Source of the DNA: Microcaldota archaeon
Lineage (GTDB): Archaea > Micrarchaeota > Micrarchaeia > Micrarchaeales > CABMGC01
Direction of reading: 5' to 3'
Length of the DNA stretch: 33,046 nucleotides
Assembly: GCA_021789155.1 (NCBI GenBank)
Contig: JAJYJW010000009.1
Location: 1-33,046, forward strand
The notes below the pieces were generated by a model. That model was not told the origin of the DNA. It saw nothing but the letters and a program-made list of their open reading frames with translations, and made no database searches. The position numbers were made by a program, and so were the translations under genes. This document shows, one piece after another, positions 1-33,046 of the stretch. Position 1 is the first letter of the stretch, and each line of letters begins with the position of its first letter.

Positions 1-914
1 CTCTTAGGCATTGAACTTGCGAGAGCATTGTGGTAAACCTCATACATGCTCTTGAAGGCACCTTCCATGACCGGCTGCAATTTCAATGTAGCGTTGTTCT
101 CCGCTTCCTTTATCGCAGTCGAGAATGCCTTGAATCTTGCCTCGAGCGTATCTATTGCCTCTGCCCTGTTAGCCAATTCGGCTTCAGGCACTGGATCAAC
201 AGGATTCGCTATCCACGCCCTTCTAAGGATAAGAACTTCATCTATCTTGTCCTTAACCTGCTGTGAATTGACGAATTTTGACAGCATCTCCTGATTGCTG
301 AAAGACGCAGCATATTCCTTTATCTCATCGGACTTGCTCAAACCTACCGCTTTGGTGAATGCTTCCTTCAATTCACCATCATTAATAGCATTCAAGACTG
401 GCTTGTATACAGAATCATTGGTATTGTAATCTGCAAGGACAGATGCCAAGAATGAATAAGTAGAATCGGTTCTTGCCTTGTCCAATTCCAGGTTTATCTG
501 AGTAATTGCGCTTCTTGTCTGCTCATCCAGCAACAGAGTAGAAACGCTGCCTATCGTCTTGTTTTCGAAAGGTATCCCCAATGCCTCGAACGCCTTCCCT
601 GCAGAAGACGACAGTTTTTCAAGGGATTCGTTTATGGATTTAAGAACGGCATTGCTTCCAGAGGTATTAGTGACTATCGTTGCTCCTACCTGCACCAATC
701 CCACATATTCAGGAAGAATCTTCTCTATTTCCACTGCTGCCTTCAGTTTGTTCTTGCCTTCTGATGCAGAATAGAATATCTCCATGTTTTGCGTCATTTT
801 AGCTGCAAGATCCACGTATTCCTTATAATCCACGATTCCGCTTCCGCTTTTAGATATTGACGCTATGTCCAAACCATATGCTATCTTTTCTTCAAACTTA
901 AAGCTAGAACTCAT
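1..914 (-). CDS. Hypothetical helical protein, C-terminus outside window
   Basis: The minus-strand frame opens at an ATG complementary to 912-914 and stays open to the window edge, giving about 304 residues without a stop. I do not recognise a family. The sequence is rich in Ala, Glu, Lys, Ser and Leu, has almost no cysteine, and shows no signal peptide or membrane segment. It looks like a soluble, mostly alpha-helical protein, possibly with coiled-coil parts (residues near the cut end are heptad-like with many Glu/Ala). The start is supported by a purine-rich GGGTGGGG stretch just upstream (about 919-926) and a TATA-like TTTTTAAAT at about 951-959. The gene runs away from the basic mini-gene and shares the 915-1232 intergenic region with it. 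Being a structural or scaffold protein is only a guess from composition. Confidence 0.75.
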   Translation of the reverse strand, partial: MSSSFKFEEKIAYGLDIASISKSGSGIVDYKEYVDLAAKMTQNMEIFYSASEGKNKLKAAVEIEKILPEYVGLVQVGATIVTNTSGSNAVLKSINESLEKLSSSAGKAFEALGIPFENKTIGSVSTLLLDEQTRSAITQINLELDKARTDSTYSFLASVLADYNTNDSVYKPVLNAINDGELKEAFTKAVGLSKSDEIKEYAASFSNQEMLSKFVNSQQVKDKIDEVLILRRAWIANPVDPVPEAELANRAEAIDTLEARFKAFSTAIKEAENNATLKLQPVMEGAFKSMYEVYHNALASSMPK

Positions 915-950
915 ACTTCCCCACCCACATAGGTTTTCTGAATTTCCTGA

Positions 951-959
951 TTTAAAAAG
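951..959 (-). promoter_or_regulatory. TATA-like box for the partial helical-protein gene
   Basis: On the minus strand this reads TTTTTAAA. Its centre lies about 26 bases before a predicted transcript start near 928, leaving a leader of roughly 14 bases that contains the G-rich ribosome-binding sequence. Position and composition fit an archaeal TATA box; no experimental support. Confidence 0.4.
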
Positions 960-960
960 A

Positions 961-1192
961 TTACTGTTTTGGCATAATTTATTTGAAAAGAACAGATATG
1001 TTTATTATGAAATTTGCTTGTTTTGCTGAGAACAGCGCTGAAAAAGAAGGATTTGAATCGTCAGCAGGTAAATTTTGTATTCGGAGATTCGTCGAATCTA
1101 TACAATAATAAAATCTTTTTATTACTTTTCAAAAGCATTTATAATAGTTCGTACGTAGTATACACAAGACTTAAATATCTTATTAAATCAAC
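961..1192. other. A+T-rich intergenic region with a short perfect palindrome
   Basis: This stretch separates two divergent transcripts. A 61-codon plus-strand frame (1014-1199) is present, but its A+T-rich, Asn/Tyr/Leu-rich composition and lack of a ribosome-binding site argue against coding. At 1085-1099 the sequence AGATTCG-T-CGAATCT forms a perfect 7-base inverted repeat around one base, which could be an operator or small hairpin. Nothing else is recognised. Confidence 0.4.
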
Positions 1193-1200
1193 TTTATAAA
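1193..1200 (+). promoter_or_regulatory. TATA box for the basic mini-gene
   Basis: TTTATAAA lies 33 bases before the ATG at 1233, predicting a transcript start near 1223 and a leader of about 10 bases holding GGGAA. Just upstream of the ATG the 12-base unit CCAAAAGGGAAT occurs twice in tandem (1205-1216 and 1217-1228), so the GGGAA ribosome-binding motif is duplicated. Confidence 0.55.
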
Positions 1201-1232
1201 TGTTCCAAAAGGGAATCCAAAAGGGAATAAAT

Positions 1233-1289
1233 ATGCCAAAGAAGACAACAAGAAAGGCAAAGAAGACAACAAAGAGATCAAAGAGATAA
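1233..1289 (+). CDS. 18-residue Lys/Arg-rich microprotein
   Basis: The frame ATG...TAA encodes MPKKTTRKAKKTTKRSKR. Ten of 18 residues are Lys or Arg, five are Thr or Ser, and there are no acidic or large hydrophobic residues. The peptide has a seven-residue internal repeat (KKTTRKA / KKTTKRS) matched by an exact 15-base DNA repeat at 1237-1251 and 1258-1272. It has its own TATA box, a GGGAA site 5 bases before the ATG, and an intrinsic-type terminator right after the stop, so it looks like a complete monocistronic unit. Composition resembles histone-tail or H1-like nucleic-acid-binding peptides; function as an abundant DNA or RNA neutralising peptide is inference. The alternative is that the transcript is a small noncoding RNA and the reading frame incidental. 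Confidence 0.55.
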   Translation: MPKKTTRKAKKTTKRSKR

Positions 1290-1335
1290 GGGTAACACCC
1301 ATTTTTTCTTTTTCTTTTTTTCTTTCCTTTCTTTT
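1290..1335 (+). terminator. Hairpin plus long U-tract terminator after the mini-gene
   Basis: GGGT-AAC-ACCC (1290-1300) can form a 4-bp stem. It starts one base after the TAA stop and is followed by a long run of T interrupted by single C residues to about 1335. Archaeal transcription terminates on such U-tracts. The tract is oriented for the plus strand only. Confidence 0.7.
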
Positions 1336-1360
1336 TTATTTTCTAATTCTATATTGGTTT

Positions 1361-2527
1361 TCAAACGAAAATGCTTGCGAACACTTTCGCAACATTCACC
1401 AAATTTTCTATTATAACGTATTCATTGGGTTGGTGTGCTATGTCTTCCTCTATGCTCCAGACAGCAGATGAATAACCTGCTTTCCTGAGATACGCTGCGA
1501 CCGTGCCGCCGCCAATGCCGACGAATTTCGGCTCCATACTCAATTCGCTTTTTATAGAGTTTGCAAGAACCCTTATTATCTCCGAATCTGTGCTCGTCGG
1601 TGGTGCTGCCTGTTCCTCCTGCACTTTCTCCAGATCGATCCTTACTTTCTTGTACTTCGAGCTTATCGCAAGTATGTCGTTATATATCTCATCAAGGCTG
1701 TAATCCGGGATAACCCTGAAATCGAAATAGAATACATCTTTTCCCGGAATTATGTTCGTACTATCAACGTTCTTCTCGTGTTTCGTCATTTCGAACGTTG
1801 AGCCTGAAGGGAATGCATTGCTCTTTGCCTTGTACTTTTTGTGCAACGCCTTATCCACTTCTATCATGAATTTTGCAGCATTCCTCAATGAATTAACTCC
1901 TTTCTTCGGAGTGCTTGCGTGCACCTGTTTGCCATTCACAGTAACCTTCAGCCACATTATGCTCTTTTCAGCTATTTCTATTTCGTTGCCTTTCTTCGAG
2001 CCCCAATCAGGCACTATGAACATGTCGCTCTTGCCGAAAATGTTTTCTTTGAGGAGTTTCTGTATGCCGTACTTGCTGCCCACTTCTTCGTCAGCTGCGA
2101 ATATCACGCCTACATTGTACTTTATCTGCTTGCCCATAAGGTATCGCAAGGTGTACAACGCTGCTATCGTTCCCTCTCCGTTGTCTTGAGTGCCTCTTCC
2201 GAAAATCTTCCCGTCTTTTACTACTGCGTTGAAAGGATCAGTGCTCCATGCTGCGATGTCACCTTCTGAAACTGTATCGATGTGCGCTAGTATCCATATC
2301 GTTCTCTCTTTGTTGCCGTATTTCACCGCAAGGTTCGAACGCTTTGCGCCTGCTTCGTCAGTGTAATCGAAACGCTTTGGAGAAAGATCCCATGACTTGA
2401 GCATGTTCTCTATGAAATCAGCGCGTTTTCCTTCGCCTTCTCCTCCAGACACAGGACTAATTGACTTTATTGAGACGAGTTCGCACATCGTCTTTACCAT
2501 GTCATTCCTGAATTCCTCTATACCCAT
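1361..2527 (-). CDS. M20-family metallopeptidase / ArgE-DapE-like deacylase
   Basis: A cytosolic zinc hydrolase of the M20 family, which removes amino-acid or acyl groups from peptides or N-acyl amino acids; the exact substrate cannot be read from sequence. With the start at 2527 (MGIEEFRNDM) the protein is 388 residues, normal for the family. Visible metal-site motifs are AHIDTV (His82, Asp84), GRGTQDNGEG (bridging Asp115), AADEEVG (catalytic Glu147 and ligand Glu148) and AHQPNE near the C-terminus (His365). The middle holds the dimerisation-domain segment with GKQVHASTP. An upstream in-frame extension to 2587 would add a non-conserved, poorly coded stretch, and ATG at 2537-2539 is another candidate. 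It is divergent from the large LRR gene. DapE versus peptidase assignment is unresolved. Confidence 0.88.
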   Translation of the reverse strand: MGIEEFRNDMVKTMCELVSIKSISPVSGGEGEGKRADFIENMLKSWDLSPKRFDYTDEAGAKRSNLAVKYGNKERTIWILAHIDTVSEGDIAAWSTDPFNAVVKDGKIFGRGTQDNGEGTIAALYTLRYLMGKQIKYNVGVIFAADEEVGSKYGIQKLLKENIFGKSDMFIVPDWGSKKGNEIEIAEKSIMWLKVTVNGKQVHASTPKKGVNSLRNAAKFMIEVDKALHKKYKAKSNAFPSGSTFEMTKHEKNVDSTNIIPGKDVFYFDFRVIPDYSLDEIYNDILAISSKYKKVRIDLEKVQEEQAAPPTSTDSEIIRVLANSIKSELSMEPKFVGIGGGTVAAYLRKAGYSSAVWSIEEDIAHQPNEYVIIENLVNVAKVFASIFV

Positions 2528-2639
2528 GAAAATCAACATTGTTGAATTGAAATGCAACGATTTTATTGCTTTCGTACGATTTTGCAAAAATTAGAAGAAC
2601 ATTTCGAACCTTTTTTCCATTAGAATTTGCTATATAATA

Positions 2640-2671
2640 AAGTATATATTCTTTTACCAACATATATAAAT
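2640..2671 (+). promoter_or_regulatory. TATA boxes upstream of the large LRR gene
   Basis: The A+T-rich block contains AGTATATATTC (2641-2651) and CATATATAAATG (2661-2672). The second lies about 26 bases before the ATG at 2691, the spacing expected for a leaderless transcript starting on that ATG. This is why 2691 is preferred over the in-frame ATG at 2670, which would sit inside the box. Confidence 0.5.
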
Positions 2672-2690
2672 GCAGTATGAGTGTGGCATC

Positions 2691-5663
2691 ATGAAATTCC
2701 TAAACAAAAATGACTCAAAAAACTCTGATAACACTGCAAATATTAAAAATCAGATTAAAGAGAATGAAAGAGATCCTGCAACAGATAATATCATTATAGA
2801 AGGAGCAAAACATATGCGCGCTGCATTCACAGTAAGCAGATACTTTAACTTAACCACGTACGAACAGGATAAAATAATGAGCAATGCGATAAAGAAGGTA
2901 ACTGAGAAAGGCAAGTACCAATTGCTTAATGAAGTGCTCACCGTATCAAAAGCATATGAACAGAATCCTTTAAAAGTGGAAAAACTGCTGAGTGCGGAGG
3001 AGATTCCACCTGCTACCGAAATCGAAAAACAGTTCATACAGGAGATGGTATACAGCAAAACAGCATACGACATCACAAACAAATGGATTGAAAATGCAGT
3101 CCGCTATTTCAGGAATACATTAGAAAAAGAAATTGATGTTAACCACGAGCTTCCAGGGGCAGAAATCCAGACTCAACCTAATTTGTACGATCCGATACTG
3201 GATAAAGTACTTGCTCTAGATGAGGGTACTTTGAATAATGCTGAACTGAAAATGAGTGGAATAAGAGAAAAGGGTATTCCATTCATAGCCAGCGCGAGCG
3301 GCATTACTAAAAACGAGGCAAAGATACTATCGCTTGAAAAAATCACTGAGCTTACTGGAGAAGGAGATTTCGAGAGCATGACTAAGTTAGGAAGTTACCT
3401 TTTGACCAGTTTGCTTCCAAAGGAGTATTCAGACGAAAGATATATCCTGCACGATTCTATACCTATAATCTACTCCTTTCCCTCAGACAAGCTCAAGCAA
3501 AGCATAAAAAGTGACGAAGAATGGGATGGCATTGTTAGAGAACTTGAAAAGGAAATGTTACCTGCGATACGAACAGGGGTGGCGATAGCCATAGAAAAAG
3601 GGAAACTTGCGCAGTTGAATGTTGATAGAGAAAAAGCATATATGGAAGTTACGAAAAATATTGAAGAAAACAATGTTGGATTTGGAAAAGACGAAATAAA
3701 TGCTCTGAACGATCGTTTTAGAGGTGCTGGAATAACTGCGGGCAGCGCAGTCTTGAATAAGATGCTTGTTGACAAAGATGACATAACAAGCACCATAGAA
3801 CTAGCTGCGCTTTTTGATGGTGAAGAAAGAGCGAGTACGAATGCCGCAAAAAGCAGAATGCGCTCGCTAATAAATGAAAATAATGATGTGGTAGATGCTG
3901 GAAAACTTGCGAATGCAATGAGGATGAGCAGACAGGACGTTGAAGAATTCAGGGAAGATGCAATCAAAGCAATAGAACTACCGCTGAAAAAGGGGAACAT
4001 CGCAGGCGCGAAAGAAGTAATGGAAAACTTTAGGCTAACAAAAGAGGACATATCTGAGACAGTGCTTAACAGCATAAAGCATCTATTCCTAACTGGAGAA
4101 CACATATACGCACAGAGGGTTGATGAAGAACTGAAGGTCGCGGGTAAAATACCAGTTTTATATGATAAAGATTTTGATTCTACACATAATGCATCTCAAA
4201 TCATAATGACCTCAGAAGAGCATCTCACATTGTTACGCAATCAAATGGCACTGGTTACTTACGTGCTAAAAAGCATGAATAGTGCTAACGAAAAAGAAGT
4301 CAAGAAAATGCAAGAATTATTCTTTGAAAGTGTAGAGTCTGCGGTGGCTACAATAAGCGAAAAATACTGGAACACGAAAAAAGCATTTTTTGATGCATCT
4401 CCAATATCAGAAGAAGAAAGAAGGCACATAAACATGAATAAGATAAACCTTGACAATACTACTGAAAAACTGGCTGATGAACTTGACGCAGCAGTAATTG
4501 ATGCAGTAATCAAGCTTAGAATAAAAGGCCAATTCAACGCAGTGATACGCACTAAATACACTGACAAACTTCAGTTCAGAAAAGAAGTGGAAAAGCCTGC
4601 AAGCATAGCTGATGAGAAGCCTGAAAAAGTGAGTTACAATGCAAAGGCAACTAAACTGCAGATTAAAGAAAATGTTTCAAATCTAGATAATGCCATTTAT
4701 ACATTAGATCAAAAGCTTGCTGAAGGAAAGGTAAGGCACATTGCACTAGATATTAGTCCTAACGCTACTACATATCTGCGACATCCTAATACAATAATTG
4801 ATGAACTTATCGAAAATCAAGATAAAAATATGGATAAATTGATTTCCGTTTCAGTTAATAATACTGAGGCATCATCATTACTCAAGGCTTTCAAAAAACT
4901 AGAGAACTTAAATAAACTTTTTATAAGCATCAATATCAAAAACAACGGCAGTATCTTACCTGTAGAAATTAGAAAGCTAACGAATTTAAGGAGCTTTGGC
5001 ATACACGCAATTAATAGTTTCAAATTTCCTGAATGGATTGGAGAGTTGAAGAATTTGGAATATCTCAATATATTTGAATATCTCAATATATTTAATAGTG
5101 AATATGATATTCCCCACAAATTTCCCAAGTTTATTAGGAAATTAACAAATTTGAAAAGTTTGGGGTTATCTGGGGTTGGGATTACTTCGTTGCCTGAGTG
5201 GATTGGAGAGTTAAAGAATTTGAAAAGTTTGAATTTGAAACACAACAAAATCAATAATCTCCCTGAAAGCATTCGAGAATTGAAGAATTTGGAAAGTTTG
5301 GATTTGTCTGGGAATGAAATTACTTCGTTGCCTGAGTGGATTGGAGAGTTAAAGAATTTGAAAAGTTTGGATTTGAAACACAACAAAATCAATAATCTCC
5401 CTGAAAGCATTCGAGAATTGAAGAATTTGGAAAAGGCAGCATTATTCCACACAGTATTCTTAGAAAATCAACCAATTACAAATAAGGAACTAAAGGAATC
5501 ACAAAGAGAAGTTGACTTAGAACTTACGAATTCACCTACAGATATTGACATTCTAGCCAAAAATATTGACATTAAAATAAATGAAGTTAATGACGTTCTT
5601 ACGAGTGCTGAAAATGATGCTGATACACTTATAGAAAAACTTAAAAATAAACTTGAAAAATAA
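2691..5663 (+). CDS. Large helical-repeat plus leucine-rich-repeat protein
   Basis: About 990 residues, without signal peptide or membrane segment. The first ~680 residues are alpha-helical with a loose recurring pattern: a short hydrophobic-Leu-Thr turn, acidic residues, an AI/SI helix, then KG and A..V...F. Examples are near residues 50-95 and 410-480. From about residue 720 to 915 there are plant/bacterial-type 23-residue LRRs with the pattern L..L.L..N.I..LP..I..L.N. They are followed by a charged C-terminal helical tail (last ~75 residues). The last four regular LRRs come from a 138-base tandem duplication that is almost identical at DNA level (5181-5433). Codons in the LRR part are strikingly TTG/AAG/AAT/TTT-rich compared with the N-terminal part. 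LRRs mediate protein binding; the partner and role are unknown. The start at 2691 follows the TATA spacing. Confidence 0.85.
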   Translation: MKFLNKNDSKNSDNTANIKNQIKENERDPATDNIIIEGAKHMRAAFTVSRYFNLTTYEQDKIMSNAIKKVTEKGKYQLLNEVLTVSKAYEQNPLKVEKLLSAEEIPPATEIEKQFIQEMVYSKTAYDITNKWIENAVRYFRNTLEKEIDVNHELPGAEIQTQPNLYDPILDKVLALDEGTLNNAELKMSGIREKGIPFIASASGITKNEAKILSLEKITELTGEGDFESMTKLGSYLLTSLLPKEYSDERYILHDSIPIIYSFPSDKLKQSIKSDEEWDGIVRELEKEMLPAIRTGVAIAIEKGKLAQLNVDREKAYMEVTKNIEENNVGFGKDEINALNDRFRGAGITAGSAVLNKMLVDKDDITSTIELAALFDGEERASTNAAKSRMRSLINENNDVVDAGKLANAMRMSRQDVEEFREDAIKAIELPLKKGNIAGAKEVMENFRLTKEDISETVLNSIKHLFLTGEHIYAQRVDEELKVAGKIPVLYDKDFDSTHNASQIIMTSEEHLTLLRNQMALVTYVLKSMNSANEKEVKKMQELFFESVESAVATISEKYWNTKKAFFDASPISEEERRHINMNKINLDNTTEKLADELDAAVIDAVIKLRIKGQFNAVIRTKYTDKLQFRKEVEKPASIADEKPEKVSYNAKATKLQIKENVSNLDNAIYTLDQKLAEGKVRHIALDISPNATTYLRHPNTIIDELIENQDKNMDKLISVSVNNTEASSLLKAFKKLENLNKLFISINIKNNGSILPVEIRKLTNLRSFGIHAINSFKFPEWIGELKNLEYLNIFEYLNIFNSEYDIPHKFPKFIRKLTNLKSLGLSGVGITSLPEWIGELKNLKSLNLKHNKINNLPESIRELKNLESLDLSGNEITSLPEWIGELKNLKSLDLKHNKINNLPESIRELKNLEKAALFHTVFLENQPITNKELKESQREVDLELTNSPTDIDILAKNIDIKINEVNDVLTSAENDADTLIEKLKNKLEK
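5058..5093. repeat. 18-base perfect tandem duplication inside LRR region
   Basis: The unit GAATATCTCAATATATTT occurs twice head to tail (5058-5075 and 5076-5093). It encodes EYLNIF twice and inserts six residues into one LRR, breaking the 23-residue register. It looks like replication slippage and keeps the frame. Confidence 0.9.
5181..5433. repeat. Near-identical 138-base tandem duplication (two LRRs)
   Basis: The segment 5181-5295 is repeated at 5319-5433 with a single difference (A at 5232, G at 5370, giving Asn versus Asp). The offset of 138 bases is 46 codons, exactly two 23-residue LRRs. Synonymous positions are also identical, so the copies are recent or kept alike by gene conversion. 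Confidence 0.92.
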
Positions 5664-5710
5664 TTCAAATTTAACGATCAAAAATAATGCTAAGAAAAAA
5701 CATAACGCAT

Positions 5711-5750
5711 AAAAAACAAGTAGAATTCAGTGGAGTTCATCAGAACTCCA
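5711..5750 (-). terminator. Terminator overlapping the stop codon of aCPSF2
   Basis: TGGAGTTC (5731-5738) and GAACTCCA (5743-5750) form an 8-bp stem with a 4-base loop. On the minus strand the 5' arm encodes the last residues (Met-Glu-Phe) and the stop codon lies in the loop. A T6 run (complement of 5711-5716) follows, with another T6 farther on. This fits an intrinsic terminator for the minus-strand operon. Confidence 0.6.
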
Positions 5751-7077
5751 TGCTGAATCCGAGATTTGGCTTATGGGTCTTGAACCTGTGTTCTCTCGCT
5801 TGCGTGAGTGCGCTAGACAAGCTGTCTATCTTTTCCTGCTCTCCGTGAACGAGGAAAGTGTTGCTTAGACCGTTTATCTTGTCCACGAACTTCGTGAGCT
5901 GCGACCTGTCCGCGTGAGCGGAAAGATGGTACATCTCTACCTGCAACTTTATCTCTACCTTGTTGCCGTCTATATCGAGTTCCTTTGCGCCATCGAGCAG
6001 GGTTCTTCCTCTCGTGCCTTCCACCTGGAAGCCTACCAGTATGAGCTTGTTCTGCTCATCGCCCGCCAATGATGTGAGGTACTTGGTTATAGGGCCGCCG
6101 TTGAGCATTCCGCTCGTGGTGACTATTACGCATGGCCTTTTGTCATGCATTATCCTGTTCCTCATTCCAGGGCTTTTAACCTCGAAGAAGTTCTCGCTCC
6201 TGAAAGGATCTATTTCGCTCATCAGGATCTTCCTCTGGATCTCTTCCCTGCAGAAGATCACGTTGTGGCGGTAGATTCCTATCGCCTTGCCGATCATGCC
6301 GTCTATGTATATCGGCACCTTTGGCAATATTCCCGATCTTATGTAGTCATCGAGTATGAAGAGGACTTCCTGTGCCCTTCCAACTGCGAAGCTAGGTATT
6401 ATGACCTTGCCCCCGTTGTTGAGGGTTTCCTTCATGCTTTGCATCATATCCTTGAGAATCTGCGTTTCCGTAGGGAATACGTCCTTCTCGCCGCCATATG
6501 TGCTTTCCATGATCAACGTGTCGGCGTTGAGGTTAGAGCTGTGCGCAGGGTTGAGCAATTTCGTTACCTTTAAGTTGAAATCGCCAGTGTAGAGCACTGT
6601 ATTGTGCCCGTCTGTCGCCTGCACCATGCTGCTTCCTAGGATGTGCCCTGCCGGAAGGAGCCTGAAGTACATGTCATTCACTTTGAATTCGTTGTTGTAC
6701 TCTACTAGCTTGTATCCTTTCTGCAATGCGTTGAGGCCGTTTTTTGTCACGTTGCTTGGGTTGCTTATGCGCATGTAGTCGTTGACGAGAACATTCGAAA
6801 GCTCCATCGTGGGCTTCGTGGCATACACTTTGCCTTTCCATCCTGTTGAGAAGATATGCGGAAGATATCCGGCATGGTCAAGATGGGCATGCGTCAGGAC
6901 TATTGCGTCGAGACTTTTTATCATGTCGTCTGGTATTACAGGAAACGTGTTGTTGCCCTGACTTCCTTCGCCAGATGGCTTAACTCCCGCGTCCATCAAT
7001 ACTCTTGATCCGTTGCTTTCTATCAAAATGCAGCTTCTACCTACTTCTCCTGCTGCTCCGAAAAACTGTACTTTCAA
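5740..7077 (-). CDS. aCPSF2-type metallo-beta-lactamase/beta-CASP ribonuclease
   Basis: An archaeal beta-CASP nuclease for RNA processing, in the group lacking N-terminal KH domains (aCPSF2-like, about 445 residues). Visible motifs are THAHLDHAG (His63, His65, Asp67, His68), GHILGSS, YTGDFN, ESTYGG, the beta-CASP segments SFAVGRAQEVLF and TTSGMLNGGP, and the C-terminal HLSAHADRSQL and LVHGE. Homologues start with a short Met-Lys-Val-x-Phe-x-Gly-Ala strand, which matches a TTG start at 7077 preceded by GGTG at 7084-7087. A GTG at 7086 would instead use that GGTG as part of the start. It is the last gene of a minus-strand cluster behind the coiled-coil gene and ends in a hairpin terminator. Endo- versus 5'-exonuclease activity cannot be decided here. 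Confidence 0.9.
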   Translation of the reverse strand: MKVQFFGAAGEVGRSCILIESNGSRVLMDAGVKPSGEGSQGNNTFPVIPDDMIKSLDAIVLTHAHLDHAGYLPHIFSTGWKGKVYATKPTMELSNVLVNDYMRISNPSNVTKNGLNALQKGYKLVEYNNEFKVNDMYFRLLPAGHILGSSMVQATDGHNTVLYTGDFNLKVTKLLNPAHSSNLNADTLIMESTYGGEKDVFPTETQILKDMMQSMKETLNNGGKVIIPSFAVGRAQEVLFILDDYIRSGILPKVPIYIDGMIGKAIGIYRHNVIFCREEIQRKILMSEIDPFRSENFFEVKSPGMRNRIMHDKRPCVIVTTSGMLNGGPITKYLTSLAGDEQNKLILVGFQVEGTRGRTLLDGAKELDIDGNKVEIKLQVEMYHLSAHADRSQLTKFVDKINGLSNTFLVHGEQEKIDSLSSALTQAREHRFKTHKPNLGFSMEF

Positions 7078-7112
7078 TCTATACACCTTTGTATGTTGTT
7101 TTATGTTTCTTA

Positions 7113-7784
7113 TTAGTTACTGCTTATGTCTGCATCGTCAGAATAGCCAGAATTTCCGGTCTTGTCCTTTATGACAGCTATGTCTGCGAAGCTTATCTCC
7201 GCAGGCTGCTTTTGGCCTCCCTCTTTCCTTTCGGATGAGGTTCTTGAACCGCGATGTTCGCCGTTCCTGTAACCGGTTATGCGTCTAAGCTCTCCGTACA
7301 AATCGTCAAGAACTTTGTCGCTATCTGCTATCTTCTTTTGCACTTCGTCGATTTGCTTGCTCGCTTCCTCTATGTCGTTAGTGACAAGCTCTACCTTCTT
7401 GTGCATCTTGTAGACTTTTAGGGATTTCTCCAATTCGCGCTCGACTTCATCGATCTTCCTCACCAATTCCTTCTCTGCACCGAGCGAAGTTGCTTCCGTT
7501 GCAATCTTAAACTCAAGACGTTCCTTAATGCGCTTCAGGTAGCCAATGCTTTTTGGCCTTTCCTTGTTTATTGCAACAAGGCTCTTTACCGCTTCAAGTT
7601 CTGCTTTCTTGTATGCAAGCCTCTTTCTCAAAGCCCTTATCCTCGAAACCAGTTCCTCTCTGCCTTTTCTCTCTTTTTCTATGCCGGCTTTCAGCTCGGC
7701 TATTCTAGCTTCCTTTGGCGTCTGCTGCCTCTCGGCCGCTGCTTCTGGAGCGTTGCTTGTGTTCTTTTCTGCTTCTGTGTCCAG
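7113..7784 (-). CDS. Coiled-coil protein, COG1340-like, non-canonical start
   Basis: A long Glu/Lys/Ala/Leu-rich coiled coil followed by a Gly/Arg/Ser-rich, probably disordered C-terminus. The segment around LEFKIATEATSLGAEKELV resembles archaeal coiled-coil proteins of the COG1340 group (established family, unknown function). The first canonical start in frame is TTG at 7631. However, the frame is open and clearly coding-like up to the glycosyltransferase stop (7794-7796), including the beginning of the coiled coil. No ATG, GTG or TTG occurs in that extension. I place the start at CTG (7782-7784) because GGGG lies five bases upstream; the residues then begin as M-DTEAEKNTS. This start is inference. 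The gene is in the same frame as the upstream glycosyltransferase, with only TAA between them. Confidence 0.6.
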   Translation of the reverse strand: MDTEAEKNTSNAPEAAAERQQTPKEARIAELKAGIEKERKGREELVSRIRALRKRLAYKKAELEAVKSLVAINKERPKSIGYLKRIKERLEFKIATEATSLGAEKELVRKIDEVERELEKSLKVYKMHKKVELVTNDIEEASKQIDEVQKKIADSDKVLDDLYGELRRITGYRNGEHRGSRTSSERKEGGQKQPAEISFADIAVIKDKTGNSGYSDDADISSN

Positions 7785-7793
7785 TAAATCCCC

Positions 7794-8963
7794 TTAACGA
7801 GTTTCAGACAAAAGTAGTCTATAAGCATTAATTAATTTATCAGTGGTCCTCTCTATTGAGAACTCCTGTGCGGTTTTAACTGCACCTTTATTATACGTAG
7901 ATGAGTTATTTAAAACTTTAGTTAGCTGCTTGGCGCAACCTTTATAATCTCCGGCATCGAATTTCTCGCCGTTTACCCCTGATTGTATCAATTCCTTCAG
8001 CGCAAGGTAATTCGCGCCTACGACAGGTTTTCCGCTCGCCATCGCTTCCAACGCTACAATGCCCTGCGTTTCGAATGTAGAAGGTATTGAAAATACATCG
8101 CTCATCGCGTATATCTCAGGTAGCTTGTCGTGTGGCACCATGCCCAGGAACTTGGTCGAATTGCCTATTCCTAGCTTTACTGCAAGATGCTTGTAATGAT
8201 CAAGCGCAGGTCCAGCACCCGCGATTACCAGCTTTATGCGATTGTCCTTGGATGAAAGCACCTTAACTGCTTTCAGAAGGTCCTCAAGGCGCTTCTCCTT
8301 GCTCGTCCTTCCGACGTAAAGTATTACCTTATCCCTATTGCTCAATCCCAGCTTCTTCCTTGTGGAAGAGCCGTCTACGTTTGGATTGAAGGCATGAACG
8401 TCTACGCTGTTTGGAACCACGTGTATGTTTTCCACTCCCGCATTCGCCATGAGCTTCTTTATGGATTCGCTTGGCACTATCGTGGTATTGCACTGCTTGT
8501 AGAAGAATACTGCGTATTTCCACATGTATTTGCTCGTCATTTCCCTTAGGAACTTGTTCTTTGGGTAATATGCGTCTACGATCTGCTTGTTGTTAATCAT
8601 AGTATGGAATGTGCCAGCAAGAGGGTATCTGCCAAGCTTCGCTATTGCAAGCGCTGCCATACCCATGCTGAATGGCGTATGAGCGTGTATCAAATCAACC
8701 TTCAATGCATTGAGCTTGAGGATTGATGTATACGGGAAAAGCGCGACCCTGTATTGGGGATACGGGTTGAACCTTATCCCTCTCGATATGAAAGTATCCT
8801 TGCTGGAAAACTTCCTCTGGGCGTTGGAATCGCCGCTGGCGAATATGTATACCTTGTGACCTCGCTTTTCGAGCTCCTTCTTGAAATTCAGAATCGATAT
8901 CACTACACCGTCTACTGCGGGCGAGTATGTATCTGAATAAAAGGCGAGCCTTAGTTTGTCCAT
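7794..8963 (-). CDS. GT4-family glycosyltransferase
   Basis: A GT-B fold retaining glycosyltransferase of 389 residues. The N-terminal domain starts with a typical beta-alpha pattern, including DTYSPAVDGVV and the HAHTPFSMG loop. The C-terminal domain has VGRTSKEKRLEDLL and the donor-binding segment PSTFETQGIVALEAMASGKPVV with the E-x7-E pair. Similar enzymes transfer sugars to diacylglycerol or other lipids and glycans; the acceptor is not identifiable. There is no obvious membrane helix, so it probably acts at the inner face of the membrane. It begins with ATG at 8963 and is followed in frame, after a single TAA, by the coiled-coil gene, suggesting one transcript. Confidence 0.88.
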   Translation of the reverse strand: MDKLRLAFYSDTYSPAVDGVVISILNFKKELEKRGHKVYIFASGDSNAQRKFSSKDTFISRGIRFNPYPQYRVALFPYTSILKLNALKVDLIHAHTPFSMGMAALAIAKLGRYPLAGTFHTMINNKQIVDAYYPKNKFLREMTSKYMWKYAVFFYKQCNTTIVPSESIKKLMANAGVENIHVVPNSVDVHAFNPNVDGSSTRKKLGLSNRDKVILYVGRTSKEKRLEDLLKAVKVLSSKDNRIKLVIAGAGPALDHYKHLAVKLGIGNSTKFLGMVPHDKLPEIYAMSDVFSIPSTFETQGIVALEAMASGKPVVGANYLALKELIQSGVNGEKFDAGDYKGCAKQLTKVLNNSSTYNKGAVKTAQEFSIERTTDKLINAYRLLLSETR

Positions 8964-9065
8964 CTAACCAGTTGTTAAACCGTAAAATTTTGAATCGTAG
9001 ATGATGCGAAATTCACTCTTATAAACCTTCTGCAAATCGTATTCTGCGATATGTAAAGACTTGTT

Positions 9066-9761
9066 TCAGGGCTTTTGGAAAAGCACGTAGAAGTGCCCGT
9101 TCCTGAAGTAGAATCTTATGGTCTTGAAATCGCTGAACAGCTCTTTTATCTCAGGCTTGGTGAACATATGGTAGTAACTACCATTGTCTTTGTATTGGTA
9201 CGTGCCTTTCTCCTCAGTCTCCAATACTCTTGCTCTGTGCTCCTCGCTATTCCAATCCTTGAAGTGTTGGATGCTTTCCATGTAGACGTAACCTCCGCTC
9301 TTCGTGACTCTGCTTATCTCTTCGACGTTCTTCCTTATCGTGTCCATTTTGGCCTGATAAAGCGCTCTTACTATTATGACTGCATCGAACGATGAATTTT
9401 CGTATGGTAGTTTTCCCTCGAGCTCGAAAAGATTGAATTTCACGTCAGTCTTGTTTTCTTTCTGCTTTTGTGTTGCAATGTCGAGTGCGAACTTTGACCT
9501 GTCGAAACCATGCACATCGAAGCCTTCCTTTGACAGGAAGAATGAATTGCGACCAGTACCGCAATAGAAGTCCAGCACGCTGCTTACTCCGTTATTCTTG
9601 AAGAAACGGCTAAGCACATTCATGCTTTTCGCGTGGGTCTGCTGACCGAAGCCATTGCCCAAATAGTATTGCTCGTATACGTCTGTACTCTTCCTAAGAG
9701 TATTCGTAATGTCAATAGCGTTACCTACTGATTTTTCATTTTTGTTTTGTATTTTTTCCAT
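9066..9761 (-). CDS. Class I SAM-dependent methyltransferase
   Basis: A Rossmann-fold methyltransferase of 231 residues. Motif I is VLDFYCGTGRN (about residues 62-72), the acidic residue ending strand beta2 is Asp87 in VHGFDRS, and motif IV-like FDAVIIVRALYQ and post-motif SGGYVYMES are visible. The substrate is unknown; the overall pattern resembles small-molecule methyltransferases of the TehB/UbiE type. The start at ATG 9761 is supported by GGTGA eight to nine bases upstream. That GGTGA is part of an inverted repeat (9771-9790). It is separated from the glycosyltransferase by about 100 bases and could have its own promoter within the A+T-rich 9790-9990 segment. Confidence 0.88.
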   Translation of the reverse strand: MEKIQNKNEKSVGNAIDITNTLRKSTDVYEQYYLGNGFGQQTHAKSMNVLSRFFKNNGVSSVLDFYCGTGRNSFFLSKEGFDVHGFDRSKFALDIATQKQKENKTDVKFNLFELEGKLPYENSSFDAVIIVRALYQAKMDTIRKNVEEISRVTKSGGYVYMESIQHFKDWNSEEHRARVLETEEKGTYQYKDNGSYYHMFTKPEIKELFSDFKTIRFYFRNGHFYVLFQKP

Positions 9762-9770
9762 TTTGCCAAC

Positions 9771-9790
9771 TCACCATTTTGATGTGGTGA
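9771..9790 (-). promoter_or_regulatory. Inverted repeat covering the methyltransferase ribosome-binding site
   Basis: TCACCA (9771-9776) and TGGTGA (9785-9790) are perfect complements with an 8-base loop. On the minus-strand mRNA the 3' arm is the GGTGA Shine-Dalgarno motif, so folding would hide it. Could be a translational switch, an operator, or chance. The rest of 9762-10017 is A+T-rich with a TATA-like box near 9978-9986 and no convincing gene. Confidence 0.3.
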
Positions 9791-10017
9791 TTAAAATTGT
9801 ATTTAATGTAAAATTGAGGGCGCATTTGGCTTTGCGATGCTTTACACAAGCAGCAGTTGAAAAATCCTGAAAAATCAGACAATATACTAATGTTAGATTT
9901 ACCCTGTTTGCTGTAAAGAATCAGAAAATGCCTTATTGCAATTTCCCTCAAATGTTATTTAATATGAAAATTCTGGTATATAAAGATTTCTAAAGGCCTG
10001 GAATTTCGGATAATTCA

Positions 10018-10680
10018 TCAGATTATGTAGTTTATCGTGGGAACAGTTGAATTTATGATGCGCCATTCCTCTTCGGGAATCTTACTTTTATCAGTTGCAT
10101 AGAAAGGATGCTGCGCCTCTACCAGCTTTGCGAATCCCTTGTTATCTCCGTTTTGCAGGCTACCATAAATGCGAATCAGCTTCTGAAGCTTGCTGTGCTC
10201 CTGCACTGCCATCTGCTCCTGCTTCTCTTTCGGCAAATAAACTTCTGCCTTCTCGAATGATATTTCAAATCTGTTCGCGAAAACCTTTTCGAATATGAAG
10301 CTTGACTTGCGCGTGTGCCATGTTGAAGACACTACGGTTATGGAACCAACGTTACCCATTTTGCTTATTATCTTGTCGGTATAGTACGCATTGCCAATCG
10401 TATCGTAGGAATTGTCTTCCTCTATCGAATTCGCTTCAGGAAGGCCGAGCTTCATCGCATATATTTTCATTGCCCTGGCTTCTGTAATCGGAGGTTCTGG
10501 TTTTAGGAAATAATTCCATTTTCCGGAGAATATCATGGCCTGTTTTTCATCCTTCTTGAAAATCTCGATTCCCTTCTCAACATTTGCCTTGGAGCTTTCG
10601 TATAGAGTTCCATCGCTATACAATCCTGCCCCAAGAACAACGATTAGCTTGCGGGCTTCGCCCTCGACCGCATTCACCAT
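10018..10680 (-). CDS. YdcF/ElyC-like (DUF218) protein
   Basis: A DUF218-type alpha/beta protein of 220 residues. Features are a first beta strand LIVVLGAGL followed by DGTLYESSKANVEKGIEIF, an FSGKW turn, TEARAMKIYAMKLGLP, the EEDNSYDTIGNAYYTDKI helix (the E-x-S-x-x-T-x-x-N family signature) and VVSSTWHTRKSSFIF with its conserved His-x-x-Arg. Bacterial relatives act in cell-envelope metabolism; the archaeal role is unknown. A frame extension to 10704 exists, but it overlaps a TATA box (CATATATG at 10701-10709) that sits about 26 bases before ATG 10680, so a leaderless mRNA from 10680 is preferred. No clear membrane helix remains with this start. Confidence 0.8.
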   Translation of the reverse strand: MVNAVEGEARKLIVVLGAGLYSDGTLYESSKANVEKGIEIFKKDEKQAMIFSGKWNYFLKPEPPITEARAMKIYAMKLGLPEANSIEEDNSYDTIGNAYYTDKIISKMGNVGSITVVSSTWHTRKSSFIFEKVFANRFEISFEKAEVYLPKEKQEQMAVQEHSKLQKLIRIYGSLQNGDNKGFAKLVEAQHPFYATDKSKIPEEEWRIINSTVPTINYII

Positions 10681-10766
10681 GAAGATGATACTGAACCAGC
10701 ACATATATGCTTTTGCATATTATCCTGAATACTTGCGTCTTGCTGGTTAAAAATATTAAAGAATCA

Positions 10767-10878
10767 GTGAAGCAACAGCGACAAGGCCTTTAAGCTTCAT
10801 CGCTGTTGGATTCATGCAATCCAACTTCCCCTCTCCCGTACTAGTTACTACTTTCAGTAGTAAACTATCGAGCTTCAC
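10767..10878 (-). ncRNA. Candidate structured RNA between uL15 and the YdcF gene
   Basis: Read on the minus strand, GTGAAGC (10878-10872) pairs with GCTTCAC (10773-10767) to enclose three further helices. The first is a long hairpin centred on TTACTACT-GAA-AGTAGTAA (10863-10845), extendable to 11 pairs with one bulge. The second is GTTGGATT-GCATG-AATCCAAC (10825-10805). The third is CAACAGCGA/TCGCTGTTG (10808-10800 with 10781-10773), which overlaps the second by four bases, so the two compete. A purine-rich linker containing GGGAGAGGGG separates the first two. A U-rich tail (10766-10745) follows. An ATTTAAAT box lies at 10881-10888. It is not a tRNA or 5S rRNA by pattern. It could be an independent small RNA, a 3' UTR element of the uL15 mRNA, or a leader switch for the YdcF gene. 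The strand is inferred from gene orientation and the U-rich tail. Confidence 0.45.
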
Positions 10879-10918
10879 CTATTTAAATGGAGCGTGCAAT
10901 GTGCGGCAATTGCCGTAA

Positions 10919-11311
10919 TTACTCGAATTTCTCTATTTTGCCGCCAGCTTGCTTTATCCTTTCTTCGGCGCGCTTTGAAAACTTAGTTGCTTTTACCGTT
11001 ATCGCCTTGCTGAGCTTTCCATTGCCAAGAACCTTGTAGCCTTTGAGATCAACGGAATCGCTATTCTTCTCTCTCGCCATCTTGTCAATTCTTGATAAGT
11101 TTATTTCTTCCAATCTGCGTGCAAGGGATGCGAATCCTTTCGTTCTTATCCTTTCCTTTTCGTAAACTACTATTCTCGTAAACTTGTACTTTCTTCCTCC
11201 TTTTCCTGTTCCTCCCTTGTCTCCCTTACCTCTTGCGTTCTTGATGTTTCCTACTCCCCAACGCCTTGAACCGAGGTATTTTCTGCTTCTCTTCTTTATT
11301 CTTACTACCAT
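10919..11311 (-). CDS. rpl15: 50S ribosomal protein uL15
   Basis: A large-subunit protein that binds 23S rRNA and helps late assembly. The N-terminus is the characteristic basic, Gly-rich extended tail (KKRSRKYLGSRRWGVGN, then GKGDKGGTGKGGRKYKF), and the C-terminal globular domain has YKVLGNGKLSKAITVKATKFSKRAEERI with the typical Ala/Glu-rich end. The 130-residue length is slightly short for archaeal uL15. I use ATG 11311 (MVVRIKKRSR) because it begins the conserved tail; upstream codons overlap the uL30 stop at 11317-11319. It is co-transcribed with uL30, as at the end of the archaeal spc-type operon. Here the other spc genes are absent from both sides. Confidence 0.93.
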   Translation of the reverse strand: MVVRIKKRSRKYLGSRRWGVGNIKNARGKGDKGGTGKGGRKYKFTRIVVYEKERIRTKGFASLARRLEEINLSRIDKMAREKNSDSVDLKGYKVLGNGKLSKAITVKATKFSKRAEERIKQAGGKIEKFE

Positions 11312-11316
11312 GAATA

Positions 11317-11748
11317 TCACATCATTCTCGTTATGAGCTTGTTGATCGCATCTCCCCTATAGCCCAAAGCTCCCCCCGTGCTGAAGTGTTCCTTTATTCC
11401 TTCATATCCGTGCTTTGGAGGCTTCATCTTAATCGGAGTCGCTATCTCAAGATCCCTTGCGCTCTTGCTTCCCTTTACCAATTCTTCCACTGCTGTTTGC
11501 TCTGCCTTTATGCCTTTCTTCTCGAAGAGCTTCGCCAACGTTTCCTTGCTGATTTCCCCAAATGTGACGAAATCTGAGCACTTCTTTATCATGCCCATGT
11601 TCGATTTGTTTGCGAACACAAGAACCATGTTGTTCACGTGATTCAGATTCATCCTCTTCAAAGTTTCGAGTATGCTCTGCCTCACCCTTACGCTACCTCT
11701 AACCCTTATAACTGCGAGCAGCTTGTTTTCAGCTTTCTTGCTAGACAT
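11317..11748 (-). CDS. rpl30: 50S ribosomal protein uL30
   Basis: Archaeal-type uL30, 143 residues. The core IRVRGSVRVRQSILETLKRMNLNHVNNMVLV is the conserved ferredoxin-like RNA-binding part, and the archaeal/eukaryal C-terminal extension includes LHPP-like KMKPPKHGYEGIKEHFSTGGALGYRGDAINKLI. It binds 23S rRNA near the 5S interface. I start at ATG 11748 (MSSKKAENKL); an upstream extension to 11781 encodes hydrophobic residues not expected in the family. The next gene, uL15, begins six bases after the stop codon. Upstream on the same strand is the DHFR-like gene, about 100 bases away, with A+T-rich promoter-like sequence between. Confidence 0.93.
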   Translation of the reverse strand: MSSKKAENKLLAVIRVRGSVRVRQSILETLKRMNLNHVNNMVLVFANKSNMGMIKKCSDFVTFGEISKETLAKLFEKKGIKAEQTAVEELVKGSKSARDLEIATPIKMKPPKHGYEGIKEHFSTGGALGYRGDAINKLITRMM

Positions 11749-11844
11749 ATAAAACACGACCGTTGCTTCTATTGAATACAATAAGCATAAGTATTTACAC
11801 GTGAAGGTTTTTAATGCTTTAGCAGATTACTGATGTTCCGCTAT

Positions 11845-12366
11845 TCATCGCTTGCCGCTTTTCAGCACTTTGTATCTTAGCCTTATTTCATCTGCAGACA
11901 ACTTCCTAATGGAAATCAGCTTCAATCTATTCTCGAAATCAATTTCTGCGAATCCTCTGATGCCTTTACCGAATATGCGAGGCATGAAGTCAAGGCACAA
12001 TTCGTCTACGCAATTTGCACTCATGAAAACGGAGTTCGCAACGCCGCCGCCTATCAATGCAGCGTGCTTGTAACCTCTCTTCTCAATCAACTTAAGAATC
12101 TGCTTTGGATGTGCATTTGTGAATATGCAGTTATCCGTGCTTTTCATCTTCTCACGCGTAAGAACGACGTTCATGCACCCTTTTAGAGGGAAAACCTTGC
12201 TCATGGCACCTTGTTCATACGTATTTCTGCCCATTATAACGCATTTTATCTTTTTAACGTCTTTCAGAAAAAGCAGCCAGTCCCTATTAGAGACGAAGCT
12301 TGTGTCATTGCCAGGTTTTGCTATGAACCCGTTTGGCGTTGGCGCTATGAAAAGGGTGATCTTCAT
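11845..12366 (-). CDS. DHFR/RibD C-terminal-like reductase
   Basis: A 173-residue dihydrofolate-reductase-fold protein. It has an N-terminal MKITLFIAPTPNGFIA strand and loop, the VIMGRNTYEQG NADPH-binding segment, LTREK, and the ALIGGGVANSVFMSANCVDEL segment (the family's G-G/G-x-x-N-x-x-F-x-x-x-x-x-D/V-E-L pattern). Such proteins reduce pteridine, flavin-precursor or folate substrates using NAD(P)H; the true substrate is not evident. It lies four bases downstream of the moxR-like gene, so the two are co-transcribed. The combination is unusual, as no von Willebrand or DUF58 partner follows the MoxR ATPase. Confidence 0.82.
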   Translation of the reverse strand: MKITLFIAPTPNGFIAKPGNDTSFVSNRDWLLFLKDVKKIKCVIMGRNTYEQGAMSKVFPLKGCMNVVLTREKMKSTDNCIFTNAHPKQILKLIEKRGYKHAALIGGGVANSVFMSANCVDELCLDFMPRIFGKGIRGFAEIDFENRLKLISIRKLSADEIRLRYKVLKSGKR

Positions 12367-12370
12367 AGTA

Positions 12371-13279
12371 TCATTCTATTGTTGCTACCAACCCATCTAC
12401 TATTCCGTTTACGCCTACTCCCCCTGTTGATCTTACCGCTATTCTATGAGTAAGTATCGGCTTCGCCAAGAACTTAAGGTCATCAAGGGTAACCTTGTTC
12501 CTGCCCTCGAGATAAGCCTTGACTTTGCCGCACTGCATGAATGCTATGTCTGCCCTGGGGCTTGCTCCCATTACAACGTGAATGTCGTTTCTTGTGGCAG
12601 ATACCAATCTTGCTATGTATCCGACAAGCTCTTCCGGCAATTCCACGCTCTTAGCCTCTTCCTGCATGCGCAGAATGTCTTCTACCCCTATTATCTTGTT
12701 GACTTCGAGCTTTTCGTTCTTCTCCTTTAGCCTTATCAGCAATTGCTCTTCCTCAAGCGAAGGATAAGTAGCATCAACTTTCATCAGAAACCTGTCCGCA
12801 AGCACTTTCGGCAGAGGAATAGTGCCTTCTACGTTTAGAGGGTTCTGCGTTGCGAATGCCGTAAACGGCTTCATTAATTCAAAGTCTTTTCCGCCTGCGG
12901 TAACTACCCTTTCCTCAAGGGCCTCGAGCATAGAATTCATCGTCTTTGGCGTAGTTCTGTTGAGTTCGTCAATAAGAAGCATGTTCGTGAAAACAGGCCC
13001 TTTCTTGAATTGGGGCTTGTTATCCTCATCAATGTACGTATAGCCAGTGAAATCCTTTGGTTCGAGGTCAGGACTACCCTGGACTCGCTTGAAATCCGCG
13101 TTTATAGTCTGCGAGAGGGTCTTTGTAAGAGTTGTTTTTGCAACTCCCGGAGGACCTTCAAGAAGCACGTGACCGCCCGCTACTACTGCTATTAAAAGCA
13201 AACGCATCGCATCTTCCTTTCCCGCAACGTGCTTCTTAATCTCGGCTATAATCGCATTATATGTTGAAAGCGGATCCAT
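12371..13279 (-). CDS. MoxR-family AAA+ ATPase
   Basis: A 302-residue AAA+ ATPase of the MoxR group, thought to act as a chaperone or maturation factor. Walker A is GPPGVAKTT (residues 42-50), Walker B LLIDELNR (101-108), sensor 1 ATQNP (143-147), arginine-finger region ADRFLMKV (161-168), and the C-terminal lid has sensor-2-like ASPRADI. GGHVLLEG and GSPDLEPKDFTGY are the usual MoxR signatures. The start is ATG 13279 (MDPLSTYNAI). The TATA-like GTTAAAATTA at 13311-13320 predicts a transcript start near 13289, ruling out the longer frame to 13306. It is divergent from the rpo4 gene. Confidence 0.92.
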   Translation of the reverse strand: MDPLSTYNAIIAEIKKHVAGKEDAMRLLLIAVVAGGHVLLEGPPGVAKTTLTKTLSQTINADFKRVQGSPDLEPKDFTGYTYIDEDNKPQFKKGPVFTNMLLIDELNRTTPKTMNSMLEALEERVVTAGGKDFELMKPFTAFATQNPLNVEGTIPLPKVLADRFLMKVDATYPSLEEEQLLIRLKEKNEKLEVNKIIGVEDILRMQEEAKSVELPEELVGYIARLVSATRNDIHVVMGASPRADIAFMQCGKVKAYLEGRNKVTLDDLKFLAKPILTHRIAVRSTGGVGVNGIVDGLVATIE

Positions 13280-13418
13280 GAAATCATTCTTTGTAGTATG
13301 TTGCAACTGGTAATTTTAACCTTTTCGTTGCTTTTCCACTTCTTTCCAACAGCGTTTAGGGTTGTACACAAAGGTTTATTAACTGTCTTTCCAAATAGTT
13401 AGTCAGTGGTGCTTAACG

Positions 13419-13763
13419 ATGATAGGCAACGAACACGTCAGCTCAGAACCGATAACCATAGCCGAAAGCAAGGAGATTCTCGCAAACAGGAAGAAGGGAA
13501 GCAAGGTAGAACTTGGCTATGAGCAGAAGATAGCGGCAGAGCTTGCCGAAAACATCGTGAAGATAAGCACCGAGAAAGCCAAGAAGATGAAAGCAGAGCT
13601 TATAGATCTGGGTCTTCCAGAGAAGGTCGCAGTCAGCGTCGTAGACGTAATGCCTGTAAACGAGACTCAGCTCAAGAACACCCTTGTCATCGGCAAAAAG
13701 ACTTTTGACGATTCCGAAATCAAGGCGATAATGGACATTGTCGCCAAGTATTCATCGAAATAG
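13419..13763 (+). CDS. rpoF: RNA polymerase subunit Rpo4 (RpoF, Rpb4 homologue)
   Basis: A 114-residue Rpb4-type stalk subunit that forms a dimer with Rpo7 and helps initiation and transcript binding. Sequence pattern: N-terminal strand region EPITIAESKEILANR, then a helical HRDC-like domain with YEQKIAAELAENIVKI, and the C-terminal DVMPVNETQLKNTLV and FDDSEIKAIMDIVAKY, typical of archaeal RpoF. GGTG (13408-13411) precedes the ATG by seven bases. DUF655 follows directly, matching the conserved archaeal order rpoF-DUF655. The expected upstream rpl21e gene is missing here and replaced by the divergent moxR-like gene. Confidence 0.92.
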   Translation: MIGNEHVSSEPITIAESKEILANRKKGSKVELGYEQKIAAELAENIVKISTEKAKKMKAELIDLGLPEKVAVSVVDVMPVNETQLKNTLVIGKKTFDDSEIKAIMDIVAKYSSK

Positions 13764-13779
13764 GGTGGCGAGCGTGGAA

Positions 13780-14352
13780 ATGGAGCATAAGAAGGAGGAG
13801 CTGGAAGAATACGGCGTGGTACTTGATTTTCTGCCTACTGGAAGGTCGTTTTCTACTAAATCCGAACCTGTTTCAGAGGTCGTCGGAGAGAGCAAATTCA
13901 CATTGCTGGAAGTGATACCTAAGCCTGGAGCGCAGATGAAAATAGGGGAAAGGGTGTATATAGGCAAAGGGGATCGCGACAAGATAGCCTTAATCAAGAC
14001 CAGGCTCAACCACGATGAATTGACCGAAGTGGCAAAGAATGAGCTTAGGAATGCGGTCTATGACATAATAAAGAGGAACGAAGCAAGATTCGTTGAGCTC
14101 TTCAACACGCTAGGTCCGATAAACATAAGAGAACATGCGCTTGAATTGCTTCCCGGAGTAGGCAAGAAGAACCTTAAGAGTATACTTCAAGCCAGAGAGG
14201 AAAAGAAGTTCGAAAACTTCGCAGATATTTCGACAAGGATACCGCAGATGCAGGATCCGGCAAAGCTTCTGGCAGAAAGAGTGATAGTTGAGCTTAGCGG
14301 AGAAACCAGATTCTACATTCTTACACGACCCTATCCTAGAAAGAGAATGTAA
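13780..14352 (+). CDS. DUF655 family protein
   Basis: A conserved archaeal protein of about 190 residues, likely RNA- or DNA-binding. It has an N-terminal OB/S1-like part (EEYGVVLDFLPTGRS and MKIGERVYIGKGDRDKI) and a C-terminal helix-hairpin-helix unit (LLPGVGKKNLKSILQAREE). The end, SGETRFYILTRPY, is the family hallmark. Three in-frame starts compete: GTG 13765, GTG 13774 and ATG 13780. ATG is chosen because GGTGGCGAG (13764-13772) lies upstream and the conserved region starts soon after. The gene begins 16 bases after the rpoF stop, so they form an operon. The usual downstream ksgA gene is not next; a minus-strand gene follows. Confidence 0.87.
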   Translation: MEHKKEELEEYGVVLDFLPTGRSFSTKSEPVSEVVGESKFTLLEVIPKPGAQMKIGERVYIGKGDRDKIALIKTRLNHDELTEVAKNELRNAVYDIIKRNEARFVELFNTLGPINIREHALELLPGVGKKNLKSILQAREEKKFENFADISTRIPQMQDPAKLLAERVIVELSGETRFYILTRPYPRKRM

Positions 14353-14388
14353 AATTGAAATAAAAAGGTTAATGCTGCAATGGAGCGC

Positions 14389-14907
14389 TTAACGCTCCAG
14401 ATTGTAGCTGCTCCTTAAGAAATCCTTGTAAATGCAGGAATTTACCTTCGAGAATCCTGCTCTGCTCACCAGGTTCCTCAGGTATTCAAGTTCTGCCTTC
14501 TCATCGTACATTTTATACGTACCCTGCAATACCTCCATTTGTTCTTCGGAAACAAGTTCGACGTTATCGCCTATAGTTACGTTGTCCTTTATTACTATGT
14601 TTCCATCTACTGCTGCGTTCTTCCCTATTTTTACGTTGTGTCCCAATATCACAACGTTCTTCCCTATCAGTGCGGTTTCATCGATTTCGATAGAACTGTC
14701 TTTCGCCACCCATCCGCAGTCCCACGCATTTGAACTTTCCCTTCTATGCAACTCAAAGGTGTACGCACCCTCGAAAAAGTTGCCGACGATTCTTACGTGT
14801 GCTTCTTTCACTGATACTGGCAAAGACGCGAGCTTGATCAATTCCTCGTTTGTTATGCCGAATACTGGAATATTGCTATTTTTCATTTCTGCGTATTTTG
14901 TTGACAT
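14389..14907 (-). CDS. Small left-handed beta-helix (hexapeptide-repeat) protein
   Basis: A 172-residue protein whose middle shows hexapeptide-type repeats: IEIDETALIGKNVVILGHNVKIGKNAAVDGNIV, then IKDNVTIGDNVEL (quoted in two parts). Repeats begin with Ile/Val/Leu every six residues, the mark of left-handed beta-helix proteins such as acyl- and nucleotidyltransferase C-domains. Only about three coils are visible, so it may be a partial or accessory domain rather than an enzyme. The N-terminal half (FGITNEELIKLASLPVSV) resembles no catalytic domain I know. The start is ATG 14907; a TATA-like ATAAATATATG about 26-30 bases upstream suggests a nearly leaderless mRNA. Function unknown. Confidence 0.7.
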   Translation of the reverse strand: MSTKYAEMKNSNIPVFGITNEELIKLASLPVSVKEAHVRIVGNFFEGAYTFELHRRESSNAWDCGWVAKDSSIEIDETALIGKNVVILGHNVKIGKNAAVDGNIVIKDNVTIGDNVELVSEEQMEVLQGTYKMYDEKAELEYLRNLVSRAGFSKVNSCIYKDFLRSSYNLER

Positions 14908-14957
14908 GCAAATCAGTAGGTACAAATTTCTCTAACATATATTTATATTTATCAACA

Positions 14958-14967
14958 AGTACGTACT
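14958..14967. promoter_or_regulatory. Perfect 10-base palindrome between divergent promoters
   Basis: AGTACGTACT is self-complementary and lies between the TATA box of the minus-strand beta-helix gene (about 14936-14948) and that of the plus-strand winged-helix gene (TTTATATATC at 15005-15014). A possible operator, perhaps for the adjacent winged-helix protein; position is the only support. Confidence 0.25.
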
Positions 14968-15049
14968 GGTGCCGTTAAACGGACAGGAATTCTTGACCTA
15001 GATGTTTATATATCATTCTTTCCCTAAGATATCCGTTAAGAGTGAGTTG

Positions 15050-15091
15050 ATGCCTTTCCAATCAACATTCAAAAGGCCAATATGCAAATAG
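15050..15091 (+). CDS. Possible 13-residue leader peptide overlapping the winged-helix gene
   Basis: ATG at 15050 opens a frame of 13 codons plus TAG (MPFQSTFKRPICK). It is preceded by GAGTGA at suitable spacing and by TATATATC about 35-45 bases upstream. It overlaps the start of the winged-helix gene (ATG 15082) by ten bases in another frame. It may couple translation to the next gene or be incidental. Confidence 0.3.
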   Translation: MPFQSTFKRPICK

Positions 15092-15351
15092 CGCATCTGC
15101 TGCGCAATGTACTTAGCAACAAGCAGATTCTGATCCTGAATACGGTAAATGCGAGCAAGGGAGTGTGCATAAGCGAACTCGTACGCAAGGTAAAGGAACG
15201 AGAGCACATACCAGATTCCACTCTGAAATTCAACATATACAATCTTAAAGAGCTTGGATTATTAGAATTCAACGAGAACGGCAACGAAAAGGAAGTGCGA
15301 ACTACTGATCTGTGGCTCCTTGCGGCTGATGTTTTGAACTATGAAAAGTGA
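15082..15351 (+). CDS. Winged helix-turn-helix DNA-binding protein
   Basis: An 89-residue protein with a helix-turn-helix followed by a wing. Residues about 10-30 are hydrophobic helix 1 (NKQILILNTVNASKG), then VCISELVRKVKE, the recognition-helix region IPDSTLKFNIYNLKELGLLEF, and a wing with NENGNEKEVRTTDLW. This is the arrangement of MarR/ArsR-like archaeal regulators, with no ligand domain. The ATG at 15082 has AAAGG eight bases upstream and lies inside the candidate leader ORF. The stop is followed within five bases by SerRS, so the regulator heads the serS-phosphatase operon and could control it or the divergent beta-helix gene. Confidence 0.75.
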   Translation: MQIAHLLRNVLSNKQILILNTVNASKGVCISELVRKVKEREHIPDSTLKFNIYNLKELGLLEFNENGNEKEVRTTDLWLLAADVLNYEK

Positions 15352-15355
15352 TACT

Positions 15356-16660
15356 ATGATTAGCATGAAATTCATAAGAGAGCACGAAAAAGAAATACGT
15401 GAAACTGTTGAAAAGAGAAAATCCAAATTTGATATTGACAAGTTGATGGCAAATGAGAAAATGCTGCGAGAACTAAACACGAAATTACAAGAAGAGCAGC
15501 ACGCGTTGAATAAGGGCAGCATGGATATAGCGAATGCGAAGAAGCTGGGAAAGGACTCTACGAACGTGAATGAACTTGCATCGCGCAAGAAGAGTATCGC
15601 AGCGTTACAAGCACAAGCTAACGAAGTAAACAAGGAACTTGAGATGTTATTGTGGAATCTTCCATGCATATTGAAAGATGACGTTCCAGTAGGAAACAGC
15701 GAAAATGAAAATGTTGAACTTAGGAAATATGGAAGCGCTGAAAAGAGAATAGAAAAAGGGCATGATGAAATTTTACAAGAAATGAACCTGCTAGATGTGG
15801 AAAACGCCGCAAAAGTGGCGGGATCGCGCTTTTTCTACATGAAGGGAGATTTGGCTTTGCTAGAGCAAGCTTTGATAAGGTTCGGTATAGATAGCATCAT
15901 CAAAAAAGGTTACACGCTAGTCGCTCCTCCGCTGATGATAAGGAAGAAATACTTCATGGGTGCAGCACCTCTTGATACTTTCAAAGATGCCATGTACAAA
16001 GTGAGCGAAACTGGAGAGATACGTAATGATGCAGATTATGAGCACATGGAAGAGGAGCTTTACATGATAGGCACGGCAGAACATGCTATTGCGGCCATGC
16101 ACGCGGAACAAGTATTCAAAGGAAGCGAATTGCCATTGAGGTATGTTGGCATTAGCCAATCGTTTAGGAGAGAAGCAGGATCCCATGGAAAAGACACTAA
16201 GGGCATATTCCGAGTTCACCAATTCAACAAGATAGAGCAATTCATATTCGCGAAACAGGAAGACTCTTGGAATTATCTTGAAGAACTTGTCAGAAATGAG
16301 GAAGAAATAATGAAGGCTTTAGGCATTCCATATCGCGTGATCGAACTTTGCAGCGCAGATACGGGATTGCAGGTCGCGAAAACATATGACTTAGAGGCAC
16401 ACATGCCAAGTCAGGGAAAATACAGAGAACTAGGATCGCATTCCAACTGCACTGATTGGCAGAGCATGCGCTTAGACATCAAGTATGACAGCAACAACGA
16501 AAGGAAGTATGTGCACACGCTCAATGGCACAGCCATGCCAGTGCAGAGGACAATCGCAGTTTTGATTGAAAATTATTATGAAAACGGGAGAGTCAAAATA
16601 CCAGATGTCCTCGTGCCTTACATGAATGGCAAAAGATTTCTAGATGGATTGAAAACATGA
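15356..16660 (+). CDS. serS: Seryl-tRNA synthetase
   Basis: A class II aminoacyl-tRNA synthetase charging tRNA-Ser, about 434 residues, of the common (not methanogen-type) form. The N-terminal tRNA-binding coiled coil runs from MKFIREHEKEIRETVEKR to about residue 105. The catalytic core has motif 2 in FRREAGSHGKDTKGIFRVHQF and EQFIFAKQED, and motif 3 in GTAMPVQRTIAVLIENY. The upstream in-frame ATG at 15341 lies inside the end of the winged-helix gene; ATG 15356 or 15365 fits the family N-terminus better, and GTGAT at the preceding stop can serve as the ribosome-binding site. The TGA overlaps the ATG of the next gene (ATGA). Confidence 0.95.
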   Translation: MISMKFIREHEKEIRETVEKRKSKFDIDKLMANEKMLRELNTKLQEEQHALNKGSMDIANAKKLGKDSTNVNELASRKKSIAALQAQANEVNKELEMLLWNLPCILKDDVPVGNSENENVELRKYGSAEKRIEKGHDEILQEMNLLDVENAAKVAGSRFFYMKGDLALLEQALIRFGIDSIIKKGYTLVAPPLMIRKKYFMGAAPLDTFKDAMYKVSETGEIRNDADYEHMEEELYMIGTAEHAIAAMHAEQVFKGSELPLRYVGISQSFRREAGSHGKDTKGIFRVHQFNKIEQFIFAKQEDSWNYLEELVRNEEEIMKALGIPYRVIELCSADTGLQVAKTYDLEAHMPSQGKYRELGSHSNCTDWQSMRLDIKYDSNNERKYVHTLNGTAMPVQRTIAVLIENYYENGRVKIPDVLVPYMNGKRFLDGLKT

Positions 16661-17088
16661 AAATACTATTTTTGTGCCAATACAACATAGGACGAAGCAG
16701 GATAGCGGAGACGCTATTCAAGACGATGGCCAAGAAGTCGAGTGCTATCAGTGCAGGATTTGACGAGAAATTTGTCAATACGAGATACGCGGATGCTGCG
16801 CCTCTTGTAATAAGATGCATGAATGAAATGAATCTCAAGATTAGGAAAAGAAAAGCGAGGATAGTTACCGAAAAGATGATAAGTGACGCTGATTTCATCA
16901 TAGCCTTGATGAGCAACAGCGCGGTTAACGGAGTAGTTCCGAAGAGGATTCGCGACATGCAGAATTTCACGCATTGGCGCATTGATGACGTAAGTCTAAG
17001 GCAAGACTACAATTACGGCAAATTGCTTGCTGTGATAGAGGAGATACGAAAAAGGGTAAAGAAGCTCGTAGAGCAGAATGACCTGTAA
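16657..17088 (+). CDS. Low-molecular-weight protein tyrosine phosphatase-like protein
   Basis: A 143-residue LMW-PTP-fold protein. The P-loop C-x5-R-S is CQYNIGRS (Cys7 to Ser14), and the C-terminal region has WRIDDVSLRQDYNY, where an Asp would be the general acid (family knowledge). It could be a protein tyrosine phosphatase or an arsenate-reductase-like relative; the additional cysteines needed for thioredoxin-coupled ArsC are not obvious. ATG overlaps the serS stop by four bases, so translation is coupled. In archaea LMW-PTP genes often travel with unrelated housekeeping genes, so the pairing says little about the substrate. Confidence 0.85.
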   Translation: MKILFLCQYNIGRSRIAETLFKTMAKKSSAISAGFDEKFVNTRYADAAPLVIRCMNEMNLKIRKRKARIVTEKMISDADFIIALMSNSAVNGVVPKRIRDMQNFTHWRIDDVSLRQDYNYGKLLAVIEEIRKRVKKLVEQNDL

Positions 17089-17125
17089 TGCATGCGGTTT
17101 TATAATTTAAGACACTAATAACATC

Positions 17126-18430
17126 ATGGACTTAGGCGAAGGTATAAGGAAGGCAGTAGCAACGCTTACCGGAGCCACCATAATAGACACGAAAGCGATA
17201 AAAGAGTTCAACAAGGAGCTGCAAAAAGCTCTTTTAAGCGCAGACGTGGAAGTAAAGCTAGTTTTCGAACTTACGAAAAAGATAGAAACAGCTGCGCTTA
17301 GCGCGAACCTTCCTGCTGGAGTGACCGCTAGAGACTACGTCATTAACCTGCTCTATGAAGAGCTGGTAAAACTCATGGGCAATGATTATTCGCCTGAGAT
17401 ATCGCCTAAAAGAATACTACTTCTCGGGTTATACGGCTCCGGAAAAACCACAACTGCCGCGAAGCTGGCTAAATTCTACCAAGACCGTGGAATGAGTGCC
17501 GGAGTGGTATGTTGCGACGTGACGCGCCCTGCAGCATATGAGCAATTGGAAACGCTTGCCAAGCAGGCCGGAATCGCATTCTTCGGAATAAAGAACGGAC
17601 ATGACGCTGTGAAGATAGCAAAGGAAGGGCTTGCCGCATTAAAGGACAGAAAAGTCATAGTGTTTGATTCAAGCGGAAGAAGCGGACTCGATGCCGAACT
17701 CATGAAGGAACTGAAGGGGATAGCTGAAGCGGTGAAGCCCGATGAGAAGGCGCTTGTCATAAGCGCAGACATAGGCCAGGTTGCAGGAAAACAGGCCAGC
17801 GAATTCAGCAAAGAAGTGGGAATCAACAGCGTGATAGTTACAAAGCTTGACGGCTCTGGAAAAGCAGGAGGAGCACTTAGCGCGGTAAGCAAATCCGGCG
17901 CGAAGCTCACTTTCACCGGAAGCGGGGAAAAGCTCAATACGCTTGACAGCTACAGCTCAAAGAGATTCGTAGCAAGATTGCTCGGGATGCCGGATCTTGA
18001 AGGGTTGATCGATGCAGTTAACAAAGGTATGCAAGAAGCGAACGTCAAACCGGAAAACATGCAGAACATGGAGCTGAATTTCGATACTTTCTATACGCAG
18101 CTTAAGACAATGTCCGGTGCCGGACCATTGAAGAACATACTCGGCATGATGGGCATGTCAAACGTCCCGAAGGAAGCGATAGAGCAGAGCGAGGAGAAGC
18201 TGAAGAACTACAAGGTGATTATAAGCTCCATGACAAAGCAAGAGAGGAACAACGACTCTCTGCTTAAGCAGAAAGGGAGAATAGAAAGGATAGCAAAGGG
18301 AAGCGGAAGAACGGAAAAGGACGTCAAGGATCTGATAAGCGAGTTCGCGAAAATGAAGAAGCTGATGAACAGCATGAAGAACAATCGCGACATTCTGAAA
18401 AGATTCAAGTCAATGGGTTTGGGAGTTTGA
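17126..18430 (+). CDS. srp54: Signal recognition particle protein SRP54 (Ffh)
   Basis: The GTPase of the signal recognition particle, which binds signal sequences and SRP RNA and docks on FtsY. 434 residues: N helical bundle (1-85), G domain (about 90-300), and Met-rich M domain (about 315-434) ending MKNNRDILKRF. Motifs: Walker A GLYGSGKTT (101-109), DVTRPAAYEQL, TKLDGSGKAGGA (239-250), and the NG interface LLGMPDLEGLID. The G3 motif, usually DTAGR, reads DSSGR (181-185), and DGTAKGGG reads DGSGKAGG. Both changes are conservative in size but uncommon. A TATA-like TTTTATAATTTAA (17098-17110) lies about 25 bases before ATG 17126, suggesting a leaderless mRNA. tRNA-Gly follows. Confidence 0.94.
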   Translation: MDLGEGIRKAVATLTGATIIDTKAIKEFNKELQKALLSADVEVKLVFELTKKIETAALSANLPAGVTARDYVINLLYEELVKLMGNDYSPEISPKRILLLGLYGSGKTTTAAKLAKFYQDRGMSAGVVCCDVTRPAAYEQLETLAKQAGIAFFGIKNGHDAVKIAKEGLAALKDRKVIVFDSSGRSGLDAELMKELKGIAEAVKPDEKALVISADIGQVAGKQASEFSKEVGINSVIVTKLDGSGKAGGALSAVSKSGAKLTFTGSGEKLNTLDSYSSKRFVARLLGMPDLEGLIDAVNKGMQEANVKPENMQNMELNFDTFYTQLKTMSGAGPLKNILGMMGMSNVPKEAIEQSEEKLKNYKVIISSMTKQERNNDSLLKQKGRIERIAKGSGRTEKDVKDLISEFAKMKKLMNSMKNNRDILKRFKSMGLGV

Positions 18431-18434
18431 TACG

Positions 18435-18445
18435 GTAATAAATAG
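18435..18445 (+). promoter_or_regulatory. TATA-like box upstream of tRNA-Gly
   Basis: GTAATAAATAG is centred about 27-29 bases before the tRNA 5' end at 18470, the spacing of an archaeal tRNA promoter. It lies between the srp54 stop and the tRNA. Confidence 0.4.
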
Positions 18446-18469
18446 ATGTTGTATGAAACTATAATCTGC

Positions 18470-18542
18470 GCGAGTGTAGTCTAGTCTGGTAGGACACTGC
18501 CCCTCCAAGGCAGATGCCCGGGTTCAAATCCCGGCACTCGCA
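18470..18542 (+). tRNA. tRNA-Gly (anticodon UCC)
   Basis: A 73-base cloverleaf. The acceptor stem is GCGAGTG/CACTCGC (18470-18476 with 18535-18541) and the discriminator is A18542. The D arm is at 18479-18495 with GG in the loop. The anticodon stem is CTGCC/GGCAG, with loop CCTCCAA and anticodon TCC at 18504-18506. A four-base variable loop precedes the T arm CCGGG-TTCAAAT-CCCGG. There is no intron and CCA is not encoded. Position 33, almost always T, is C. It reads GGA glycine codons (and others by wobble). Confidence 0.95.
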
Positions 18543-18550
18543 CTTCTCAT

Positions 18551-19393
18551 TCATTCATCATTCAAAATGCGCACGTAACTGGCGTATCTCTCTTTAGAAA
18601 GCATTCCCGCATTTACCGCATCCTTCACCGCGCATTTAGGTTCATGTGAATGCGTGCAATCGTTGAATTCGCATCCTTCTGAAAACTGCGCGAATTCCGG
18701 AAAGTAAAAGTGCAGTGCTTCCTTTTCTATGTTCTTGAGGCTTAATGCACGTATCCCTGGCGTGTCGATTATGAAAGTTGAATTGCCTATTACGTGCAGT
18801 GATGACGACGATGTTGTATGCTTCCCTTTGCCCGATTTTGAACTGACTTCTCCAGTTAGCAGAACTTCTCCCTGAAGCATGCTGTTGATGAGCGATGACT
18901 TGCCAACGCCGCTGTTTCCTACAAGAACACAAGTCTTTCCCTCGATAAAACTCATCAACTCGCTCATCCCCTCCTTTGTTTCATTCGATACTGCGAACAC
19001 CTTTATTCCGAGTTTTTCGTAAGCGCGCATGTCTGGAATGCTACCCTTGTCTATTTTTGTCAGGCAGATTATCGGCTTTACGTTTCCGTAATTGCATATC
19101 ACCAGATACCTGTCAATAAGACCTGGGTTGAAGGACGGATGGACTACAGACGCGACTATTATCGCAATGTCTACGTTTGCGGCGATTACCTGCTCAGTAG
19201 CGTTAGCCACAGAATCGCGGGTATAATCAAGTTTGAGCCTTGAAAGTCTTGTTCTTCTCTTTATCATGCCGTCTATTACCGCACTGCCGAATTGCTCAGT
19301 AAACACCACTCTGTCGCCAACGGCAAGTTCATTTAGCGCATTGATCTGCTGCTGGTTTCTCGCCTTTCCGGATATGAACTCAAGAGCATGCAT
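18551..19393 (-). CDS. rsgA: RsgA (YjeQ)-like circularly permuted GTPase, main frame
   Basis: A ribosome-small-subunit-dependent GTPase that in bacteria checks late 30S assembly. The motif order is permuted: G4 LTKID (111-115), then G1 GNSGVGKSS (159-167), G3 DTPG (210-213). The zinc knuckle CEFNDCTHSHEPKC has Cys241, Cys246, His248 and Cys254. The OB fold precedes it, ending in LAVGDRVVF (23-31). The ATG at 19393 falls in the middle of the OB fold, so it is unlikely to be the true start: coding continues upstream (19394-19590) but reaches an ATG only through a frameshift. RsgA is mainly bacterial, so horizontal transfer is plausible. The gene ends within ten bases of the convergent tRNA-Gly. 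Confidence 0.85.
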   Translation of the reverse strand: MHALEFISGKARNQQQINALNELAVGDRVVFTEQFGSAVIDGMIKRRTRLSRLKLDYTRDSVANATEQVIAANVDIAIIVASVVHPSFNPGLIDRYLVICNYGNVKPIICLTKIDKGSIPDMRAYEKLGIKVFAVSNETKEGMSELMSFIEGKTCVLVGNSGVGKSSLINSMLQGEVLLTGEVSSKSGKGKHTTSSSSLHVIGNSTFIIDTPGIRALSLKNIEKEALHFYFPEFAQFSEGCEFNDCTHSHEPKCAVKDAVNAGMLSKERYASYVRILNDE

Positions 19394-19590
19394 AATGGAG
19401 AATTCTATTCCGGTTATGGAAGCGAGAGTTCCTACGCTGCACCCTTCGGCTTCTTCTTCGGTTTGATAAACTATCAGGTTGCTTTCTTCCAGATCCTCTG
19501 ATTCGTAGTTTATTGTTGATTTACCCTTTCTTTTATTCGACGCGTGTTTACCCTCTACGCCATTATGACTTTTGTATTTCGTTTAATCAT
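19394..19590 (-). other. N-terminal part of rsgA, separated from its ATG by a frameshift
   Basis: The rsgA frame is open upstream of 19393 to a TAA near 19587. It reads as a basic tail (HASNKRKGKS), an acidic segment, and the first OB-fold strands (GTLASITGIEFSI). No ATG, GTG or TTG is present in this frame. ATG at 19590 opens the neighbouring frame (MIKRNTK), and a single extra A in the AAAA run at 19570-19573 (minus-strand reading) would join the two. The full protein would then be about 346 residues, normal for RsgA. It may be a real frameshift mutation, a programmed slip, or a sequencing error. Confidence 0.6.
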
Positions 19591-19639
19591 GCCTTGCTAT
19601 TAAATACCAGCGCAAAAAGATATAATACGTGGTAAGGGA

Positions 19640-19834
19640 ATGATTAATGAGTGCAACACCTGTCACAACATGATGTTGCCGGTAAAGAAAGATGGGCAAG
19701 TAGTTCTGCACTGCAGCAAATGCAACAAAGACACTCTGCCTACTGACAATAAAAAGGTTGAATTTCGCAGCGCGCAGCGCGATAATGAAACCAAAACCAT
19801 TGCGATGAAAAGGCGCAGCAGAATGGCGCGCTGA
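19640..19834 (+). CDS. Small zinc-ribbon protein, RPOL9/TFS N-domain-like
   Basis: A 64-residue protein. The N-terminal zinc ribbon CNTCHNMMLPVKKDGQVVL, then HCSKCNK (Cys-x2-Cys ... Cys-x2-Cys), matches the first ribbon of RNA polymerase subunit M / transcription factor S. The second, catalytic ribbon of TFS is absent; instead there is a basic C-terminus (MKRRSRMAR). It may be a stand-alone polymerase-associated protein or a nucleic-acid-binding zinc ribbon. The ATG at 19640 is preceded by GGTAAGGGA, and CTATTAAATACC (19597-19606) gives a suitable TATA box. It shares the upstream region with divergent rsgA and precedes GlyRS by 56 bases. Confidence 0.72.
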   Translation: MINECNTCHNMMLPVKKDGQVVLHCSKCNKDTLPTDNKKVEFRSAQRDNETKTIAMKRRSRMAR

Positions 19835-19890
19835 ACAGAATTTATATAAATAGAACCTAGAAACTACTAATGCAAATGTCCGGTGTATAG

Positions 19891-21381
19891 ATGAAAAGCG
19901 ACACGATGGAATCTTTTACGAAGGAAAATGGCTTTTTCTGGCCTGCTGCGGAGATATACGGGGGCGTAGCTGGATTCTATGACTATGGACATATTGGAGC
20001 GTTGCTCAAGAAAAGATTCGAGAATGCATGGCTATCGTTCTTCGTAGACAACATAGAAAACGCGTACCTTCTCGATGGCGCATTCGTCCTTCCTGAAAAA
20101 CCGCTCATAGCATCTGGACACGTAAAACTATTCAATGACATAATAGTCTCATGCCAAAAATGCAAGACCTATTACAGGGCAGACATTCTGCTTGGCGATC
20201 TAGGCGTAAGAATAGAGGAAGGCGCGCAAGCGGATGAGGTAAACAAGATTTGCGATGAAAAACAGGTGAAGTGCCCGAAGTGTTCAGGAAAAGTGTATGA
20301 TGCGAAACCATTCAACCTGATGTTCGAACTTGGAGTTGGTCCGGACAAATCGCAGAAAAGCTATCTAAGGCCTGAGACTGCACAAACATCTTATCTCAAT
20401 TTCAAGCGCGAATTCAACCTGTTGAGGAGGAAGTTGCCTTTGGGCTTGGCGATAATAGGAAAAGCGTACAGGAACGAGATAGCGCCGAGGCAAGGGCTTT
20501 ATAGATTAAGAGAATTGACGCAAGCAGAGCTTCAGTACTTCTTCGATCCAGAAACTTTTGACAAGAAAATACCTGAAAAGATGCTGAACAGAGTAATAAA
20601 CGTGACAAGGGACAGCAAGAAGGAAGTCGAAAGCATGAGCATATCACAGTTCATAAAGGAATTCAACGTGCCTTCGTTCTACGCGTATTACCTTTGCTAC
20701 GTGCACATTTTTTACACTGAAGTGCTGAAGTTTCCTAAGGAGAAACTACGCTTCCTTGAAAAAGCAGGCGTAAACAGATCCTTTTACAACAAGGTGCATT
20801 TCGACATCGAGGCAGACATCGAAAGCTGGGGCGGCTTCAAGGAAATAGGGGGCATGCACTACAGGGGTGATTACGACCTCACTTCTCATTCTAACGGAAG
20901 CGGGGAAGATCTTTCGGTAAACTTCAACGGGAAGAAGGTTCTTCCGCACGTGCTCGAGATGAGTTTCGGGGTTGACAGAAACGTATGGTCTTTGGTAGAT
21001 CTATTATACGACAAGGAAGGCGAAAGGGAATATCTGAAATTCCCAGGATACATCGCACCGTTCTCCGCTGCAGTCTTCCCATTGCAAAACGACGAGAAAC
21101 TGGTAGAGCAGGCACACTCGATCTACGATGCATTAAAAGGAAGAGTGAAGTCATTCTACGATGAGACCGCTTCGATAGGAAAGAGGTACGCAAGGCAAGA
21201 CGTCATAGGCACGAAATACTGCATAACCGTTGACTTCGATACAATAAACAAGGAATCTGAGAATTTTGGGACAGTGACGGTAAGGGAACGCGACAGCAAG
21301 AACCAGCAAAGGATAAAAATCGATGAGTTGGTGGGATTCGTTGTCAATGGAACCGATTTGATACCTTCAAAATTCGTTTAG
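19891..21381 (+). CDS. glyS: Glycyl-tRNA synthetase (alpha2, archaeal/eukaryal type)
   Basis: A class II synthetase for tRNA-Gly, 496 residues, somewhat shorter than most archaeal GlyRS. Features are the N-terminal GFFWPAAEIYGGVAGFYDYG, a zinc site formed by CQKC and CPKC (about residues 88-91 and 129-132), and RPETAQTSYLNF. Motif 2 lies in AYRNEIAPRQGLYRLRELTQAE (quoted in part: RNEIAPRQGLYRLREL), and motif 3 lies around LEMSFGVDRNVW. The C-terminal anticodon-binding domain starts at APFSAAVFPL. GGTG at 19881-19884 supports ATG 19891, although a second ATG at 19906 is possible. TATATAAATAG upstream gives a promoter. The cognate tRNA-Gly lies 1.3 kb upstream. Confidence 0.95.
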   Translation: MKSDTMESFTKENGFFWPAAEIYGGVAGFYDYGHIGALLKKRFENAWLSFFVDNIENAYLLDGAFVLPEKPLIASGHVKLFNDIIVSCQKCKTYYRADILLGDLGVRIEEGAQADEVNKICDEKQVKCPKCSGKVYDAKPFNLMFELGVGPDKSQKSYLRPETAQTSYLNFKREFNLLRRKLPLGLAIIGKAYRNEIAPRQGLYRLRELTQAELQYFFDPETFDKKIPEKMLNRVINVTRDSKKEVESMSISQFIKEFNVPSFYAYYLCYVHIFYTEVLKFPKEKLRFLEKAGVNRSFYNKVHFDIEADIESWGGFKEIGGMHYRGDYDLTSHSNGSGEDLSVNFNGKKVLPHVLEMSFGVDRNVWSLVDLLYDKEGEREYLKFPGYIAPFSAAVFPLQNDEKLVEQAHSIYDALKGRVKSFYDETASIGKRYARQDVIGTKYCITVDFDTINKESENFGTVTVRERDSKNQQRIKIDELVGFVVNGTDLIPSKFV

Positions 21382-21468
21382 CTTTTACTGCCCTACAAAT
21401 TGGAAAAGAGTGCCCCCTCGTTTAGCGCATCCAATAAATGCTTTGATTTTCCAACAAGTAAAGGTTAT

Positions 21469-22176
21469 ATGATAGAAGTAGAGCTGCGAGGAAAATTAAG
21501 CGACGATGAATACGAGATGCTGACAGAAAAGCTTTCTACCAACGGCAAATTCATAAAGTCATTTTCCAGGTTCAATTTATTATACAGAAGCAAAATAGAC
21601 AAGAACAAAATACAAAAAGAGGACTTCGCAACAAACGGTAGGTTCCTGGATTTGAAGTGCAGAGTCACAAAGGATGATGGGGAATTGGTTGTCAAGATCG
21701 GCGAACCTAGCTCTGCAGATAGGGAAGAGATAGAAGTGAAGATAAGGAAAGATGAATTCCTGAATGCAGTGGAGTTTTTGCGGGCGCTTGGTTATTACAA
21801 TTGCCTGGCAACAGTGCGCACGTCCGAACGCTACATGTACAAAGGGATAGAATTCACAATCGCAAAGGCCGTGCCTGCAAACGATTTCAAAGCAAAGGTA
21901 GCGGACAACATATATTACGAAGCCGAAATACCTGCGGAACAAAATGAAGTAGAAGATGCAAAAACAAAGATAGTCCCGGTTCTCAGGGAGTTGGGTTTGA
22001 CAGTGCTCGTAGAACACGAGGAAGACATTATGCGCTTCGGAGGCGATGCTACCATGAAATCAGGATTGTCGTATTATGAGCTTATTGCTGCTTTGAACAG
22101 CAAAATAGACATGGTGCTAGATACAAGAACTGATGAAGCCAGGGAAAGCATAGAGAAAGTAATAAACCTGCTCTGA
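21469..22176 (+). CDS. CYTH-domain protein
   Basis: A 235-residue protein of the CYTH group (adenylate-cyclase IV and thiamine-triphosphatase fold), acting on triphosphorylated substrates with a divalent metal. The N-terminal signature E-x-E-x-K/R appears as EVELR right after the initiator Met-Ile. Further strands carry the alternating charged residues of the tunnel (FLDLKCRVTKDDGELVVKIG, REEIEVKIRKDEF, VRTSERYMYKGIEFTIA). The C-terminus has a helix pair (LSYYELIAALNSK). ATG 21469 is chosen over a TTG at 21400 because the signature must be at the very N-terminus and AAAGG lies six bases upstream. It follows GlyRS by 87 bases. The substrate is unknown. Confidence 0.8.
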   Translation: MIEVELRGKLSDDEYEMLTEKLSTNGKFIKSFSRFNLLYRSKIDKNKIQKEDFATNGRFLDLKCRVTKDDGELVVKIGEPSSADREEIEVKIRKDEFLNAVEFLRALGYYNCLATVRTSERYMYKGIEFTIAKAVPANDFKAKVADNIYYEAEIPAEQNEVEDAKTKIVPVLRELGLTVLVEHEEDIMRFGGDATMKSGLSYYELIAALNSKIDMVLDTRTDEARESIEKVINLL

Positions 22177-22186
22177 GGTCAATCGT

Positions 22187-22267
22187 TTTTATACCTTTTG
22201 CTTCAAATAGTAATCTTGTAAGTACGGATTTTCCCGTTATAACTGCATGTTGCAGGAGGGGCGTATT
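22187..22267 (+). promoter_or_regulatory. Promoter and leader of the L1-L10-P1 operon
   Basis: TTTTTATACC (22187-22196) is a TATA-like box predicting a transcript start near 22217. The ~50-base leader contains ACGG-ATTTTC-CCGT (about 22218-22231), a small TGCA-TGT-TGCA stem, and a strong GGAGGGG (22255-22261) six bases before ATG 22268. In methanogens uL1 represses its own mRNA through a leader copy of its 23S site; I cannot confirm such a mimic here. Confidence 0.45.
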
Positions 22268-22903
22268 ATGGAATTGGTAAAAGAAGAAGAAGTTTCGAAG
22301 TTTATCGGAGAGAATAAAGGAGCCAGGAAATTCAAGCAAACCATAGAGCTTGCGATTAATTTCCGCGGAATAGATTTCACGAAACAGGAGAACAAGCTGA
22401 ACCTTCCGGTGAAGTTGCCGCACGGACACGGAAAGAGCAGCAAACTGGCGATATTCGCGGACGAAAGGGCAATACTAGAAACGGCGAATAGGCTTGGGCT
22501 AGAGGTCATAGATCCTGCGACCCTCGATTCCTATCACAACGATCAGGCAAAACTTGCAGGTTTGTTGCAATACGAATTGCTAGCACAGCAGAGCCTCATG
22601 CCTGCAATAGCGAAAGCCGTTGGACAGTTCTTAGGACCTAGGGGAAAGATGCCAAAACCGCTCATGAGTGCCGCAAATCTGGAAACGATGGCAGGCAGCA
22701 TGGGCAACAGCATAACGCTCAGAAGCAAGGGCAAATTCCTTCCTACGGTGCATTGCATCATAGGAATAGAGGATTTCACTCCGGAAAAGATATATGCGAA
22801 CATGAAGGAGGTAATAGACGCAGTTACCAAGAAGCTGGGACCTAACCACATCAAATCAGCATACATAAAACTGACAATGAGCAAGCCGCTCAAGGTAATG
22901 TAG
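22268..22903 (+). CDS. rpl1: 50S ribosomal protein uL1
   Basis: The L1-stalk protein that helps release deacylated tRNA; 211 residues from ATG 22268. Typical segments are KFKQTIELAINFRGIDF, the LPHGHGKSSKLAIFAD region, the second domain around LMPAIAKAVGQFLGPRGKMPKPL (key LGPRGKMPKP), and ITLRSKGKFLPTVHCIIG. An upstream ATG at 22247 is in frame, but it lies before the GGAGGGG ribosome-binding site that serves 22268. It is the first gene of the classic archaeal order uL1-uL10-P1; uL11 is not upstream here. Confidence 0.95.
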   Translation: MELVKEEEVSKFIGENKGARKFKQTIELAINFRGIDFTKQENKLNLPVKLPHGHGKSSKLAIFADERAILETANRLGLEVIDPATLDSYHNDQAKLAGLLQYELLAQQSLMPAIAKAVGQFLGPRGKMPKPLMSAANLETMAGSMGNSITLRSKGKFLPTVHCIIGIEDFTPEKIYANMKEVIDAVTKKLGPNHIKSAYIKLTMSKPLKVM

Positions 22904-22911
22904 GTGATCGC

Positions 22912-23784
22912 ATGAAGATGTTCAAAAACCAAAAAGTGGAATACGTAAACAAGATGTCTGAAGAGATTAAGAAGTACAGCGTAGTTGGTATTCTGCCTTT
23001 AGAGACGGTTCCAGACAGATTATTCCAGAAATTGAGGAATAATTCGAAAAAGGACATGAAGATGGTCATTGCGAGGAAAAGGCTAATGCTCAAGATATTG
23101 CAATCGGATCCAAAGCTCAAGGATTTGGAGAAGTACGTCAAGGGCAACGTTGCATTGCTCCTTTCAAACAAGGATCCATTCGAGCTTAACGACAGCATAG
23201 TGAAGAACAGGATAAAGATGGGTGCGAAGCCTAACCAGATAAGTCCAGACGACTTGGGCATAGACGCAGGAGAAACATCCATAGCGCCAGGTCAGGCGGT
23301 AACAGATTTGAAGGCTGCGGGAATAGACGTCAAGATAGACAAAGGCAAGGTAGTGATATCGAAGAGCAAGGTGCTCGTAAAGAAAGGCGCTAAGATAACA
23401 GGAGCGGTTGCAAAGGCATTGAAGATGCTTGACATAACTCCGTTCGAAACAGGAACCAAAGTCGCAGCAATGTACGCGCAGAACATGATATACACAAACG
23501 AGGTCCTTTCGATAACCCCAGAATTGCTCAGCACGCAAATAGCGAGCGCATTCAGAGCCGCTGACGTTATAAGCACGGATATAGGAATGGTCACGCAGTA
23601 TAACGTAGACAAGCTCATAAAGAAAGCGTACATAGCCGCAATGGGCGTGGGATTGAGCGCAAAGGTTTACGAACCGGAGATAGTTGAGAAGCTGCTTGCG
23701 CAGGCTGTGGCAAGCGCCCTCTCAATATCGGTGAGCGTTCCTGACGAGCTAAAGGCCGAACAGGAGGAACAGAAGAAGGAATAA
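22912..23784 (+). CDS. rpl10: 50S ribosomal protein uL10 (P0)
   Basis: The stalk base protein; it binds 23S rRNA through its N-terminal domain and carries P1 dimers on C-terminal helices. 290 residues. The N-domain includes YSVVGILPLETVPDRLFQKLRN and KMVIARKRLMLKIL; the archaeal insertion domain includes GETSIAPGQAVTDLKAAGIDVKI; the C-terminal helices lead to an acidic tail (LKAEQEEQKKE). The usual long Ala-rich linker and GLG-type acidic C-terminal peptide found in many archaeal P0 proteins is shortened. GGTGAT overlaps the end of rpl1, and the ATG follows eight bases after that stop, so the genes are translationally coupled. Confidence 0.94.
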   Translation: MKMFKNQKVEYVNKMSEEIKKYSVVGILPLETVPDRLFQKLRNNSKKDMKMVIARKRLMLKILQSDPKLKDLEKYVKGNVALLLSNKDPFELNDSIVKNRIKMGAKPNQISPDDLGIDAGETSIAPGQAVTDLKAAGIDVKIDKGKVVISKSKVLVKKGAKITGAVAKALKMLDITPFETGTKVAAMYAQNMIYTNEVLSITPELLSTQIASAFRAADVISTDIGMVTQYNVDKLIKKAYIAAMGVGLSAKVYEPEIVEKLLAQAVASALSISVSVPDELKAEQEEQKKE

Positions 23785-23832
23785 ATAGTATAATGAACAA
23801 ATATTTTTGCTGATAATATTACCAGGTGAATA

Positions 23833-24129
23833 ATGATGGAATATATATATGCTGCACTTCTACTTGATGCTGCAGGAAAGGAGATAAACGAAGAGAACAT
23901 GAGTAGCGTCATAAAGGCCGCTGGAGTTGCTCCAGACGCAGCCCAAGTGAAGTCTACTGTAAATGCTCTAAAGAGCGTCAACATAAAGGACGTAGTGAAG
24001 AATGCACAGAACGTGTCAGTTGCAGCACCTGCTGCGGCCGCACCTGCTGCAGGAGCAAAGAAAGAGGAGAAAGACGAGAAGAAGGAAGAGGAAGCAGCTG
24101 CAGGAGGGCTCGCCAGCCTATTCGGCTGA
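23833..24129 (+). CDS. rpl12: 50S ribosomal protein P1 (archaeal L12)
   Basis: The stalk protein that recruits translational GTPases. 98 residues: the N-terminal dimerisation domain begins MEYIYAALLLDAAGKEINEENM, followed by an Ala/Pro-rich hinge (SVAAPAAAAPAAGAKK), a Lys/Glu-rich stretch and the conserved C-terminal GGLASLFG that contacts factors. GGTGA (23825-23829) precedes two consecutive ATG codons (23833 and 23836); either may be used. It is the last ribosomal gene of the operon, and tldD begins six bases after the stop. Confidence 0.96.
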   Translation: MMEYIYAALLLDAAGKEINEENMSSVIKAAGVAPDAAQVKSTVNALKSVNIKDVVKNAQNVSVAAPAAAAPAAGAKKEEKDEKKEEEAAAGGLASLFG

Positions 24130-24135
24130 ACCCTT

Positions 24136-25527
24136 ATGGAACAGCAAGAGGAGATGGCAGAATACGCCGTCTCCTTTTCATCCAAACTCGGTTTTGATTA
24201 TTCGGAGGCGTTCCTAGAGAACACCACGGGCTTTTCCTACGCTATAGAAGAAGGACAACTCAACGAAAGCGCGAGAATAGAAAAGAGCGGAATAAGGATA
24301 CGCCTGCTAAAGAACGGGGATTTCTACACTTTTTCTACAAACAGAATAAACAAGGATACTATAAGAAGAGGGATCGAGTCTTATCATCCTTTCAATTCGG
24401 TTTCTACAAGGCTTTCGCACGAGAAGGTCGTAAGTTCCAGCTATTCCGAAAAAGAGAAGGAGAAAGTCGAACCTGAAAGGATGCTTGAAGACCTAAGTTC
24501 AATTGACAAGGAGATGCAGGAGCTTACAGGCATAAAGTACAGAAGCAGTTATGCGGGCTCGAGCACGTGGGACGCATTTTACGTTAACAGCGAAGGCACG
24601 CAGATCCACGCCGAATTGCCTTTGCTAAGCTCATTCTTCAGCGTAACCCTGAAAAACGGGCACGAGAGCAGGCAACGGGTATTCCAATACGGAAGCACGG
24701 GCGGCTACGAGACATTCAAGATAGATACGATAAAAAGGCAGATACGCGAGGATTCGGAAAGCCTGATGAACGTGATGAGGAACGGAGTAAGGCTTAGCAA
24801 ATACGAACTTGCGCGAATCAGGAAAGTTGTAGCTAGCCCGGAAATAGTGGGAATAGCAGTTCATGAAAGCGTTGGCCACCCGTGTGAAGCTGACAGAGTG
24901 TTCATGAGGGAAGCAGCACAGGCCGGGACCAGCTATCTCAACAAGGGCAACCTCGGAATGCAGCTCGGCAGCGAACACGTCAATATTTTCGACGATCCGA
25001 CGATAAAGGGAAGCGAGGGATTTTTCGTTTACGATGACGAAGGGGTAAAGGCAAGGAAGAAGCAGTTGGTCAAAAACGGCATACAAAAGGAACTGCTTAC
25101 GAACAGGGAATTCGCGGGATTGCTCGGATTGAAGAGCAACGGCTCGGCCAGAAGCGACTCATACTCCAACGAACCATTGATAAGAATGAGCAACACTTAT
25201 CTGAAGAAAGGCAGCACGAACTTCGAAGAACTAATCGAAGAAGCTGGAAAAGGGGTTTACATCAAGAGCTTCATGGAGTGGAACATAGACGACACCAGAA
25301 GCTTTTCGAGATATCAGGGAAATGAAGCTTTCATGATAAAGAACGGTGAAATAGGAAAGCCGATAAAGAATTACGTCCTAGAAACCAGCACGAAGAAATT
25401 CTGGTCTTCGGTAAGAATGCTCGGAAGGGATTTCAAGCTCTATTCGGGAAATTGCGGAAAGGGAGAACCAATGCAGGGAGTTCCGGTAAGCATGGGCGGC
25501 CCTTCGGTTCTGCTTGACATGAGTTGA
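24136..25527 (+). CDS. tldD: TldD-like metalloprotease subunit
   Basis: The catalytic half of the TldD/TldE heterodimer, a metallopeptidase that degrades unfolded peptides or matures small peptides. 463 residues. The zinc motif HESVGH (about residue 244, H-E-x3-H type) is followed by the expected acidic ligand region CEADRVF; the C-terminal CGKGEPMQGVPVSMGGPSV is also typical. The N-terminal part (GFDYSEAFLENTTGFSYAIEEGQL) is the usual TldD beta domain. The gene begins six bases after rpl12 and ends four bases before tldE, so the pair likely rides on the ribosomal stalk transcript. Confidence 0.93.
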   Translation: MEQQEEMAEYAVSFSSKLGFDYSEAFLENTTGFSYAIEEGQLNESARIEKSGIRIRLLKNGDFYTFSTNRINKDTIRRGIESYHPFNSVSTRLSHEKVVSSSYSEKEKEKVEPERMLEDLSSIDKEMQELTGIKYRSSYAGSSTWDAFYVNSEGTQIHAELPLLSSFFSVTLKNGHESRQRVFQYGSTGGYETFKIDTIKRQIREDSESLMNVMRNGVRLSKYELARIRKVVASPEIVGIAVHESVGHPCEADRVFMREAAQAGTSYLNKGNLGMQLGSEHVNIFDDPTIKGSEGFFVYDDEGVKARKKQLVKNGIQKELLTNREFAGLLGLKSNGSARSDSYSNEPLIRMSNTYLKKGSTNFEELIEEAGKGVYIKSFMEWNIDDTRSFSRYQGNEAFMIKNGEIGKPIKNYVLETSTKKFWSSVRMLGRDFKLYSGNCGKGEPMQGVPVSMGGPSVLLDMS

Positions 25528-25531
25528 TTGC

Positions 25532-26890
25532 ATGGAATATAGCGCCGAAAGCATAGTGAAAAGACTTGTTTCAGAGGGACTCGACGAAGCTGTGGTGGAT
25601 GTGCACTCATACAGGAAGAGCTACCTCAAGATAGCCAATTCCGAAGTCGATTCCGTGGTAACAAAATTCGAAAAGAGCGGGAGCATATTCTGTTCCTCGA
25701 AAAAAAGGATAGCTACAACAAACATAGATTCCTTCGAGGGGAAAGCGGTAGAGAGTGCCATAGCTAATCTGCACATGTCGATAAGCAACGCCATACCGAA
25801 GGAGGATTACAATGGCATAGCCAAAGGGCCATTCAAATACGATCACGCGTGCGGTTACGACAAACGGATAGCGAATTTCGACAATTCGCTCATGGCAGAC
25901 ATGGCATACTCCGCAATCAACACTGCGCTGGCAAACAAAGCCACGAATGTAGCCGGCACGCTTGTGATGAGCAAACTCGATAGGCATCTTGTGACTAGCG
26001 AAAAGGTCGATGCACACGATTCGTGCGCATATTCGAGATTATCGCTCAGGCTATTCAACAAAGATCTTTCCGCACAGGACATAATAGCTTCGAAGAGGCT
26101 CGAGAACATGCACGTCGAGAGATTCGCGGAAAGAATAGCGAACCTCGCGAGGTACACGCGCAAAAAGGGCAAAATAAGCTCAGGAAAGTACGACGTGATA
26201 TACACGCAATCGCCAGGGGGAGGATTATTCACTAACGTCAACAGCATGGCATGCATGAGTAGCGTGGAGAGCGGGAGTTTCCTATCCGGAAAACTGGGCA
26301 AGATTATAGCGAACCGCAACATCGACATTTACGACGATGGAAAGGAAGAAGAGCTCATAGGTACGGGAAGATTCGACGACGAGGGGAGCCCTACGAAGGA
26401 CACGCAACTCATAGACAAGGGCAAGTTCGTGAATTACCTACACAATTATTCTACAGCACGAAAGTACCACACGAAGAGCACTGGAAACGCAGGATTGGTT
26501 GACCCAGTGCCGCAAGCGATGGTATTCAAGCACTGGAAACGAAAGAAGGACATACACGAATTGATAAGAAGCATCGACAAGGGGATAGTAGTCACTAACA
26601 CGTGGTACACGCGATTCAGCAACTACCTCACGGGCGATTTTTCAACTGTGCCTAGAGACATAACCCTATTCGTGAGAAACGGAGAAGTTCAATTCGCGAT
26701 AAAGCAGCTGGGGAGCATCAACACCGTAGGCATAAGGATAAGCGACAACATGCTGAGAATGCTCGACGGCACGACCTATTCGGCAGACGATTCGACGCAA
26801 ACTTCATCATGGGACATCGGCGGAGATTATTACATAGCACCCAGCGTGCTCGTAGAGGGAGTAAAGGTAACCGCTGCGAATAGCGCGTGA
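25532..26890 (+). CDS. tldE: TldE/PmbA-like subunit
   Basis: The non-catalytic partner of TldD; 452 residues with the TldD/PmbA fold but without the H-E-x3-H motif. Recognisable parts are the N-terminal VVDVHSYRKSYLKIANSEVDSVV, the central YDVIYTQSPGGGLFTNVNSM (where TldD would have its zinc motif), FDDEGSPTKDTQLIDKGKFVNYLHNY, and the C-terminal GSINTVGIRISDNMLRMLDG and the VLVEGVKVT end. It starts five bases after the tldD stop. The heterodimer forms a closed chamber, so both are normally co-produced. The convergent nucleotidyltransferase-like gene ends three bases away. Confidence 0.93.
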   Translation: MEYSAESIVKRLVSEGLDEAVVDVHSYRKSYLKIANSEVDSVVTKFEKSGSIFCSSKKRIATTNIDSFEGKAVESAIANLHMSISNAIPKEDYNGIAKGPFKYDHACGYDKRIANFDNSLMADMAYSAINTALANKATNVAGTLVMSKLDRHLVTSEKVDAHDSCAYSRLSLRLFNKDLSAQDIIASKRLENMHVERFAERIANLARYTRKKGKISSGKYDVIYTQSPGGGLFTNVNSMACMSSVESGSFLSGKLGKIIANRNIDIYDDGKEEELIGTGRFDDEGSPTKDTQLIDKGKFVNYLHNYSTARKYHTKSTGNAGLVDPVPQAMVFKHWKRKKDIHELIRSIDKGIVVTNTWYTRFSNYLTGDFSTVPRDITLFVRNGEVQFAIKQLGSINTVGIRISDNMLRMLDGTTYSADDSTQTSSWDIGGDYYIAPSVLVEGVKVTAANSA

Positions 26891-26892
26891 AA

Positions 26893-27633
26893 TCAGTCGC
26901 TTTTCAGTGCCGCGATGCGCTTGATATCTTCGATGAACATTTTTGCGTATTTTTCCCCGTATCTGTTGTTGACCTGTTTCGCTATCGCCTCGAAGTCCGC
27001 AAGCGAATTAGAAAGGCCCTTTTCAATAACCGTCTTAATGTCTGCCGCGTCTTTCTGTCCTTCGGTCTTGCCCTCTCCTCGATAAATCCAGAGGTTGTAT
27101 TTCATGAGCAAGGTATCAAGTATAGATGGAACCCTTATCGTCGAATTGCCGATCTTGACGAGCATGCTGTTCTCCATGATCTCGCTCACGTCAACCCCTA
27201 TGAGCGTCACCTCCCCAAGCTTCACGTTTCCATCGCACATTTTCATTATCTTGTCGCGCGTGACGTTCTCGTATTCCGGTTTCGTTGTGAAATCCACTTC
27301 AATTAGGCTTGCCTTGTCTATTAAGCTGTCAAGTTTGCCGTTAGTATAGTGGGGATCGAATCCGTTTTTCTCGAACTCTTCTTTTGATATCTCCGCGAAT
27401 TTCGTCTTGTTGTGCCAATATGCATCTATGTCGTTAATCTTGCGGTCCTTCTGAAACAAAACCGCTATTGAAGCTCCGCCCAAAAGCAGGATCGGTTCGT
27501 TGCCGGAAAGCTTTGTAATTCTTGAATAGATGTCTGCTATTGTAGGTCTCACGTCCAGCTCTATGATCTTATCCATCTCTTCGCCAAGTGAATTTCTCAG
27601 GAAAGCAATAATTGCTTTTCTGAAACCATTCAA
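26893..27633 (-). CDS. Nucleotidyltransferase-fold protein, function unknown
   Basis: A 246-residue protein with a minimal nucleotidyltransferase pattern: LLLGGASIAVLF, then KINDIDAYW (Gly-Gly-x-Ser ... Asp-x-Asp), and a later helical part with SILDTLLMKYNLWIYRGEGKTEGQKDAADIKTVI (quoted in part: KDAADIKTV). This resembles DUF6036/AbiEii-like proteins, some of which are toxin components, but no antitoxin-like neighbour is present. The TTG at 27633 overlaps the stop of the upstream hydrolase gene (TTGA), and an alternative ATG is at 27576. It is the last gene of the Mrp-Cdc6-RNase P operon. Whether it modifies tRNA, protein or small molecules cannot be said. Confidence 0.65.
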   Translation of the reverse strand: MNGFRKAIIAFLRNSLGEEMDKIIELDVRPTIADIYSRITKLSGNEPILLLGGASIAVLFQKDRKINDIDAYWHNKTKFAEISKEEFEKNGFDPHYTNGKLDSLIDKASLIEVDFTTKPEYENVTRDKIMKMCDGNVKLGEVTLIGVDVSEIMENSMLVKIGNSTIRVPSILDTLLMKYNLWIYRGEGKTEGQKDAADIKTVIEKGLSNSLADFEAIAKQVNNRYGEKYAKMFIEDIKRIAALKSD

Positions 27634-28274
27634 AGCTCCTTATCGAAGAAGTCCACTGTCTTCTGCGTAACTTCTGCCAGTGCCCATTCCTCATTGAAAG
27701 AGTGATTCGTGCCTTCTATCTCGTCAAGAACCGCATTGCGCATGAGCTTTATCATTCTCCTGGAGTTGTCAACGCTAATGTTCCTGTCATCGGTTCCATG
27801 GATTATGAGAATGTCGCAATCTGGCTTTACCATCGATGGATCTGCCTTGATGTGGTGGATCTGGGAAAAGCTTAAGTCAAGAAAATCCTTCGCGGTTTTT
27901 CCCCGCTCTATGGTCATTGCAGGCGCAAGGAGAACTTTTGCCGAGATAGCAGGATTTTCATAGAGCAGCACTAACGCGCCTCCGAGACTCTTGCCGATTA
28001 TCCCAATGCGATCGTAGCCAAGCGATTTGAGATATTGTATTTGTTCGTCTAAAACGTTGAATACGTAGTGAAGAGTGAGCGAATTCAGGTTCTGCTCATT
28101 CCATATTTCCAAAGAGAGCATCGACATTCCGCGCTCCCTCAGTTTTTCTGACATAAACGCGTACCTGTGATCTGAAAGGGCGTTGCCTGAAGATCCTGGA
28201 ACTAGGATCACGCATTTGCTTGTTCTTTGCTCAGGCTCATCAAGTCTTCTTTCCAACCAATCGCCTGTTGACAT
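27630..28274 (-). CDS. Alpha/beta hydrolase
   Basis: A 214-residue serine hydrolase. Strand beta3 CVILVPGSSGNALSDHRY is followed by the nucleophile elbow GIIGKSLGGALVLL (Ser in G-x-S-x-G), the acid LIIHGTDDRNI and the catalytic His in EGTNHSF. It resembles small esterases or dienelactone-hydrolase-like proteins; the substrate is unknown. Its start at ATG 28274 overlaps the end of the Pop5 gene by 35 bases in a different frame, and its own stop overlaps the next gene's start. Tight packing implies one transcript, though a functional link with RNase P is not expected. Confidence 0.85.
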   Translation of the reverse strand: MSTGDWLERRLDEPEQRTSKCVILVPGSSGNALSDHRYAFMSEKLRERGMSMLSLEIWNEQNLNSLTLHYVFNVLDEQIQYLKSLGYDRIGIIGKSLGGALVLLYENPAISAKVLLAPAMTIERGKTAKDFLDLSFSQIHHIKADPSMVKPDCDILIIHGTDDRNISVDNSRRMIKLMRNAVLDEIEGTNHSFNEEWALAEVTQKTVDFFDKEL

Positions 28275-28602
28275 TTCTCGTTTTGAAATAAACGCCCGTA
28301 TCTTTCAACAATCCCTTAATAGAACCAGAGGTCTTTAGCGAATATATGCCCAATCTAGAATTACCTATGTTCTTCATGAAGCACGTAGCAAGAATCAGTT
28401 CGCGTTCCATTCCGCGATTGACCCTTACCACGAACATGTCGCCGTCTTGACGCATTATATGTGGATTCGCATTCGCATAGTTGTGCTCGCCCATGTAGGA
28501 AAGCAGCGAGTTCTTGAATGCATACTCATTCTCTTTGATTTTCATGTCAAGGTTCGAGGTAAGCTCCAAGAGCACGTATCTTATCTTCCTTCTATATATC
28601 AT
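28240..28602 (-). CDS. rnp2: RNase P protein Pop5 (Rnp2)
   Basis: A protein subunit of archaeal RNase P that pairs with Rpp30 and activates the catalytic RNA. 120 residues. The N-terminal RRKIRYVLLELTS is the family's first strand; FVVRVNRGMERELILATCFMKNIGN gives the RRM-like core with the conserved Arg; the end SGSIKGLLKD is characteristic. ATG 28602 is chosen because GGTGA, which sits inside the end of the preceding gene, lies seven bases upstream; the longer frame to 28614 would start within that motif. It overlaps the Rpp30-like gene by 11 bases and the hydrolase gene by 35 bases. Confidence 0.85.
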   Translation of the reverse strand: MIYRRKIRYVLLELTSNLDMKIKENEYAFKNSLLSYMGEHNYANANPHIMRQDGDMFVVRVNRGMERELILATCFMKNIGNSRLGIYSLKTSGSIKGLLKDTGVYFKTRNVNRRLVGKKT

Positions 28603-29122
28603 TGAGCGCTTCACCTAAACTTTCGGTCATTTTCTTCGCAAGCTCGTAATCGTTCGTTATGAGATTCGCTACCTCGACAAGCTGCGCATGCGATACGAGG
28701 AATTCCGGGGCGTTTGCAAGCGATGCTATCGCAGCATTAACCTCTGATTTATGCGCGTGCCTGAAAGCGCTTCTCATTTTGTACAGTATAGGTATTCTGT
28801 TCCTCTCCTGCGCAATCTTGCTGTAGCTCAATATCAGCAGCTTCGAGTACTCGCGCAATCTGTCGAGCGTCTTCTGGCTCAGTTCTTCCCCTTCGCACAC
28901 TATGCCGATGCATTTGCTGTCGGACAATTGCCTGTAAGCGATGTCTTGGTGCGTATACCTCATCGCATACAAGGATTTGCATTCCCTGAACTCGTCGAGA
29001 ATCGCCACTTCCTTTTCGCCCACCAAGGAATCGAAACCAAGCTTGCGCTCGTATTTCTTCGCGTCGAAAAGCGCAATGTCAATTTTCTGTTTCTTGGTTT
29101 TCTGGTTCCTCTTTTTGGACAT
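28592..29122 (-). CDS. rnp3: Probable RNase P protein Rpp30 (Rnp3)
   Basis: A 176-residue protein placed directly before Pop5, the usual place of Rpp30 in archaeal operons. The sequence fits a shortened TIM-barrel-like protein: KIDIALFDAKKYERKLGFDSLV, then KCIGIVCEGEELS, KLLILSYSKIAQERNRIPILY, and a C-terminal FLVSHAQLVEVANLITNDYELAKKMTESLG reminiscent of the Rpp30 segment around F-x-T-S-x-A. Similarity is weak, and the length is below the common ~210 residues, so identity rests partly on context. The start at ATG 29122 overlaps the cdc6 end by 44 bases in another frame; the N-terminus is very basic (MSKKRNQKTKKQK). Confidence 0.55.
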   Translation of the reverse strand: MSKKRNQKTKKQKIDIALFDAKKYERKLGFDSLVGEKEVAILDEFRECKSLYAMRYTHQDIAYRQLSDSKCIGIVCEGEELSQKTLDRLREYSKLLILSYSKIAQERNRIPILYKMRSAFRHAHKSEVNAAIASLANAPEFLVSHAQLVEVANLITNDYELAKKMTESLGEALNDI

Positions 29123-30323
29123 TAGCCTCAGCCTCTTTGAAAAGTCCTCTCTCTATTGTCTCTTTTACCCTTTGCGCAGGATAATCCAGCTTTATCAATT
29201 TTGTATGCCCGCGTATGCCCCTGCCGGATTCGTACGTTGCTATCAATCCCTGCATCTCCAGATCGGATATGTACTTGCGATACCAGCGCGAGCTCTTGGG
29301 CTGCTTCGCCATTGAGTTCGCTATTGCAGAGTATTTATCGTAAACTTCGCCACTGAAAAGATAAGTTTCTGTGCCTTCCGCGAGCTTCCTGTACCTTCCG
29401 CCTTGTATCGTCAGCGTTGCTATTGCGTACATCACGAGGCGCTGATGCTCTGGTAATGTGCTTATCAATTCGTACGCGAGCTCTTCCTCCGCAGACTTGG
29501 ATGCCTTCTCTACTTCTGCGGTTGTTATCTTTTCCCTATGCTCGTTTTCCGCTATCTCGGCGGCGCCAGAAAGTATTTTCAATGCCAATCTTGCATCTCC
29601 GCTGTCTTTCGCCGCGATTGCCGCAGCAAGACCGAGCGCAGCCCTATCGTAAACCCCGTCTTTCAATCCCAATGATGCCCTTTGCTCCAATATCGCAAGA
29701 AGCTCACGTGAATTATAGGGGGGAAATACGAGTTCGTTCTCGTAAAGGGTTGAAAGACTCCTTGGATCTAATTCTTCCTTCATTGATATTTTGTTCGATA
29801 TTCCGACTATCGTAATGCTGCCGTTCTTTATGTCGCTGTTGGCCCTGGTCAAAGTGTACACTAGATCGTCAAGATCCTTTACCAGATCGATCTCGTCCAG
29901 AACTACCATGAGCACTTTGCCGTCTTCTTCTATCCAGCTTATCAATTTCTCGTATATGTCGACTAAACCGTATCCTCTCTTCGAATACGTTGGCAAATGA
30001 TCATTCATTATCTTGCTTAGCACGCGGTATCTTGAGCTGTATATTCTGCAGTTGAGATATGATATCTTAGAGCGCACTGTCGGAAGTTTCTTTACCTCCT
30101 CTATCACGTAGCGCACGCATGAGGTTTTTCCAGTGCCGGTTTTTCCGTATATGAACAGGTTCCTCCCGCGCTCCCCCCGTAGCGACGGAGTGAGCGCCTT
30201 TACTATGTTCGCTATCTGCTCATCCCTAAACAGCAAACTATCCGGGATGAAATGAGGTGAAAGGCAGTCCCTCCTGGCGAATATAGCAGATTCCTTCAAT
30301 AATTCGTCAAAAGGTCCAGTCAT
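29079..30323 (-). CDS. cdc6: Orc1/Cdc6 replication initiator
   Basis: The archaeal origin-binding AAA+ ATPase that loads MCM. 414 residues. Walker A is GKTGTGKTS (60-68), Walker B VVLDEIDLV (140-148), sensor 1 GISNK, and sensor 2 region GDARLALKIL; the initiator-specific helix lies around SRYRVLSKIMNDHLP. The C-terminal winged helix (about residues 310-400) includes SSRWYRKYISDLEMQGLI and GRGIRGHTKLIKL. The start is ATG 30323, four bases after the Mrp-like gene's stop, with GTGATC as a ribosome-binding site. The tail (NVQKEEPENQETEN) is acidic and overlaps the next gene. Origins often lie near cdc6, but there is no intergenic space directly beside this one. Confidence 0.95.
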   Translation of the reverse strand: MTGPFDELLKESAIFARRDCLSPHFIPDSLLFRDEQIANIVKALTPSLRGERGRNLFIYGKTGTGKTSCVRYVIEEVKKLPTVRSKISYLNCRIYSSRYRVLSKIMNDHLPTYSKRGYGLVDIYEKLISWIEEDGKVLMVVLDEIDLVKDLDDLVYTLTRANSDIKNGSITIVGISNKISMKEELDPRSLSTLYENELVFPPYNSRELLAILEQRASLGLKDGVYDRAALGLAAAIAAKDSGDARLALKILSGAAEIAENEHREKITTAEVEKASKSAEEELAYELISTLPEHQRLVMYAIATLTIQGGRYRKLAEGTETYLFSGEVYDKYSAIANSMAKQPKSSRWYRKYISDLEMQGLIATYESGRGIRGHTKLIKLDYPAQRVKETIERGLFKEAEANVQKEEPENQETEN

Positions 30324-30327
30324 AAGA

Positions 30328-31131
30328 TCACGCCTTTGCTATTTTCTTAGCAATACCCACAAATATGTCCTTTATCTCGTTGTCCTGAAGCACTGCTGCC
30401 ATTCCCTTGTCCGCGCTTTCCGATATTGCGCCTTTCCAAGGCACGCTGCCCAAAACGTCACATGACAGTTTCTCCGCGACCTCTGCGCCTGCTGCGATGC
30501 TTCCGGAGCTCATATTCTCTACAACGCCCAAAATTCCAACGCCGAATTTTGATATCATGGTACCTGATTTGAGCGTATTTATCGCTGCGATGTGCTGCGG
30601 CGTGGTGACCAATACGAAACCTTCCATCGGAAGAAGCTGCATTATCGAAAGTGGAGCATCAGATGTTCCGGGAGACAAATCTATTACCAGATAATCCAAT
30701 TCCCCCCATTCCGTATCGAGTATGAATTCGTTGAGCATTTTCGTGAGTATAGGGCCGCGCCAGATCATCGGCTTCGAGGAATCATCGAAGAACATCGAAG
30801 TCGAGATTACCTTTATCCCGTCTTTCTCCAGCGGAACCAGAGGATAACCTGCGAATTTGCCAGTACCGACCCCCATGAAGTACGCTACATTGGGGCAATC
30901 TATATCGGCATCTAGTATTCCGACCTTATTGCCAAGCATTGATAACGCATACGCAAGATTCACGGATACTGTCGTCTTGCCTACTCCTCCTTTGGCACTG
31001 TAAACCCCAATTATGTGTTTTATCCCAGAAAGCTTCTTCTTCGCGTCGCTCCTCTGTTTTATCACATTCGCAAAAGACTGATGCATCTTGCTTTTGTCGA
31101 CGTTTTCTGGGTTGTACTCACCCGCTGGCAT
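30328..31131 (-). CDS. Mrp/NBP35-like P-loop ATPase without the Fe-S cysteine pair
   Basis: A deviant Walker ATPase of the Mrp/NBP35 (ApbC) group, 267 residues. Motifs are SAKGGVGKTT (45-54), LDADIDCPN (73-81), and VIDLSPGTSDAPLSI (149-163, the Mrp PPGTGD-like loop with Pro-to-Ser change). MrpORP/ApbC proteins carry a C-x-x-C pair shortly after ENMS for the bridging Fe-S cluster; here that place reads ENMSSGSIAAGAEVAEKL and has no cysteine. It may therefore be a chromosome-partition or regulatory ATPase rather than a cluster carrier. It has its own promoter (TTTATAAT at about 31165-31172) and heads the cdc6 operon. Confidence 0.85.
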   Translation of the reverse strand: MPAGEYNPENVDKSKMHQSFANVIKQRSDAKKKLSGIKHIIGVYSAKGGVGKTTVSVNLAYALSMLGNKVGILDADIDCPNVAYFMGVGTGKFAGYPLVPLEKDGIKVISTSMFFDDSSKPMIWRGPILTKMLNEFILDTEWGELDYLVIDLSPGTSDAPLSIMQLLPMEGFVLVTTPQHIAAINTLKSGTMISKFGVGILGVVENMSSGSIAAGAEVAEKLSCDVLGSVPWKGAISESADKGMAAVLQDNEIKDIFVGIAKKIAKA

Positions 31132-31275
31132 TAGACCACAATACGGATATATTGTACGTAGCGATTATAAAGCCTTATTCGAAGCGCGTTATACACCAAT
31201 GCCGAGATCGATAGATGATACAAATACTCTTATAAATCAGATTGCGGGCAATATCTCAATCTATACAATAGGGCA
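31132..31275. promoter_or_regulatory. Divergent promoter region between Mrp-like and LRR genes
   Basis: Minus-strand GGCTTTATAATCGC (about 31162-31175) predicts a transcript start about ten bases before the Mrp-like ATG. Plus-strand CTCTTATAAATCAG (31227-31240) predicts a start near 31258 for the LRR gene. Between them I see no clear origin-recognition boxes or long inverted repeats, although this is the nearest intergenic DNA to cdc6. Confidence 0.5.
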
Positions 31276-32673
31276 ATGCGAATGGCAAATAACAGGGTAA
31301 TAGTGCTTGAAGATGGCGAGGAAAAGCGCCCAAAAGTAGTGCAGGAGAGCACGTTCTTCATCGATACGAATTTAAAAGACGTGGAGCGCAATCCCACCAC
31401 AAGGGTAATAGAAGAGACCTCAGAGGATGCCAAAGCGTTGAGCAGCGCGCGGGTTTCGTGTTTCTTCTGCAGGAAGGTAATAGATAGGGCCGAATGCATA
31501 GAACTTCCGCGAGGGATAGAGCTACCAGAGGAAAGAACATACGCAATACCTTTGAAGAAAAACGCCTTGAAAGCTTATTCCGGAAATGATGCCAAGAAAT
31601 ATTTTTGCGCTGGATGCAATTCGCTCGATGAGGTCAAAGAGTACGTAAACAAATTCCCGAAAGACTCAACCGCAGAATTGCGAAAGCTTATGGAAGATAG
31701 GATAATTGAATCCGCAGAGAAGGGATTCGACGACCTATTCAAGCTTGCTGATGAAACCCTGTCGGTTGCGCATGCACACGGCATCGCGACGCCAAGGTAC
31801 GAGCAAGACATCAACAAACCGGAATTATTGCTTTTGAGCATTCTTACCAGAGAGGAGGCCAAAATCGCTTTCCCGAGATACGTCAAAGGCATATCAAATA
31901 ACATTCCCGGAAACATGTTCTTTCCTAGAAGCGGCAGCATGCAAACAATGCTGAAATACGCTTCAATAATATATTTTGAAGATTTCTCTGAACGCAGCAA
32001 TTACAGGGCTCTGGATATGCTGATAACTGATATTTTTGACGACAGAATACGGAAAAATCTCATAGTTCTCGATCTCGCAAGGTGTAAATTGGTTGGGATA
32101 CCCCCGAGCATAAGCCTGCTTACTGGATTAAAAACCCTGTTTATAACAGGAAACGAACTTAGGACCTTGCCTGGAGCAATAGCTGACATGCCATCCCTCA
32201 ATAGCATATATGCGAGCAACAACAAGATAACCACATTGCCAAAACGCTTGTTCGCATCGAGAAGCATCGAGCACATCAGCCTATACAGCAACGATCTTAA
32301 AACAATGCCAAGATGCATTTCTAAGATGCAAGGGCTCGAAAGCCTAGATCTAAGGGAAAACCGGCTCATGCGCATACCTAAAGGTGCTTGCGGCATGCCA
32401 AACTTGAGGGATCTTAAACTAGATAGGAATCCAATAAAGGAGATGCCCGAAATAAAGTACGGCAGAAGCAGTCCGCTTACGATATCGCTAAACGAAACCC
32501 CAATTCATTCCCTGCCAAAGAGCGTAAGGAAGATGATGAAAAAAGGCATATTGAAATGCGAAGGCAAGGAGGAGCTGCAATACAATATATTCATGAGAGG
32601 CCTGTTGATCGCATATTACGTTGGAATAGCCATAAAATGGGGCATAGGGTGGAAGCAGGCAACCAGAAGCTGA
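31276..32673 (+). CDS. Zinc-motif plus leucine-rich-repeat protein
   Basis: 465 residues in three parts. Residues about 60-120 contain two C-x-x-C pairs about 50 residues apart (CFFCRK and CAGCNS), suggesting a zinc-binding fold. Residues 120-250 are helical (TAELRKLMEDRIIESAEKGF). Residues about 255-425 hold seven or so LRRs with the LP motif (LRTLPGAIADMPSLNSI, ITTLPKRLF, MRIPKGACGMPNLRDLKL). The tail has a hydrophobic stretch (GLLIAYYVGIAIKWGIG) that could be a single membrane-associated helix. Unlike the first LRR protein, its repeats are diverged and its codons match neighbouring genes. The function is unknown; LRRs suggest protein binding. ATG 31276 or 31282 may start it; AGGGC precedes the first. 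Confidence 0.82.
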   Translation: MRMANNRVIVLEDGEEKRPKVVQESTFFIDTNLKDVERNPTTRVIEETSEDAKALSSARVSCFFCRKVIDRAECIELPRGIELPEERTYAIPLKKNALKAYSGNDAKKYFCAGCNSLDEVKEYVNKFPKDSTAELRKLMEDRIIESAEKGFDDLFKLADETLSVAHAHGIATPRYEQDINKPELLLLSILTREEAKIAFPRYVKGISNNIPGNMFFPRSGSMQTMLKYASIIYFEDFSERSNYRALDMLITDIFDDRIRKNLIVLDLARCKLVGIPPSISLLTGLKTLFITGNELRTLPGAIADMPSLNSIYASNNKITTLPKRLFASRSIEHISLYSNDLKTMPRCISKMQGLESLDLRENRLMRIPKGACGMPNLRDLKLDRNPIKEMPEIKYGRSSPLTISLNETPIHSLPKSVRKMMKKGILKCEGKEELQYNIFMRGLLIAYYVGIAIKWGIGWKQATRS

Positions 32674-32734
32674 AATTGTCTGCAACCCAAACTCTTTATT
32701 ATTTGCTTTGTAAATATTAGCGTTGGTGCGGCCG

Positions 32735-33046
32735 ATGGCAGAAATACGCAACACTATTGGATTCTTCTCCAGTATGTTCGAAGATTCGCGAAGAGGAAGC
32801 TTTGCAGATTTCGCAAAGGCGTTCGCAAGCAAGCTTGCCTATTCCACCGGAGCGGACAACGTACACGTCAAGCTCGCGGGCAGCAGGGAAACCCTCACTT
32901 CGTCGGAGGAATTCGCCGCAAACTCCATGAAGCAGATGATAGACAACAACCTCAGCGAATACTCTTCTTTCAAGGACATGGTTGGATTCAACGTTGAAGG
33001 ATACAAAAGCTGCGGCGTATTCCCTTGCATAGCAAACGGGAAGGCG
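32735..33046 (+). CDS. Possible GAF-domain protein, 3' end outside window
   Basis: ATG 32735 with GGTG six to seven bases upstream opens a frame that runs off the window (104 residues). The sequence begins MAEIRNTIGFFSSMFEDSRR. It alternates helices and strands, with SKLAYSTGADNVHVKLAG, FAANSMKQMIDNNLSEYS and GYKSCGVFPCIANGKA; this is compatible with a GAF-like sensor domain (strand, then S-x-x-x-P-x-x-x-G-x). The similarity is weak and the catalytic or output part is not in view. A TATA-like TTTATTATTTG lies near 32694. Confidence 0.6.
   Translation, partial: MAEIRNTIGFFSSMFEDSRRGSFADFAKAFASKLAYSTGADNVHVKLAGSRETLTSSEEFAANSMKQMIDNNLSEYSSFKDMVGFNVEGYKSCGVFPCIANGKA

Follow-up and report, generated by a model that had tools for sequence, protein, structure and literature searches.

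The window, a stretch of 33,046 nucleotides that makes up contig C15 in a Micrarchaeota genome of 796 kb (G000), contains what is almost certainly a real gene for a microprotein of only 18 residues, MPKKTTRKAKKTTKRSKR. Judged by sequence and chromosomal position, orthologs of the gene occur in two families belonging to a single Micrarchaeota order, in about 80 genomes. What evolution keeps is a content of about 60% Lys/Arg, a MAKK start and a K/R-R end, while length and residue order drift. The composition suggests, with roughly balanced confidence, that the microprotein is a disordered, non-specific nucleic-acid binder, similar to a stand-alone tail of histone H1. The features of the locus are listed in Table 1.

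Table 1. Features of the microgene locus and its neighbours (window positions).
Feature	Position	Strand	Remarks
Likely TATA/BRE element CTTAAATATC	1170..1179	+	Homology with the TTTAAATA-type box of orthologs
Probable transcription-start region TTTATAAATG	1193..1202	+	"TATA box" region of the sequence-only reading; contains in-frame ATG 1200-1202
12-nt tandem duplication in the 5' leader, AAAAGGGAATCC/AAAAGGGAATAA	1207-1218 / 1219-1230	+	Second copy is the ribosome-binding region
Microprotein CDS	1233..1289	+	MPKKTTRKAKKTTKRSKR, 18 aa; frame kept by orthologs in 80 further genomes
Probable archaeal T-run terminator	1290..1335	+	Hairpin GGGTAACACCC (1290-1300), then T-rich tract (1301-1335)
M20-family peptidase gene	1364..2527	-	PF01546, E=3e-29; convergent neighbour, downstream of the microgene in the window
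SRP54 (signal recognition particle 54 kDa)	17126..18430	+	PF00448, E=8e-58; usual convergent neighbour in relatives, here 16 kb off

In the window sequence, the frame runs from the ATG at 1233 to the TAA at 1287-1289 and encodes seven Lys, three Arg and no acidic residue, which confirms the ten Lys/Arg and the lack of acidic residues described in an earlier, sequence-only reading of this DNA. That reading also proposed a seven-codon repeat exact at the DNA level; however, the exact DNA repeat covers only 15 nt (CAAAGAAGACAACAA). A second in-frame ATG at 1200, which it overlooked, would give a product of 29 aa. A leaderless start there is possible in the window's genome, but an in-frame upstream ATG extension is found in only 21 of 60 members, and the conserved start is MAKK. 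The N-terminal extension was rejected. Upstream of the microgene, a leftward open frame (window 3-914, minus strand) encodes 304 aa and is cut by the contig end; it has no Pfam match. Two large leucine-rich repeat proteins are encoded towards the two ends of the contig (2670-5663 and 31276-32673).

Considered by itself, the frame stands out only slightly: when its own 51 internal bases are shuffled with dinucleotides preserved, 1% of the shuffles are open, acid-free and hold at least ten Lys/Arg, which could be taken in favour of a chance open frame in purine-rich DNA. ORFs of this kind are nevertheless rare. Under a strict composition filter (ORFs of 12-33 aa with a Lys/Arg share of 50% or more and with D, E, F, Y, W, I, L, C, N and Q all excluded), MPKKTTRKAKKTTKRSKR is the sole pass in the 33-kb window, and 713 kb of other Micrarchaeota DNA gave two matches, one of them an ortholog (L008:9004). 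The chance explanation is refuted by conservation, as about 80 orthologs keep the frame at one syntenic place, and its probability is negligible.

A DNA search of 79 genomes from the window's family picked out G001 (71% match, E 8e-13), in which the matching gene lies beside SRP54 on the opposite strand and encodes MAKKVAKKKATKKAKKTTKKGKR. When the promoter and start of the G001 gene then served as the query, a number of further tiny ORFs came to light that also adjoin SRP54 on the opposite strand, including MAKKAKKSSAKKKKR, MAKKKGKKQRKR (12 aa), MAKAKKAKGKKAKKR and MAKKTVKKAAKKAVKKGKKSVKKSRR. The member catalogue was obtained by following this SRP54 synteny rather than the peptide sequence. 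Of the 66 genomes in family f1, to which the window belongs, 33 have a micro-ORF that converges on SRP54 from its 3' side, as do 47 of 67 in the sister family f2 of the same order, the latter including two forms of 61-65 aa. Outside the order, where the distribution was assessed by SRP54 synteny alone, none of the 13 genomes sampled elsewhere in the class has one at SRP54. Most of these micro-ORFs lie 125-360 nt from SRP54, and three lie at 740-950 nt.

A profile built from 29 members and searched against the phylum gave zero matches; since even the known members escaped, this null is uninformative. A scan with a degenerate DNA pattern was too noisy for counting members; of the listed matches in G000, the window gene alone gives a Lys-rich peptide in frame.

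In the window's genome, SRP54 is followed by a tRNA-Gly and no micro-ORF is found there; the microgene instead adjoins the M20 peptidase. The ortholog at L008:9004, MAKKRKSHKRKRKR, sits between SRP54 and a DRG-type GTPase, in the gene order M20 - DRG GTPase - microgene - SRP54. The window locus is therefore probably what a rearrangement has left of this neighbourhood. Several genera do not have the microgene at SRP54. The sampled genomes are mostly metagenome-assembled, and a microgene missing at SRP54 may still lie elsewhere in the genome. Only for G015, a complete single-contig genome that was scanned whole, does absence hold genome-wide, as it contains no Lys-rich member with a ribosome site. 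Together, the absence at SRP54 in several genera and the lack of a member in G015 indicate that the microgene is dispensable over evolutionary time.

The composition of the family was calculated from 80 members (70 distinct), using the residues after Met: 48% K, 16% A, 12.5% S, 11% R, 5% T and 3% G. The shared design is an M-A-K-K start, a body of Lys/Arg with Ala/Ser/Thr/Gly, and a K-R end; among the first 60 members, 52 start with MA and 56 end in R, mostly as KR. Members are almost without I, L, V, F and W, and residues of acidic, aromatic or large hydrophobic type are all but absent. The only Asp or Glu among the 80 is one Glu in the 65-aa form of G257, and the short forms among the first 60 members have none. 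Lengths range from 12 to 37 aa, and the shortest members hold eight or nine Lys/Arg in 12 residues. The exception is genus g51, where the SRP54-convergent gene (L260 in G257, L300 in G258) encodes an H1-tail-like protein of 61-65 aa (MTETKKKKSKVTKKAAKKVAKIVVKKATSMAKPKKAASKPKAKKAQKPASKTVAKKAKSSKKKSK), which suggests growth or shrinkage of one gene.

Members are only about 30-70% alike, with length changing freely. The alternative frames of their DNA contain stops and 6-27% Asp/Glu. Between close relatives, 46 codon differences are synonymous and 26 non-synonymous, where neutral change would give 25% synonymous (p ~7e-12, an optimistic value as some of the compared pairs share a member, although the direction is clear). 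Of the 26 replacements, 19 are conservative (exchanges K/R, S/T, A/S, A/T, S/P, G/A and G/S). The relatives thus keep the frame and show the synonymous excess of a protein-coding gene, and frame, composition and synonymous excess together show protein-level selection on composition and ends, not on a fixed sequence.

The signals around the frame were only partly those described before. Orthologs share a TTTAAATA-type box at about 39-57 nt before the ATG; with the range set to 36-66 nt, 66 of 79 members have one. In the window the corresponding element is CTTAAATATC, 63 nt from the ATG, or 51 nt after discounting a 12-nt duplication, similar to the spacing in G001 (50) and G024 (51). It is likely that this element at 1170-1179 is the operative box and that the TATA box previously placed at 1193-1200 (TTTATAAA) was misassigned. 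Its surrounding region, TTTATAAATG, is instead probably the transcription-start region, as it lies about 26 nt past CTTAAATATC. What had been read as a duplicated GGGAA ribosome-binding unit is a 12-nt tandem duplication private to the window's genome. Relatives carry one copy, as in G010 (AAAAGGGAATAAA-ATG) and G007 (AAAAGGGATAAA-ATG), and of the two copies in the window only the second stands at ribosome-site distance. Across the family, ribosome sites resemble G-T-G-A and are most frequent at -9 to -6, with GTGA itself in 49 of 79 members.

Of the proposed hairpin-U-tract terminator, the T-tract stands and the hairpin does not. A T-run of at least five lies within 60 nt past the stop in 79 of 80 members, and T content in these 60 nt averages 56%, against 27% for the window. 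The GGGT-AAC-ACCC hairpin is weak (-4.4 kcal/mol, z -0.9) and specific to the window's genome, as none was seen past the stop codon in the relatives whose sequences were displayed. Archaea terminate transcription at T-runs, with which a weak private hairpin is compatible, and the 3' T-rich tract is a probable terminator of this type. The tidy set of signals first noted therefore gives way, in its TATA box, duplicated ribosome site and hairpin, to an upstream box, a GTGA site and a T-tract that are present in most members.

The claim of a self-contained gene for a basic microprotein, too short for gene finders, is upheld by orthologs that keep frame, composition, start and end motifs, synteny and a synonymous excess. 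Relatives that keep the DNA fold and lose the frame had been named as the pattern that would speak against it, and the opposite was found. A small regulatory RNA or terminator element with an incidental ORF is highly improbable. The window transcript does fold better than its shuffles (z -3.2), owing to pairing between its A/G-rich frame and its T/C-rich tail, but the good fold is absent in G001 (z -0.9), no Rfam covariance model matches at the microgene (the sole Rfam match in the window is a tRNA), and what is conserved instead is frame, composition and synonymous bias. With a short Lys-rich ORF ahead of a terminator-like tract, the locus could also encode a leader peptide attenuating a downstream gene. 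However, the microgene faces a convergent gene in the window (M20 peptidase) as well as in relatives (SRP54), which leaves no same-strand downstream gene to attenuate, and this reading was rejected as having next to no probability.

A known ultrashort and strongly basic archaeal product is the ribosomal protein eL41/eS32 (PF05162), but it is not the microprotein. A direct query with eL41 from G018 identified the gene in 137 of 147 genomes of the order, the window's included (G000:C1:4207-4278, with PDB L41E as best match, E 0.027); the Pfam PF05162 null in G000 was thus false. The matches are mostly 75-100% identical, as expected from fixed rRNA contacts, and Micrarchaeota eL41 (MRWKWKKKRRKRMKRAQKRR type) often lies within several kb of SRP54. 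It contains Trp/Met, is conserved residue by residue and is encoded by a separate gene, whereas the microprotein shows neither a near-invariant sequence nor a fixed length (12-37 aa, 61-65 in g51, with low identity). Members of at least 20 aa have no match in Pfam or NCBIfam, including the histone fold (PF00808), in libraries that also miss a Micrarchaeota eL41.

The most plausible function, suggested by composition, is that of a histone-tail-like nucleic-acid binder. The monocistronic locus would produce an ultrashort disordered polycation; with 12-37 residues, 60% positive charge and almost no hydrophobics, folding is not expected. This polycation would neutralise and bundle the phosphate of DNA and/or RNA, working alongside existing histones; its target may be DNA, rRNA or another polyanion. 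What evolution retains is charge density with flexible spacers. Histone-fold genes are found in 146 of 147 genomes, leaving no obvious gap for the microprotein to fill, and the idea that it replaces missing histones was rejected on this count. Likeness to H1 tails is seen in KAKPKAKKAKPKRKR-type members and in the 61-65 aa version of g51 at the same place; this long form leans towards the nucleoid. However, the neighbourhood, with SRP54, the ribosome-associated DRG GTPase and often eL41, leans towards translation and counts against it.

Like the C-terminal tail of histone H1, the microprotein is a low-complexity mixture of Lys with Ala/Ser/Pro/Thr in which composition and not sequence is conserved, and members of genus g23 carry H1-like motifs such as KAKPKAKKAKPK. 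Protamines, the Arg-rich proteins of eukaryotic sperm chromatin, are also short polycations with a constraint on composition, and the microprotein resembles them in composition only. In bacteria, H1-like tails with KPAA repeats form the C-terminal domain of AlgP/PhaF (PMC9239181). The microprotein shares the acid-free, low-complexity, polycationic character of the H1-like and AlgP-like tails (one Glu in 80 members). It differs in being a stand-alone product of 12-37 aa with no folded domain, neither winged helix nor N-terminal helical, encoded in frame upstream; sequence homology to the H1, AlgP or PhaF tails is not demonstrable. Another small, basic, Lys-rich and lineage-specific archaeal protein is the candidate nucleoid protein WP_019177984.1 of Methanomassiliicoccales, a proposed DNA coat (PMC7613761). 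At 74 aa it is much longer, is backed by abundance and nucleoid data, and has no demonstrated relation to the microprotein.

The microprotein could instead be a lineage-specific ribosome- or SRP-associated component that threads into rRNA or 7S RNA, similar to eL41/eS32 or bacterial bTHX. Its size and charge are like those of the smallest ribosomal proteins, its place next to SRP54 is fixed, with the DRG GTPase and often eL41 within some kilobases, and the promoter, ribosome site and T-tract look strong. Still, we consider this rather unlikely, as eL41 is already present separately in the same genomes and is conserved by residue while the microprotein is not. In addition, the length varies threefold among the short forms and the microgene is lost or moved in whole genera. 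Non-specific binding is favoured over a defined ribosomal position because of this difference from eL41. Very unlikely is a secreted or host-directed cationic peptide of antimicrobial type, made by an episymbiont. Micrarchaeota do live with hosts (PMC8975820) and the microprotein is short and cationic, but it has no leader sequence and no amphipathic hydrophobic face, given almost no I/L/V/F/W. No export or modification neighbours were seen, and the neighbourhood is constant and of housekeeping character.

It can be speculated, with more doubt than confidence, that the charge pattern and the chromosomal place are the sole conserved traits and that the microprotein of these reduced-genome archaea acts as a "peptide polyamine", tuning the electrostatics of nucleoid or ribosome, at or near the lower size limit of conserved prokaryotic proteins. 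Such a protein would go unseen by homology search, since selection acts on composition. If the microprotein binds nucleic acid as proposed, it would be among the smallest known chromatin- or ribosome-associated proteins. Proteins of 12-20 residues can evidently persist across an archaeal order under composition-only selection. The family lies under the length cut-off of gene callers and beyond homology tools, and synteny alone revealed its members. Such peptides are destroyed by trypsin, which makes their absence from tryptic proteomes uninformative. Synteny combined with composition and start and stop signals is thus a recipe for similar genes in poorly annotated DPANN archaea. In open-licence papers we found no report of such a peptide family; some members may be listed, with the family unrecognised, in catalogues whose ORF calls start at 30 nt (PMC11364881).

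Finally, L108 (G066:C2:18858-18931), L119 (G029:C14:21022) and L123 (G028:C32:1968) are short ORFs of strongly acidic composition (MAKKEETKEEDEEEEEDDEDFDEDMDDEEDW...) that share the promoter type and the MAKK start. They form a putative acidic counterpart to the microprotein family within the order.
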